Source: Thraustochytrium sp. TN22
Taxonomy: Eukaryota; Sar; Bigyra; Thraustochytrida; Thraustochytriidae
Reading direction: 5' to 3'
DNA length: 64,000 nucleotides
NCBI GenBank assembly: GCA_013306675.1
Contig: JABLUY010000175.1
Coordinates: forward strand, 18,657 to 82,656
Shown here piece by piece: positions 1 to 64,000 of this stretch. Made by a program: the position numbers and the translations under genes. The notes under the pieces were generated by a model. The model did no database searches and was not told the origin of the DNA. It worked only from the letters and a program-made list of their open reading frames with translations. How positions within the stretch are numbered: the stretch's first letter is position 1; each line of letters opens with the position of its first letter.

Positions 1-1
1 A

Positions 2-325
2 GGTGAGGAGGCCCACGACACATACGCACAAAAGAATGAGCGTGATATGCCAGCGCCAGAATCTCGCGCGGAGCCTCTGCGTGCTCTCTCCATTCAGGTC
101 GGTCAGGATCACGTGCACGATCTCATCGTACTGCTGGCGGGAAAGCCACGGGTCCGCTCGCAGCCACCTGAAGGCGACCCGCACCTTGAAGTCCGCGGCT
201 GCAAGGCCCACAGAAAGCCGCACCGGTACGTCTGCGCGCTTATCTACGGCCGCTTTGGCCGCGCTCGCCACGTGGCTCGCCACCTGGTACGCGCCGGCGG
301 CCAACTCGGAAGTGTTGGCTCCCAT
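2..325 (-). CDS. 5' part of an unidentified gene cut by the left window edge
   Basis: The minus strand is open from an ATG at 325 to the window edge, about 108 codons without a stop. The N-terminus MGANTSELAAG has the Gly2/Ser6 pattern of N-myristoylation sites (inference). A mixed, protein-like stretch follows with Trp- and Arg-rich helices (FRWLRADPWLSRQQYDEI). The last 15 or so codons turn hydrophobic and contain GTGCGT and GTATGT near positions 20-32. Both are used as splice donors by the LRR genes of this window, so the exon may end there rather than run into a membrane segment. I do not recognise the family. The upstream GC-rich stretch (about 330-480) fits a 5' UTR or promoter. The call rests on the open frame and composition only. 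Confidence 0.45.
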   Translation of the reverse strand, partial: MGANTSELAAGAYQVASHVASAAKAAVDKRADVPVRLSVGLAAADFKVRVAFRWLRADPWLSRQQYDEIVHVILTDLNGESTQRLRARFWRWHITLILLCVCVVGLLT

Positions 326-2156
326 GTTCGCCGCCGGTGGCACGCTGCTCGCGGCAGCGGAGGGGCGGGCGCGGGAGGCGGCGCAGACGTCCGTACGCAG
401 CCCTCGCTCCGCGCTCTGCGCGCTCGCTCGCCGCTCGCCCGCTCGCCCGCCCGCCCGCCCGCTGGCGCACGGGCCCGCGTCCGCCGTAGCCGCCGAGTAA
501 ATTAAAAAGTTAGGTGCTTGCCTCTCTGTGTACAGTGCATTCGGCGCGTGCCGTCCGCTTGCGAAGGAGGGAAGGCCAGAGCTACGGCAATGGCAGCGAA
601 CGGCATTGCGCCAAAGCAATCAGTCAAGGGAACCGCCGCCTGCCAGTGCACGCGCGTGCACGCGCAGCCCTGGTACCTGGTAACTTATATAGCGTGGCAA
701 TGGCCATGTCAAGTGCACGGCGAGAGTGCCTCGGTTCACGTATTGCGCGTGTCTCACACGCGCGAGGGACGAAGAGTCTGTGCCGGAACCGCAAGGACCT
801 CGTTTCACGCTGCTCCAGCCAGGCGCTGGATCGCAGGACGATGTCCAGCTGCAGCTCCACACAGAACTTGGGGTCGGCCATGTGTTGCATGTGTCCGACA
901 GCCCGATGTTGTCTGCCCGTCTCGAAGACGGCCGCGGGCTGCAGCGCACGGCGTCCGCGTAGTGGGCAGTTCATTCTGCAAGCTTCGTTCAAATCGCCCG
1001 TGCACAGAGGCATCTTGGGCGCAGCCGCTTGGCGCGCCGCAGACTGTCGAAGGACGGCAGCTCGCAAGCCCTCCACGCCAACCAGCTTGCATAATAAACA
1101 AAACCGGAAGGACGGCGTCCTGCTACGACTTGAGCGCGTCGGCGCATTGGCACTTCAAGTTGCGCTGCACTGGCACTGCATGGCGTCAGGTCAACACCAG
1201 TGGCCGTCAGCATCCCACTTGCGTTCTTGCGGCGCTTGCTTTGCGCGTACGCCGCGTACGAGCACTTGGCGAACTCTGCGTGAGGCGCCGTGCACGGCGA
1301 CGCTCGGTAGCGTGGTTATCCGGAACCTGTTCGGATCGATCCTCAACTAGGCCTACCTCGCTCGCGTGCAGGAAGCAAAGCCGCGAGCAACGCTATGACT
1401 CACTCCACTCGGGCCCCCAGCCCTCGAAGGCCTAGGCTAGTAGATCTTTCTTTCCGTCTTGGGTACTGGGTGGTACCGGTGGTAACCTGCCAAAGGAGGT
1501 CTCGTAGGCACAGCCCGCGACGCGGCGCGACGCGACTGCCGAGACCATCTCCAGCCTGGCTGCCAGTGCTCTAGCTAGCTAGAAAGAAGCTAGGACTGCT
1601 CGAGTCTTCGCGCAAGCCTCCGAGTCGCGTCTAAGTTACGACTACAGTGCCAGTGGTACTGCCAGTACCTGGTAGCCAGGCCCTCTCAAGGCTCTCTCGC
1701 GGCACTCGCCGACGGCGGGGGGGCAGCGTGCACCCTGCAGCGGCGTACAGGCCGGCGCGCCCAGGCGGCGAAGGAGCACGCGGCGGCACGCGCGAGGCCG
1801 CGCGCGCATCCTACCCCGATGGCGTAGACAGTGTCTACCTCTGGCCTATAGACAGTGTACTAAAATCCACCACCAACTTACCGCGGTAGCCTACAAGGAA
1901 GAAGGATCAATGATTGGCACTGTCAGAGAGTCTCGGGAAAGGCAGAGAGCACGCACGCCGGCCTGCGCGCGGCGGCGCGCGGGGCGGCGCGGCGCGGCGC
2001 GGCGCGCGCGGAGCAGAGCAAATTGCGCGCGGCGGGCCGGCCTGCGCGCGGGGCGCGCTAGGCAGGGCGGCGCGGCTGCAGAGGGGGAGCAGGCCGCTTC
2101 CGGGACAGGGAGCAGGCGCGCGGGGACTCGGGAGCAGCGGGACGGAGACCAGCACG
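326..2156. other. Intergenic region, no convincing gene
   Basis: Frames of up to about 300 codons exist on both strands, but they start at non-ATG codons, overlap one another and show no recognisable domain or codon bias. The stretch is less GC-rich than the genes, with GCTAGCTAG-like tracts near 1573 and short CAGTGC/CACTGGCA and TTCAAGTT elements near 1148-1180 and 1645-1680. Such elements recur in other intergenic regions of the window. From about 1950 to 2150 the sequence becomes very GC-rich and probably holds the promoter and 5' UTR of the gene starting at 2157. Confidence 0.5.
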
Positions 2157-2975
2157 ATGCGGCGCGCCATCTTCGTGGCGGCCTCGTCGCAGCACACGGG
2201 CAAGACGTGCACGAGCTCGGGGCTCGTGCGCTCGCTCCAGTCGGTCTTCAAGCGCGTGGGCTACATTAAGCCCGTCGGCCAGAAGAGCATCGAGGTGCAG
2301 GCCGCCGATGGCGTGCGCAGCGTAGACAAGGACGCGCCCATCTTCAAGGAGCTCCTCGGCTGCCACTCGGACTACAGCGACATGAGCCCCGTGCTCATCA
2401 AGAAGGGCTACACCAAGGCCGCGCTCGAGGGCCGCGTCAACCCCTCGGACGAGCTGCTCCGCATCGAGAACGCCTTCGCGCGCGTGCACGACGCGCACGA
2501 GTTCACCGTCGTCGAGGGCACGGGCCACTGCGGCGTTGGCGCCTCGGTCGGCCTCAGTAACGCGCGCGTCGCGCGCACGCTCGGCGTGCCCATCGTGCTC
2601 GTGCTCAACGGCGGCATCGGCAACACGCTCGACCAGTTCTTCCTCAACAACGGCTTTTGCAACATGGAGGGCACCTCTGTGCGCGGCGTCATCATCAACA
2701 AGGTGCGCCCCGACAAGATGGACGAGATCCGCCACTACACGCAGCGCACGCTCGAGCAGTACTGCGACGTCCAGGTGCTCGGCTGCATCCCAGACCTCGA
2801 GGACCTCGGCTCGCGCGTGCACAAGCTGCGCCCCGAGGACATTGAGCGCACAGCCGTCGTCGCTGATCACTACGCCTCGCACATTGACATTGACACGCTG
2901 CTCGACGTTGTCGACCAGCACAACTCCACCCTGCAGATTGCCCAGCGCATGGGCTCGGCGGCCGCGTCCAAGTGA
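2157..2975 (+). CDS. P-loop protein of the dethiobiotin synthetase / phosphotransacetylase N-terminal type (AAA_26)
   Basis: The predicted protein has 272 residues. It opens with a Walker A loop, ASSQHTGKT (residues 8-16), of the kind found in BioD-like enzymes and in the N-terminal regulatory domain of large phosphotransacetylases, followed by an IKPVGQ motif. Later motifs VVEGTGHCGVG, VPIVLVLNGGIGNT and GVIINKV match the Walker B region, core strands and base-recognition strand of that fold. The C-terminal catalytic domain of phosphotransacetylase is absent, so this is a stand-alone domain. The frame is open further upstream, but only from a TTG in Ala/Arg/Gly-rich sequence that looks like 5' UTR. 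The ATG at 2157 begins the conserved domain. Substrate is unknown; a true dethiobiotin synthetase is possible but not shown. Confidence 0.8.
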   Translation: MRRAIFVAASSQHTGKTCTSSGLVRSLQSVFKRVGYIKPVGQKSIEVQAADGVRSVDKDAPIFKELLGCHSDYSDMSPVLIKKGYTKAALEGRVNPSDELLRIENAFARVHDAHEFTVVEGTGHCGVGASVGLSNARVARTLGVPIVLVLNGGIGNTLDQFFLNNGFCNMEGTSVRGVIINKVRPDKMDEIRHYTQRTLEQYCDVQVLGCIPDLEDLGSRVHKLRPEDIERTAVVADHYASHIDIDTLLDVVDQHNSTLQIAQRMGSAAASK

Positions 2976-3199
2976 ATTGTGCGCGCCTCGCCCCCCCTCT
3001 CCTTCTTTCGTTCTGTGACCAACCCCTCTCAATCCTCTGTGACCCAACTCGAAGCTGGGCCCCAGCTTCTGACTCATGTACAAACCAAATGCGTACGTGG
3101 TACAAAACAATCCGATCTCTGTGTGTGTTTCGACTGAATGAATGCCTCTGGGCGGACTGGCTTCTTGACCGACCTCGCTCGATGTTTGCTTGCTTGGCG

Positions 3200-3391
3200 C
3201 ACATCACCTTGCCTTGCTGTGACAGGCTGTTGATCACACTTGGCTCGCTTGCTGGGCGCACATCGCCTTGCCTTGCTGTGACAGGCTGTTGATCACACAC
3301 TTGGCTCGCCTACTTGCCGCTCTTCTCTTTCCTTCTGCAGGCAAGCGCCACGCTTCTTGGCCGACCTCGATGTTTGCTTGTTTGCTTGCTG

Positions 3392-3448
<57 letters not shown>

Positions 3449-3520
3449 GCCTCTCGCGGTGGAACATCGCCTTGCCTTGCTGTGACAAGCTGTTGGATCA
3501 CACTTGGCTCGCTTGCTTGC
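3200..3520. repeat. Three direct copies of a ~50-bp unit around a (GCTT)n microsatellite
   Basis: A unit beginning CATCRCCTTGCCTTGCTGTG and running through a TGTTGATCACAC-like core to TTGGCTCGC occurs at about 3202-3250, 3260-3310 and 3465-3514. The second and third copies sit either side of a GCTT run of about 14 units (3392-3448) with GTTT interruptions just before it. The block lies in the convergent 3' region between the P-loop gene (ends 2975) and the SET gene (ends 3537). It is non-coding on composition. Confidence 0.85.
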
Positions 3521-3536
3521 CGCTCCTTCCCCCACT

Positions 3537-4940
3537 TCAGCAGCTCAGCCCCAACTTGCAGCCGTCTGCCTGCAAGGCGCCACGCTCAACCGCCACCAAA
3601 TGCACCACCTCTGGACGCGAGGACTTGTTTGCTTCCGACTCGCCAAGACGAGCGCTGACCACTTCGCGGGCGCGCGCTACAGCGGCCGGGGCCAACACAG
3701 GTCGCAGCACCTCCCACAGCAGCTCGTCCTCGTCCTCATCCTCCTCTTCGTCCTCATCCTCCTCTTCGTCCTCCCCCTCCTTTTCGTCCTTCTTGTCAGG
3801 CAGCGCCGCAGCGCGGCGCGCAGATGCCAGCGTCTGTACATGCGCAGCCTCCGAGGACGGCGGCCACGAGCCGGCCGAAAGCGCGTCCAGGGCGGCGCTC
3901 AGCAGGACCGCGACGCAATCTGTGCCATCAAGACGAGCCTTCTTGCTGCCAAGCGCAGCGTGCTTGGTCTGCGCGCAGTGCGCGGACACCTTGGTCAAGG
4001 TCTCAGCGTCCAGCGCAGCCACGGCGCACGCCACGCGCAGCTCCGTCACGCCAGCCGTGGAAGCGCCAAGCTCAATCGTCAGCTCGTCCTCCAGGCCGTC
4101 CCAGGAGCTCTCGGCGAGCACACCGGCGCGCTTCAGGAGGGCCTGCGCCTCCTTGCCCAGGCCGACAGCGCCCGTAGACACGCTCACCACCTCGCGCAGA
4201 GCGGCCCGCGGCAGCACAAACCCGCAGCGGTACAGGAGCTCGGCGGTCGACACCTCGTCGCCGTACGCCTGCGTGAGCTCCTCGCCCGCCTCGATGCGCC
4301 GCAGCGCGCGGCCCACCACCTCGTCGCTGTCCTCGTCCTCGTCGAATTCCACGTTCGGCTCGTTCGTGTCGCTGCAGTTGAGCATGTACACAAAGGGCAC
4401 CACCGCGCCGCCAAAGAACGGGTTCAAATGCGACATAATGACGCCGCACGCGCGCGCGAACTCCTGCTCGTCCAGGTCCTTGCGCTCCAGCGCCGTCCAC
4501 TCCTCGCGCAGGCGCTCCAGCTTGCGCCGGACCGGCGCCTCCAGCTCCGTGCCGCGCACCTGCGCCGCCGCATCGGCCCACAGCCACGGCAGGTCCTCGT
4601 ACGAGGCCGGCTCCGGCAGGGTGCGCCAGAGCGGCGCCCACGCCGACGCCTCGCCCTTGGCGCGCTCCTCCAGCAACAGGACCGCCTTGTCCACCTGCGA
4701 GTCGCGGGTCTCCACGGCGTCCTCGGCCTCCTCCTCCTCCTCGGCCTCCTTGGCACCAAAGGCCGCCTTGCGCGGCACACGAAAGAGCTCCTCGCCCTCG
4801 TCCACCGCGGCGGAGGCCACCACGCCGAAGCCGTGCACCACGCCCTCGGTCGTCATGCGCACCTTGTCGCGCGCCCAGTACGCGCCGCGCGCCAGCAGCC
4901 AGGCCTCCAGCGCCTCCACGGCGCCGCCTTCGCTCGCCAT
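3537..4940 (-). CDS. SET-domain protein lysine methyltransferase, RuBisCO LSMT / SETD6-like
   Basis: A 467-residue protein starting at the ATG at 4940. The N-terminus has GVVHGFGVVASAAVDEGEEL (about 33-52), the opening strands of an LSMT/SETD-type SET domain, which transfers methyl from S-adenosylmethionine to lysine. The core has VPFVYMLNCSDTNEPNVEF (about 181-199), in place of the usual N-H-S motif, then GEELTQAYGD (219-228) and LLYRCGFV. An acidic insert sits after residue 64, as in the split SET domains of this family. The C-terminal half resembles the substrate-binding helical domain and carries a long Asp/Glu run. The His-to-Cys change in the NHS motif is unusual and could affect cofactor binding. 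It is divergent from PNO1, with about 290 bases between starts. The substrate cannot be predicted. Confidence 0.8.
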   Translation of the reverse strand: MASEGGAVEALEAWLLARGAYWARDKVRMTTEGVVHGFGVVASAAVDEGEELFRVPRKAAFGAKEAEEEEEAEDAVETRDSQVDKAVLLLEERAKGEASAWAPLWRTLPEPASYEDLPWLWADAAAQVRGTELEAPVRRKLERLREEWTALERKDLDEQEFARACGVIMSHLNPFFGGAVVPFVYMLNCSDTNEPNVEFDEDEDSDEVVGRALRRIEAGEELTQAYGDEVSTAELLYRCGFVLPRAALREVVSVSTGAVGLGKEAQALLKRAGVLAESSWDGLEDELTIELGASTAGVTELRVACAVAALDAETLTKVSAHCAQTKHAALGSKKARLDGTDCVAVLLSAALDALSAGSWPPSSEAAHVQTLASARRAAALPDKKDEKEGEDEEEDEDEEEDEDEDELLWEVLRPVLAPAAVARAREVVSARLGESEANKSSRPEVVHLVAVERGALQADGCKLGLSC

Positions 4941-5197
4941 TCTCTGCAGCGCCCAGTCAGCCTCGGCCTCGCCTTCTTTTCTGCTGCCTGCCTGGGTTTG
5001 TTTGCCCTGCGCCTCTGGCCTCTGGCCTCCGACTTTGATCGTCGAGGCCGCTGGCACCACCATCGTTGGTCCTCGGCGGAGCCCGCACGCGCCGGGAACG
5101 CGGGGCGCGCGGCGGGTGGTGGCGGCGGCCGCAGAACCGAAGTCTCGCTCTCGCTCTCGCTCTCGCGCGCGCGGCAGGGAGCGGCGCGGCGCGGCGC

Positions 5198-5198
<1 letters not shown>

Positions 5199-5229
<31 letters not shown>
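5199..5229 (+). repeat. (CAG)n repeat immediately before the PNO1 start codon
   Basis: About ten CAG/GCA triplets run directly into the ATG at 5230, so the repeat lies in the 5' UTR of PNO1 or could encode an N-terminal Gln/Ala tract if an upstream start were used. A (CTCTCG)n tract lies at about 5140-5166. Both are in the divergent promoter shared with the SET-domain gene. Confidence 0.8.
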
Positions 5230-5231
<2 letters not shown>

Positions 5232-5928
5232 GGAGGTGGACGCCGGCGCCGTGATGGCGAACGCGGCGGAGGCCGCTGCCATGGCGGGCGCCGAGGAGGA
5301 CGCGCTCATGGAGGACGACACCCCCCTGGACACGAGCACCATCGAGTTCGCGCCGCTGCGCGCGGAGCAGATGAACGGCGGCAAGACGCAGTTCCGCCGC
5401 GTGCGCATCCCGCCGCACCGCTTCGCGCCGCTGCAAAAGAACTGGGAGAACATCCTCACCCCGCTCGTCGAGCACATGAAGCTGCACGTTCGCTTCAACC
5501 CCAAGGCGCGCGCCGTCGAGATGAAGACCAGCCCCGAGACTGAGGACCCCGGCGCGCTTGCTCGCGGCGCTGACTTCGTCCAGGCCTTCGCCATGGGCTT
5601 CGACGTCCAGGACGCCGTCGCCCTCCTCCGTCTCGAGGACCTCTTCGTGGACAGCTTCGAGGTCAAGGATGTCAAGACCCTCACCGGCGACCATCTCTCC
5701 CGCGCCATCGGCCGTATCGCCGGTCAGGGCGGTAAGACCAAGTACGCCATTGAGAACGCCACGCGCACGCGTATCGTCGTCGCCGACCAGCGCATCCACA
5801 TCCTCGGCTCCTTTCAGAACATCAAGATCGCTCGTGACGCTGTCTGCAAGCTCATTCTCGGCGCCCCCCCTGGCAAGGTCTACAACCAGATGCGCACCGT
5901 TGCCAGTCGCATGAACGAGCGCTTCTGA
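5230..5928 (+). CDS. PNO1: Pre-rRNA-processing protein PNO1 (Dim2), KH-domain RNA-binding protein
   Basis: A 232-residue protein, slightly shorter than yeast or human PNO1. PNO1/Dim2 binds the 3' end of 18S rRNA within pre-40S particles, works with the NOB1 endonuclease and supports 18S dimethylation; it acts in nucleolus and cytoplasm. Visible family motifs are FRRVRIPPHRFAPLQKNW (about residues 55-72), VKDVKTLTGDHLSRAIGRI, the KH-like GQGGKTKYAIENATRTRIVV, IHILGSFQNI, and the C-terminal LGAPPGKVYNQMRTVASRM. The first 35 or so residues are acidic and Ala-rich, as in other eukaryotes. The start follows a CAG repeat. No intron is needed. Identification is firm. Confidence 0.96.
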
Positions 5929-6052
5929 GCGACCATGCGCTTTTGATCGACCATGCGCTTCTGAGCGACCAAGTGCTTTCGCGCGACCATGCGCTTCTGA
6001 TCGACCATGTCCACGCGACGACGCGCTCGCGCATCTCTGTGTGTGTATTAGA

Positions 6053-6101
<49 letters not shown>

Positions 6102-6358
6102 ATCTGCTGTCGCGGAGCCCTGCCACGCGGCTTCCTTCTCGTTTTTAGGAAAAGTAATCTTTCATGAGTGATGATGTGGTCCGCCTCCTGTCGACAAAAC
6201 AAAAAGTCTTGCCGGTCTTTGCACAGCTCCTAGAAAAGTCAGGCTCTGAGGCAGATGTTTTCAGCCCCAATCTCTTTCCATGACATTCACTGCGATCTTG
6301 ACTGCTTCACTGCGATCTTGACTGCTTCTCTCGACTTGACTGCTTCTCTCGACTTGAC
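5929..6358. repeat. 3' intergenic with tandem short repeats and a (GA)n tract
   Basis: Directly after the PNO1 stop, an imperfect roughly 18-bp unit (GCGACCATGCGCTTCTGA and variants) repeats about four times to about 6010; the last bases of PNO1 resemble the unit. A (GA)n run covers about 6057-6097. From about 6285 to 6360, short units of the type CACTGCGATCTTGACTG and TTCTCTCGACTTGACTG are repeated in pairs. No gene was seen. Confidence 0.75.
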
Positions 6359-6970
6359 TCACTGGCGCGTCGACTCGCGTGTCAGCAGCATGCGCTGCAG
6401 AACGGAGTTATACGCTTCCTGCTGAGCAAGCGCTTCACGCAGCGCCTTCACCACCTGCTCCTGTCCTTCCAGGCTGCGCCTGGCGCTTTCCAGGCTCGCA
6501 GCAAGCGCGCTGCGACTCTCGTCCGAGCAAGTCCCGGTTGGCGACGCCTTCTGCTGCATCTCGCTAGTTTGGCCCTGCGTCTCCTTGCTCGTCACCAGCT
6601 GCTCGTTCATGGCCACCAGCACCCCGTTCGTCTCCCTCAGAAGCGCGTTGTCCTCCACGAGGAAGCCGTTCGACCTTTGCAGTTTTTCGTTCAACGCTGT
6701 CAGCAACGCATTCGCCTTGCGCCAGAAGGACAAGGTCTCAACAACCAGCTCCGCGTGCTTGAAAGCCTCTGCTCGCGAGCACTCGCGATCCTTTGTGAGT
6801 TGCTCGACTTCCAACTCGAGCTGCTTGATCCTCTTGGTCTGCGTTGATCCACGCGAAGAGTTCACCGAGGCTGTACGGCGCTTGCCGGACTTGCCTGCAC
6901 GGCTCGCTTGCTTGACGTTGCCGCTGTTCTCATTCTCGTCCGCCTTGTGGCTTCGCGACGTCGAGCTCAT
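6359..6970 (-). CDS. Small coiled-coil protein of unknown function
   Basis: A 203-residue protein from the ATG at 6970. The first 45 residues are basic and Ser-rich, with GKSGKRRTASVNSSRG. Heptad-like helices follow: KRIKQLELEVEQLTKDRE, then TALNEKLQRSNGFLVEDNAL and LLRETNGVLVAMNEQL, and a second coil near the C-terminus (LESARRSLEGQEQVVKALRE). The basic-then-leucine-zipper order recalls bZIP factors, but the conserved Asn/Arg of the basic region is not clear, so I do not call it one. GC content is lower than in neighbouring genes. Confidence 0.6.
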   Translation of the reverse strand: MSSTSRSHKADENENSGNVKQASRAGKSGKRRTASVNSSRGSTQTKRIKQLELEVEQLTKDRECSRAEAFKHAELVVETLSFWRKANALLTALNEKLQRSNGFLVEDNALLRETNGVLVAMNEQLVTSKETQGQTSEMQQKASPTGTCSDESRSALAASLESARRSLEGQEQVVKALREALAQQEAYNSVLQRMLLTRESTRQ

Positions 6971-7267
6971 TCTCCTCTTGCGCGTCTGCTCTCAGGCTGA
7001 GTCTTGCGAGTTTGAAATGGATCGAATTCGAATTTGAAAAAGAAGTCCTCCTCCCTCAGGCTGGCAGTCACATGGTGTGGCGGCTGCTCTCCATCTCACG
7101 CCAAGGCCAAGGCCATCCTTGGCCTGTCATCATGGGGAGATCTCACACGTACAAGCATATGCAGGCATGCAAGCAAGCAAGGAAGTTCGCCCAATTCGCC
7201 GCCAGCAAAAGGAAAAAAGTCCATTCCAAGCCGTCATGCTTCAAAGCGCCAGGTATCAGTGATCACA
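6971..7267. other. Short intergenic region between two minus-strand genes
   Basis: Nothing gene-like. Contains the palindrome TCGAATTCGA near 7023 and a run of short A-rich tracts. It probably holds the 3' end of the PDZ gene and the promoter of the coiled-coil gene. Confidence 0.4.
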
Positions 7268-9283
7268 TCAGGTATGCACGCTACTCTTGATCATGTCGCG
7301 CAGGTCGATCTCGACGTCGCCGGAGAGAGCAATCTTGTAGAGGTACTCCTCATAGGAAATGGCGCATTGCTTCTTGATCCACTGCATCCACTCGTGCATG
7401 GAGACACCGTCGTTCTGACACCAGCGGTAGAGGTCCTCGACGTCGACGCTGGAGAGATACTCAATGTAGCCCTCCTGGCTGCGAGCCGAGTTCATAGCCT
7501 GGATCTTGACGGTCTTGAAGAGCAGCGCGAAGTGGATGTACATGTCATCGTTGAGCGTGTCGGCGCGGCGGCGCAGCGCGCGCTTGGCCTTGCAGAACGC
7601 GCACAACTTGTTGGGCGGCACGCGCTCCTCGTCATGCTCACGCATGCTGTCCTTGCGGCTCAGGAGGCCTCGGATGGGCGGCTCGGAGTCGTCTCCGGTC
7701 TCCGCCGTCGCCGCTGCCGCTTCCGCGCCAGCCCCAGCTGCCGCGGCCGAGGGCGAAGGCGCCGGGTCGTCGAGGGCACGCTCTGCCAGAGCGGCCGCCT
7801 CCTCGGGCGACAGGGACGCACCGGCCTCGTCGCCGCCAGCCGCGGCGTCCGCCTCAGGGGGCAAACCCTGCTCGGCGCGGCTCTGCTGAATGTAGGCGTC
7901 CAGGTACTGGGTGCGGATCCAGGCCGGCCAGTCCGGAAAGTCGACGCCCTCCGCCTCGACGCGCTTGTAAAGCGTCGGCAGGTGCAGCGAGCTGAGCTCA
8001 AAGGCCGGGTGCAGGCTCGGGTCCTCGGCCTCCGACAGCGTCGCCTCGTGGTCCAGCAGAATCTGGATCTGCGCGGACTTGCACAGCATCACAAAGTGAA
8101 AGTACATCGGGTTCGTGCTCGACAACGCCCGCTCCTCCAGGGCCGCGTTGCCGCACTCGCACACGAGCACGTCGCCTACTTGGTCCTCGTTCGAGGTCGA
8201 CTCCGGCGAGGTGGCCTCCTCTGGCGGCGCGGCCGGTGCTGCCTCCTCGACCGCCGGGGCCGCGTCGCCAGCGCCAGCGCCAGCGCCAGCGCCAGACGCG
8301 GCGTCTGCAGCCGCTGCCGACTCCTCGGGCTTGGGTCGCACCCTTCGCCGCCGCGCGCGCGGCGGCTCGTCCGTAGAGCTGCGCCGCTCGTACAGCTTGC
8401 GAAAGGTGATGGCCACCGGCCGCTTCTGCTTCTGCACCAGCATGCCGATCTGGTGCATGCTCATGCCCTCGCAGTCCGTCGGGCCCACCTTGACCACCTG
8501 GTAGCCAAAGTGCACGAGGCCGGACTGCTCCGCCTGGCCCGGCGTCCCGTCCGGCTTGTTCTCAAATGAGGTCACCAGCACGCGCTTGCCCACGTCCGAG
8601 ATCTGCAGGCCGAGCGGACCGCTCTGGAACACCACGCGAACTGTATCGTTCTTCTTGGGACCCAGGTCTCCCGTCGACGCCGTCGCTGCGGTTGCGTTCG
8701 CCGCCGCCGCCACAGAGGACCCGCCGCCATTGCTCGCCGCGTGCGCAGTGCCCGCTCCGCCCTGCGCCGCCGTCTCCGAGAAGTTGCGCAGCCGAAAGGA
8801 CACGTTCTTGGCGACCGGCTCGAGGCGCACCTGCGTCTGGCCGGGCGGCGGCGTCGGCTCGCGCGGCGCGGGCGAGGACGCGCGCGAGGACGCCGCCGAG
8901 GCGTTCGAAGACGTCTGGCTGGGCGGCGTCGCCGGCCGCGTCGCCGGCAGCCTGAACTCGATCTCCAGCGGCCGCGGGTTGCTCTTGACCAGCTCGAAGA
9001 CCTCCTCCATGCCCTTGTCCAGACACGGCTCGCCGGCCACGGCTTCGACGCGCGCGCCCACGCGCAGCACGCCGTCGCCCAGGGTTGCGGCCTGCCCGCT
9101 CAGCTGCCACACGATGACGCCCTTGCCGGGCACGTCAAGAATTTGCAAGCCCAGCGGCCCCTCCTCGAACGCGAGCGTCACCGTCTCTGCGTCCGACAGC
9201 TCCAGCTCCTGCAGCCTGTCCACCGCCGTCGCGGACAGCCGCGACAGCTTCTCGCGGCGCCCTGGCGCCGCCGCCGCCGCCAT
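7268..9283 (-). CDS. Two-PDZ protein with a duplicated unknown C-terminal domain
   Basis: A 671-residue protein. The frame opens 12 codons upstream at GTG, but the first ATG is at 9283. PDZ-like domain 1 lies at about 33-112 (EEGPLGLQILD, DGVLRVGARVEAVAG) and PDZ-like domain 2 at about 212-296 (QSGPLGLQISD, LVHFGYQVVKVG), joined by a Ser/Pro/Ala linker. After an Ala/Glu-rich linker come two copies of a roughly 90-residue module at about 373-465 and 559-651. Shared positions are a Cys pair, MYxHFxxLxK, IQ, a central LY, GV, WxxWIxxQ and a closing Y. I know no family for this module. PDZ domains usually bind C-terminal peptides, so a scaffold role is plausible but not shown. No signal peptide or membrane segment. 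Confidence 0.75.
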   Translation of the reverse strand: MAAAAAPGRREKLSRLSATAVDRLQELELSDAETVTLAFEEGPLGLQILDVPGKGVIVWQLSGQAATLGDGVLRVGARVEAVAGEPCLDKGMEEVFELVKSNPRPLEIEFRLPATRPATPPSQTSSNASAASSRASSPAPREPTPPPGQTQVRLEPVAKNVSFRLRNFSETAAQGGAGTAHAASNGGGSSVAAAANATAATASTGDLGPKKNDTVRVVFQSGPLGLQISDVGKRVLVTSFENKPDGTPGQAEQSGLVHFGYQVVKVGPTDCEGMSMHQIGMLVQKQKRPVAITFRKLYERRSSTDEPPRARRRRVRPKPEESAAAADAASGAGAGAGAGDAAPAVEEAAPAAPPEEATSPESTSNEDQVGDVLVCECGNAALEERALSSTNPMYFHFVMLCKSAQIQILLDHEATLSEAEDPSLHPAFELSSLHLPTLYKRVEAEGVDFPDWPAWIRTQYLDAYIQQSRAEQGLPPEADAAAGGDEAGASLSPEEAAALAERALDDPAPSPSAAAAGAGAEAAAATAETGDDSEPPIRGLLSRKDSMREHDEERVPPNKLCAFCKAKRALRRRADTLNDDMYIHFALLFKTVKIQAMNSARSQEGYIEYLSSVDVEDLYRWCQNDGVSMHEWMQWIKKQCAISYEEYLYKIALSGDVEIDLRDMIKSSVHT

Positions 9284-9978
9284 CTTCCCGCCGCGCGCGC
9301 GCGCCGTCGCCTCGACCACGTGGCCGCCGCGGGCCGCCTCTTGCCGCTGCCGCCGCTGCCGCCGCTGCCCGCCTTGGGCGCCTCGGCCGCGGGCCGCCGC
9401 CGCCGCTCCTCCTCCCGCCGCGCCGCCGCCGCGCTGCCGCCCGCCGCGCGCGCGAGCGCTCCCCGCGGCCGCGCCGCCGGACGGCTCTGCCGCCGCTCCG
9501 AGTCAGCTCAGCCGCGCGCCTGCTGTCTTCTTTCTGCACTCCCGCTGCCATGGCAGCGCCTGCCAGTTCGCCATCCTGTCGATTGCCCGCGCGGCATGGC
9601 CATGCTCATCGTCACCGCGCGCGGCCCGCTGGCCGCTGCGGCGCGCGGCGCCTCGCGCGCCGCGGCCGCCGCCGCGCGCGCCCGGGCGGCCGCGCGCGAG
9701 GCGCCGGCCGCGCGCCGCCGCGCGGGAAGCCGATAGGCCAGGCGGCCGCGCCCAGGCCGACTTGACTAGCGTGAGGCACGTGCGCAGCGCGCAAATGTTA
9801 GCGGCTCATCTGCGCAACCCTTTCCCGTTAGTCCGTTACGCCGAGCGGCGACCGTGCTTTTGGCACGGCGGTGATCACTCAGCTCATGCTCATGTCAAGG
9901 CCAGGCTCGGATTTGGCGAGAACTCGGATCTGGCGAGAACTAACTCCAAAAGTCGCAGAAGTCGGAGGCCGGCGAGGC
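9284..9978. promoter_or_regulatory. Divergent promoter region, very GC-rich
   Basis: About 700 bases separate the start codons of the PDZ gene (minus) and the F-box gene (plus). The middle part is dominated by CGC/GCC tracts, so open frames on both strands are composition artefacts. Less GC-rich sequence returns from about 9770. No defined motif can be assigned. Confidence 0.4.
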
Positions 9979-10983
9979 ATGGAGGCGCTGCCGGAGGATG
10001 TGCTGCGCGGCGCGCTGGCGCTGCTGACGACCGTGGAGCGCGAGGTCTGCGCGAGGGCCGCGTGCAGGAGCTGGCGGCGCGCTGCAGAGCGGATGAGAGG
10101 GGGCTGCGACGCGGGGATGCGCGTGGAGGTGGACCAGGGCAAGGCGCATGAGGTGAGAGTCTTGGACGCACGGGGACGACGACTGGAGCGCTTCGCCATA
10201 CCGCACGTGGTGAGGCGCCGCGGGCCGGCGCATAGCGCGAGGCCGAGGCGAGGGGGCGTGTGCCGCGGCCGCCGCTTCGGCGAGCTCGCCGTCGCACTCG
10301 AGCGCGAGTCCTGTCTGTACATGCTGCGTGCCTCGCGCCGCGGCCGCCTTGCCTACCACGGCCTCGTGCCGCTGCGCCAGGCCAATCCGGTCGCCGTGTG
10401 CTACGCCGCGGACCTGGACGCCTTCGTCGTGGCCGACGCCGCCGCCCCCGCCCTCCTCGTGGTCGGCCCGCGCGGCGCAGAGACTGCACGCGTTCCCTTG
10501 CCCGCGCCGTGCACCTCGCTCGCGCTGCGCCAGCGCGACGGCGCCCTGCATGCCTTTGTGACTTGCGACGCTGACGGCCTCGACAACCTCGCGCCGGGGT
10601 TCGACCGATCGCGCATCAACATGGCGGCGCTCGCCTCGCCCGAGGCTGCGCGCACTCTCTTGCACCCGCTGCGCCGCTGCGGCTCGCTCCTGCGCATCGA
10701 CCTGCGCTCGCACCAGATCCACACCGTCTCCGACGACCTCGTCCGGCCGTATGGCTGCGCCTACGACGCCACCAAGGACGCGATCTTCTTCACGCAAGCG
10801 ACAACGCCCACCACGCGCACGTTGGTCTGCTGCGAGAGTCCAGCGAGCAATTCTGCGAGGGTTTGCGAAGAGCCCAGCCACATGGCTGACGCGAACGCTT
10901 GGCATGTCGACCTCCGCTCTGGAGGGCGCATCGAGACACGACCACTGGAGGCCTTCCAGGCGGCTCTCTGGCTCCATGGTTGA
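9979..10983 (+). CDS. F-box-like protein with possible beta-propeller C-terminal part
   Basis: A 334-residue protein using the ATG at 9979; the frame is open further upstream, but that part looks non-coding. Residues 1-38 fit an F-box: MEALPEDVLRGALALL, then VCARAACRSWRRAAE, with the Leu-Pro start and Trp near the end. F-box proteins bring substrates to SCF ubiquitin ligases through SKP1. The remainder has repeated strand-like segments such as CYAADLDAFVVADAA and RPYGCAYDATKDAIFFT, which look like NHL or SMP-30-type propeller blades, without a clear family match. The ubiquitin-ligase role is inference from the N-terminus. Confidence 0.6.
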   Translation: MEALPEDVLRGALALLTTVEREVCARAACRSWRRAAERMRGGCDAGMRVEVDQGKAHEVRVLDARGRRLERFAIPHVVRRRGPAHSARPRRGGVCRGRRFGELAVALERESCLYMLRASRRGRLAYHGLVPLRQANPVAVCYAADLDAFVVADAAAPALLVVGPRGAETARVPLPAPCTSLALRQRDGALHAFVTCDADGLDNLAPGFDRSRINMAALASPEAARTLLHPLRRCGSLLRIDLRSHQIHTVSDDLVRPYGCAYDATKDAIFFTQATTPTTRTLVCCESPASNSARVCEEPSHMADANAWHVDLRSGGRIETRPLEAFQAALWLHG

Positions 10984-11220
10984 ATATACATTCCAGTTCA
11001 ATCTGATCTCATCCTTGTCAGTCCTCAGCAAGCACAGCCTCAGGCGTGCCGGCTCTCCTCACAAGGGTAAAGGTTGAAGGGGCGGAAGCATCAATCTTGC
11101 AGAGGGGCATCACAGCCTCGCGGCGCAACGTCTGCGCATCTATCTTCCTTCCGTCGCAACACCGAAGCATGGCCGCTGGCCTTGGCTCTCCCTTTCTCGG
11201 CTTTTTTTTCTTTTAGTTTC

Positions 11221-13089
11221 TCAGAGCGGCACGCGGTAGTCAGGATCGTCCAAGTAGGCATGCAGACCCTCGAGCGCGGCGGTAGAAGTGAACCGACCAC
11301 GCTCGCTGCGGTCCGCGAAGCGGTGCGTCATGACGGCCTCGAAGTTGGATGCCACCTTGGTCATGAACTTGCGGTACCACTCCATGGTGTCCATCTGCAT
11401 CTGCTGTATCCTGTCCGGGCTGTGCAGAATGTTGTCCAGGAATGCAGGCAGCTCGCTCCATGAGTTGAGAAAGACAAAGGGCGCGCCCTGCGTAATGAGC
11501 GGGCGGAAGGCGCCCACGCACTCATGCGCGCGATAGTACTCGTCCAACACGACGATTGGGATGGACCCCGCCTCGCAGGCCTCGTAGATGCGGTAGGCCT
11601 CCGGATTGTGGCCCTGCGGACAGAGCGTAAAGACGGAGTTGACGAGGATCTGCTTGTACTGCACCGGCGTGATGTAGCCATTGGAGCGCGTGAGCTGCTT
11701 CTTCCACTTGGAGACGACCCAGAGGAAGGCGGAGTGCCGTTTCGAGAGCGGCCCGAGCTCCTTCACCAGTCCCTTGCGCGAGACGCTCGTGAGGCTGCCC
11801 ATGAAGTTGAAGACGTACTTGCGCTCCTTGACGAGGCGCACATCGTTCGCGTATACCCGCTTAAACTCCTCGCGCGGCCCGAGCGGCAGGTACATGGGCG
11901 ACCTCAGCGTCGAGTTCACCACCATGGGGCCGGCGTACATGCGAAAGTGCGCGCGGTCGTACGTGTGCAGAGCGCGGCAGAACTCGTCGCCGGTGGCAAC
12001 CAGAACGTCGTAGTACTCCATACCGTTCGTCAGCACGCGCTCGAAGCGCTCGTGCTGAAAGTTCTTGATGCGCTCCAACAGGTGCACGGTCGGGCTCAGG
12101 TCCGGGTCGCACCGCGGGTGGCTGCGCGCCTCCTCGCCGCTCGAGCACGTTCCGTTGTGCTGGCAGTCCGTTGACCGCATGATCACAAAGTTGTACGAGC
12201 CAGACCCAAACATGGACATGAGGTTCGTGCGGAACAGGGAATCCTGGCGCGGCGTGCGCGTGTACACGCACACCGTGCGCCGCTTCGGCAGGTTGCGCAG
12301 AAACACTGCCACGTCCTTGGGGAAGACACGCGGTAGGTCCTGCCGCGTGCGCGGCAGCTGATCGCGGAGCGGCGACCTGTACGCGTTCGAAAGATTGCCG
12401 TTGATCAGGATGATGCCGTCTTTGGGGTCTACGCCAGGAATGTCCACTGAGCTGAACGGCGCCGATGCGTGCACCTTGCTGAGCTGTAGCCTGCTCTGCG
12501 ACACCTCCTCATCCGCCTCAATGTCCGGCGTCTCGTCCAGTTGCACGTTGTCCAGATTCATGGACAATTGCGCGGCTTCGTCCTCGTTCGACCCGGCTGG
12601 GTCCTCATCGCCGGGCGACTGCCGCTGGCTCTGCTCCTGGTACGCGTCCGTGCTCTTCTCCAGGTCCTCCGCGTCCCACGCGGATGAGTCCCGAGTCGCG
12701 GGTGACGACAACGATGATGACGAGGACGCCGCACTTGCGCGCCCGCCCGCCGCTGTCGACGACGATAGCGATGATGACGATGACGATGACGAGGAGGAGC
12801 TGCTGGTGCTGGCGCTAGTGCCGCTTTTGCCAAGGTCGGTGGTCACGACATTTCGCCACGGATAGTCGCTCTGTGCAGTGGCCCTGTGCTGCTGTGCCAT
12901 GAACGAGAGGACGTAAAGGAGTAGGAGCAAGAAGATGAGGATGCCGGACACCTTGACGCGCGTCGTCCACTCCCTGGACCCAGACTTGCTTGCATGGTCC
13001 TTACGCCTGCGTCCGCCCAGCACGCCGTCCGCGAAGATCTCGACGCGCGGCTCCGAGTTCGAGCGCTGCGGCCTCACGGTGGCCGGCAT
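11221..13089 (-). CDS. Type II membrane glycosyltransferase, exostosin / RXYLT1-like (GT47)
   Basis: A 622-residue protein from the ATG at 13089. A 46-residue cytoplasmic head with basic clusters leads into one membrane helix (about 47-64, VSGILIFLLLLLYVLSF), then a long acidic and Ser-rich stem, then the catalytic region, as in Golgi glycosyltransferases. The C-terminal part holds the best signature: FTLCPQGHNPEAYRIYEACE with GSIPIVVLDEYY, followed by FVFLNSWSELPAFL. This pattern is shared by exostosin-domain enzymes and especially by RXYLT1/TMEM5-type xylosyltransferases. Several Cys and N-X-S/T sites fit a lumenal domain. Donor sugar and acceptor cannot be told. An in-frame extension upstream of 13089 starts at a non-ATG codon in Arg/Ala-rich sequence and was rejected. 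It converges with the F-box gene. Confidence 0.8.
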   Translation of the reverse strand: MPATVRPQRSNSEPRVEIFADGVLGGRRRKDHASKSGSREWTTRVKVSGILIFLLLLLYVLSFMAQQHRATAQSDYPWRNVVTTDLGKSGTSASTSSSSSSSSSSSSLSSSTAAGGRASAASSSSSLSSPATRDSSAWDAEDLEKSTDAYQEQSQRQSPGDEDPAGSNEDEAAQLSMNLDNVQLDETPDIEADEEVSQSRLQLSKVHASAPFSSVDIPGVDPKDGIILINGNLSNAYRSPLRDQLPRTRQDLPRVFPKDVAVFLRNLPKRRTVCVYTRTPRQDSLFRTNLMSMFGSGSYNFVIMRSTDCQHNGTCSSGEEARSHPRCDPDLSPTVHLLERIKNFQHERFERVLTNGMEYYDVLVATGDEFCRALHTYDRAHFRMYAGPMVVNSTLRSPMYLPLGPREEFKRVYANDVRLVKERKYVFNFMGSLTSVSRKGLVKELGPLSKRHSAFLWVVSKWKKQLTRSNGYITPVQYKQILVNSVFTLCPQGHNPEAYRIYEACEAGSIPIVVLDEYYRAHECVGAFRPLITQGAPFVFLNSWSELPAFLDNILHSPDRIQQMQMDTMEWYRKFMTKVASNFEAVMTHRFADRSERGRFTSTAALEGLHAYLDDPDYRVPL

Positions 13090-13549
13090 GATGGGGCCGA
13101 CGCTGGCCGTCTCCAAGACGCGAGCAGCCGCCGTTTGTCCGCGCGCGATGCACGCGGAGCCACTGCGCGCTTGCCGTTTGCACCAGGGCCGCGCCGCCGC
13201 CCCTCGCCGCCCCTCGCCGCCCCTCGCCCCTCGCCCTCGCGCTCGCGCTCGCGCTCGCGCGGGCGCGCCGCGCAAGCCTTGAGTTGATCCGATTCTGTAG
13301 CGCGCGCTACCAGTACCAGTACCAGTACCAGTACACGGCGGCGTGCGCAGTCACAGGCGGCACTGGCAGGAGTATCATCATCAGTGTCATGTCGTTGTGG
13401 TGTGAGGAGGACTGCTCAGCAAGTTATCTGCTGAGCTAATCATGCTTGTCACAGCCTGACCGACTGAGAGTGAGTTGAGGCGGCCGGCAATCACGTTTCC
13501 TTTCATCATCAACTTGAACTTGAACATCAGCACCTTCTTCTTGGTCAGG
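13090..13549. other. Intergenic with (CCAGTA)n microsatellite
   Basis: Lies between two minus-strand genes. Contains about four CCAGTA units at 13308-13334, a GGCACTGGCAGG element near 13360, and an AACTTGAACTTGAAC element at 13511-13525, which is the reverse complement of the TTCAAGTTCAAG-type motif seen elsewhere between genes. No gene. Confidence 0.55.
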
Positions 13550-16500
13550 TCAGTTGGTCTTGAGCGGGCCGTTCGCGGTGAGGTTGAGGAGAGCCATGCT
13601 GATGTACTCGCCATGGGCCCAGGACGAGGCCATGTCGTCGTAGTGGATCGAGAGCGGGCAGCCACTCTGGCCGAGGGCGTTGATGATGACGGACTTGCCG
13701 TCGTCGTACTGGTTGGCTTCGCCGGCCGACCCGAGCGACATGACGGCACGAAAGGAGGAGCCCTCGAACTGCACAAAGGACGGGTGGAAGGAGGTGCCGA
13801 CGTTGACGGTGGCCACGTCGCCGCCGTGCGGTACGGACCGCGAAAAGGCGCACGCGAGCGGCGTGGCGCCGAAGATGGCCGACGCGAAGCAAGTCTCGTG
13901 CATGCCGGGCGTTCCCCATGCCTTGACGGTGTCCGACGCGACGCGCTGCGCAACGCGGTCCCAGGCGTCCACCGCAAAGTCCATGCACTCCTTCTCCGAG
14001 GCATGTCGCTTGCAGTGCGGGCCGCGCGGCTCGACGCCGGCGGCGCGGCGAAAGGCGGCGGCGATAAAGTACGGCTCGGCCCAGTAGTCAAGGCCAGTCT
14101 CGTTGGCTGCGACGGTGAGGAGCTCCTGGCTCCAAAGCTGGAAGAGGGACGCCCGCTCGCTGCCCATGGCCATGCGCTGGTCCCAAGTGGCGCCGTTGAC
14201 GCCCATGCGATCGCACAGCTGCTCGGCCATCATGGTGCGCGGCGAGCGGCAGACGGCGTCCATGACGGGCTGCAGCTCCTCGGCCTGCAGGCTCTTGACG
14301 TCCTGCTGGATCTCGCGCATCGTTGCGACCGAGTGGCGCCCGCGCCGCGCCTCGAGGAGCTGCGTGATGCGCTTGGCGCGGTAGCCGTCGGCCGAGTCCC
14401 AGTCGCACGAGGGAACCACCGGGAAGCACTTGGGCGTCACGCGGTTGTTGGCCGTCGCCACAAAGCCCTGCTTCGGGTTTGTCACAGCCGGCAGGTCCTC
14501 GAACGCGAGGTAGTGCCGCGCACCCCAGTCGTACGTGCCGTTGCCCGGGACTGGCAGCAGGCCGGTGTGGCCGTCTGCGCGCACCGGGAAGCGGCCCGTC
14601 ATTTGGTAGCCAATGTCCGTGCGGTTGGCCAAGACAAAATTCTGGCCGGGCGCCACCAGGTAGCTCAGCGCAGCGCGGGCCTCGTCCAGGTCGCGCGCGC
14701 GCGCCATGCGGAAGAACGCCGCAAAAGTGGTGTCAAAGTGCTCTGGCTCGTCGGTCAGGAGCGAGGTCCAGCGCAGCGCCACGGTGTGGCCGCCCAGTCG
14801 CGTTGCGCCCTTGTCGCCTTGCTCGCTGAGGATGGTCGCTGGCAGGTCGTTGTCCGAAATGACCGGCCCGTAGTGCGGCGCCACGCGCACCCTCAGCATG
14901 CGCGGCTCCGCCTCGCCGGCCACAACGATGGCCTCCTCGCGCTCCTCCAGCGAGGTGCGCTCGCCGTTGTGCCAGTACGCGGCCTGGTCCGTCGTCGTGT
15001 CCAGCACGAAGAGATCCTGCACATCGGCGCCCGTATTGGTGACCCCCCAAGCCATGTCGCGGTTCCGCCCGAGGACCACGATGGGCAGGCCCACGAAGGA
15101 AGCCCCATACACGTCGAGGCCCTCGCGCTCGTCGCGGAGATGCATGAGCAGCCAGATGTTGGGCGCCGTGAGCGCCAGGTGCGGGTCGTTGGCCAAGAGC
15201 GGCACGCCGTCGTTCGTGAGCCCCGCGCTCACAACCCAGTTGTTCGAAGCGCCCGTGATGCCCAGCGCATTGCCACCGCCGCGCAGGTCCCACATGGCGC
15301 GCCACGAGGTCTTCGGCGGCGCTGCCGCTGCCTCCGCCTGCTCCTGTGCCAGCATGCGGCGTGCGGCGGCGACGGCCTCCGCCTCGCGCGCGCGCGCCGG
15401 TCCACTTGCGTTGGACGGCCGCAGCCCGTCGACCCAGTCGTCCATGGCGGGCGAGGCCGAGCAGCGCGGCGCGTCGTGGTCCGCGTCCGGATCCTCGCAC
15501 ACGTCCTCCGCCTGCACGATGGTGGGGAAATCCGCCACGTCAAAGGCCGGCAGCAGCTCCCGTACGCGGGCCACGTCGAGGCCGTAGTCCGCGATGAGTC
15601 GGAAGCGCATCAGCTCGCGCTGCAAGTTGCCGGAAAGCCCATAGGACATGATCAGTGTCCACATGATGGAGTCCTGCGGCGTCCACGGCTCCAGCTGCGC
15701 CGGCGCCCAGCGCCCGAAGATCCAGCTGAGCACACGCAGCTCGATAGGCGCCACGAAGCGCTCGGGCGACGCGATCACGTAGTTGACGCCCGCCGTGAAG
15801 CGCTCCAGCACATCCACCTCGGCCGCAAAGCGCTCGTCGGCGCGCGCACGTGCCCAGGTCGTCTCGGCCACGCCCTGCAGGTCCAGCGTGCGGAAGAGGC
15901 GGTCCTGGGGCAGGGCGCCCTCGCCCGCGATCTCCGCGAGCTGGCCTCGCGCCAGCCGCCGCTGGAAGTCCAGTTGGAAGGTGCGCATGCGCGCCATGAT
16001 CACGCCCTGTGCGAACCACAGATCGCCCGGGTCGCTCGAGTATGAGCTCACGTGCACGATACCCGTGTTGGCCTCCATGCTCACCTCGACCACGCCTTGC
16101 AGGCCGGCGTCTGCGCCGATGCTCAAGTCCTCCGCCGACCGCTCGCACAGGCTCAGCCAGACAGCCAGCCAGGTCGTCGTTAGCGCCGCCGCCACGCCCA
16201 GGAGCAGCGCCGTGGCCCATAGGCAGCTTGCCACGGTCCTCTTCGGCGGCCGCAAGGCCACGGCCACCAAGAGGAGCAGGTCCAGGGCCGTGAGCACGCC
16301 GAAGGCGACGCCCAAGATCAGCGGACACCGTTGCAGCAGGCTCCTCAGCATGAGCGCTAGCTTGATCCAGAGCACGATCACTGCCACCACGGCGATCCAG
16401 GCCACGATGCGCACCGCAGTAAAGTCGCAGCACTGCATGCGCGCCTTGCGCACCACCACGACGCGCTCCGCCACGGGCGCATCGCCCGTCGCATCCAGCA

Positions 16501-16599
16501 GGGGCGTTTCCGCTTCGCTCGCCTCGGCTAGCACGAGCACGGCCTCCTCGCTGTCCCTGTCGTCCTGCTCCCGCTGGTTTACCTCCTCCTCCCGCTCCG

Positions 16600-16632
<33 letters not shown>

Positions 16633-16765
16633 GGGCAGCATCACGATGACCACCATGATGCTGGTGCTCCGCGCTCGAGGCGCGCCTGCTACGGCCGAGG
16701 AGGGGGTCCACGCGGCCCTCGGAGACCTCCCCCGCCGCCCCTTCGGACGACAAGGTCAGCCCCAT
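13550..16765 (-). CDS. Penicillin acylase-family Ntn hydrolase with three N-terminal membrane helices
   Basis: A 1071-residue protein from the ATG at 16765. The S45 family cleaves amide bonds (penicillin G, acyl-homoserine lactones and related compounds) after autoproteolysis exposes an N-terminal Ser. The nucleophile block is ITGASNNWVVSAG, with the presumed catalytic Ser at residue 507, followed by LLANDPHLALTAPNIWLLMH. FVGLPIVVLGRNRDMAWGVT and FVATANNRV are also typical, and the alpha-chain region (FAQGVIMARMRTFQLDFQRR) precedes it. Unusually, residues 1-210 add an acidic Gln/Glu-rich head and three hydrophobic helices (about 119-142, 148-171, 179-206) in place of a signal peptide. MGLTLS at the start fits an N-myristoylation site. 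The enzyme is therefore probably membrane-tethered. Natural substrate unknown. Confidence 0.88.
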
Positions 16766-17044
16766 TGCAAGCGCGTGAGCACGAGCGCGGAGGACGCCGA
16801 GTGAGTGAGGCTCGAGCCTCGCGCTTTCGTGTTTGCTTGACGAGCTGACTGACTGTGAGGGAGGACTTGCACCGTGCAGGCAGGATCCGTGGGTCTTATC
16901 AGGGTGTGCGCGTGTGTTACGCCGCTGAGTCAAGGCCGCATACATACCTTACGTGAACTACTAGCTATCATGGTAGTAAGCAATCGGATGAGACTGGCCA
17001 AGTATCCCAGCAGCATCAGCAGCATGTGTAAGCCAATACTTCTC

Positions 17045-18166
17045 TCATACGCTTCCGTGACCCGCATGGCCCGCATGCCGCAAGGCCTCATTCTCCTGCT
17101 CCAGGACACGGACGCGCTCCAAGGCATCGCAGAGATCCTTGTAGAGCAGCTTGGATCGCTCCTTATCGTCCGGGTGCAAGTGGTCCTGCGAGTACGCGAC
17201 GCGATCCGGCAGGTCGGCTTCAAGCCCGAGGAAGAAGCGCTCGAAGATAGGCAGCACGCTGCTCTTGCGGCGCATGTCGTGCGCGTTGGGCAAACGATCG
17301 TCGCCGTCGTTATCGTCGTCCTGGTCGCCGCGCTCCTGCGCTACCTGCGCCAGTGTCGAGGCCGTGAAGACCGAGTCCCGCATTATGGTCGGGGCCCGAG
17401 TCTTGCGGCGCAGGAGCGTGGCTCTGGCAGAGGATGGGCCTGCTGCCGCTGCCGCCGCGAAGTTGACGCGCGTCTTGCGCGCCGTGCGGGGCGCAAGCGA
17501 CATTCTTTGCGCGGTGGCACCAGATTCGGTCCTCGAAGGCTGGGCCATCGAGCGGGCCGCCGGCGCGCGCGCCTCGAGGGCGGCGATGCGCTGCTCGAGC
17601 TGGGTCTTCTCCAGATCGTCAAGCTCCTCGCGCATGCGCCACATCTCGAGCAGCGCCTCGCCGCGCTCAAAGCTGGACACCATGACCTGGCGCGTGAGCT
17701 CATGGAAGGCCATGAACTGCACATTTCGCAGATCTTCAAGCGCGTCGTCTGCAACCATGCGCGGCGCCTTCTCCTCGATACGGCTATTCATGAAGTGCAC
17801 CCAGCGCCGCACACTCTCCACGTCGACGTGGCCCTGCGGCGCGTCGTTGTACGCTGGCTGCCCCAGGAGGCTCGCAAGCGGCCAGACCGCGTGCGCTGGC
17901 GCGTTAGCCCGCAGCATCGATTCGGTCGGGATGAGCGACTGCGGGATTCGCTGCGTGTCGTGCAGCGACGGCTGGTGCAAGAGTGAGGGTGGCGGCGCCC
18001 CGTCCACATCGAGTGCTCTGTACGCCGGGACGATTCCGTGCGAGGTTGCCGGCCGCGCCGCAGCAGGCTTGGTTGGCAGGGCACGTTTGCGCCGCCGCTG
18101 TCGCTCCTCTTGCACCACGCGTGTGCCCTTGTAGAATGGGTACGGCGCACTCGCGTTTCGCTGCAT
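17045..18166 (-). CDS. Axonemal dynein light chain-like coiled-coil protein
   Basis: A 373-residue protein if the ATG at 18166 is used. The stretch FMAFHELTRQVMVSSFERGEAL, continuing LLEMWRMREELDDLE, resembles the core of the axonemal dynein light-chain family (p28/DNALI1 and AXDND1), where an ExxRQV block is followed by ERG and a helical coil. Coiled coils recur at the C-terminus (DLCDALERVRVLEQENEALR). Such proteins sit in inner dynein arms of motile flagella, so this would indicate a flagellated stage. The frame continues upstream to 18553 through a Gly/Ala repeat encoded by a CACCAG minisatellite, but those codons lack a good ATG and look like promoter. The family call is moderate because similarity is confined to one block. 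Confidence 0.55.
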   Translation of the reverse strand: MQRNASAPYPFYKGTRVVQEERQRRRKRALPTKPAAARPATSHGIVPAYRALDVDGAPPPSLLHQPSLHDTQRIPQSLIPTESMLRANAPAHAVWPLASLLGQPAYNDAPQGHVDVESVRRWVHFMNSRIEEKAPRMVADDALEDLRNVQFMAFHELTRQVMVSSFERGEALLEMWRMREELDDLEKTQLEQRIAALEARAPAARSMAQPSRTESGATAQRMSLAPRTARKTRVNFAAAAAAGPSSARATLLRRKTRAPTIMRDSVFTASTLAQVAQERGDQDDDNDGDDRLPNAHDMRRKSSVLPIFERFFLGLEADLPDRVAYSQDHLHPDDKERSKLLYKDLCDALERVRVLEQENEALRHAGHAGHGSV

Positions 18167-18576
18167 GGTCGTGACGCGCGCCTTGCTCCGTCGACTCCTG
18201 CAGCACCTTTGCTTTTGCGCACTGCCGCTGCCTTCACCTGAACCTGTTCTGGCAGCCGCACCAGCAGCAGCTTCAGCACCAGCAGCACCAGCAGCACCAG
18301 CACCACCAGCACCACCAGCACCACCAGCACCACCAGCAGCACCAGCACCACCAGCGCCACCAGCACCACCAGCGCTTGCTTTGCCTTTGCCTGCACAGCC
18401 CCGCCTTGTCGCGGCCACGCCCTTGCCCGGACGATCTTGACTGGGAACCAGAACGGCTCTGGGCCCACAGAGTGACTTTGTGTAGTGGGTGCGCACAGTG
18501 ACAGCACGGACAGGCACTGCCTGCCAGTGGCAGGCCGCGACTCGGACAGGCAAAACAGAATCACTTGCAGCGATCG
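18167..18576. repeat. Divergent promoter with a CACCAG-type minisatellite
   Basis: About 18255-18380 is an imperfect array of CAGCAC/CACCAG units. Further right, GCACTGCCTGCCAGTGGCAG at about 18514-18533 forms an imperfect palindrome similar to elements in other intergenic regions. The stretch separates the dynein-like gene (minus) from the hypothetical gene starting at 18577 (plus). Confidence 0.6.
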
Positions 18577-19377
18577 ATGTCTACCACGCCCGCCCGCGCG
18601 CCAGGGAGCGCAGCATCGCAACAGTCGCGGTCTGGGCGGCGCAAGAAGGGCCGCGCGAGCGCGAGCGGTGCCGCCAGCGCCCAGGCGAGAGCGCAGGCAC
18701 GCGAGCGCGAGCGGCGGCAGCAGCAGGCCAAGGCCGAGGCGGCCAGGCCCGGCGCAGACGGCCTCACGCGCGAGCGCGAGGTCTTCGCGGAGGCGCACGC
18801 CGCCCTGGTCCAGGCGCTCGAAGCCTGGGCCGACCTTGCAGCCGCTGCTCAGGTCGCTGGGCAGTCCGGCGGCTACGAGGCGGAGACTTCCTCGTCCTCG
18901 TCCTTCTCGCCGGCCTCCGTCCCGGCCAAGTTCGGGGCACAACTGGGCGGCGCGGATCGCCTTGACACGGCGGCCTGGGAAGCGCAGCGCGTTCTCGAGG
19001 AGCAGGTGGACGCGCGTGACCCGCAGGAAAACGAGGCGGACTCGGATGTGGGCCAGGCGTCGCCCAGCATGATGGCGCGCGCCGAGGAGGCGCTCTTCAC
19101 AGTCAAGAGTGAGCTCTTGCCTGCCCTGGAGCGCGCATTGGACCGCATGCAGGCGCGCATGGACGCGGAGGCGACCCTTGAGCGCTCGCGCTGGCTGGAG
19201 AACCGCGAGACCTTCGAACGGCACTGCAGCGAGCTGGAGCTGGCACAGGCAGTCTGCTTCCCGCTGTGCCTGAGCTCGAACGGCGATGCGGTCCGCACGC
19301 AGCTTTTGGCGCTGCGAGCGCGGCCCTTTCTGCCAGACGAGGGGAACGGCAATGAAAGCGAGAAACGATCAGGGTGA
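18577..19377 (+). CDS. Hypothetical Ala/Glu-rich helical protein, parent of a duplicated fragment
   Basis: A 266-residue protein from the ATG at 18577; an upstream TTG start was not used. Basic and Ala/Arg-rich at the N-terminus (about 1-55), then helical and acidic, with blocks such as LTREREVFAEAHAALVQALE and ALFTVKSELLPALERALDRM. No domain recognised. Its last 60 or so codons (from about 19191) recur at 22328-22506, next to the second CocE copy, which shows that this gene was cut by the tandem duplication described separately. The repeat is evidence about structure, not function. Confidence 0.6.
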   Translation: MSTTPARAPGSAASQQSRSGRRKKGRASASGAASAQARAQARERERRQQQAKAEAARPGADGLTREREVFAEAHAALVQALEAWADLAAAAQVAGQSGGYEAETSSSSSFSPASVPAKFGAQLGGADRLDTAAWEAQRVLEEQVDARDPQENEADSDVGQASPSMMARAEEALFTVKSELLPALERALDRMQARMDAEATLERSRWLENRETFERHCSELELAQAVCFPLCLSSNGDAVRTQLLALRARPFLPDEGNGNESEKRSG

Positions 19378-19437
19378 TGAGGGACGAGGCAAGCAGCAAT
19401 GCCGTTTTCGTGTCTGTCTGGTTATCTCACAACGCAA

Positions 19438-21408
19438 TCAGTCCAGGTTGCGAAAGGCAGGATTGGTGTCGGCGTGGCGGTCAAGGTCGACCTCGTCCGC
19501 AACAGGAAGGACGAGCTGCGTGTCGAAGAAGACCCGGTGGCGAGCGGGGCGTGTCTCGACGGCCTCGGCGATGTCGTGGTCGGTGCCAAAGTTCCGCATG
19601 TAGAGCGGATGGGCGCCGCCGGAGACCTGGACGCGCACGCGAGCGCCAGGGGCGAAGCGCGTGGCGATGGGCCCGAGCTTAAGGCGGCGGCCGCGAAGCT
19701 CGTACCACTGGACGCCGGCGTCGTCGGTGTGGGTGGCGTCCCAGTCGTCGGGGCCGAATCGCGCGAGGTCCTCGACGAGGTTATAGCTGCGCTCGCCGCC
19801 GAGCAGGCCGCCGGGGACGACCTCGCAGAGCTTGACGAAGAAGTCGGTGTGCGGGTTGTCAGACTGCGCGTGGAGGTCGACGAAGACGTCGCCGACGACG
19901 TAGAGGGCCTCGGTGAGCTGCGGAGAGGAGAAGACGAGGACGTCGGGGCGCGCCTCGAGGCGCGACTGCTCGACGCGGCCCGAGTTGTAGGGATCAAAGG
20001 ACATACCGCCCGCGTAGGGCGTGGGGTCGGCCGGGTCGTAGGTGTGCTCGGCGAACTCGCGCGTATTGCCGTCGGCGTTGGGCGCGGTAAAAACGGGCGC
20101 GGCGGTGATCATGCGCGCGAGCGGCCAATGGGAGTCGCTGACGATGGGCGGCGGCCAGCTGTCGAAGGAGCACCAGCGCGTCGGGGATGTGCCCATGACG
20201 GCAATGTGGATGGCGTGGTCGTCCTGCGCCGCGAGCTCCGGGTCGTCGTGGTCCATGTAGCGCTTAAACCACTGAAGGGCAACGTTGATGGAGATGCCGA
20301 GGTATTCGACAAAGTCCCAGTGCTTCCAGGCGCCGACGGTGAGGCGGCAGACGTAGTCGCCGTTCTTGGATGCGGTCTGGAAGTCCTCGAAGGACTGCTT
20401 GAGGAAGAAATCGTACCAGCCGCCAATAATGTGCGCGGGCGGGCGCTTGTCGTGGTTCATGTCGCAGAGCACGTCCTTGTCGGCCCAAAAGTCGTGATCG
20501 CGGTCCGCGGCGCGGATGGCCTCCTGCAGGAAGCCGAGGCGCTGACCGATGAGGCGCTCGTCCTGCGCGTGCAGCGGGGCGTCGAGAAAGGCGCGCTGCA
20601 GCTCGCCTTGCAGCGGCGGGAACCAGAAGCGGATCACCTGGGGCGTGTCCATGAGCTTGACGGCGAGCCAAAGCCAGCGCAGCGCGAGGTCGAGCGCCAG
20701 GCTGTTGGAGCCGCGGTGGTAGAGGATGCTGTGCGCGCGCGCGCCCGTCATGACCGGTACCATGGCGGCGACGTGGCTGCCCGCGGCGCTGCCGGCTGCC
20801 GCGTAGGTGGTGAGCCCCAGGTACGAGACGCCGAAGAGCGAGACCTTGCCGTTGGACCAGGGCTGGTCGCGCACCCACTCGATGGCGTCGCCGCCGTCCT
20901 TGATCTCGTTCTTGACGGGGAAGAAGTCGCCGCCGCTGCCGAAGCGGCCGCGAGTGTCCTGCAGCACGACCACCAGCCCGCGCTCCGAGAAGACCTCGGC
21001 CCAGTCGGGCCCCAGGTTGAAGCGGCCGTACGGTGTGCGGATGAGCACCGTGCTGAAGCGGTCCTCGGCACCCAGGATGGGGCGGCCCTCCGGGTCATTC
21101 TCATCGGGCGGCGCGGGGAAGAAGACTGTCGAGAACAGCGGCACGCCGTCGGCGGTCTTCATCTCCACCTCCATGCGCGAAATCGCGGCGCGCTGCGCGG
21201 GCGGCAGCCGGCGCGCCTGCGCGCCGGCATACGCGCGAACGTGCTGCAGCGGCCTGTGCAGGGCCGCCCGGAGAACTGCGCGTCCGGCCGGCAGGCGCCG
21301 CGTCACGGCCTCCACGATGCCCAGGCTTCGGCGGGCCGACAGGTACACGAGCAGCCAGAGGAGCCTGGCCAGCCGGCGCGCCATCTTCTTCACCTTGCCC
21401 ACATCCAT
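19438..21408 (-). CDS. CocE/NonD-family alpha/beta hydrolase, copy 1
   Basis: A 656-residue protein from the ATG at 21408. The S15/CocE family includes X-Pro dipeptidyl peptidases, cocaine esterase and glutaryl-7-ACA acylase. The N-terminal part has VLIRTPYGR and the oxyanion-side VVVLQDTRGRFGSGG, then the nucleophile elbow GVSYLG, the Asp region HIIGGWYDFFLKQ and the His region LTVGAWKHWD. A C-terminal jelly-roll domain follows (PDVLVFSSPQLTEALYVVG, ending in RHRVFFDTQLVLPV). No clear signal peptide, though residues 8-30 are moderately hydrophobic. The catalytic triad is present, so activity is likely; substrate unknown. It has a near-identical tandem copy at 22567-24543. Confidence 0.9.
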   Translation of the reverse strand: MDVGKVKKMARRLARLLWLLVYLSARRSLGIVEAVTRRLPAGRAVLRAALHRPLQHVRAYAGAQARRLPPAQRAAISRMEVEMKTADGVPLFSTVFFPAPPDENDPEGRPILGAEDRFSTVLIRTPYGRFNLGPDWAEVFSERGLVVVLQDTRGRFGSGGDFFPVKNEIKDGGDAIEWVRDQPWSNGKVSLFGVSYLGLTTYAAAGSAAGSHVAAMVPVMTGARAHSILYHRGSNSLALDLALRWLWLAVKLMDTPQVIRFWFPPLQGELQRAFLDAPLHAQDERLIGQRLGFLQEAIRAADRDHDFWADKDVLCDMNHDKRPPAHIIGGWYDFFLKQSFEDFQTASKNGDYVCRLTVGAWKHWDFVEYLGISINVALQWFKRYMDHDDPELAAQDDHAIHIAVMGTSPTRWCSFDSWPPPIVSDSHWPLARMITAAPVFTAPNADGNTREFAEHTYDPADPTPYAGGMSFDPYNSGRVEQSRLEARPDVLVFSSPQLTEALYVVGDVFVDLHAQSDNPHTDFFVKLCEVVPGGLLGGERSYNLVEDLARFGPDDWDATHTDDAGVQWYELRGRRLKLGPIATRFAPGARVRVQVSGGAHPLYMRNFGTDHDIAEAVETRPARHRVFFDTQLVLPVADEVDLDRHADTNPAFRNLD

Positions 21409-22078
21409 CTTGCCGAGCGCCTGCGCTGCAATGCAGTGCAGTGCGGATGGAGGATGGAGTACTCCTGCTTGCCGTGGCCGCCGAGCGCCGGCGGTGGCGA
21501 GGCGGCGACGAGGTTCTGATCAGACGCTGCACTGCAACCGGAGCGAGGGCCTGGCGCCCGCTACAGGACAGCGCGGGCCTGCAGCAGCGGCAGCCGCTGC
21601 GCCCGGCCGCGCCGCGTCACGCCGCGCCTCTTGGTCGGGCTCAGGCTGGCGACCAAGAGCTGAGCGCGTTGCCTTGCGTTGCGTGTTTGTTTGTTCGCTG
21701 CGCGTCAGCCCGCCCTGTTGTCGATCGTTTGCGCCTCACCAGAAAGCGACAGGTCGGATGCGTCTTTGGAAAGCTTTGGAAAGACAACAGTCAGTCAGAC
21801 GACGGCGCAGATGCCGCTGGCAGCTGCCAGCAGCAGGAGTCACAGCCTGCCTTTCCGGCTCGCTCGCACGAGGCAAGGATGAACTGGCCATGGCTGGCCG
21901 GTGCGCGCGCGCTACCCAGGAACACCTTGACCAAGTCAAGCAAATCATTCTCGTGCAGTGGTACGTACCCTACCTTCTAGCCTACCACCACTAAGCTACT
22001 TTTTCAAGATAGATTCACGCGCCGCGGACAGTGTCAGTGTCGTTACCGAGGATGCAGGTCGGGACTCGGAAAGCGCCG
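21409..22078. promoter_or_regulatory. Upstream region of CocE copy 1
   Basis: Non-coding. Shares blocks with 24544-25171, including TTTGGAAAGACAACAGTCAG (near 21774) and TGGTACGTACCCTACCTTCT (near 21959). Between them a stretch of about 120 bases (about 21645-21770) has no counterpart there. The shared blocks are candidates for retained regulatory sequence, but recency of duplication could explain them equally well. Confidence 0.5.
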
Positions 22079-22327
22079 TCACTCGTCAGGAGGGGACGGG
22101 ATCAACAATACGGTCAAAGTCCTCGGCAGAGATGAAGTCGCCGCGCAGGGCCTCGTCGCGGAGCGTGGTGCCGTTCTTGTAGGCAGACTTGGCAATGGAG
22201 GCGTTGTCGTAGCCAATGACGGGGCTGAGGGCAGCAACAAGCATGAGGGAATTGCGCTGAAGCATGAGGGAGTTGCGCAGATGCTCCTCAATGCGCTCGT
22301 GGTTGGGCTCGAGGCCGTCGATGCAGC
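22079..22327 (-). pseudogene. Truncated 3' fragment of fumarase
   Basis: The reading corresponds to the last 75-80 residues of the intact fumarase ([17 protein letters not shown] onwards). It carries a repeated NSLMLQR insertion, lacks an Ala codon in the DNAS-A-IAKS block, and misses 17 bases near its C-terminus, so the ending is altered. The rest of the enzyme, including the catalytic centre, is absent. Left by the tandem duplication, it is almost surely non-functional. Confidence 0.9.
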
Positions 22328-22506
22328 TCTGGCTGGAGACCTTCGAACGGCATTGCAGCGAGCTGGAGCTTGTACAGGCAGTCTGCTTCCCGCTGTACCT
22401 GAGCTCGAACGGCGATACGGTCCGCACGCAGCTTTTGGCGCTGCGAGCGCGGCCCTTTCTGCCAGACGAGGGGAACGGCAACGAAAGCGAGAAACGATCA
22501 GGGTGA
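22328..22506 (+). pseudogene. 3' fragment of the hypothetical gene at 18577
   Basis: The sequence from GGCTGGAGACCTTCGAACGG onward matches the last part of the 18577-19377 gene, with a 9-base deletion near the junction and a few substitutions, and shares its stop codon. It has no start of its own and is fused head-on to the fumarase fragment. Open frame is preserved only by shortness. Confidence 0.9.
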
Positions 22507-22566
22507 TGAGGGACGAGGCAAGCAGCAATGCCGTTTTCGTGTCTGTCTGGTTATCTCACAACGCAA

Positions 22567-24543
22567 TCAGTCCAGGTTGCGAAAGGCAGGATTGGTGTCG
22601 GCGTGGCGGTCAAGGTCCACTTCGTCCGCAACAGGAAGGACGAGCTGCGTGTCGAAGAAGACCCGGTGGCGAGCGGGGCGTGTCTCGACGGCCTCGGCGA
22701 TGTCGTGGTCGGTGCCAAAGTTCCGCATGTAGAGAGGATGGGCGCCGCCGGAGACCTGGACGCGCACGCGAGCGCCAGGGGCGAAGCGCGTGGCGATGGG
22801 TCCGAGCTTAAGGCGGCGGCCGCGCAGCTCGTACCACTGGACGCCGGCGTCGTCGGTGTGGGTGGCGTCCCAGTCGTCGGGGCCGAATCGCGCGAGGTCC
22901 TCGACGAGGTTATAGCTGCGCTCGCCGCCGAGCAGGCCGCCGGGGACGACCTCGCAGAGCTTGACGAAGAAGTCGGTGTGCGGGTTGTCAGACTGCGCGT
23001 GGAGGTCGATGAAGACGTCGCCGACGACGTAGAGGGCCTCGGTGAGCTGCGGAGAGGAGAAGACGAGGACGTCGGGGCGCGCCTCGAGGCGCGACTGCTC
23101 GACGCGGCCCGAGTTGTAGGGATCAAAGGACATACCGCCCGCGTAGGGCGTGGGGTCGGCCGGGTCGTAGGTGTGCTCGGCGAACTCGCGCGTATTGCCG
23201 TCGGCGTTGGGCGCGGTATGAACGGGCGCGGCGGTGATCATGCGCGCGAGCGGCCAATGGGAGTCGCTGACGATGGGCGGCGGCCAGCTGTCGAAGGAGC
23301 ACCAGCGCGTCGGGGATGTGCCCATGACGGCAACGTGGATGGCGTGGTCGTCCTGTGCCGCGAGCTCCGTGTCATCGTGGTCCATATAGCGCTTAAACCA
23401 CTGAAGGGCAACGTTGATGGAGATGCTTACATATTCGATAACGTCCCAGTGCTTCCAGGCGCCGACGGTGAGGCGGCAGACGTAGTCGCCGTTCTTGGAT
23501 GCGGTCTGGAAGTCCTCGAAGGACTGCTTGAGGAAGAAATCGTACCAGCCGCCAATAATGTGCGCGGGCGGGCGCTTGTCGTGGTTCATGTCGCAGAGCA
23601 CGTCCTTGTCGGCCCAAAAGTCGTGATCGCGGTCCGCGGCGCGGATGGCCTCCTGCAGGAAGCCGAGGCGCTGACCGATGAGGCGCTCGTCCTGCGCGTG
23701 CAGCGGGGCGTCGAGAAAGGCGCGCTGCAGCTCGCCTTGCAGCGGCGGGAACCAGAAGCGGATAACCTGGGGCGTGTCCATGAGCTTGACGGCGACCCAA
23801 AGCCAGCGCAGCGCGAGGTCGAGCGCCAGGCTGTTGGAGCCGCGGTGGTAGAGGATGCTGTGCGTGCGCGCGCCCGTCATGACTGGTACCATGGCGGCGA
23901 CGTGGCTGCCCGCGGCGCTGCCGGCTGCCGCGTAGGTGGTGAGACCCAGGTACGAGACGCCGAAGAGCGAGACCTTGCCGTTGGACCAGGGCTGGTCGCG
24001 CACCCACTCGATGGCGTCGCCGCCGTCCTTGATCTCGTTCTTGACGGGGAAGAAGTCGCCGCCGCTGCCGAAGCGGCCGCGAGTGTCCTGCAGCACGACC
24101 GCCAGCCCGCGCTCCGCGAAGACCTCGGCCCAGTCGGGCCCCACTGCCGGGTTGAAGCGGCCGTACGGTGTGCGGATGAGCACCGTGCTGAAGCGGTCCT
24201 CGGCACCTAGGATGGGGCGGCCCTCCGGGTCATTCTCATCGGGCGGCGCAGGGAAGAAGACTGTCGAGAACAGCGGCACGCCGTCGGCGGTCTTCATCTC
24301 CACCTCCATGCGCGAAATCGCGGCGCGCTGCGCGGGCGGCAGCCGCTGCGCCTGCGCGCCGGCATACGCGCGAACGTGCTGCAGCGGCCTGTGAAGGGCC
24401 GCCCGGAGAACTGCGCGTCCGGCCGGCAGGCGCCGCGTCACGGCCTCCACGATGCCCAGGCTTTGGCGGGCCGACTGGTGCACGAGCAGCCAGTTGAGCC
24501 TGGCCAGCCGGCGCGCCATCTCCTTGGCCTTGCCCACATCCAT
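22567..24543 (-). CDS. CocE/NonD-family alpha/beta hydrolase, copy 2
   Basis: A 658-residue protein starting at the ATG at 24543 (MDVGK, matching copy 1; an upstream in-frame non-ATG start was rejected). It keeps the GVSYLG nucleophile motif, GGWYDFF and VGAWKHWD, so the triad is intact. Differences from copy 1 are scattered: two extra residues near RFNPAVGPDW, FAERGLAVV for FSERGLVVV, and IEYVSISIN for VEYLGISIN. The reading frame is undamaged, which suggests both copies are under selection or the duplication is recent. Its upstream region partly differs from copy 1, so expression may have diverged. Confidence 0.9.
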   Translation of the reverse strand: MDVGKAKEMARRLARLNWLLVHQSARQSLGIVEAVTRRLPAGRAVLRAALHRPLQHVRAYAGAQAQRLPPAQRAAISRMEVEMKTADGVPLFSTVFFPAPPDENDPEGRPILGAEDRFSTVLIRTPYGRFNPAVGPDWAEVFAERGLAVVLQDTRGRFGSGGDFFPVKNEIKDGGDAIEWVRDQPWSNGKVSLFGVSYLGLTTYAAAGSAAGSHVAAMVPVMTGARTHSILYHRGSNSLALDLALRWLWVAVKLMDTPQVIRFWFPPLQGELQRAFLDAPLHAQDERLIGQRLGFLQEAIRAADRDHDFWADKDVLCDMNHDKRPPAHIIGGWYDFFLKQSFEDFQTASKNGDYVCRLTVGAWKHWDVIEYVSISINVALQWFKRYMDHDDTELAAQDDHAIHVAVMGTSPTRWCSFDSWPPPIVSDSHWPLARMITAAPVHTAPNADGNTREFAEHTYDPADPTPYAGGMSFDPYNSGRVEQSRLEARPDVLVFSSPQLTEALYVVGDVFIDLHAQSDNPHTDFFVKLCEVVPGGLLGGERSYNLVEDLARFGPDDWDATHTDDAGVQWYELRGRRLKLGPIATRFAPGARVRVQVSGGAHPLYMRNFGTDHDIAEAVETRPARHRVFFDTQLVLPVADEVDLDRHADTNPAFRNLD

Positions 24544-25171
24544 CTTGCCGAGTGCCTGCGCCGCACTGTACTGCAGTGCGGACGGAGGATGGTTACCTGT
24601 ACTGGCCACTGGCAATGGCCGCCGAGGTTCTGGTCAGACGCCGCACTGCAGCCGGAGCGAGGGCCTGGCGCCCGCTGCAGGACAGCGCGGGCTTGCAGCA
24701 GCGGCAGCCGCTGCGCCCGGCGCGCCGCGTAACGCCGCGCCTCTTGGTCTGGCTCACGCCGAGGAACCTCCCTGGCCAGGCGCGATCATCAACGAGGAGC
24801 AGAGTGTGCTCCGGTACGCTGACCGTACGCAAGGTCCTCCAGGACCTCGATCAGATCGTCTTTCGAGAGCTTTGGAAAGACAACAGTCAGCCAGACGGCG
24901 GCGCAGATGCCGCCAGCCAGCTGCCAGCAGCAGTAGCCTGCCTTCCCGGCTCGCTCGCGCGAGGCAAGGATGAACTGGCCATGGCTGGCCGGTGCGCGCG
25001 CGCTACTCAGGAAGGTCCACGAGGCACCAAGTCAAGCAAATCATTCTCGTGCAGTGGTACGTACCCTACCTTCTAGCCTACCACCACTAAGCTACTTTTT
25101 AGATGATTCACGCGCCGCGGACAGTGTCAGTGTCGTTACCGACGATGCAGGTCGTGACTCGGAAAGCGCCG
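24544..25171. promoter_or_regulatory. Upstream region of CocE copy 2 / 3' region of fumarase
   Basis: Non-coding. Retains the TTTGGAAAGACAACAGTCAG block (near 24870) and TGGTACGTACCCTACCTTCT block (near 25055) seen upstream of copy 1. About 24745-24860 is different sequence from the matching place in unit 1. Confidence 0.5.
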
Positions 25172-26728
25172 TCACTCATCAGGAGGGGACGGGCCGACCA
25201 TCTTGGAGGGATCAACAATGCGGTCAAAGTCCTCGGCAGAGATGAAGTCGCCGCGCAGGGCCTCGTCGCGGAGCGTGGTGCCGTTCTTGTGGGCAGACTT
25301 GGCAATGGCGGAGGCGTTGTCGTAGCCAATGACGGGGCTGAGGGCAGTAACAAGCATGAGGGAGTTGCGCAGATGCTCCTCAATACGCTCGTGGTTGGGC
25401 TCGAGGCCGTCGATGCAGCGCTGGGCGAAGGAGGCAGCGGCGTCGCCGATGAGGCGCGCGGACTCAAGCAAGGTGGCCACCATGACGGGCTTAAAGACGT
25501 TGAGCTCGAACTGGCCTTGGGATCCGGCGATGGTGATGGTGGTGTGGTTGCCCATGACCTTGACGCAGGCCATGGTGAGGGCCTCGCACTGGGTCGGGTT
25601 GACCTTGCCCGGCATGATGGAACTGCCGGGCTCGTTGGCCGGGAGGTTGAGCTCGCCGATGCCGCAGCGCGGGCCACTGGCGAGCAGGCGGATGTCGTTG
25701 GCGATCTTGAAGAGCGAGGCGGCGACGGTGTTGAGCGCGCCGCTGACCTCGACGAGGGAGTCGTGCGCAGCCAGCGCCTCGAACTTGTTGGGCGCGGTCT
25801 CAAAGGGGAACTCGGCCTCCTCTGCGATGATGGCGGCGATGCGGCGGTCGTAGCCCTCGGTGGTGTTGAGGCCCGTGCCGACGGCCGTGCCGCCGAGCGC
25901 CAGGCGGCGCAGGCTCTCGGAGGCGCGCTCGATGCGCTCGAGGCCGTAGTCGACCTGCGCGAGGTAGCCGGAGAACTCCTGGCCGAGCGAGAGGGGCGTG
26001 GCGTCTTGGGTGTGGGTGCGCCCGGTCTTGATGATGTTCATGTTGTCCTTGACCTTGACCTCGAGCGAGTCGCGCAGCTGCGCCAGGCCCGGCAGCGTGG
26101 ATCTGTCGATGATCTGCGAGCAGGCGATGTGCATGGCGGTCGGGAAGCTGTCGTTGCTGCTCTGGCCCATGTTGACGTGGTCGTTCGGGTGCACGGGCGA
26201 CTTGGAGCCGACCTCGCCGCCCAGGATCTGGATGGCGCGGTTCGCGATCACCTCGTTCACATTCATGTTGGTCTGCGTGCCGGAGCCCGTCTGGTAGATG
26301 ACGAGCGGGAAGTGCTCGTCGAGGAGGCCGTTCATGACCTCGCGCGCCGCCTCTATGATGGCGTTGCCGATCTCCGGCTCTAGCTTGCCCTCCTCCATGT
26401 TGAGCCGGGCGCACGCCAGCTTGATGAGCGCCTGCGCTTGGATCACCTCCATCGGCATGCCGCCGTACATGATATCAATGGGGAAGTTCATCAGGGACCG
26501 CTGCGTCTGCGCGCCCCAGAGCTTCCCCGCCGGCACCGTGATCTCGCCCATGGAGTCGGACTCCTTGCGCGAGTGGCCCTCCGGCTGCGTGAACTCCCTG
26601 TACCCATGGTGCGTGCGGTCCCCCGCGCGGTGGCTGCTCATCTGCCGCAGCAGCAGCCCGCGCCGCGACATGCTGCCCGCCGCCCGCTCCGCGCCCAGCC
26701 CCGCCGCCGCCGCGCGCCGGAGGTACAT
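25172..26728 (-). CDS. Fumarate hydratase class II, probably mitochondrial
   Basis: A 518-residue protein from the ATG at 26728. Class II fumarase interconverts fumarate and L-malate as a homotetramer in the TCA cycle. Family blocks are [52 protein letters not shown] (active-site His region), [20 protein letters not shown], and the signature [11 protein letters not shown]. The C-terminal block [10 protein letters not shown] is intact. The first 45 or so residues are Arg/Ala-rich without acidic residues until later, typical of a mitochondrial presequence, and absent from bacterial FumC. Its own 3' end is repeated as a fragment at 22079-22327. Confidence 0.96.
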
Positions 26729-26780
26729 GCTCTGCGGCCGCCGCGCGCGCGCGGCTCGAGCCAGCCCGAGCCGAGACGAG

Positions 26781-26825
<45 letters not shown>

Positions 26826-27320
26826 CCAAGCCTGACGCACCGCAGAGACTCGGCTCTGCCGCCGCCCTCGGCCGCGCGCTCGGCGCTGCGCCTCAGCTCA
26901 GCAGCTCCGCGGCGCCTGGCCGCGAGGCGCGACCTCTGACTCCGCGCCGCCGCTGACTCGGACCGCCCGACGAGGCTCGCTCGGACCAGGTCCGGGTCTG
27001 GGTCTGGGTCTAGGCCTACTAGCTAGAGGCCGAGCTCGGCGACCGTGGAGAGCGAGCAGGACGCCGAGTCCACGTCGGAGACGCGCCGCGAACACAGGAC
27101 GGCGACGGGCTCGGCCGGGCTCGCCGCGAGGCCACGGGCAGGCAGACGAACTGACAACGGCAGAGCGCGCGGGACTGGCCGGGCGGCGAGGCGCTAGCTA
27201 GAGGAGCAACGGGGCGAGAGCGTGCGCAACGCAAAAGAGCACTTGGGGTTGCGCCGGGCATTGGCTGGTCCCACTGCAGCCAGCTGCAGGACGTAGACGT
27301 GCAAGAGCGCTCGGGGCAAC
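26729..27320. promoter_or_regulatory. Divergent promoter with (GA)n tract
   Basis: Lies between fumarase (minus) and NAF1 (plus). Contains a GA run at about 26784-26823 close to the fumarase start, two CTAGCTAGAGG elements near 27013 and 27194, and (GGTCTG)-like repeats near 26990. No gene. Confidence 0.5.
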
Positions 27321-28976
27321 ATGGAGGCGCGCGGGGAGGAGACGGCGGCGGTGGCGGCGGCGGAGGCTAAGGCGACGCCGGCGCAGGCTACAGCCCAGGC
27401 TGAGGTGCCGGCGCCGGTCGAGGAGACGCAGTCCGAGGCTGCAGCGCCCATGGACATGGACGGAGACGCGGCCACGCCCGCTGCGCAGCAGGAACTTGCC
27501 CAGGAGGGCGCGGCGCGGCCGCGCGCAGATTCTGCCGCCTCCTCCTCGTCGTCCTCGTCGTCCTCGTCGTCCTCATCGTCGTCCTCCTCATCGTCGTCCT
27601 CGTCCGATGACGAGGACATGCCACGCGAGGGCGACACGCTCGAGGAGGCCAAGGCCAAGGTGGACCGCCTTGAGGCCGGAGGCAAGAAGAAGATGAAGAC
27701 GACGACGAAGAAGAAGAGCAGAAAGCGCGACGGCGACGGTGACGAGGACGGCGAGGACGGCGACGAGGACGACGAAAGCGGCAAGAACGGGCCGCGCACG
27801 GCGAACGAGAAGCTGCCGGACGAGGTGCCGCTTGCGCCGCTGCCGGAGGATGTGCGCGCCGACGACGACATTGAGCTGCTGGGGCGCGTCATGAACAAGC
27901 CGGGCGGGCGTGACGCCCTGGTGGTGGTGGCAGAGTCCGCCAACGCCGAGATGGAGATCAACCCGGTGGACCAGGACAGCGTCATCTGCACGGAGGACCG
28001 CAAGCTGGTGGGCCGCGTCGAGGAGGTCTTCGGGCCGGTGGTGAAGCCCTTTTACGTGGTGCGTGTCATGGAGGTCGTGCGCAAGGGCGACGACGACAGC
28101 GCCGCCTTCCGCATCGATGTCGAGTGCGGCGCCCCGGTGTACGTGGTCAAGCGTCATGGCAAGTACGTGAACGTGGCGGCGCTTGATACGCGCGGATCCG
28201 ACGCCTCCAATGTACACGATGAGGAGCCAGACGAGGACGAGATTGACTACAGCGACGACGAGGAGGAGCAGCGCGCCAAGCTGCGCAAGCGTCAGGGCAA
28301 GCGCGCCGCCAAGGCAGCGGCGACGGGGGATAACTTTGTAATTCCCTCGCAGTCGCGCGGCCGTGACCGCGGGCCTCGCGCACCGCGTGGCGGCCACGGT
28401 GGCGCGGGCCCACGGCCACCCGCGGGTCCGCCTGCGGCGGGTGCGCCTTCGCAGCCATTTGCGCCAGGCCAATCGCGTTCAAGCTTTGCTCCTGGCCAGC
28501 GTACCCCGGGCCATCGCGGACCGGGCCAGCATCGTCACCCGTATCCTCGCCACAATTATCCTCAGCATTTTCATCAGCAACACCATCAGCAACACCATCA
28601 TCATCATCAGCAGCAGCAGCATCAACAACAATTCTATCCTCACCACCACCAGCAGCAGCCGCCGCAACACTATCAGCAGGCTTATCCGCAGCAGGCGTAC
28701 CCACAGCAGGCGTATCCTCAGTATCAACAGCCGTACGGCGGACAGCAGCATTTCGGCGGCGTTCCGGACATGATGCAGCGCCAGCCGGACGCGGGTGCAG
28801 GCCAGACACCGTTTTACGCGTACGCGCCGCCGATGAGCACACCACAAATGAACTACTGGCAGCAGCCTGCCCAGGCGCCGGCCCCTGCGCCCGGCTCGTC
28901 GGCCTCGCAGCAGCAGCAGCAGCAGCAGCAGCAAGGTCAGGGCCAGAGCCAGGCTCAAGGCCAGGGCCGGCCGTGA
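27321..28976 (+). CDS. NAF1: H/ACA snoRNP assembly factor NAF1
   Basis: A 551-residue protein. NAF1 binds dyskerin during early H/ACA snoRNP and telomerase RNP assembly in the nucleus and is later replaced by GAR1. The conserved Gar1/Naf1 beta-barrel lies around residues 215-285: DRKLVGRVEEVFGPVVKPF, followed by YVVRV and GAPVYVVKRHGKYV. It is flanked by a Ser run (about 22 Ser) with acidic DDED upstream, a Lys-rich patch, and an acidic DEEPDEDEIDYSDDEEE tail. The C-terminal third is Gly/Arg then Pro/Gln/His-rich, with long CAG-encoded Gln tracts. Length and layout fit NAF1 rather than GAR1. Start is the first ATG of the frame. Confidence 0.9.
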   Translation: MEARGEETAAVAAAEAKATPAQATAQAEVPAPVEETQSEAAAPMDMDGDAATPAAQQELAQEGAARPRADSAASSSSSSSSSSSSSSSSSSSSSSDDEDMPREGDTLEEAKAKVDRLEAGGKKKMKTTTKKKSRKRDGDGDEDGEDGDEDDESGKNGPRTANEKLPDEVPLAPLPEDVRADDDIELLGRVMNKPGGRDALVVVAESANAEMEINPVDQDSVICTEDRKLVGRVEEVFGPVVKPFYVVRVMEVVRKGDDDSAAFRIDVECGAPVYVVKRHGKYVNVAALDTRGSDASNVHDEEPDEDEIDYSDDEEEQRAKLRKRQGKRAAKAAATGDNFVIPSQSRGRDRGPRAPRGGHGGAGPRPPAGPPAAGAPSQPFAPGQSRSSFAPGQRTPGHRGPGQHRHPYPRHNYPQHFHQQHHQQHHHHHQQQQHQQQFYPHHHQQQPPQHYQQAYPQQAYPQQAYPQYQQPYGGQQHFGGVPDMMQRQPDAGAGQTPFYAYAPPMSTPQMNYWQQPAQAPAPAPGSSASQQQQQQQQQGQGQSQAQGQGRP

Positions 28977-29150
28977 ACGCACACGCTTGTGTTTGTGTAT
29001 GTACTTGAGTGAAAAGGGTATAAAAAGCGAACGGAGAGCAAAAGAATGAACATGATCAGCAGCAAGGGAGGAAAGGTCGTCAATGAAAAGAAAAACGGCA
29101 GCGCACCGAGTGAGCTTGCGCCAGCGCATACACACCGCTTGAGGATACGC

Positions 29151-31196
29151 TCAAACATGGGCAACCTGGCGGTCGGCCGCGGCGGCGGCAGAGCCTGGGC
29201 TCGCGGGTGGGCTGTTGCTGGGCGGCGTGGAGGTGCCCTCCTCGTCGGCCTCGGGGGCCATCTTGGGCGACTTCCCCTTGCCATTGACCTTGGAGCGACG
29301 AGCCTTGACGCCGACGCCAACGGCGAGCAGCACGTCAAGGATGGCGAGAATGACGACGACAGCAATGGCCGAGGCGGGCCAGCCGCTGTTGCCGGCGGAG
29401 TCGGCATCACCATTGCCCGGGTTCTTGTTGCCATCCTCGCCGGTGGAGGTGGTGGGCGAGGCGGTGGTGACGCGCGAGGTGGGCGCAAAGGTAGCAACGG
29501 GCGGCGGAGGCGGCGGGGGCGAGACTGAGGTGGGGCTGCTAGTGGGCGCACTTGAGGGCGACCGGGTCTCGCCGGTGCGAGTGGGCGAGGCGGTAGGCAC
29601 GGCGATGAGCTCGGATCCGAGCTGCGCGAGGGCGGCGTCGCGCGTAGCGAGCAGCACGGTGCCCTGCGCGATGACCGGCGCGGCGATGGCCGTGCCGTCA
29701 AGGTCGGTGATGGAGACAGGGTTGAGGTCGGCGTCGAGCACGTGGAGCTCGGTGCCGACGGCCACGGCGAGGTTGCCGGCGGCGTCAATGACCGGGGCCA
29801 GAACGACGGCGTCATCGTCGAGGGTGAAGTTGCTGTAGGTGGCCAGTACGGAGGAGTCGAGCGTGTCGATGGCGTAGAGCGTAGCGTTCTTGTCGAGCGC
29901 GTAGAGGGTGCCGGCGTCGTTGTTGAGCGCCCATGCGGCGTCGACGTCGGCGTTAAAGACGCGGGCGACGTTGTATTGCTCGGAGCCGTCGGCCGCGTCA
30001 AACTTGGCGAGGCCGCCCTCGGGCAGCGTGACGTAGATCATGCCTTCATCGTCGAGGAGCGGCGCGCCGTAGACGCCAGGCGTGGTAGCGTCAGCGGCGG
30101 CGGCGGTGGCGTCGTCCGCGAGCGCGAGCGACCAGCGCAGGGCGCCCGCGTCGGCCTCGTAAACGTCAAGGTGGCCGGTCCAGGCGCAGGCGAGGACGAC
30201 GCCGCCGTCGGAGGTGAGGGAGAGCGCGTCGGCGGGCCAGTCGAGGCGCGTGTCGTTGTGGGCGCAGACGGGGCGGCGCCAGGTGGAGAGGCCGGCGCCG
30301 GCCTCGCGCTCGGCGTCCGAGACGGCGGAGAGCTTCCAGAGCGAGGACGGGATGCCGGGCAGGCCGCGCGAGGCGACGAAGATGTAGTCGCGCGAGAGCG
30401 CGGGCGTGGCGGCGACAGCGCCGCCGAGGTTGTAGGCCTGCACGAGGTCGCCGGAGGTCTCGTCGACGCGGTAGAGCATGCCGGAGTCGTCGCCGATGAA
30501 GATGTCGCCGCGCGAGGAGACGACGGGCTGACCCACGAAGGACGCGGTGCCGTCGTCGTAGCCAGGCGGGGAAAAGGTCCAGAGCTCGTTGCCGCGCACA
30601 TCGACGCAGACGAGCGTGTGGTCGGCGGTGACGGCGACAAAGTCGCCCGCCGAGGTCTCGACGGGCGACGCGCCGGCGACGCCGGCGCCGAGCGAGGCAG
30701 CGTCCCAGAGCGTAGAGAAGGCGGCGCCGGCCTGGCCGTTCGAGGTCTGCAGCTCGGAGGTGGCCTGGCGGCCGCCGTACGTGAAGGAAGGCGCCGCGCC
30801 CAGCGTGCCGTTGCCGAAGTCCGCGTAGGCGGTGGCGTCCTCGTCGTCGTCATAGGACTGCGCGTTCAGGCTGAGCTCGACGGCGGCGCAGTCCACGGCG
30901 CAGTTGGAGGAGGACGAGTTGGCGAGTGACAGGCACTCATCCTTGTCGTCGGTCAGGTCCTGGCCGTCGCAGCCCTGCGCGCCCACGCAGGCCGCCAGGT
31001 CCGCATAGGCGTCGGCGAAGGCCAAGCAGACCGCGCCGGCCTGCTCGTCCGCGCTCTGCTGCAGAGTCTGCAGCCAGGCGCGCGCCTGGCTAATGCACGC
31101 CGTCTGCTCCTCCGTGCAGGCCACGCCGCTCGCCGACGCGGCCAGCGCCGCCAGCGCGCAGGCCGCCAGCGCGCGCCGCCTGTCCAGGCGCGCCAT
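29151..31196 (-). CDS. Single-pass membrane protein with PQQ-type beta-propeller ectodomain
   Basis: A 681-residue protein from the ATG at 31196. A basic, hydrophobic signal peptide (about 1-24) precedes a Cys-rich segment (about 26-105). Repeated blades follow with PQQ-like patterns: HTLVCVDVRGNELWTFSPPG, GDIFIGDDSGMLYRVD, YDEGMIYVTLPEGGLAKFD-like units, and GTLYALDKNATLYAID. A Thr/Ser/Pro-rich stalk (about 540-600) leads to one membrane helix (about 610-630, AIAVVVILAILDVLLAVGV) and a 50-residue basic then Pro-rich cytoplasmic tail. The layout suggests a surface receptor or adhesion protein. No enzyme motif was found, and PQQ binding itself is not implied. 3' end faces NAF1. Confidence 0.78.
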   Translation of the reverse strand: MARLDRRRALAACALAALAASASGVACTEEQTACISQARAWLQTLQQSADEQAGAVCLAFADAYADLAACVGAQGCDGQDLTDDKDECLSLANSSSSNCAVDCAAVELSLNAQSYDDDEDATAYADFGNGTLGAAPSFTYGGRQATSELQTSNGQAGAAFSTLWDAASLGAGVAGASPVETSAGDFVAVTADHTLVCVDVRGNELWTFSPPGYDDGTASFVGQPVVSSRGDIFIGDDSGMLYRVDETSGDLVQAYNLGGAVAATPALSRDYIFVASRGLPGIPSSLWKLSAVSDAEREAGAGLSTWRRPVCAHNDTRLDWPADALSLTSDGGVVLACAWTGHLDVYEADAGALRWSLALADDATAAAADATTPGVYGAPLLDDEGMIYVTLPEGGLAKFDAADGSEQYNVARVFNADVDAAWALNNDAGTLYALDKNATLYAIDTLDSSVLATYSNFTLDDDAVVLAPVIDAAGNLAVAVGTELHVLDADLNPVSITDLDGTAIAAPVIAQGTVLLATRDAALAQLGSELIAVPTASPTRTGETRSPSSAPTSSPTSVSPPPPPPPVATFAPTSRVTTASPTTSTGEDGNKNPGNGDADSAGNSGWPASAIAVVVILAILDVLLAVGVGVKARRSKVNGKGKSPKMAPEADEEGTSTPPSNSPPASPGSAAAAADRQVAHV

Positions 31197-32638
31197 CTTG
31201 CCTCCTCAAAGTTTTCGAAAATACCACGGGCGCGCAAGCAAGCAAGCAAGCCAGCAAGCAAGCAAGCGCGCGAGCGAGCGCACGCGCCGCGGCCGCTGCC
31301 GCCGCCGCCGCCTCCGCCGCCTCTCGCGCTCGCGCCGCCACCCGCCGCTGCCGGCGCGCGCCGCGCTCCGCTGACTGGCTGCTGCGCCGCGGGCGGGAGG
31401 GAGGTCTCGGAGCCGCGCCTTTGACTTGGCTTTGACTCGCAGGTCCCGCGCGCCCGCTCCTGACTCCCGGCCGCAGGCTCGATGCGCGATGCGGTCTGGC
31501 TGCGCCGCCCGCCCGCTCCCTCGCGCGCGAACGCCGGCTGCGGCGCGGCAGGCTGCAGCGGCCGGCGCTGCAGGCGGTGCCGGTCTGGACAGCGCGAAGA
31601 ATGACGGCGCGCGCGACCGACCGCCGGCCGGCCGCCGCCGCGCGGGACAGTCGGCGCGCGTCCACTGCGCGGCGCAAGGGCGCTATCCGCGGCGCAAGTG
31701 GCGCCTGCCGCGGCGCAAGTGGCGCTGCGCGCTTGCGCCGCGGCGGGAAAAAGTGGGCTCGTGATGAGCCTCCATCTTGCCAGCGCGCGCCGGACCGACT
31801 CCGGGCGTAGACACCAGCGTAGACACGCGGGGGGCGGCGTGGGGGCGGGCGCGGGGGCAGGGAGGGAGAGGGGGCTCGGACAAGGGGAAAGTGCAGGGGC
31901 GCAGGGGAGGCGGGGTTGAGCCGACGGCGGGAGGAGGGCAGAGAGGTGCGCAGTGCCCCCGGAGGGAAAGTGGACACGCAGGGCGCGAGCAGGGGGATAA
32001 AAGGGCACGGTTCGGGGCGGAGCGCCGGGGGGGCGCGGGGCGAGCTCTCGAGATGTTGAAGGCACGTCGGCGAAGTTTGGCCGCTTTGGCCTTTGGCGAG
32101 GCAAGGCTTGACAAGACGAGTCTGGCAATGTTGAGCGGTTTTACGCTCAACCTAACTGTCGCGCCGCGTGCGGCGATGATGAACCAACGTGCTGTCGCTC
32201 CCGCTCTGGAAGACTTGGACCCATCCGGCTTCGGCGAGGGAGCGCGCGAGCGCGCGAGCGAGCGAAGGCAGGCCCGCTGCCCTGATCAGACCCGGCGCGA
32301 CAGTTGAGCTAGCTAGCTAGCTCTGGCCTGTAGCCCGAGCCTCAGATCTGCTAAGCTTGCTATTTTTTCGTTGTCACAGCCAGACTGGCCTCGGACGCGA
32401 GTTTGGCTTGGCTTTCTGACACAGTCAAAGTTCAAGTTGCCGACCACCGCAAGTTCAAGCTGGCCTCGAGGTCGGCTGAGGTGGCTCGCGCTGCACAGGC
32501 CAGGCGCAGACAGAGCCCAGTCGCACGCGCGGCGCGCAGGGGCGGCGGCGGCGGCGGCGCGGCGGCGGCGCGGCGGGCGGGCGGGCGCTCGGCCGGCCCC
32601 GAGGCGAGGCGAGGCGAGGCGAGGCGGGTTTGAAAAAG
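31197..32638. other. Divergent intergenic region, very GC-rich, with (GCAA)n tract
   Basis: Holds a GCAA/GCAAGC run at about 31233-31268, three GCGGCGCAAGTGGCGC-like units at about 31670-31735, a TATA-like GGATAAAAGG near 31996, four or five GCTA units at about 32308-32322, and TTCAAGTT / AAGTTCAAG elements at about 32430-32460. The open frames here are Arg/Ala/Pro-rich artefacts. It probably contains the promoters of the PQQ gene (minus) and the coiled-coil gene (plus). Confidence 0.5.
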
Positions 32639-35308
32639 ATGGCCACGATGGGGTTCGAGGGCAAGTCGGAGGACGTGGAGGAGCTGGCGCAGCAGCTGGC
32701 GGAGCAGGTGGAGTTCAACAACGAGCTGCTGGCGCAGGTGCAGGAGCATGAGGAGGCGCAGGTGCAGGCGCAGCGCGAGATGCAGGCGAAGCAGCAGGCG
32801 CTGCGGCAGGCCATGTCGGTGTGCGACTCGGTGCGCGCGGACCAGGCGGAGCTGCGGCGCAAGCTGGCGTCGGCGCAGGAGGTGGCACAGCGAGCGGCGA
32901 ACGAGACGAAGCGGCTGCAGGTGGAGTACGACGTGAAGACCAAGGAGGCGGCGGCCCTGGAAAAGTACGCGGAGGAGGCGAACGCGGCGATCCAGGAGCT
33001 GCGCGAGCAGGCGGAGGATCGCGAGCGGCGCGCGGAGCAGGCCGAGGCGGAGCGCGAGCGGCTGGAGGAGCGGCTGCAGGCGTACGGCAAGGAGGAGGAG
33101 GAGCGCGTGCGGCAGCATCGGCAGGGGTACGAAGCGCTGAGCCGCGAGCTGGCGGAGCTCAAGGCGGCGCACGGGCCGGTGCAGCGCGAGCTGAGCGTGC
33201 ACAAGGCGCGCGGCGAGGAGCGCGAGCGCGCGCTGGCGGAGCGCGACGCGGAGCTCGGGCGTCTGCGCGACGACGTGGAGCGCGCGCGGCGGCGCATCGC
33301 GGAGCTGGAGGAGGCGGAGCGGCAGCGCGGGCTGGCCGAGGCGCAGTTCAAGTCAGACCTGCACAATGAGCAGAGCAAGGCGCTGCGCACGCAGCAGCAG
33401 GCGGAGGCCGTCAAGGCGCAGGCGGAGGCGCAGCGGCGCGAGCTGGACGCGGCACGGCGCGACGCGGCGGAGCTGCAGCAGTCGAACCGCGCTCTGCAGG
33501 ACGAGGTGCGCAGCCTCAACGGCGAGCTGGAGACGCTGGGCAACGACCTGCTGGCGCAGGCGCAGGCGCGCGCCGCGGACAAGGAGCGGCTGGAGTCGCG
33601 GCTGCGCGAGATGCAGGACGAGCTGGGCCAGCTGGCGCGCGAGGCGCGCGAGCGCGAGCGGCAGGCCTCGGAGGCGGCGCGGGAGCGCGCGGCCGAGGCG
33701 GCAGACCAGCGCAAGCAGCACGAGCAGCAGCAGCGGCGGCTGCACGACGAGAACCGGCAGCTGCAGGACCTGCTGCAGCGCGCACAGGATGACAACGAGG
33801 CGCAGATGCAGCACGCGGCGCAGGAGCGCGAGGACCTGGAGCAGCGGCTGGGCGCGGCGCAGGAGAAGACGCGCGGCGCCGAGGCGACGCTGGCGCGGCG
33901 CGAGGCGGACATGAAGCGCGAGCTGAGCAAGGCCATGGCGGAGATGCAGCAGATGCAGAACGAGGCGGCCGGGCGGTCCGCGGCCCAGGTCGAGGCCCTC
34001 GGCAAGCTGCATGCCACCGTGCAGCAGCTGGCGGCCGAGGCGCGCGACGCGCAGGAGCGCCAGCGCGAGGCGGCCGCCGAGGTCGAGCAGCTGCGCGCGG
34101 ACGCCAGCAACCTGCGGCGCCTGGGCGCCGGCCCGCTGCGCGACTGGCACGCCGACACCAAGCGCGCGCTGGCGGACCTGGCCGAGGCGCACAACCGCGC
34201 GCGCGGCGACCACGAGAGCGCGCGCGACGCGCAGCTGGGCGCCGAGGTGGAGCGCGACGAGGAGCGTGCCAAGAACCTCATGCTCGAGGAGGAGCGTCTG
34301 CGCCTCGAGGACGAGGTGGCCTACCTCAAGAACGCCGTCAAGAACCTCGAGGAGGCGAGCCGCGAGCGCCTGGAGGACGCTCGCCGCGAGTTCGAGTCCG
34401 CTGCCTCGGAGCAGAGCGACCTGGCGCGCCAGGTCGCCGCGCTGCAGCAGCAGCTCGAGGAGGTCACGGCGCAGAACCGCCGTCTTCTGGAGGAGCGCCA
34501 GCGTGCCAACGCCGCTCTGGCCGATACGCAGGGCCGCAGCTCGCAGCGCGTCTCGGACCTCGAGAAGCGCCTCGACGACGCCGAGGCGCAGCTGCGCAAG
34601 GCTGTCACGGAGCGCGACGCGCTCGAGGCTGACGCCGACCTCATCCGCCGCTCGCTCGAGGACGCCAACCGCAACAACAAGGCGCTCCAGTCCCAGGTTG
34701 CTGACCTCGAGAACCAGACGCGCGACGTGACGGACCGCGAGCAGCAGCATTCGCGCCAGAATGACGCTCAGCTCGCGCGCCTGCGTGAGAGCAACCGCAA
34801 GTACCAGGCGCAGCTCACGCAGACCAAGAACCTCCTCAAGATGACGCAGGACCAGCGCAAGAGTCTCAAGGAGGACAACATGGCCTTGCGCTCCGAGCTC
34901 GACGACCTCTTGCGCTCTTCGCTCGGTCACAACCAGCAGCAGTATCAGCAACAACAACAGCCTTCGTCCCAGCCGCAACAGCAACAGTACATGCAGCCGC
35001 AGCTGGGCGGCCAGGACAACTACGAGACCTCGGCCGGCGCGAGGGGAATGGGCGGCCAGGACAACTACGACACGTCGGCCGGCGCGAGGGGAATGGGCGG
35101 CGGCGGCGGCCCGCAGGTAGGCGCTCCGCCGCCTCACGCACCGTCACCTGCACGCCGCGAGATTCACCACCACTACTCGCATGACGCTCCAGAGGACGAG
35201 CAGAACATGGACAACGGTGTCAACGATCCTTCCAGCTTTGACCTGGATCAGCTTCGCCGAGAGGTCCAGGAACTCGAGGGCAGCAAGGACAACAACACGA
35301 ATCCATGA
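32639..35308 (+). CDS. Long coiled-coil protein
   Basis: An 889-residue protein. The start is the ATG at 32639; a TTG three codons earlier was not used. Almost the whole length to about residue 760 is charged heptad coiled coil rich in Glu, Arg, Gln and Ala (for example VEELAQQLAEQVEFNNELLA), interrupted once by LGAGPLRDWHADTKRAL near residue 500. The last 130 residues are Gln-rich and contain two copies of GGQDNYxTSAGARGM, then a His/Pro segment and the final SFDLDQLRREVQELE. It resembles cytoskeletal, centrosomal or myosin-tail proteins in composition, but no motor, kinase or targeting domain is visible, so no function is assigned. Confidence 0.8.
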   Translation: MATMGFEGKSEDVEELAQQLAEQVEFNNELLAQVQEHEEAQVQAQREMQAKQQALRQAMSVCDSVRADQAELRRKLASAQEVAQRAANETKRLQVEYDVKTKEAAALEKYAEEANAAIQELREQAEDRERRAEQAEAERERLEERLQAYGKEEEERVRQHRQGYEALSRELAELKAAHGPVQRELSVHKARGEERERALAERDAELGRLRDDVERARRRIAELEEAERQRGLAEAQFKSDLHNEQSKALRTQQQAEAVKAQAEAQRRELDAARRDAAELQQSNRALQDEVRSLNGELETLGNDLLAQAQARAADKERLESRLREMQDELGQLAREARERERQASEAARERAAEAADQRKQHEQQQRRLHDENRQLQDLLQRAQDDNEAQMQHAAQEREDLEQRLGAAQEKTRGAEATLARREADMKRELSKAMAEMQQMQNEAAGRSAAQVEALGKLHATVQQLAAEARDAQERQREAAAEVEQLRADASNLRRLGAGPLRDWHADTKRALADLAEAHNRARGDHESARDAQLGAEVERDEERAKNLMLEEERLRLEDEVAYLKNAVKNLEEASRERLEDARREFESAASEQSDLARQVAALQQQLEEVTAQNRRLLEERQRANAALADTQGRSSQRVSDLEKRLDDAEAQLRKAVTERDALEADADLIRRSLEDANRNNKALQSQVADLENQTRDVTDREQQHSRQNDAQLARLRESNRKYQAQLTQTKNLLKMTQDQRKSLKEDNMALRSELDDLLRSSLGHNQQQYQQQQQPSSQPQQQQYMQPQLGGQDNYETSAGARGMGGQDNYDTSAGARGMGGGGGPQVGAPPPHAPSPARREIHHHYSHDAPEDEQNMDNGVNDPSSFDLDQLRREVQELEGSKDNNTNP

Positions 35309-36212
35309 CTTTCCTCCCAATGAAGAACACGAAGGCGCCAAAGTAAACAGCAGCACAAGCCAACCCGCAAACCGCAAAAACGCAACACAAGCAGGCCAAG
35401 CCGGCAATGTTAGTATGTCTTAGTATACGAAAAGCGTGTGGGCAGCAGTCAATGGGGACACCTGGTAAGGGGGGCGTCATGGAGAGCGCTCTTGTCGCTT
35501 CGACGTGGTGCCAGGCGATCGCTTCGGCGCAAAACAATGCTTTCGCAGAGTGAACTGCATCAAGACAACGGGCATGTCAATGACGGTCTGACTGGCGTAC
35601 ATGAGGCTCTTCACGGACGACTGCGCCTTTCCCGACACGGTGCCCGGGGTCCAACTTCGAGTAGAACGGCGAGACGCTGGGTTCGTCGGATTTTAACAAA
35701 CTCGTAAATCACCAGGCAGACATTGTGGAGCGCTTTGCCAACTTGAGGATGTGAGCAACACGGTGTTTGCGAGCCAGAGCCAAGATGGCATGTTGCGTGC
35801 TGAGATGTATATATCGGCCAGAGGCAAGCGTGAATTCGTATTTTCCCTGTGAGCGGGCGGCAACGAGGTGGTACGCGGTTCTTCCAGTGGATGGGATGGT
35901 TCGTTACCAGGTTAATAACGTTACATGAACAAAAAAGGATGGGGTCCGAGGCCAGTGCAGACGGTGCAGTGACAAAACAGTGCGGACAAAGGTCAATCTA
36001 AACGTAGCAGGCGAGCCTGGCTACATGGCCTTTGCAAACAGTGCGGTGACCTTCAAGGCCGTTGAAGAAGCCTTGGGAAGAGAGAGAGGAGGGAGACCAA
36101 AGAGCGGTGCTGACTCCTTTTCTTGCTCACTTGCGCCTGCTCGCGTGACGCGCACGCAAACAGGCAGGCAAGCAAACAGGCAGCACGACGAGGGCGGGCT
36201 GAGCTCATCGCC
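35309..36212. other. Convergent intergenic region without a recognised gene
   Basis: Base composition falls to a more balanced GC level here. Contains a TATATATC-like stretch near 35808 and a GTTAATAACGTTA palindrome near 35911. Short frames only, none supported. Confidence 0.4.
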
Positions 36213-37367
36213 TCAAAAGGCGGCGGGGACCTGGGCGGGGTGATGATGCGCCTGGGCGAGCGCCATGGCCGTGGCGGAGGCGGCCTTGAGCGCGAGCGCG
36301 CCGACGACGGCGTCGCGCACGGGGCCGGAGGCGGCGGCGAGCGTGGTGTGGACCGTGCGCGTGTGGGCCTGGAGGTGGTCCTTGCGCGAGAAGTCCTTGG
36401 CACAGAGCGAGCACGGGTAGCGGCGGCGCTCGTGGAAGCTCTTGATGTGCGTGCGCAGGTGCGAGTTCTGGGTGAACTGCTTGCCACAGAGCTGGCAGGC
36501 GTAGCGCTGGCGCTCGTGGATGGACTTGATGTGCTTGCGCAGGTTGGAAGGGTCGGTGAAGGCCTTCTTGCAGGACGGGCAGGTGTAGGTGCGGCCGTTG
36601 TGGGCAGCGTTGATGTGCTTGTGCAGGTTGCACTTGGTGGAGAAGCTCTTGTCGCAGAGCTCGCACGGGAACTTGATGCCCTGGTGCACGCCCTCGATGT
36701 GGCGCTTGAGCTCGTTGGGGAAGCGAAAGGCCTTGGAGCAGAGCTCGCAGACCTGCTTCTTGACGACCGGGCCTTTGCGGCGCAGCTGCTTGGCTGTCGC
36801 AGCCGCCTCGGTGGCAATCCCGGGGCGGTCGCCCGCAGATGTGAGCGCCTGCGCCACGGCCGGGTACAGCTGCAGCGGCTCGGCGTGCGAGTGCGAGTGC
36901 GAGTGCGAGTGCGCTTGCGAGTGCGGGTACGCGTGCTGAAACTGCTTGGAGAAGCAGGCAGGGGCCGGCGTGGAGGCGAAGGCGGCCGCGGCGTTGTTGG
37001 CGCCCTCGCGCGCGCGCATGGCCTGCTGCAGGCTGGTGAGCAGCGAGTGATCGGCGAAGGAGCTAAGCGTGCGCGGCTGGGACTCGCCGTCGACGCTGCT
37101 GCGGCCGGAAGAGGGCGTGGATGTGCCGCTGCTGCGCGCGAGCAGCTCGCGCAGCAACTGCGTGGACTGCAGCGTGTCGGAGACGCCCAGCAGCACGCTG
37201 GCCACGCGGCGCTGGTCCTGCTGCGGCAGGTTGGCCAGGCCCTCGCGCAGCGCCTGCTGCTTGGACAGCTCCGCTAGTGCGTCCGCGTGCAGGCCCGCCA
37301 TTTGCGGCGCCATTGCGGTGGCCACGCCGCCGCGCGCGCTCTCGTGCGCGTGCAGCAGCGGCAGCAT
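36213..37367 (-). CDS. C2H2 zinc-finger protein with five fingers
   Basis: A 384-residue protein from the ATG at 37367; an open extension upstream is Ala/Arg/Ser-rich, begins at non-ATG codons and was not included. Five consecutive fingers of the C-x2-C-x12-H-x4-H type occupy the last 200 or so residues, beginning CELCSKAFRF, CELCDKSFST, CPSCKKAFTD, CQLCGKQFTQ and CSLCAKDFSR, with short linkers like those of DNA-binding arrays. The N-terminal half is Gln/Leu/Ser-rich, with a (HS)n stretch encoded by a GAGTGC repeat at about 36884-36925, and could be a regulatory region. Most probably a sequence-specific transcription factor; targets unknown. Confidence 0.88.
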   Translation of the reverse strand: MLPLLHAHESARGGVATAMAPQMAGLHADALAELSKQQALREGLANLPQQDQRRVASVLLGVSDTLQSTQLLRELLARSSGTSTPSSGRSSVDGESQPRTLSSFADHSLLTSLQQAMRAREGANNAAAAFASTPAPACFSKQFQHAYPHSQAHSHSHSHSHAEPLQLYPAVAQALTSAGDRPGIATEAAATAKQLRRKGPVVKKQVCELCSKAFRFPNELKRHIEGVHQGIKFPCELCDKSFSTKCNLHKHINAAHNGRTYTCPSCKKAFTDPSNLRKHIKSIHERQRYACQLCGKQFTQNSHLRTHIKSFHERRRYPCSLCAKDFSRKDHLQAHTRTVHTTLAAASGPVRDAVVGALALKAASATAMALAQAHHHPAQVPAAF

Positions 37368-40300
37368 GCTGGTCGCCGTCTTGTCCTGTTGGGCCGCGCC
37401 CCCCGTGCAGTCGCGCCGCGACGCGGGCGTTGGGACCCCGAGGTTTCCGCTGCCGGACGCTGGCGGCGGCGGGCGAGCGCGCGCGCGCACGAGCGCCGCG
37501 CTGCGCTGCGCCGCGCTGCGCCGCGCTGCGCCGGGCTGGCTGGCTGGCTGGTGGGCGAGCGCTCCGCTTGGTCTGCGCTGCGCTGCGCTAGCTAGCGAGG
37601 TTGGCGAGCGCGATGACCTGAGACGACAACACGAGCCGAGACGAGACGACTCCGCGCGACGAGACGAGACGAGACGAGACGAGCCGACGGGGCAGGCGAC
37701 GCGAGCGCTGCTGCTGCTGGCTGGCCTGCTCGCCTTGCTTGCTTGCTGCTTGCTGCTTGCTGCGCGCGGTGGGCGCGGAGGGGATGGGGTTCTGGGTGCC
37801 GCCGCGGCGCTGCCTCGCGCCCGCGTCGCTCCCAAGAGACGAAGCGAGCACTGCCGCGCCTTGTCTTGCCGCCGCCGCGGTGACGCGGGGGGCCCCGTGT
37901 CGCGACGCGCACTAACTCGAGCAAGCTAGCTGGGCCAGAGGCGGGAAAGCGAGCAAGCTGCGAGAAGCAGGGCAGGCGGATGTTGAGGGGCGGGGGCCAG
38001 AGGAGGAAGGAGGCGGCGGAGGCCGGAGGCCATGCTTGCTCAGGCTGGCCCCGTGACTCAAGCCGGACACGAAGGCGCCGCGGCGGCGAGGCGCTCAGCT
38101 CGCCGCGCCAGGTCTCGCCCGCGCGCGCGCGCCTGCGAGCCTGCGAGCGGGCTGCGCGCCGGCCCCTGCTGCGCGCGTCGGCTCGCCCTGGGCAGGGCAG
38201 CGCGCCCCGGCGCGGCGCAGCGCAGCGCGGCGCAGCGCGGCGCGGCGCGGCGGCGCGCTCGCCCGCTCCTGGCCGGCCGGTCTCCAAGCGCCGGGCGGCG
38301 GGAAATCCGCAGGCCACTCGCCGCCCCTGCGCTGCCGCTGCCAGTGATATGGCTGGCTGGCTGGGGCTGGCTGGCTGGCGGCGCCGGGGCGCTGCAGCCG
38401 TGCACTGGCAGTGCTGGTGCAGTGCAGTGCAGCCGCGGCGCCGCCCGAGCGCGACGGCGCGCACGGCCAGACGAGGCGTGTGGCCCAGGCGGTGCGTGCA
38501 GTGCCGGTGCTGCGCTCGCTGGCGAGACTCGGCCAGCGGCTCGGCCCCTGCCATGCAGCGCAGTGAGAGCCGCAGCCCGCCGGCGGGGCCTGAGTGAGCT
38601 GACAGTGAGTGAGCGGGAGGTCAGTCAGTCGGAGCCCCGCAGCGCGTGCCGCGTGCCATCACCACTCGCATCACGATGCCGCGCCTGCCTGGCTCCTCCG
38701 CCGAGACCGCGCGCGACGCGGCGCGGCTCGGACTCGGACTCGGACTCGGACTCGGACTCGGACGGAGACTTCCGAGCCGCTGGCCGCTGGCCGCGCCACG
38801 GCAGGCTCAAGCTCCAGCGGCCCTTGGCCGAGGCCGCACACGTGCAGCGCGGCGCAGACTCCCGGGTGGTGGCTGGCGCGGCGAGCGCTGGCCCCGCAGG
38901 CCAGGACTCACATCAGCCAGGAGGCGGGCATTGGCATCGCCGGGAGGTCCCGGAAAAGCGAGCTTCAAGCCAAAAGCCAACGGCGAGGCTGCAACTTGAC
39001 TGTGACGCCCTTGTCGTTGGTGCGGAGCCCCTCTGGCCAGCCAGCAGTGCGCTGTAGCGGCGGTACGTAGTACTTGCTGCAGTGCGCCGCGCGGCGCCGC
39101 GCGGCGAGGCAGTCAGCGGCGTGGCGTGCGCTGCGAGACCACCTCACTGGTGATGGCAGGCTAGCTGAGGTCACTCGGTGGCCAGAGCTGCAGAGCAGCC
39201 TGACCCGGACACGCCCAGACGTGGCACGAAGAAACGAGCCAGATCACGAGCCATCACTGCATCACTGACTGCTTGGCTGCCAGGTGGGCGTGCCACGCGC
39301 TGGGCTAGTGAAGGAAGCCTTCAGGCCAGGCTGCCGCGTGGCGGCGCGTGGAGGCGCCTTGGCCCTCGCATCGCGTCGCTGCCTCGCTCCGGGGGCAGTG
39401 AGCTAGGCTAGGTGAGCACAGCAAAGCACAGAGTCGTCGGCGCCGGGGCGCCTGCCAGCCTTGGCCAGTGCACTGGTGGTTGGCAATCCGGAGGCGCCCC
39501 GATTGCACGCCTCTCCGTGCGCAGGCCTGGAGCCTCAGGCGGGCTCAGCTGGCTTCAAGTTCAAGCCAAAGCTTGCTTGCGACCAAGCAAAGGACAAGCA
39601 ACAAGCGCACCTGCCAGCCCCTCCAGCCAGCAGCAGTCGAGCCCAGCCGCATAGGCCTAGTCGGAGCCAGGCTGCCTTGCTGTCAGAGCTGAGCGTGCTC
39701 GCGCCTGCTCGCTGCGCGTTCGCAGGCGGCCCACCGTCGACGCCTGCGGCGGCCTGTCTGGCTACCTGCGACGAAATCCGCGCAGCTCCGAGTCAGGCTC
39801 ATTGTCCCGCCGTCCACCTGCACCCCTGGCAGCGGCAGTGGCAGGACCGGACAGGTTTTCTGGAGGCTGGTCCCGGCCGCCACCGCCAGTCGCCGCCGCG
39901 GCGGTCCGCACCGGACTCGGAAGCTCGGAAGCTCGTGAGTCCTCTTCCGCCGCGGCATCCGGGGGTCTCGTCCGCCCGCAGCAGCTCGCGAACGAGAAGC
40001 TGCAGCTTGCCGAGGGCGCGCTGGCCGCCGCGCCGCAGGCTGGCTTCGCACTGCGGCGCCCTGCGCGCGGCCCGGCCGTCCGCGCGCGCGCGAGGCGGGC
40101 GCGAGGCGGGCGGTACGCCTGCCAGCTGGCAGTAGCCGGCGAAAGAAGCGCCGCGTGGCCTGCCAGCCGGCAGGCCAGCTGTGGCTGAGCAGGCAGCGAC
40201 AAGTTCTTGAGGAGACGCGGTGTTTTGGCTTCCCCCGCGGCGGCGACGCCCGCGCCAGCCTGACTTGCCGCCGCGTCTCGCCGCTCTCGCACCGACCACG

Positions 40301-41228
40301 GCGCCTTGCCTGCCATCGCCAGCGCCTGCCATCCAGCCATCCAGCCATCCAGCCATCCATCACCAGCTGTCCTGGCCCTGTCCGGCTTCCCGGCGGCGCG
40401 AGCAGGCAGAATCGTCGCGCGTCTCCGGCAGCCAGAATCGTCGTCTCGACACGCAGGCGCCGCGCTCACATCGCCAACTTCATCCGGCGGCGCCGCGGCG
40501 GGATGCGCCTGGTGGGGCCACTAAGAGTGGCCACCCCAGAATTGTGGGCAAGATTTGGCCGCAGCCGCCACCACTGCCGGTTCGTGACTGTTGGGCTGGT
40601 GTGCGCCGCGGGTACGGGGACTTGCCAACTTCAAGTTGGGCCCGGGTCGTCATGTACATGCGAGGCTCGCTCGCGCTCTCTCCATGTCAGGCTGCTGCTG
40701 TACTACTGACAGTGAGTATCGGACAGCAGGCTGGCATCTAAGTTGCGGTCGTCGGGTATGCGAAGCCCTAGGACACGTCACTGGACCAGTCCATCTCGCG
40801 AGCACGGCTGCATGCCATGGATCTAACGAAGTTAAAGTATGCGTCCCGGGCCGGGCCGGGCTGGTGAGTCGCACATGCTGTGATGACCGCTGGGCGCCAC
40901 CGGGCAGGGCCAAAGCTAGCACTGGCAGGCTCGCATTTTTTTTTTTCAGAGTTTGCAGTGCGGCTTGTCCTGACGGTGGCTGGGAGAGGTTCACGTCACT
41001 TGCTGGGCTTGCCTGCGTGCTTGCTGTCACTGATGATGCCTTCCTATCTGGCTGCCAGACTGCTTGACGGCAAGCCTGTTGTTTGCCTCCACAGCCTCGG
41101 TCTTGGCGGTATGACGGTCCTCCACAAGAGCATCGTCAGCAGCCACGTCGGACGGCCAGCCTGCCACAGCCCGTCTCTCCAGAGTCTCCACGCCGCCACT
41201 GGCCACGCCACGGCGCAGCGCGGGCAGG
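37368..41228. other. 3.9-kb gene-free island
   Basis: The longest stretch without a supportable gene. It holds GAGACGAGAC repeats (about 37660-37685), GCTAGCTAG (37588), GGCTGGCTGG (38348-38380), GCGGCGCAGC tracts (38200-38260), a (GGACTC)n hexamer (38726-38764), (CATCCAGC)n near 40330, and many CCAGTGCACTGG / TTCAAGTTCAAG-type elements. The 341-codon frame at 38032-39057 has biased Arg/Ala/Gly composition, no domain and no conserved-looking block. A (T)n stretch occurs at about 40937-40946. Promoters of the flanking zinc-finger (minus) and ADA2 (plus) genes must lie at its ends. Confidence 0.55.
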
Positions 41229-43133
41229 ATGCAGCGCGCTCGCGCGGACGAGGAGTCGGTGGGGCGCATGCGCAAGCTGGCGCGCTTGGAGGCGCGGCGG
41301 GATGCGCTGGGCGCGGCGCTGTCGAGAGGCGAGGCGCGCTGCGAGCTGTGCGAGGTGGCCATCGTCAAGTCGCTGCCGTGGTTCGTGTGCGAGACGTGCT
41401 CGTCGGCCGCGCGCGGCGAGGCGGCGAAAGAGGTCTTCGTGTGCCCTGTCTGCTTCGCGCGCGGCGCGCGGTCCGCCACGCACGGGCCCGAGCACGCCTA
41501 CCGCGTGCAGCCGGCGCCGTGGAGGCCCGTGCTGTGCGAGGGCTGGGGCGCCGAGGAGGAGGTCAAGCTGCTGGAGGGCATCGAAATGTACGGCCTGGGT
41601 AACTGGCAGGCCGTGGCGGACTTCATCGGGTCGCGCGACAAGCCGGCCGCCGTCGTGGAGGCGCACTACGTGGACCAGTACCTCCGCGGCGACGCGGTGC
41701 CGGACATGCCGCGCGAGCGGCGTGACGTCGTGGACCGCTACCACACGCGTGACGCAGGCCAGCCCGCCGTGGACGCGGCGCTGGCCGCCAAGGACGCCGA
41801 GGCCGACACGCTGCCGGGCGCTGCGCTCACGGGCTACATGCCGCTGCGCGAGGAGTTCGACGTCGAGTACCAGCAGACCGCCGAGCTCGTCCTCTGCGAC
41901 ATGCGCTTCTCGCCGGAGGAGACGCAGGCGCTGCTGCAGCGCGTCCAGCGCAAGCGTGCGAACCAGCAGGACCAGCCACGAGAGCCGCAAGAGGCGCGCA
42001 GGGGCCGACCACGCCGCGCAAGCAGCGGCAGCGCCCACGGCGAGGGGAGCGCCGCTGGCGAAGTCGACCAGGCGGAGCCTGCGCCGGCGCCCGAGCCCGT
42101 GGAGGACCGCGTTCGCTTGGGCCTGGACACCAAGCTGGCAGTGCTGACCAAGTACAACGAGAAGCTCGCGGAGCGCGCGCGCCGCAAGGAGATTGCCAAG
42201 GAGCACGGCTACCTGGACTGGCGCGAGCGCCACCGCACGTGGCTGCGCGCCAACCGCGCGGAGCGCATCGTGCGCGCGCAGCTGCGTCCGCTCGAGCTCT
42301 TCAGCTCCGTGGCGCAGCACGACGCGCTCGTGGACGCCCTCGTCACCGAGCTCGACCTGGACAGCCGCCTGCTGGGCCATCCTGCGGAGCGCGGCGTCGT
42401 CCCGCACGCGCCGCACGAGGCCTACGGCGCCTTGCAACGTGGCCGCCGCGCCTCCAAGCGGCATGCCATGGCCGCTGCGGCCGCTGCGGCGGTGGCTGCC
42501 TCGCGCGGCGCCGCCTCGCGTCGCGCCGCCTCGCGCACCTCTTCTCGCGCCTCGCGCCAGCGTCGTCACAGCCGGGGCGGGCTCAAGAATGACGAGGACG
42601 ACGAGGACGACGAGGACGAGGACGACGAGGACGAGGACGATGAGGGCAAGGCCAGCGACGCGCAAGATGAGGACGACGAAGAGGACGACGCGGACGCAGA
42701 CGCGGACATGGACGCGTACGAGGATGAAGACGAGGACGAGGACGACGCAGGATCGGCCGCGGACGAGGCCCGGGCACCGCTTCGCCGCGGCCTGCGTCGG
42801 CGTACGCGCTCGGGTTCCGCGACGGCGGACGAGCCGAACCAGCTGGTTCCACGGTCCAAGCGCGCAGCGGCGGCGGCGGCAGCTGCGACTGCGCAAGCAG
42901 CCGCCGCCGCGGCGAGGAGTTCCGCGGACGCCAACGGCGTGGAGGGTACTGCAAGCGCTGACCACGATGCATGTGCAGCGCTTGGCCTTGACCAGGCTGC
43001 CTTGGAGCAGATGTTGGAGGACGTCTCGGAGGCCGTTTCGAATCAATGGAGTCCGCTGGACCCGCGGCGGCCCGCCCAGCTGCAGCTTCGCGTACGCCGC
43101 ATCGGCAATTGTGTCGACGTTTGTTTGCTTTGA
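41229..43133 (+). CDS. ADA2: Transcriptional adaptor ADA2 homologue
   Basis: A 634-residue protein. ADA2 links GCN5 acetyltransferase to SAGA/ADA complexes and stimulates histone acetylation in the nucleus. The ZZ zinc finger has Cys at 38, 41, 54, 57, 72 and 75, with His near 85 and 89. A SANT/Myb domain follows at about 105-150 (WGAEEEVKLLEGIEMYGLGN). The ADA2 block GYMPLREEFDVEYQQTAELV lies at about 202-221, and the central helical region KLAVLTKYNEKLAERARRKE near 305. The C-terminal third is an Asp/Glu run (about 455-515) with basic and Ala-rich parts, not typical of yeast ADA2, and a C-terminal SWIRM domain is not evident. The family call rests on the three N-terminal blocks in order. 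Confidence 0.92.
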   Translation: MQRARADEESVGRMRKLARLEARRDALGAALSRGEARCELCEVAIVKSLPWFVCETCSSAARGEAAKEVFVCPVCFARGARSATHGPEHAYRVQPAPWRPVLCEGWGAEEEVKLLEGIEMYGLGNWQAVADFIGSRDKPAAVVEAHYVDQYLRGDAVPDMPRERRDVVDRYHTRDAGQPAVDAALAAKDAEADTLPGAALTGYMPLREEFDVEYQQTAELVLCDMRFSPEETQALLQRVQRKRANQQDQPREPQEARRGRPRRASSGSAHGEGSAAGEVDQAEPAPAPEPVEDRVRLGLDTKLAVLTKYNEKLAERARRKEIAKEHGYLDWRERHRTWLRANRAERIVRAQLRPLELFSSVAQHDALVDALVTELDLDSRLLGHPAERGVVPHAPHEAYGALQRGRRASKRHAMAAAAAAAVAASRGAASRRAASRTSSRASRQRRHSRGGLKNDEDDEDDEDEDDEDEDDEGKASDAQDEDDEEDDADADADMDAYEDEDEDEDDAGSAADEARAPLRRGLRRRTRSGSATADEPNQLVPRSKRAAAAAAAATAQAAAAAARSSADANGVEGTASADHDACAALGLDQAALEQMLEDVSEAVSNQWSPLDPRRPAQLQLRVRRIGNCVDVCLL

Positions 43134-43676
43134 GCGCAAGAGCGGCGCCAAAGCGTGTTACTCCCCAAACCGTGGTAAAGATGAAAACTGGGCTGTGTTT
43201 GGCGTTTTTGCTTCGAGTCGTGGTCGCTCTTTGGCTTCTCAGACATTTCACGACCACACTCGGTTCCTCAGAGTGCAAGGTCGACCCAGAGCTTAGGCAA
43301 GGGGTGTGAACGATGATTTTCCCGCGGCCATGATCGACTTTTTAGATCCTAAGGTAATGCTGCTTACCACCTGTGGAACTCCACTTTTGCTCCGGGTACG
43401 AAGGTTTGCTCGACATGATTCTTGTGCCCTGTCGGAGCTGCAGTGCGCTGCGCCGTGAGCGCGGTCCCGATGCTCGGTACCAGTCGCGTCCCGATGGCCG
43501 GCCGTAGTGCGTTATCGCGCACACGATTGACAACACTCAGCGGCGTCTGGAAGGCAAGGGAGGGCGAGCAAATCCGGCAATCGGCGGGAGGGCCCGAGCC
43601 TGGCGAGCGCGCGGGGCGGAGCTCTCGCGCGACGCGGAGCGGAGCGCAATCGCGGCGGCGGCGGCGCGGACGCGGG
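43134..43676. other. Intergenic region, no gene seen
   Basis: Balanced base composition over 43140-43540, with a possible short frame of no recognisable family. It becomes GC-rich in the 130 bases before the start at 43677, like other 5' UTRs here. Confidence 0.4.
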
Positions 43677-45482
43677 ATGGCGCAGAGCGCGAACAACATG
43701 GACGAGAGCAAGCAGGCGGCGGGCGGCGCTGGCAACGGCGGCAACGGCGATGCGACGGGGAACTATCCGGCCGGGTCGGTGAACAAGCTGGCGACGCCGG
43801 GCGGCTGGGGCGAGGCGGATGACTCGGACGACGGGAACGATGCGTCGCGGCAGGTGGTGGCCGGCACGAGCACGATGCTGCGCAAGCTGGGCCTGAGCCA
43901 CAACCCGTACGTGGACCGCACGGCGGAGAAGTCGATCCTGCAGAGCGGCGCCTTTTACCTGCTGTCTGACCTGCAGGGGTTCAAGCCGTCGGAGATGACG
44001 TACATCTTCTTCGGCAAGCGCGGGAGCGGCAAGACGACGATCCGGCTCATGATGATGCAGCGGTACAAGGAGTACAACGAGCGGCAGGCGGCCAACGGCA
44101 AGCGGCCGGTGTTCGTGGTGAACCTGTGCCGGCCGGGCCACATGAACGACTGCCTCAAGCAGTACCGCAAGGCCATCAAGGCGGACCGCGAGAACTGGGA
44201 CGCCAACTTCGCGGACTCGTGGACGAGCAGCGACCTGGCAGACTGCGTCATCTCCTTCGCCATCAACGACATGATGCGCCTGGTGGTGACGGGCTCGCCG
44301 GAGGGCCGCATGATCTTGGGCGCGCTGTCTAACAACCCGCGCAGCGCCACGCAGTTCCTCATCCTGGCTCACCTGTACACGCGCGAGGACTCGGCGACGC
44401 TCAATGCGCTGCGCGCCAAGCTGCTGCCGATTGCCTTTTCCTCGGTGGCCATCGTCAAGACGGTGGTGGCAGCCGGCGTGTTGCTCACGACGCTGGGCGC
44501 CGCGGCGCTCGGCGTGCGGCGCATGCTGGACGATAGCAGCAGCAGCAGCAGCAGCAGCTCGCCCTCGGGCGAGGCGGGCGATGCGCGCGCGCGCTTCGGT
44601 GGCAGCTACGGCAGCGGCAGCAGCAGCAGCCTGGGCGCCGGCGAGTCGGCGCTGGAGGCGCTGCGCCAGGTGCTGCCCGAGGTCTCGCAGACGCAGCTGA
44701 CCTGGGCCGGCCTCGGCGCGAGCGGGCTGCTGGCCGGCGTCGCGCTGCAGAAGCGGTCGCGATCACAGGAACAGGCGCGCGCGCGCGAGCTGTGCGCGCC
44801 GCTGCGCGTGGCGGACGCGCGGCCCGACCTCGTGGAGCCGCTGCTCAACAGCCTCTTCTCCACGGACGACACGGCCGAGCGCATCCGCGCGCTGCACATT
44901 GGCCACTCGGCGCAGCAGAAGCTGGAGCTCATGGACTCGCTTACCAAGGCCTGCGGCTACCAGGGCATGGCGGTCTTTGGCGACTGCTTCGACGAGGTCG
45001 GCCTGCTCGACCCTCTGCTCTACCCGAGTGCGCTCAAGGTCTTCGCGCGCGAGGTGTGCAAGAACGAGGTGCTCAACCAGGGCCGCCTCCACTTCTTTTT
45101 CCCCGACGCCCGCGCCTCGCTCGACCTGTCCACGGACCGCATCGTGCGCGAGGCGCGCTTCGACCGCCACTTTGTGCGCGACCTCTCCTGGAGCCGCTTC
45201 CAGCTCGAGGAGCTTGCCAAGCGCCGCTTCCTCGCCGCCCAGCGCAACCGCGCCCAGACCGGCCGCAACCAGGACTCCCAGCCGCGTTTCCAGGACCTCT
45301 TCAAGCACGTTTCCAAGGAGGACTTTTCCGGCGCCATCTCCAAGCTTTCCACGCCTCGCGAGCTCATGGTCTTCATGACCGAGCTCCTCGGCCGCGTCGA
45401 GGCGCACTCCGAGGACGGAGCCATGGTCGCTGCGCAGGACATGGAGATTGCCGTCTCCAAGGCCCAGGAGCAGAGCGTTTGA
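43677..45482 (+). CDS. KAP-like P-loop NTPase with internal membrane segments
   Basis: A 601-residue protein from the ATG at 43677; upstream in-frame sequence begins at TTG and was excluded. Walker A is FFGKRGSGKTT (111-121) and a Walker B-like block is MAVFGDCFDEVGLL (431-444). Between them lie two hydrophobic segments (about 250-280 and 341-358) separated by a Ser-rich loop. Membrane helices inserted between Walker A and B are the hallmark of the KAP family of predicted membrane-anchored STAND-type NTPases, known from bacteria and animals. I infer that relationship from layout, not from strong motif identity. The N-terminus is Gly/Asn-rich. A role in signalling or membrane organisation is only a guess. 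Confidence 0.65.
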   Translation: MAQSANNMDESKQAAGGAGNGGNGDATGNYPAGSVNKLATPGGWGEADDSDDGNDASRQVVAGTSTMLRKLGLSHNPYVDRTAEKSILQSGAFYLLSDLQGFKPSEMTYIFFGKRGSGKTTIRLMMMQRYKEYNERQAANGKRPVFVVNLCRPGHMNDCLKQYRKAIKADRENWDANFADSWTSSDLADCVISFAINDMMRLVVTGSPEGRMILGALSNNPRSATQFLILAHLYTREDSATLNALRAKLLPIAFSSVAIVKTVVAAGVLLTTLGAAALGVRRMLDDSSSSSSSSSPSGEAGDARARFGGSYGSGSSSSLGAGESALEALRQVLPEVSQTQLTWAGLGASGLLAGVALQKRSRSQEQARARELCAPLRVADARPDLVEPLLNSLFSTDDTAERIRALHIGHSAQQKLELMDSLTKACGYQGMAVFGDCFDEVGLLDPLLYPSALKVFAREVCKNEVLNQGRLHFFFPDARASLDLSTDRIVREARFDRHFVRDLSWSRFQLEELAKRRFLAAQRNRAQTGRNQDSQPRFQDLFKHVSKEDFSGAISKLSTPRELMVFMTELLGRVEAHSEDGAMVAAQDMEIAVSKAQEQSV

Positions 45483-47234
45483 GGCCCGCGTCTTGAAGTC
45501 TCAAACATGGGCGCTCGTCGAAAGCGCGTGCTCGCTCTCAGCCTCCGCGCGGCGCGCACCCACTGCTTTGAGGAGTCGGTCGAGATGATGACGTGACGAG
45601 ATTTACCCGTAGCTGATTGATGGATGGATGGATGGATGGAGAGAGAGAGCGAGAGCGAGAGAGAGCGCGCGCGCTAGCCTAGGCCTAGAGAGAGACGGAG
45701 AGAGAGAGAAGAAAGAAAGAATGATCGAGCCCTTGCACCCGGCCGCTCAGCCGGTGCTCAGCCTGGCACTGGCACTGGGGTACCCATTCTGTCAAGTGAT
45801 GTCCCACGACCCGGCCGTCCGCGACCGGGCCTCGAGGCTCGACTCGGACCGTCGCGGAGCCAGGTGGCGCACCCCGTAGCCTGGCCGTCCGAGTTCGCTC
45901 ACGCTGGCGCTGACCGCTGATTCACGCCCTTCAAGTTGTGTGCATCGCCGCGTGTCGCCGTGTCTGCCTGCACCCCGAGGCCTGGCTGGCGGCTGGCCGC
46001 TTCGTTTCGCCTGCCACCATAGCCAAGGCCTTGGCGGCTTGGCCCAAGCGGGCCAGTGCACTGACGCTGACAGTTCCTGGCAGCCAGACGGCACCGGCAC
46101 GGCAATCCGCTCAGCCTGCCACGCAGCCACTGGCCTGCCAGGCCTCTCGCCGTCCGAGCGATGGCGAGCGACTCGGACGCTCGCAAAGCTCAGTTGTGCA
46201 GCCCCGGAGACGCCACGGTCAGCCCTCGCCGCGCCGGCGCCGCCTCGCGCTCTCGTCTCGTAGCAGAGAAGCGCTCCGTGCGCGCGCCGCTGGCCAGCTG
46301 GCAGCGCTGGCAGGCAGGCAGGCAGGCAGGCATCCGCACGCACTCCGAGCTCCCCTTTTGCCGTGGAGCAGCGCTGACAGTGACGGGCGGTGAGCGCCGC
46401 GTGCCGCCTGCCACTGTAGCTGCAGCGGAGTCGTACTAGCTTAGTACTAAGTTAGTAGCGGAGCGCAGCGCTGCGGAGCGCGCAGCAGAGCTCGTTCCTG
46501 CACGTGCCCGCCACCGCACCGCGCGCGCGCGGGAGACCCGGACGGCGGAGTCGCGGACAGCGGCCGGCAGCGCGGCGCGCGCGCGGCGCGAGCGAGCGAG
46601 CGAGCAGGGCGGCCGCAGCGCAGGCCCAGGGAGGAGGGCGAAGCAGGTAGCAGCGGCTGCGCGCGGTGGCTGCACGCGCGCCTGCTGCCTGCCTGCCTGG
46701 CCTGCCATCGCTGCGCGCGGCATTCCTCGTCTTCTCCTTCACCCACGGCACGCGCCGCGCGTCCGGCGGCGGCGGCGGCGGCGCGGAGCGGAGCGCAAAA
46801 CCAAGGCTCGCGCGCGCGGAGCCTCGTGCGCGGCGGCGGCGGCAGCGGCGGCGGCGGCGGCGAGGGCGGCAGCCACGGTCAAGGCCAAGGCGCGCACCAG
46901 CGAGCGGCGGCGAGCGGACCGGCGACTTTGGCATCGGCGCGCGCGCCCGTGGGCGGTACGAGACGAGCCTTGGCCGGCCGCGGGAGAGCGGCGCGGCGCG
47001 GCGCGCGCAGGTCGCATACCGCCCGCGCAGCGTAGACGAGCGCTCCTCTCCGCGGTCGCAGCGGCACGGCGCGGCGAGAGGCGTCGCCTCGTCGCCCGAC
47101 TCGGCTCGGCTCGTCTCGGTTCGGCTTGGTTCGGCGTCGCTCGGCTCGGCGCAGCGCAGCTCGTAGCTCGTCGTGGCTCGTCGTAGCTCGTAGCTCGGCT
47201 CGGTTCGTCTCGCTCACGGGACACGACAGCCCAA
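45483..47234. other. 1.75-kb intergenic region with TGGA and GA tracts
   Basis: Holds a (TGGA)n run (45617-45640) running into GAGA tracts, a CCAGTGCACTG element (46053-46063), GCAGGCAG runs near 46310-46330, and CTCGGCTCG-like tracts at 47095-47220 just before the RGS start. The open frames are GC-driven and lack domains. Confidence 0.5.
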
Positions 47235-47879
47235 ATGGGCGTCATGACGAGCTCTCCCGCAAAGCCCGCCAAGACGGTCGCTGCGCCTGAACAGGCGCAG
47301 CAGGACTCCGTGGACGTGGCCGTGGCGCACGATGAGCTCTTTTACGCGCAGGCGTACCGCAAGCCCAGTGACCTCCAGGAGGTGCTACGAAGGCCGCAGA
47401 TGCGCAGCCAGTTTCGCGAGTTCCTGCGCCGCTCGCTCGCCCAAGAGAACCTGCTCTTCTTCGAGACCATCGAGCTGTACCAGCGCATCGACAAGCCGCA
47501 CTGGCGCCAGACGGCAGGCGCGCAGATGGTTGACAAGTTCCTCGACCCGCAGTCCATCTTCCAGGTCAACATTTCCGCGCGTCTCACCGAGGAGCTTCGC
47601 CTCATCACCTGGTTCGAGCCCACATCCTTCGACGAGGCCAAGCGCGAGATCTTCAAGCTCATGAATGACAACTTCTTCGGACGCTTCCTCAAGGCGCTCG
47701 AGGACTCGCACCAGCACGCTCTCCAGCAAGCCGCGCGCGCGCGCGAGGAGGCCTCTCGCCAAGGCAATCTGGCCACGCGCATCCGCCGCGCCTCCTCCAA
47801 CGCAATGGGCCTCCTGCGTCGCACTTCCTCGGCGCGTCGCATGAGCCATCGCTCCAATGTCGATGACTCGGAGTCATGA
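47235..47879 (+). CDS. RGS-domain protein, small
   Basis: A 214-residue protein. RGS domains accelerate GTP hydrolysis by G-alpha subunits. The domain covers about 40-155: LQEVLRRPQMRSQFREFLRR, then ENLLFFETIELYQRI, QMVDKFLDPQSIFQVNIS, and FDEAKREIFKLMNDNFFGRF, all in the order of the nine-helix RGS fold. The start MGVMTS has Gly2 and Ser6, an N-myristoylation pattern that would place it at the plasma membrane (inference). The last 55 residues are basic and Ser/Arg-rich. No other signalling domain is attached. Confidence 0.9.
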   Translation: MGVMTSSPAKPAKTVAAPEQAQQDSVDVAVAHDELFYAQAYRKPSDLQEVLRRPQMRSQFREFLRRSLAQENLLFFETIELYQRIDKPHWRQTAGAQMVDKFLDPQSIFQVNISARLTEELRLITWFEPTSFDEAKREIFKLMNDNFFGRFLKALEDSHQHALQQAARAREEASRQGNLATRIRRASSNAMGLLRRTSSARRMSHRSNVDDSES

Positions 47880-47973
47880 GCGGCTGACTGATGTTGCCTG
47901 CGCTAGAGCGAGTGTTCCCGAGTATTTGCGGGGTGGGGGGAGCAGCGAATTAGGCTCTCTTCGCTGCTGCAAT

Positions 47974-48004
<31 letters not shown>

Positions 48005-48508
48005 ATGCTTGCAAGCAACACCAGCATTCCAGGTGGCCTTCATCGTCGCATTGTGTCCGTGTGTGTGGCGTGTAGGTGGTCTCTGTGGAGAGGTACGAGA
48101 GGGGCGAATTCGAGTATTGCGGCCTGTCACCAGCATTGTGTCTCTGAGCGGCGCTGCGTCCGCTTTGCAGCGCCGCGCCTGTCAGCGTCGCTTCGTCTGC
48201 CTGCAGCGCCGTGTCTGTTTGCGGCGCTCTGTCTTTCGGCGGCGCTTCATGTGTCATTTAAAAAAAAGGTTCTCGCGCCGTGCTTGCTCAAGCGCAAATG
48301 AAGCGGGCACAGGCCGCCGCGGAGGCCCTGTTTGTTTTCTGGAGCTTCCAATCAATCAACTCGTACTTCTTTTTCCTTTGGCGTCGCGAACGTGGCGACT
48401 GCCCTTGCCTCGCCAACTACTATGCTCCGTGTTTGACTTGACTTGACGTGCCTGCGGCCGTGACTTGACTTTTCAGCAGCAGCAGCTGCTGCTGCTGCAA
48501 TGAATCGA
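47880..48508. repeat. Convergent 3' region with (CTG)n repeats
   Basis: A CTG run of about ten units at 47975-48004, and CAGCAGCAGCAG followed by CTGCTGCTGCTGC at about 48477-48500 forming a perfect hairpin next to the ferrochelatase stop. A tandem GCGGCGC/TGTCTG-like pattern lies at 48150-48245. No gene. Confidence 0.6.
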
Positions 48509-49720
48509 TTAGAAAGCAGGGTTCATGATTTGGCGACAGAGAGGCTTCTGGCACGTGAGGCACTTCATCTTGTACTGCGAGGAGTAGTTGACGCCCGCGT
48601 CGAGGTGCTTGGCGACAATGTCAGCGAGCGCACGGCAAAAGGTCTCAGAACCATTGAGACCCTCGGTGTAGCGAAAGTCAGCGATGCCAGCCTTCTCGGC
48701 ATCCTCCGCGTACTCCATGCCGATCTCAAAGAGCGTCTCAATGTGGTCCGAGGTGAAGGCCACTGGAACGACGAGGACGGACTTGTGGCCCTTGCGACCG
48801 AGGTTGGCAAGCGTGGAGGCAGTGTCCGGCACCATCCACGGCATGAAGCCGACCTTGCTCTGCCACGCGAGCACGTGCTTGTTGACGGCGCGCAGGCCGG
48901 GGATTTTGCCGGTTGCCACCTGGGTCGCCTCGAGGTTGTCCATGATGGCCTTGACGCTTGCGGCGATCTCGCCCACGTAGTGGTCGCCCTTCTCCACGAC
49001 CTTCATGGGCACGGAGTGGGCGCTAAAGACTACGATGACGTTCTTGCGCGTCTTCTCGTCGAACTCGAGCAGGCGCTCCACGATGCGCTCCGTGACGGCG
49101 TCGATGAAGCCACCGTGCAGCGGCCACCGGTCGATGATGCTCCATCGAAAGGCGTCCTGCAGGCCCAGGCGCCGCGCCTCGCGCCAGAGCTCGTTCATGC
49201 TCGAGCCCGACGTGGTGCAGGACCACTGCGGGAACTGCGAGAAGGCGATCGCGTGCTCCACGCCGTCCTCCTTCATCTCCTGCAGCGCCACGTCCGTGAG
49301 CGGCTCCGCGTACCGGAACGCCGTGTACGCCTTGTGCGGCGCGCTCTCCGGCCGCATCTCGTCCAGCAGCGCCGCCATGCGCTTGCCCTGGTACGCCGTC
49401 CACTTTTTGATCGGGCTCCCTCCGATCTCCTCGTACTGCTTCTGCACCTTGGCCGTGCGCATGCGCGCCACCGTCGTGCCGAAGAACTCCTGCACCTGGC
49501 CGCCGCCCAGGTCGATAATGTCCGAGTCGCGAAACAACCTGTTCAGAAAGGGCCCGGTCTCCTCCGGCGTCGACGGCCCGCCCATGTTGAGCATCACGAT
49601 GCCGGTCTTCACCTTGCCCTCCTTGCGCCCGTCCGCGCGCGCCGTCGCCTCCGTCGCCAGCGCGCGCGCCCCGCGCCGCCGCCACGCGGCCCCCGCCGCC
49701 GGCGCCCGCCGCAGCATCAT
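48509..49720 (-). CDS. Ferrochelatase, [2Fe-2S] type, mitochondrial
   Basis: A 403-residue protein from the ATG at 49720. Ferrochelatase inserts ferrous iron into protoporphyrin IX, the last step of haem synthesis. The core shows VMLNMGGP (43-50), GGSPIKKWT, the catalytic His in FSAHSVPM (His235), and the Glu block AFTSDHIETLFEIGMEY (Glu328). Four Cys match the human [2Fe-2S] cluster ligands: Cys168 in FPQWSCTTSGSS, and Cys387, Cys390 and Cys395 in CLTCQKPLC at the C-terminus. The first 35 or so residues are Arg/Ala-rich, a mitochondrial presequence. The frame is open upstream to a TTG, which was not used. The cluster places it with animal, fungal and some bacterial enzymes rather than plant plastid forms, which lack these Cys. 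Confidence 0.96.
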   Translation of the reverse strand: MMLRRAPAAGAAWRRRGARALATEATARADGRKEGKVKTGIVMLNMGGPSTPEETGPFLNRLFRDSDIIDLGGGQVQEFFGTTVARMRTAKVQKQYEEIGGSPIKKWTAYQGKRMAALLDEMRPESAPHKAYTAFRYAEPLTDVALQEMKEDGVEHAIAFSQFPQWSCTTSGSSMNELWREARRLGLQDAFRWSIIDRWPLHGGFIDAVTERIVERLLEFDEKTRKNVIVVFSAHSVPMKVVEKGDHYVGEIAASVKAIMDNLEATQVATGKIPGLRAVNKHVLAWQSKVGFMPWMVPDTASTLANLGRKGHKSVLVVPVAFTSDHIETLFEIGMEYAEDAEKAGIADFRYTEGLNGSETFCRALADIVAKHLDAGVNYSSQYKMKCLTCQKPLCRQIMNPAF

Positions 49721-52102
49721 CGCTGCCCGAGCGCGAGCGAGCGCGAGCTGCCGTGCCCTTTGGATTGGGTTGATCGGATCTGCGTGCGGCAGCAACGAGT
49801 TAGTTTGCGGTCATGATTGTTGCCTCGCCTCGTAGCTGGCCACTGGTGGCTGCTGCCCACCGTAAACTGCCAGTGCCACTGTGGAAAGGGTAGTGTCACC
49901 TGTGCCTCAGTGAGGGCCTCGTTACAGCCGGCTGGCCTAGGCCCCGAGTCTTCCCAACAACATGACGCAGGACGCATGCCATGCGGCGCGCATATGCGCT
50001 GGGCTTTGGGGCTGCCAAGAATGCCGCCGCTCGGGCACGCAGGCAGATAAGCAGGCAAGCAGACAAGCATGCAAGCAAGCAAGCAGCCCAGGCAGCAAAT
50101 GGGCAAGACCTGCAGCATTCGAGGCTTTTAATCAGGCTCGCCATGCCCATCCCATTTTGCAAAACGAGTTGTGCCCATCTTCGTAGAGAACGTCGCGCGT
50201 GACTCATCTCTGGCGGTCCCGCCTCGCCGAGAATGCTCGAGGTCCACTCTCCGAAAGCTGCGCTGCTCATCCGCGGTCCGCTCTCCGAAAGCTGCGCTGC
50301 TCATCCGCTCAAGGACGAGCTGCACAGGGTTGGCAGCACTCACTGTCAGGCACGAAAAGTGGCACGAGCAGCGCTCCTCCGCCGTCGGACCGCCGACATC
50401 ATTTTGACAACTGGGCAGGCCTCCAGCTCGTTCCTGCCGGTGTTGCGCCATCCGTTCAAAAGACGAGGCGGGAATCGGCAGAACACGCTCTAGGACAAGA
50501 ATGCAGTGGACGCAAGCTGACCTGTGCGTTGAATTGTGAGTCCGTGCAAATGTGCGTGCCGTACTAGAAGCGTTGGCCACGCAACTGCGTCGCTGCGATA
50601 CGATCGTAACGATCTCGAGATTCTCATCCAGTGCTCCAGCAGCGGCAGCCCAAACAAAGCCCACGCCATGGATCGATTTTCCATCGGCTTTGCTTTCGCT
50701 CGTCCGGGTAGGTCGACCCACGGGCGGCATGATTAGCACATCGCCGATTCGTTCGTGGCGTCACGGCACCGTCTCGCCTGACAGGCCAACGAACCACAAG
50801 CCAACGAACCAGTCCAGCCAACTCAGCTGAGCCAAGATGCCACCAAGGTCTCCTGTTTCATATTGACCGCCTCCCTGCACGCGCCCCCGCAGGGCACACG
50901 CGCCACGTAAGGTGGATAAGGCGGTCCCCGCCTTCCGGCATGCACGGCATCGACAGGCAAAAGCAGCGGTCTGATCTGGCCACCTTAGGTGGGGCCGGAG
51001 GTCCATCTGCGCAGGCAGGCTCGGGCGTGGCGCCCGAGGCGTGCCCGCGGCCGCCGAAATGATGAGACGCCACGAGACGGCCAACCGCCCCCCGTTTCCA
51101 AGTTGCCAGCCAGCCATGGCTGTCGCAGCACGCGCGCCGAGAGCGTGCGATCGCGCGCCGAAAGAAGAGCGATGGCATCATGGCATGATGGCACCGTTGG
51201 CACGGGAAGTTCGCGCCCACGGCAAGTCCTCCACGGAGGGCCAATCGAGTAGCTCGGGGCCACTGTTCGCTCGTGTTGGCTCGCAGCGCCATCGAGCCCG
51301 ACTCCCAAACGCCTTCCTCTTCTTTTGCAAAAAGCCAACCCAGGCCGCTGACCCGGCCGCTGCCGCCTCGCGCTCGCCACGCTCGCCGCGCCCAGCTGCG
51401 CCCGAGCCTCGCCCGAGGCCGCCTGCAGTGGGGTTGTGTTTTTTTTGGGCGACCGCGCCGCAGCGGCGGCGTCAAGTAGTAGAAGGTGGTGGCTGCTGCT
51501 GGCTGGCTGGCAGTCTTGGGCACCTCGGCTGGCCCGGCTCCGAGACGCACGCGCAAAGCAACGCGGAGCCTCGTTTGCTTGATTCGTCTCTCTCTCTCTC
51601 TCTCTCTGCTCCCGGCCTTCCGCCGTGAGGCAGTCAGCCACTCCGAGTCGTCCGCCGCCGCGAGGCGCGCCAACAAGCCGCGAGACGCGCGTGGCGCGCA
51701 GCTTTCAAGGCAAGCGCCACCGCCCCGCCGCGCCCACGCGCGCACGAGCAGCCGCATCGGCCGCGCAGACCCTCAAACGCAGCTCCGCGGCCGCCTGCCG
51801 CGCTGCAGCGAGCGCCGCGCGACTGCACCACACATTGGCTTGTGGCTGGATCGGCTTGCTCACCGCGCGGCTCGTCTTGAGCGAGGCTCCAAGTTCAACC
51901 AACCACCCCGAACAGCGCCACTGAGCAGCTTGAAGCTGCTGCACGTGCCCGCGGGGCCGCCACGAGCGCGCCATCGAGCGCCGCCGAGCAAACAGGAAAT
52001 CGGCAGGAGCCCTGCCCTGTCTGCGCGCCTGCCCCGGCTGCCGCGCACATCCTGGTGGGGCGGGCCGTCTGCGCGCCGTCACGGCAAGACAAGATCTTCA
52101 AC
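49721..52102. other. 2.4-kb divergent intergenic region
   Basis: Contains a CCAGTGCCACTG element (49870-49881), a GCAAGCAAGC tract (about 50055-50095), two perfect-like 34-bp tandem copies (50241-50274 and 50275-50308, one base differing), and a CT run (51586-51608). From about 51640 the sequence is GC-rich up to the protease start. The various open frames of 60-300 codons carry no domain and overlap one another. Contains the promoters of ferrochelatase and the protease. Confidence 0.5.
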
Positions 52103-53410
52103 ATGCAGCTGCGACGCCGCGCCGTCCTGGCGGGCGTGGCCCTCGCCTGCGTCGCGGCCATCCTCGTTGCGGTCGGCGTCGTCGTCGCGCGCAACCAAGG
52201 CCAGCAGACCCTGCGCAGCAACGCCAGCACTGGCAGCACGGGCAGCAGCAGCACTGGGAGTGATGCACGCATTGTGGGTGGCACCAATGTGGGCGCCAGC
52301 AAGCCGTGGATGGTCTCGTTGCAAAACGAGAACGGCCACTTCTGTGGCGGCTCCCTCATCAGCCCGGGCTGGGTGCTCACCGCCGCGCACTGCGTCAAGT
52401 ACGAGGAGGCGCCCAATGTGATGGTGCTGGGAGCGTACAAGCTGAGCGCGCCGCAAGACGGCCAGGTCCGCGATTCGAGCGATGGCGCCTCCTTCAAGGT
52501 CTACATGCACCCAGACTACACGTACAGCTACGGCAACGACGTGGCGCTCGTGCGCGTGACGCCGCCCTTCGAGGTGGCCGACGCCGACCTCATGCAGCTC
52601 AACGGCGACGCGGCGCAGGAGACCGCCGGCGCCACCGCGCGCGTCCTGGGCTGGGGCGACACCTACTTCGGCTCCAAGGAGGTGCAAGACACCCTGCTCT
52701 ACGTGGACCTGCCCATTGTCAGCGTCGCCGATTGCCGCGCGCTCTTTGGGGCCGCGGCCGTCTTCGACTCCAACCTGTGCGCCGGAGGCGCTGGCGACGA
52801 GGACTCTTGCCAGGGCGACAGCGGCGGCCCACTCTACGTCGAAGGCGACGACGGTGGTGCCGTGCAGCTCGGCATCGTTAGCTGGGGCTACGGCTGCGGC
52901 AACCCGGGCTTCTACGGCGTCTACAGCAACGTGCGTTCCTTCGCCAGCTTCATCAAGACCTACGTGCCGACCGCCTCCTTCACCGCCGGCTCGCTCGCCG
53001 GCAATGTGCAGCCCGTTGAGACCTCGCTCGACATCTTCGACCGCCAGGACCAGGCCTGCCAGCAGCTCTCCAAGTCCGCCTGCTCCAGCGAGGCCGCCTG
53101 CTTTTACGCCAAGAAGACCTGCCGGGCCCACATCGTGGACGGCATGTCGCGCGCGGACTACTGCGCCGTCTGGTCCACGCGCTCCTGGTGCCGCATCGAC
53201 GAGCTCAGCGGCCTTTGCGACTGGTCTGGCGCCGCCTGCGTTGCCCTGCCCACCACGGCGCCCACCGCCGCGCCCACGCTCGCGCCCACTGTGCGCCGTT
53301 GCAAGGTTTACAAGAATGACCAGGCCGCTTGCGAAGCCGACTGGTCCTGCCAGTGGAACGGCGACAACGTGCCGCGCCGCAAGCGCTGCACCACCCGCAA
53401 GGACCTCTGA
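52103..53410 (+). CDS. Trypsin-like serine protease (S1A) with Cys-rich C-terminal extension
   Basis: A 435-residue protein from the ATG at 52103. A basic then hydrophobic N-terminus (residues 3-29) acts as a signal peptide or signal anchor. A Ser/Thr linker ends in the activation site ARIVGG (cleavage after Arg56). The triad is complete: His96 in LTAAHC, Asp146 in NDVALV and Ser240 in GDSGGP. Asp234, six residues before Ser240, sits in the S1 position and predicts cleavage after Arg or Lys. After the protease domain (to about 305) a Cys-rich extension follows, with two blocks of the type C-x4-C-x3-A-CxWx, a TTAPTAAPTLAPT hinge, and a final basic tail. Probably secreted or on the cell surface, as a zymogen. 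Confidence 0.94.
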   Translation: MQLRRRAVLAGVALACVAAILVAVGVVVARNQGQQTLRSNASTGSTGSSSTGSDARIVGGTNVGASKPWMVSLQNENGHFCGGSLISPGWVLTAAHCVKYEEAPNVMVLGAYKLSAPQDGQVRDSSDGASFKVYMHPDYTYSYGNDVALVRVTPPFEVADADLMQLNGDAAQETAGATARVLGWGDTYFGSKEVQDTLLYVDLPIVSVADCRALFGAAAVFDSNLCAGGAGDEDSCQGDSGGPLYVEGDDGGAVQLGIVSWGYGCGNPGFYGVYSNVRSFASFIKTYVPTASFTAGSLAGNVQPVETSLDIFDRQDQACQQLSKSACSSEAACFYAKKTCRAHIVDGMSRADYCAVWSTRSWCRIDELSGLCDWSGAACVALPTTAPTAAPTLAPTVRRCKVYKNDQAACEADWSCQWNGDNVPRRKRCTTRKDL

Positions 53411-54301
53411 TCCATACTTCACTACGCTGCTCGACTGACCCCATGAGACAAAACCGGCCGTCCTCGTTTCCTCTGCCAGCCGGCACAGAGGAGTAATTCG
53501 ATCGGCAATTCCGGTCTGCTGTTCTTGCTGCACCTGCAGCTGATGCTGATGCTGATGCCATGTAAATTTTGTCATGCAAAAGTAAGTAATCTTCCATGGA
53601 CTGGATGATGCAAATCTTATTATCAAAGACTTGGGCATCGCAAAACCCCGACGACATCCAGCAGCCGGACGACATCAACCCCAGCAGCCGGGGGGTTAAC
53701 GCCAGCAGCCGGACGACATCAACGCCTGCAGCCGGACGACATTAATGCCAGCAGCCGGACGACATCAGCGCCTGCAGCCGGACGACATTAGCGCCAGCAG
53801 CCGGACGACATCAACGCCAGCAGCCGGACGACATCAACGCCAGCAGCCGGACGACATCAACGCCAGCAGCCGGACGACATCAACGCCAACAGCCGTCCCG
53901 ATGCAAAATTCTGTCAAATTCTGGTACCCTACCACAATCGCAACGAACTGGTGCATGCCTCTGCTCTCCTTTCTGACGCCAATCTGGCTGGCGTAGGCCC
54001 TTCGCAGAGCGTTGATGTAAATGCGTCATTACGCCCTGCAACACCAGACACCCGCCAGCACGCCGCGAGGCCCGCATGGGCGCGGCGCCGGACCAAATCT
54101 GATTAGACCTTTTCAAGGTTCGCAAAAAAAAAAAAAAAAAAACATTCAACACCGGGGCTTCGCATGCAGTCCCCTATCATACTACTAGCCCGGCCCTACG
54201 TGACTTTACTTCTCAGTGCGAATGAGATGAGGTGTTGCCCACGTGGTATGATCGAATGTGATGTAAACTGGTGCATTGCAGTTTATATTATACAACGTTT
54301 T
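53411..54301. repeat. 23-bp minisatellite and poly-A run in the 3' intergenic region
   Basis: From about 53648 to 53893 the unit GCCAGCAGCCGGACGACATC plus AAC (23 bp) repeats about ten times, with TTAATG, TCAGCGCCTGC and TTAGCG variants in the left half and near-perfect copies in the right half. A run of 19 A residues is at 54124-54142. The rest is balanced-composition sequence without a gene. Confidence 0.85.
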
Positions 54302-56506
54302 CTATTGCAGTCTTTGTCTGACTCTGACACTTGCAGCCATGTACTCCACGTCAGGCACCTCGTCCGAGTCCGCAACCTCGCACAGGTAGCTGGAGATCAA
54401 AGGTACCGAGGCTCGGAGCATGGAAGCGCGGGCACGCAGGGACACCAGCTTGGCGGCGCGCGTGAGGACCAAATCCCACTTGGAGAGCCCAGCCTCAGGC
54501 AGGAGCGCGGCGCGCAGTGGCAGCGTCGACCCTGAATCCGACTCCGACACCGCCCAAACCGGCTGCTGCGCAAGTCCCACTTGCCGCAGCAGCTGCAGAG
54601 CACCCCGGAGCTGCCGTACCTCACGCGCGAGGCTGGCAATTTGGTTCTGTTGTGCGATGAGCTCCTTGTTGAGCGCAAGCTCGTCTTCCAGCATCCGGAC
54701 GAGCTTCCCGTCGCAATGCTGGCCGTTCTCGAAGCTGCTACGGATGTCAGTTCAGTCCTGCGCGCAACCGTATATGTTTCGCTGCAACGCACTCGAGATT
54801 CTGGAGAGTCCGGTTCTTCTTGAGCGCCTTGCACAGCGCGACCATGCCCGCGGCGCCGATGCGCTTGTCGTGAATGCTTTGAAGGGTCGCCGCATCATGT
54901 CAGCTTACCGGTCACGGGCAAAGTCTCTAGCGTTCACGTACACCAATGAATGGAGGGAGCTCCTGCCGCTGCCCAGTCCTTCTGCCAGCGCCTGCACGCC
55001 CTCGTTGTCGATCCCGTTGCAACGGAGACTGCGCGCGCCGTCCAGAGCGTGAGTGGCTACGCCCTACCTAAGCCAGACCAAGACACGTACCCAAGGATGG
55101 CAAGCGAGCTTTTCCCACTCCCGAGAGCCCGCGCCAGCGACTTGGCGCCCGCGTTGCCGAAATGGTTGTCACCGAGACTGCGCATGAAGAGGGGTGTCAG
55201 TGTCCAGACGCACGCGCACTTCCACTCGCCACGCTACGCACAGCAGAGATAGCATCGAGCAGCTTCCGCTCTCGAGTGCCTGCGCCAGAGCCTCAGCGCC
55301 CGTGGCGCTGATGCTGTTGTTGAATAGCCTGCGAATTGACCGCATTAGCAAAGCGATTTCTCCGAAAACGCGCGCACGTCATTTGCAACTCACACCAGCA
55401 TGCGAATGAAGGTCTTGCCGCTTGCCAGAGCCCGTGCCAGCGATGCAGCGCCTGCGTCTCCGATCGCGGCGCCCGTGAGACTGCGCTGCTGGTCAGCCTC
55501 CTTGGTCCAGATGCGAAGCGCAGTCTGAACCTACTCAAGCAGCGTAAGCGCACACTTGCCGCTCTCCAGCGCCAGCGCCAGCGCTTCGGCACCGAGCGCG
55601 CCGATCCTGTTGCCGTCAAGACTGTAAGGAGGAGAGCCATTCGCGTCAGCATCGTGATGAGCACGATGATGAGCGCAAAGAACGCGACGACGACGACGAC
55701 AACTCACATCAACTCGGACAGGCAACATTTGCCACTGCCAAGGGCTCGCGCGAGCTCCACGGAGCCGGCACCACCAATCGCATTGTCCTCCAAACTTCCT
55801 CATGCGTCAGTCTCCTGTGTTGCGATCCGGCCGCCACGGCGAGGAACACGTACTACAGCGCAGTCAGACCACTGGTGCCGCTCTTCAGGACGCTCGCCAG
55901 CATTTGGATGCCAATGTCGGTGATTTGGTTGCCAGGGAGCCTGCGAAGAGCGCCAGTGTTAGATCTGCTCGCAACTTCGCGTGCGCATGTGGTCTTTTCT
56001 TACCCCAGCGTCGTCAGGGTGTTGTTGCCGCTTCTCAGCAAATATCTGGCGAGGATCTCCAGACCGACATCTGAAATGATATAGTCCTCCAGGCTGTGAA
56101 ACGTAGGGTGTCAGTGTCTGCCTCCTGGCGACAGGCGAGGTGGCAGCCGCATCTTTTGCCGCCGCTCTTGCTGCACATACTCGACCCGCTGGGCGCCTGT
56201 CGCCAGCACGCGAATCACCTCTTGCACCAGGTTGATCTTGTCCTCGTCCATGTCCTCGTCCTCGTCCTCGTCCTCATCCTCGTCCTCGTTCTCGTCCTCG
56301 TCCTCGTCCTCATCCTCGTCCTCGTCCTCGCCATAGCTATCCTCGTCCTCGTCCTCCTTCTCGTCCTCGTCCTCCTTCTCGTTCTCGTTTTCCACCTGCA
56401 ATTTCTCGGCGGCCAGGGCTGCGCGCTCGCCCGACGCCATGCCTGATGACAGCTCAGCAAGAGCAAGGCCCGAGGTCTTGGCGGTACGGGAGCCTGCAGC
56501 GCACAT
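54302..56506 (-). CDS. LRR protein with acidic head and coiled-coil tail, 11 exons (one LRR per exon)
   Basis: I built this model from splice sites. Exons on the minus strand: 56506-56181, 56093-56004, 55940-55854, 55794-55708, 55621-55535, 55480-55394, 55328-55242, 55178-55092, 55028-54942, 54876-54793, 54734-54302, giving 513 residues and an unbroken frame. Donors are GTATGT, GTAAGA, GTACGT, GTGAGT, GTAGGT or GTGCGT; acceptors end in AG. Introns are 54-87 bases. Exon 1 encodes an Asp/Glu run (about residues 43-90). Exons 2-10 each encode one ribonuclease-inhibitor-type LRR (30, then seven of 29, then 28 residues), near LxxNxIGxxGAxxLARAL. Every intron is phase 2 and cuts just before the first Leu. 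Exon 11 encodes a coiled coil (LALNKELIAQQNQIASLARE) and a tail without a known domain. Ligand unknown. Confidence 0.85.
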
Positions 56507-57328
56507 CTGTCGCAGACCTGTGTCACAGTTCTGTCGCGCGTCTCTTTATGCGCGCGCGCGAGGCCTGCCTGCCTGCCTGTTTGCCTGCCTGCCTGCCTCG
56601 GCCTGCCTGCCTGCCTGTTTGCCTGCCTGCCTGCCTCGGCCTGCCTGCCTGCCTGTCTGTCTGTCTGCCACGTACTTGCCAACCTTAGTCCGCCAGCCTC
56701 CGAGTCGCCTCCGTGACCCTGCGCGCAAAAGGCGACGGCCCGTCATGGCGACGCTGCGGGGCTGCGGGTACCCACGCGGCCACAGACGGCGCCGCACGGG
56801 CCACGTGGTCGGCTGGTGGTGGCTTTGCAGAGTGTACGTACAACGCCCGAACTCCCAAATTTGAGGCCTCCCGGTGCTGGAGCAGCTGGACCGCCCGTGC
56901 TGGAAGCCTCTGACCGCGCCGCGAAGCCGCGAAGCAGTGCCACCGATTGCGCGCGATTGCGTTCGCGGCGTCGCTTTCAAGGCTGCCGCAAGGCCCAGGA
57001 AGCAGCGCATGGCTGACCTCAGCACCGGCGCGGTTCTGGCTGCAGAATCTGGCATTTTGTGTGGCTGGCCAAGCGGCCCAGGCCAAAAGTTGAACAGCGT
57101 GACCGCGAGCGTCTCATGGGAAGTTCAAGTTCAAGTCAAGCGCCGCTGCCGTGCACTGGGCCACTGGCACTGCGACTCGGCCCGGACCAGCGCATGAACG
57201 CCATGGAGAACGCCTCCAAGAACGTCAGCAAGCTCGAAAAGAGAGAACTAGAATATACACACCGGAACCACAGGAACAAGCCATTTGTTGTCATTGAGCG
57301 TCATTGAAAGTCACGCTCTCACGGTCAG
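56507..57328. repeat. Spacer between the two LRR genes with a (GCCT)n higher-order repeat
   Basis: At about 56562-56668 GCCT units are arranged in a 38-bp higher-order repeat present 2.6 times, ending in GTCT units. Further right, AAGTTCAAGTTCAAG (57121-57135) is followed by GTGCACTGGGCCACTGGCAC (57151-57170), a combination repeated in other intergenic regions. The spacer lies upstream of the gene ending at 54302 and downstream of the one ending at 57329. No gene. Confidence 0.65.
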
Positions 57329-60300
57329 TCACTCTCCGTCGTCGAGCGGTACTGGCAGGACCTTGCGCGCGCGGGAGCAGAGCTCCGCGACGAGCGCGGG
57401 AAGCTCGTGCGAGGTGGCGTAGGTTGAGTCGTGGCGCTCGCGCTCGCGCCACGTGAGCACCTCGAGGTCGTCGAACAGCCTGGCACGCAGCGCGGGTTCA
57501 AAGGCGTCGGCCCCATCTTCAAAGTCCCAGGACCGCTCGACGGCCAGCAGGCCGACGTCGGGACGTGCGGAACGCAGAACCTGGACGATCTCGGGCTGGC
57601 AGCCAGGCTCCAGCACGACCACGAGGACGGCGGCTTTGGCGACATCTCGCGCCACGCGCATGCCAGCGTCGGCAAGCATTCCACGCAAGCGCGTGACGAC
57701 CTGCGATGCGGACGTGCCAACGACAGCCAGGGTGGGGCGCGCGTAGCTGGCCCGGGCCGGCGGCACTGCCTGTGGCGGTGGAGGCTGCAGCGCAAAAAAA
57801 CCGGCGTGCGCCGCCAGCGCTCGGAGCATGGCATCCTCCTCGAACAAGCGGCGCCGGTACGGAATCTTGAGGCAGCTCGAGATGGCGCGCCGCGCGGCGC
57901 TGAGTGCGTCGCCGGCGTCGATTCCATGTTCGTCGAGGGCCACCCGGAGCCAGGCCACGTCTGCGGCGCGGGGATGAAGGTCGTCGTCCCCGCCCTCGCT
58001 GGGATCCGGGCCGAGGTCTCCGCCGCTCCAGGGCACGTCCCGATCGCCGCACCACGGGCTGAAGCGCGCATCCTCCTCAACAACGAAGAAGACGCGATGC
58101 GCGAGGTCGTCGCCAAAGTGGCGCACCGCAAACATCAGCTCCGCGAGGCAAAAGGGCCGAAAAAGCGCGTCCGCCGTGAGCACCATGAGAAAGCGCTGCG
58201 AGGCGAGCACGCCGCGCTGCATGCCACGCAGCGTCAGGTCGGTGGCGCGCATATCGATCCACGCAGACATCTGGTGTCGCTCCAAGCCCATGAGCAGGTT
58301 CTTGGCGATCCCGACCGCCTGCGTCTGCATGTGCGAGAGGAAGAAGTGATAGGTCGGCAGCTCGATCAAGTCCGCGTGCACCGGCTGCACGAATACTTCG
58401 TCCGCGAGCGTACCGCGCATGAGGCTGAAGCGCCGCGGCAGCAGGCGTCGGTGAAGGCTGAGCACGCGGCGGGACATGCGCTTTGGACGCGCTGGCTCGC
58501 GCGGCGACCCGCGCGCAGGATCCTCCCGCATCGCCTCGAAGAACGGGTGTCGCTCCAAGATCTCGTCCAAGTCGATACGCTCGGTCGGGTCGCCGCGCAG
58601 GCACAGGCGCACCAGGTCGCGAGCCGCCTCGATCTCGTCCGGTGTCCCGTCTAGGCCGTCGGCCTCGTCCCAGCGCGGCTGGATGCGCTCCATGCGCTCC
58701 TCATCAACGCCCAGCCAGTTCAGCAGCTCCGTCTTGTCGCGTCGGTGCACGAGGTTGTCATCCGACTCATCCACCATGAAGAGCTTGGTACCGGAGAGCA
58801 GCTGATACAGCACGGCGCCAAAGCTCCACACGTCGAGCGCCTCCGTACCCGGGGGCGCCGGCGCGCCGACCGAGAAGAGCGCGCGTGCCACCTCGGGGGC
58901 CGCGTAACCAGAGCTCGACTTCTCACTCAACACGGCGCCGACCTCCACAGAGGCGTCCAAGTCGATGAGCTGCCACGTTTCGTCTTCCGCCGCTTCCGGG
59001 TCTGTGCTGCTGGACGAGCGGCGCCACGCCTCCGGCACCAGGAGCCCGCCCGCGCCATCGTCTGCAAACGTGTGCGAGATGGATGCAGACATGCGGACCA
59101 CGTTGCGCGGCTTCAGGTCTCCATGCACGCGCCCGCTCGCGTGCAGGCCTCGGAGCGCCACCGCGATCTTGTACGCAATCATGCGCACCTTGCCAAGGTT
59201 CTTTCCCGCGAAGCGTTCCGTGTTGATCGCCTCGAACAGCGAGCGCGACCCACGCGGCATCACCAAACACAGGTTTTCGTCCTGCACGCGCTTTTCGTCC
59301 GCGTCCTCGCGGTACAAGAGCTCCAGGCAGCCGTTCTCCACGCGCGACGCGCGCGCCTGCACCTCCCGCTCGTACTGGCCCTGGACGCGCATCACTTTGA
59401 TGGCAACCTGCTCGTTCGTCTGCACGTCCGTCGCGAAGTGCACCGCGCACGTCAGCGACTCGTGCACGGCGGGACCATCCGCAATCGCGTACCGACCCAG
59501 GTACGTGCCGTACGTGCGCGCCCACGCCTGCGTGTTTGTGTTGGACAACGCCAGCGACCGCACCGTCCGGCCGCTTCCGTCTTCCGCGCGCATCAGCTCC
59601 AGGCCGTCCTTGAGCTGCAACAGTGTAAAGACCTCCTCACAGAAGCTCGAGGGCAGCGCAAACGCTCCCTTCACACGGCGATCTAGCAGCGCGTGCATCA
59701 TGGGCAGGCCGTCCGGCCCCGACGTTGAACCAGGAGGCGACACGAGCCAAAGTCGGCGGTCCCGGAACGCGGAAGCGTCTTCTGACGCCAAAATGTGGAC
59801 AAAGGCGGCGAACACGTGCGGCTGTGCGCGCGAGAGCTCGTGTGCAGCGGCTGTCCACAACCGCCGCTCCGTCAGCAAGTACTTGCGCAGCATGCCGCGG
59901 CGCTCTTGCAGCCTTCGCGGCTCCTCCGCGGACTCGGACCACAGCTCCTGGAACGTCGGGTGCTTGATCAAGATGGAGAGCCCGCTGCGATCCCACCATA
60001 GCTTTGTGAGTGATGTATCCCACCGAGCGTGCGAGGCAAGGGCACGGAGCCGAGCGCCAACCTACTGCAGCTCCCTCAAGTGCGTGTTCCACGCGAGGGT
60101 CCGCACCAGCCTGTTCACGCCCTCCGGGCCCATCTTGTTCTCCCCCAGGTAAAGCGTCTGGAGCGTGCACTGGTCGCTCTCCAAGGCGTGCGCCAGCTCT
60201 CCGGCACCTTCGTCGCCAATCTTGTTCCACCCGAGCCTGCGCGCACGTGCCCGCGCGGGCGTCAGTGGCGGTTGACGGGCCGCATCGTCCACAATATACT

Positions 60301-61541
60301 TACGAAAGCGTAGCCAGCGGGCAGTGGCCGCTCTCCAGGGCGCGCGCCAAGGCCCCCGCGCCCTCGTCGCCAACCTTGTTGCGGTAGAGCCTGTATATGT
60401 GTGTGCGAGCAGGCGTTGTCTCGGACGGCGCTCAATAGGTCAGCCACAATGCGCAAGAGGGGAAACCTCGCAGGACGTACGACAGCGTTGTCAGCGAGCA
60501 GCGGCCACTCTGCAACGCGCGCGCCAAGGGGCTGGCGCCCTTCGGTCCGAGCTTGTTGATTCCGAGGCTGACGATAAGCAACGCGTCAATCAGTTTTCAA
60601 GCCCTTCTTGCGCCTTGCTCAGGAACTCACTCCAGCGTCGTCAAGGCGCACTGCCCGCTCTCCAGAGCTCGCGCCAATGAATCGGCGCACTCGGGGCCAA
60701 TCTTGTTGCCAATGAGACTTTTTGCGCACCAAAGCATCAGCACATACTCTGGGCGCATACGCTCCAAGGCATGAGACTCACGAGAGCAACGTGAGCGGGC
60801 AATGGCCGCTCTCCAGGGCCCGTGCCAGCGACGCGGCGCCCTCAGGACCGATGCTGTTCGACCCTAGACTAAGGTGTGGCGCCAGTGGCGTCAGCTAGCT
60901 AGCCAGAGCTTTGCCATCTCCCAAACGCACTATAATTTTGTAAGCGCGCACTGACCACCCTCCAGAGCCTGTGCAAGCGCGTCCGCTCCCTTCGGACCGA
61001 TCTCGTTGATACCCAGACTGCCTCGTGTTAGCTCTCTACGGCACCCTTTGCCCGGTATGGTTTGACTCACTCCAGCGTCGTCAACGCGCATTGGCCGCTC
61101 CCCAGTGCTCGAGCAAAAGATGTCGCACCCTCGTCGCCGATGCTGTTCTGGTGGAGACTGCGGAATGGCGCTGTAAGTACGCTCGCAATGCCACAAGACG
61201 TACGTATCATACGTACATGAGGGTGGTCAGCGCGTGATTGCCGCGCTCGAGCACCCGCGCCAACACCTCGGCGCCCGCGTCGCCGATACCCTCCTGCGAG
61301 AGGCTGCCCGAGCAAGTCCGTCAGCGTGCTGAAGCCCAGACGCGATGCGCCTCGCGACATACTCCAGTTTTTCCGCGCCGGCGCGGATGTCCGCAAGTGC
61401 CTTGCCCACGGCTGGCAGCAGAAGCTCCATGCTTTCCTCCTCGTCGTCCCCGGCGCTGCCCCGCCGGCGCCAGGCCTCGTTGCTTGCGCGGCTCTGGCCG
61501 CGTCCGTTGCCTCGCTTCGCACGGGTCGTGGCATCCCACAT
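57329..61541 (-). CDS. LRR - protein kinase - TIR-like receptor protein, 10 exons (one LRR per exon)
   Basis: Modelled from splice sites: 61541-61363, 61303-61217, 61157-61071, 61017-60931, 60868-60782, 60717-60631, 60567-60481, 60390-60304, 60236-60066, 59984-57329; 1204 residues. Introns are 53-90 bases, all phase 2, with donors GTATGT, GTACGT, GTGAGT, GTGCGT, GTAAGT and GTAGGT. Residues 61-320 hold nine LRRs (seven 87-base exons plus one 171-base double exon). The kinase (about 479-804) has VAIKVM (Lys516), HGDLKPRN (catalytic Asp609), DLD in place of DFG (661-663) and AAPE (681-684). A TIR-like domain (about 865-1044) has FFLSHMQTQ, the BB-loop region DMRATDLT, and FCLAELMF with Glu935 in the NADase position. 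A further alpha/beta domain lies at about 1069-1184. The architecture fits an innate immune or stress receptor; no function is shown. Confidence 0.88.
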
Positions 61542-63724
61542 GGCCACCTGCACGCCGTGTCGCGCCCCGCCGTGCCGCGCAGTCCCGCGCCGCGCTATCC
61601 CGTGCCGCGTCTCGCAGCCAACATACGGGTTTGCGTAGTACGAGCGGACGAGCGGAGCCGAGCGGAGCCTCCTCTGCGGTTCCCGCTGGCTGATGCGGTC
61701 CCACGAGGTCCGGGACCGGACTTGGGAGTCCCCTGCTTGGGACCGCCACCGGTGTACCCTTGGCACCGGTACTTCCGCCGCACCCGCATCGGCATTCACC
61801 TTCACCTTCGTGCCCGGCCACCCGCGACAAGGACTCCGTCGTGGCTGTGTCACCGTTGCCCTCAACGAGCGCCGCCTCCTGCACATCACGGCGCTCCAGG
61901 CAGCGCACACCCTGTCCCTGCAAGACAAAAGCAGGCCGCCAGCCTGACGCGCTGCTGAACGACAACTGCTGCGCCGCTGCCATCGTCGCCCAGCAGCACC
62001 TGCACCGCGTGCGCACCCACCGGGCAGGCACCTCGCTCCTCCTCATCGCACGCGCGTCAGCAAGGACGCACGCATTCGCATTTTCAAAGCTCTCACAACC
62101 CGCACGGCCGTCCCCGCTCATTCACATCCAACATGCCTGGGCACATGACGCTGCCAACGCCTTTCTCGAAGTCTGGGTCGGCCCACGCGTCCTCGTGCGC
62201 TGACGCCTTGTTGCCGACGGCCGTAGACACGCTCGCGTTCATCCAGCTGCCGCGGCAAGGTCTTCATCAACGAGAACCAGCTGCGCAATACACCGCCTCC
62301 TGCGCGTCGCGCAAGAGACCGTATCAAGGGACGACGTGCGACAGGCTCAGAGGGCGGAAGATCAACAAGAGTGACGCCTGGATGCCCGCCCCGTCGGAGC
62401 CTCGTGTGACGCGCCCAGCTCGGGCGACCTCGGGGGCGACTCCGGGCAAGCGGCAAAATCTCATCGAGGCTAGGGCCCACCGCTCGAATACTTCGCACGC
62501 TGCCGTGAATGCACCCCGTGCCTGTTCACGCAGCTCCACGAGCTGCTCCCCGCGCAGCTCTGCGCCAACCAAGGCGCTCATCTCTTTGTACCCCGTACAA
62601 AGATCCTAGGCAGCATCACCACCCAGGCCTCGCAACCACTAGTCTGGCGCCAAGCCTCCCGGCGGCTTCGGCAGACTCGCAACTCCAGCTCGACCTGACT
62701 TACAGCTCTCGACCGTACCACAACCCTTTTCACCCCGTTTCTCGCCCGGGCCCTTCGGCCAGCGCGGGGGTGGGGCTTTGTTGCGTTTCTAAGACCTGTC
62801 CATCTTTTCCACTTCAGAGCTACATCACTTGTTAGACCGCGTGCGCCACGCACTCTGCCAAGGACAAGAAGCCCACCAGGCCTGCTGAAGCGCTGCATGG
62901 CGACTGCTGCCGCACCGCAACCATCGTCGCTCGGCAGTCCCAGCGTCGTCAAGCAGGCAGCACCAGTAACGCCAAACTGGCAATGATTGGTCCGCTGCAG
63001 CAATCACACGTGCGCGTCTCCAACGCCGTCCTTGCCACCAACGAGTCCGCCTTCTGCACCTTCCTGATCGTCTGCGACAGCTCATTCACTTTCACGCTAC
63101 GCTTTTTGAGGAATGTGCTCTGCGTGAGCTCATCCATTTTCACGCTGCGCTCTTTGGAGGAATGAGCCAGCCTGCGCGTCCTGATGTGCTCCCGGTCGCT
63201 CCCTGTGCTGCCTCATTGCATTGCAATGCAGCGCGCCGGCGAACGGCAGCGAGACCAAGCTCGCCGTCTTCGTCGTGGCTCCTTCAGTAGATCAGTTCGT
63301 ACGTCGCTCGCCAACTGACTCCGGCCGCGGTTCCAAGGTCCTGTCTTGGAGCCCGAGCTCGCGTTTTGCCGCCCGACCACCTCTTGTCCAGCCAGCCGAC
63401 CTTCTCCAGCCGCTCCTCAGGACAACGGCTGCCCCGCCGCCGCCCTCCCACAGCAACAACGCTGCCGTACAGCGCCCGAGCCTGCGCCTCCGCACACGCG
63501 CGCTGCGACAGGCGTGACTGCGCACACGCAGCTTCACGTGCTGGCGCCGGCTTCTTCTCGTACCGACGAGTAGAAGAGCGGACCCAAGAACGACGCTCCG
63601 ACAAGACTCCTCTTGGCTAGGGGATTGCCTTCGCACGCACAACGTCTGCCTTCGCGCCCGAGTTCGATTCAAGCCTGCAGCACCAATGTTCAAGACTCCT
63701 AACTGCAGACCAAATTGTAAAAAT
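61542..63724. other. Gene-poor region, possibly a decayed mobile element
   Basis: Many short frames on both strands, none intact or of recognisable family. On the plus strand, protein-like pieces appear in shifting frames (about 61800-62210 and 62510-63165), for example RLLHITALQAAHTLSLQDK, then after a frame change LLNDNCCAAAIVAQQHLHRV. The LNDN-type block loosely recalls Ulp1/C48-type protease regions of some DNA transposons, but the evidence is weak. Two related ~45-base units with TTTTCACGCTRCGCT lie at about 63080-63165. Confidence 0.3.
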
Positions 63725-64000
63725 CTATCGGTCAGCCGCAGCTTCCTTCATCTTGAGAATGTGCACCATGCCGGTTAGGTCACCAGCAACGAAGACGGCG
63801 CCCTGACGGACGCAACATCTTAATAAGATATGATCCGTTGTGAAGCCCACCCGGCCATCGCAAGGCAGGATGTGGAGGCGGTCCTCAGCCACTTTAACCG
63901 GAAGAGCTCGGCGGCCCCCATGCAGACGCGGCGTCGCGGCTTGGGCGTCCACTTGCGCACCGGTCTGCAGGTCCCAGTGCAGCACGGTGCCGCTGCCGTC
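63725..64000 (-). CDS. C-terminal part of a WD40-repeat protein, cut by the right window edge
   Basis: The minus strand is open from the window edge to a TAG at 63725. The first residues read DGSGTVLHWDLQTGAQV, a typical WD40 blade end with Trp-Asp, and the last visible blade ends GAVFVAGDLTGMVHILKMK. About 92 residues are visible. WD40 proteins form beta-propellers that serve as scaffolds; with only the end available, the function cannot be assigned. The stop is followed by a lower-GC 3' region. Confidence 0.7.
   Translation of the reverse strand, partial: DGSGTVLHWDLQTGAQVDAQAATPRLHGGRRALPVKVAEDRLHILPCDGRVGFTTDHILLRCCVRQGAVFVAGDLTGMVHILKMKEAAADR

Follow-up and report, generated by a model that had tools for sequence, protein, structure and literature searches.

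The window, the whole 64,000-nucleotide stretch analysed here, lies on contig C83 of the Thraustochytrium sp. TN22 genome (37.9 Mb, 453 contigs). The GC content of the window ranges from 59 to 74% per 2-kb step, compared to 43-47% GC reported for Botryochytrium S-28, Oblongichytrium S-429 and the Aurantiochytrium strains. On the minus strand it carries a gene that combines leucine-rich repeats (LRRs), a kinase and a TIR domain (Table 1). Its ten exons join into a single frame of 1204 codons plus stop (57329-61541, -), seven of them being 87 nt and one 171 nt long. All nine introns are GT-AG introns in phase 2 and measure 53-90 nt. Seven of the eight LRR-coding exons hold a single repeat, and exon 9 holds two. 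We rebuilt this model from the sequence and arrived at the same ten exons, 1204 residues and nine phase-2 introns as a preceding sequence-only reading of the locus. The latter had also placed the introns immediately ahead of a repeat's first Leu, which is correct for eight of the split codons; the ninth sits where the LRR block ends. At the level of the sequence, the splice model holds. Chance splicing was ruled out as a source of the pattern: the 1.4 kb concerned contains a chain of eight in-phase exons of 87 or 171 nt, whereas 300 dinucleotide shuffles, in which we looked for these two lengths as well, never gave a chain of more than three, and gave one of three in 3 of the 300.

Table 1 Features of the LRR-kinase-TIR gene and its neighbour (positions within the window).
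Feature	Position	Strand	Remarks
Exon 1, start codon and N-terminal segment	61363..61541	-	179 nt, rebuilt splice model
Exon 2, N-terminal cap LRR	61217..61303	-	87 nt; first-LRR exons alike in L041, L042, L043
Exon 3, one LRR	61071..61157	-	87 nt
Exon 4, one LRR	60931..61017	-	87 nt
Exon 5, one LRR	60782..60868	-	87 nt
Exon 6, one LRR	60631..60717	-	87 nt
Exon 7, one LRR	60481..60567	-	87 nt
Exon 8, one LRR	60304..60390	-	87 nt
Exon 9, 87-nt LRR fused to 84-nt C-terminal cap LRR	60066..60236	-	171 nt
Intron 9	59985..60065	-	81 nt; starts GTAG; retention would give an in-frame TAG; letters within are LRR-like
Exon 10, linker, kinase, TIR and C-terminal domain	57329..59984	-	2656 nt including stop
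Protein kinase domain, residues ~479-808	58520..59509	-	Pfam, fold comparison; VAIK, HGDLKPRN (non-RD), LIDLD, APE
TIR domain, residues ~859-1050	57794..58369	-	Pfam, fold comparison; putative catalytic Glu935 in CLAEL
C-terminal alternating strand/helix domain, residues ~1068-1196	57356..57742	-	unassigned; no TIR relation in profile comparison
Neighbour LRR-exon gene, seven more 87-nt LRR exons	54944..55939	-	AG/GT borders, same type as window gene

The most doubtful junction is that of intron 9, because the intron stays in frame past its initial TAG and its letters are LRR-like. A TAG standing directly after exon 9 in a retained intron, together with these letters, would fit a locus in which the LRR exons form one gene and the kinase-TIR exon another, or one that is a decayed copy. 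We consider both very unlikely, given that the position of intron 9 is common to three paralogues, that relatives show the identical domain order in unspliced open reading frames (ORFs), and that none of the ten exons is broken. In these paralogues (L040, L043 and L045), the C-terminal LRR exon is 84 nt long (lengths judged by eye) and an intron comes after it at the corresponding position, and the segment beyond that intron resembles the start of exon 10, again by eye; their predicted structure supports the junction in the window gene. Since the cap is a separate exon in the paralogues, exon 9 is most simply explained as an ordinary repeat exon joined to the cap. Intron 9 itself is possibly a relic of coding sequence that has become an intron.

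The neighbouring LRR-exon gene spans 54305-56545 (-) overall and, by eye, consists of an acidic N-terminal segment, the LRR exons and a coiled-coil-like ORF; no effector domain was seen within these limits. The window further contains a ferrochelatase gene at 48509-49795 (-, Pfam 5.7e-95) and a 23-bp tandem repeat of about ten copies at 53658-53895.

Domains of the protein and its gene family

The sequence-only reading had described LRRs, a kinase, a TIR-like and a further alpha/beta domain in one chain, and Pfam and fold comparison agree with this description for the LRRs, the kinase and the TIR. LRR_6 (4.2e-27), Pkinase (1.8e-19) and TIR_2 (1.6e-6; 29.0 bits, cut-off 28) were found by Pfam, and both the kinase and the TIR fold were recovered, the best structural matches of the latter being the TIRs of RUN1 and SARM1. 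Pfam, fold and motifs together indicate a kinase with the predicted catalytic Lys, Asp and Asp. The conserved Glu position of the TIR, a putative NADase residue, holds Glu in eight of nine aligned rows (by eye); protein P0002 of Hondaea fermentalgiana has Gly there. The C-terminal domain was considered as a second TIR, for which profile comparison gave no support (probabilities of 2.6% and 0.2%). Pfam detected neither NB-ARC nor ROC-COR in the protein, and a simple hydropathy scan revealed no signal peptide or membrane span (best 19-residue value 1.46, none at the N-terminus), so that the protein, if it is a receptor, is probably intracellular.

To call this architecture rare, as had been done, is too strong. 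With the exon-10 ORF as query (50 of 61 candidates scored), we found 16 loci of the kinase-TIR family including the window gene, some of which are fragments. The 15 others lie on C239 (two), C398, C160, C155, C93, C407, C304, C329, C432, C39, C149 (two), C121 and C230, where those on C39, C121 and C230 are contig-end pieces that may be parts of genes already included under another locus; the count leaves out six weaker matches. At three loci, LRR_6, Pkinase and TIR fall into one unspliced ORF, namely L046 (1276 aa, TIR_2 36.4 bits), L050 (1629 aa, TIR_2 27.0 bits, slightly below the cut-off of 28) and L051 (1637 aa, TIR_2 29.0 bits), which makes the domain order independent of splice guesses. 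Seven of eight protein relatives (8000 candidates scored) came from the thraustochytrid Hondaea fermentalgiana. One of them, P0003, deposited as 'Protein kinase, putative', contains LRR, kinase and TIR according to Pfam, and P0001-P0007 share the order kinase, TIR, C-terminal domain, with 43-54% identity where they align; some stretches are absent from P0006 and P0007. The repeats of the deposited Hondaea proteins are spaced by 28 residues, compared to 29 residues here.

Genome-wide, TIR_2 matched at 123 places, 114 of them above cut-off, and an LRR peptide of the window type at 150 scored places (of 214 candidates), which form 36 clusters and of which 91 span the full 87 nt. On the same strand, 18 of the 123 TIR places have such LRR exons no more than 8 kb upstream. 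Of the 18, 11 also have a Roc place at most 2.5 kb upstream, and the other seven are kinase-TIR family loci. In total, Roc precedes at least 31 of the 123 TIR places by no more than 2.5 kb, which is a lower bound as all 123 TIR and 150 LRR matches but 41 of 108 Roc matches entered the pairing, the remainder being likely Ras-type as judged by eye. NB-ARC was found at two places in the whole genome, none on C83. A gene on C11 (L054) comprises an LRR-exon array followed by Roc (above cut-off), COR-A (33.2, cut-off 35.3) and TIR_2. Hondaea proteins P0010, P0011, P0012 and P0014 are of the LRR-Roc-COR-TIR type.

Two minor observations concern individual loci. The kinase-TIR relative L044 (G000:C93) has 15 LRR-like matches at 3047-5614, most of them after AG, and the donor site of its repeat is offset relative to the 87-nt type. 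At G000:C160:1247-4627, four TIR_2 matches follow each other at intervals of exactly 1043 bp and all contain an in-frame TGA, which suggests a tandem array of broken TIR copies.

Exon-intron cassettes and variation in the repeats

The LRR exons of several relatives are repeated together with their introns. C398 carries eleven LRR units at a spacing of ~276 bp, six of which agree in exon sequence; six of the introns are likewise identical, although tandem identical units may be miscounted in this draft assembly with its N gaps. On C407 there is an LRR unit every 260 bp, and on C11 we found 11 LRR matches 315-319 bp apart. One intron type, referred to as pool A, occurs at 38 places. Five contigs bearing kinase-TIR genes with LRR arrays account for 36 of these; of the remaining two, the one on C233 is a partial match and the one on C343 a piece at a contig end. 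A second type, pool B, occurs at 103 places, some of them short fragments elsewhere and none on the five pool-A contigs. Its introns were found in arrays upstream of Roc and TIR on C11 (73 kb), C321, C86, C38, C381 and C17, as well as in arrays counted without an assigned downstream gene (C379, C149, C210, C1, C359 and a second one on C11). Two ten-unit arrays, G000:C11:306559-309060 and G000:C359:8474-10969, have equal spacings save one 6-bp difference and are possibly alleles or recent copies; being near-identical, they do not yield independent counts. As the two pools lie on separate contigs, cassettes appear to circulate inside one effector class among the known genes, and the second pool is, by the domains predicted downstream, one that serves LRR-Roc-COR-TIR genes. 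Contig C83 is absent from both pools (38 and 103 matches), and the window gene's own introns are short.

All 64 exons below 290 nt that were bounded by two intron matches measured exactly 87 nt. A first pairing used 34 of the 38 pool-A and 85 of the 103 pool-B matches; a looser pairing of all matches gave 87 nt for 64 of 73 gaps, the other nine being 292-398 nt long and thus possibly skipping a unit. Full-length introns vary in length, from 189 to 210 and from 212 to 241 nt. Many near-identical introns in a genome might also be mobile introners inserted independently at many sites, yet 36 of the 38 pool-A matches are confined to LRR-array contigs of kinase-TIR genes, on which ground introner introns in unrelated genes were rejected, and exon and intron are copied as one unit. 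We regard an introner origin as hardly conceivable.

For pairs of pool-A genes, the best intron ends (last 150 nt) are 0.951-1.000 identical, with medians of 0.782-0.940, whereas the identity of their kinase-TIR exons, where BLAST could align them, is 0.681-0.881. This difference between the best introns and the coding part points to exchange between genes. It amounts to 1.000 versus 0.710 for C239b and C329 and to 0.964 versus 0.703 for C398 and C407, and stands out when C407 and C329 are compared with the other pool-A genes; for the closest pairs, the medians overlap the coding values (0.782 versus 0.835 for C160 and C239b). The closest intron of the 29 units was located on another contig in 15 cases and on the same contig in 12, with two ties (16 and 13 if the two C239 genes are kept apart and ties broken by name). 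Gene duplication by itself hardly accounts for noncoding sequence that is more alike than coding sequence, and related genes appear to have copied and swapped LRR exons among each other, in a diversification resembling that of immune sensors. Counting against exchange, over all 406 unit pairs the introns (0.147 differing) are less alike than the non-exposed part of the exon (0.096); the exposed codons (2, 3, 5 and the split codon, picked after inspecting the variation) differ at 0.521. Among the 177 pairs with introns 1-8% different, the exposed codons differ by 43-53%.

That some introns remain similar while coding exons diverge could also reflect functional constraint on the introns, for example through splicing control or a small RNA. 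This account seems improbable to us, since the C398 units are identical across exon and intron, intron lengths drift, the two pools have no contig in common, as duplication and exchange would leave them, and the window gene lacks these introns. We therefore favour exchange of cassettes between the relatives. Gain and swapping of repeats in frame, which had been proposed for the window gene, is borne out by sequence in these relatives and not in the window gene itself, whose short introns belong to neither pool and which bears no sign of recent cassette exchange.

Among 22 distinct pool-A exons, variation falls mostly on residues 2, 3, 5, 8, 16 and 27 and on the split codon. Within the motif xxLxLxx, a set fixed beforehand from general LRR knowledge, 0.413 of pool-A sites differ compared to 0.109 elsewhere, a contrast matched by 249 of 118,755 five-codon sets. 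The corresponding values are 0.584 and 0.310 for the window gene (reached by 284 of 118,755 sets), 0.667 and 0.408 for the neighbour gene (644 sets) and, with a weaker contrast, 0.467 and 0.333 for L043 (7247 sets). The first exon set had been picked by a motif that fixes six hydrophobic positions; redefining the units by their borders alone returned the same 29 units and the same xxLxLxx result, with an AG exactly 87 nt upstream at 30 of 34 donor sites. Variation concentrates in codons of the LRR exons that are predicted to face the ligand, and one of these variable codons is the one split by each splice junction. At the exposed codons pN/pS is 1.21; silent changes are elevated there too, so that reassortment of patches and selection are inseparable.

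Proposed function and comparison with known receptors

We assign a probability of roughly 70% to the reading that the window gene encodes an intracellular LRR-kinase-TIR receptor or guard in a multigene family with LRR cassettes, of which the gene is a settled member. Receptor function is inferred from domain logic: the RI-type LRR solenoid would bind a ligand, binding would release or cluster kinase and TIR, and the TIR may cleave NAD+. In the relatives, each LRR is an 87-nt, phase 2-2 exon within a repeated exon-intron cassette, and the near-identical introns could offer a site for unequal or ectopic recombination, by which repeats might be added, lost or moved between genes with the frame intact, as their sequence identity suggests. 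Because the splice border between repeats falls between two beta-strand leucines, the split codon should encode an exposed residue. One exon contributes two bases of this codon and the following exon the third, so that new exon neighbours can make new junction residues. A far bolder proposal, that the introns are kept alike as recombination handles, that reassortment is visible among the clones of one culture, and that the two effector-matched pools (kinase-TIR and Roc-COR-TIR) form a germline analogue of the variable lymphocyte receptor system, strikes us as improbable.

Given the many TIR genes and a TIR that resembles those of plant resistance proteins and SARM1, defence is the likeliest use. 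The same modular protein might instead serve self/non-self recognition, chemosensing or a signalling scaffold; variable exposed residues suit any diversified recognition task, and the zoospore-to-settled-cell transition of thraustochytrids, as described in PMC12221091, could use such sensors. We consider a role outside antimicrobial defence rather unlikely, as 114 of the TIR_2 places exceed the cut-off and a TIR fold nearest to those of plant resistance proteins and SARM1 leans towards defence or cell death.

The closest known case is that of the brown-algal LRR-ROCO genes. Zambounis et al. 2012 reportedly described LRR exon shuffling in these genes. According to sections of PMC11378527, they have 72-nt, phase 2 exons with one LRR each, selection on the concave face and alternative splicing; in the same sections, the authors state that somatic recombination at these loci is unreported, and real-time reassortment of arrays is raised and not demonstrated. 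As in the genes described here, there is one LRR per exon with phase 2 borders, arrays are shuffled in a stramenopile host, variable sites lie on the concave face, and LRR-only neighbours are a possible reservoir. The parallel to brown-algal LRR-per-exon genes, drawn already in the sequence-only reading, holds for exon layout, phase and concave-face variation. The brown-algal exons, however, encode a 23-residue LRR of another type in 72 nt, compared to 29 residues in 87 nt here, and ROC-COR is replaced by kinase-TIR in the window gene, while its sister genes carry Roc plus TIR; genes of the window type thus have neither of these two defining features. The phrase 'TIR domain' does not occur in PMC11378527, whereas the outputs here are TIRs, and intron identity between genes and two separate pools were seen here.

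New in our data are the TIR outputs, the kinase-TIR architecture, the 87-base module, the two separate pools and the signs of exchange between genes. They carry the principle of modular, exchangeable LRR exons beyond brown algae into a heterotrophic stramenopile that is unicellular, and link it to TIR outputs. This suggests that exon-cassette receptors either go back deep into stramenopile ancestry or were invented repeatedly. Related thraustochytrids can be grown as clonal cultures; should this also be true of the present organism, real-time reassortment of arrays is directly testable, and these genes are of high interest because recombination could be tracked in culture. A search of open-licence PMC found no paper on TIR domains in thraustochytrids and, among the listed papers on thraustochytrids and LRRs (PMC8917795 included), none that by title and abstract concerns receptors.

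LRR-kinase-TIR also joins the catalogue of intracellular receptor designs. TIR-NLRs and SARM1 share the TIR fold and the conserved Glu position with the window protein, and TIR-NLRs likewise combine LRR and TIR. Plant TIR-NLRs, however, have NB-ARC between TIR and LRR, which the window protein lacks; compared to TIR-NLRs and SARM1, it has its kinase in mid-chain and its TIR towards the C-terminus. Toll-like receptors and LRR receptor kinases have a signal peptide and a membrane span, neither of which the simple scan found here. For human NLRP3, parts of PMC6642158 describe 171-nt exons that encode two repeats of 28/29 residues each and whose borders keep to a single place in the beta-strand. 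Two repeats per exon and other effector domains set NLRP3 apart, and tandem identical cassettes are not described in those parts. It shares with the window gene the RI-type repeats, the fixed exon border in the beta-strand and a two-repeat exon of 171 nt, the size of exon 9.
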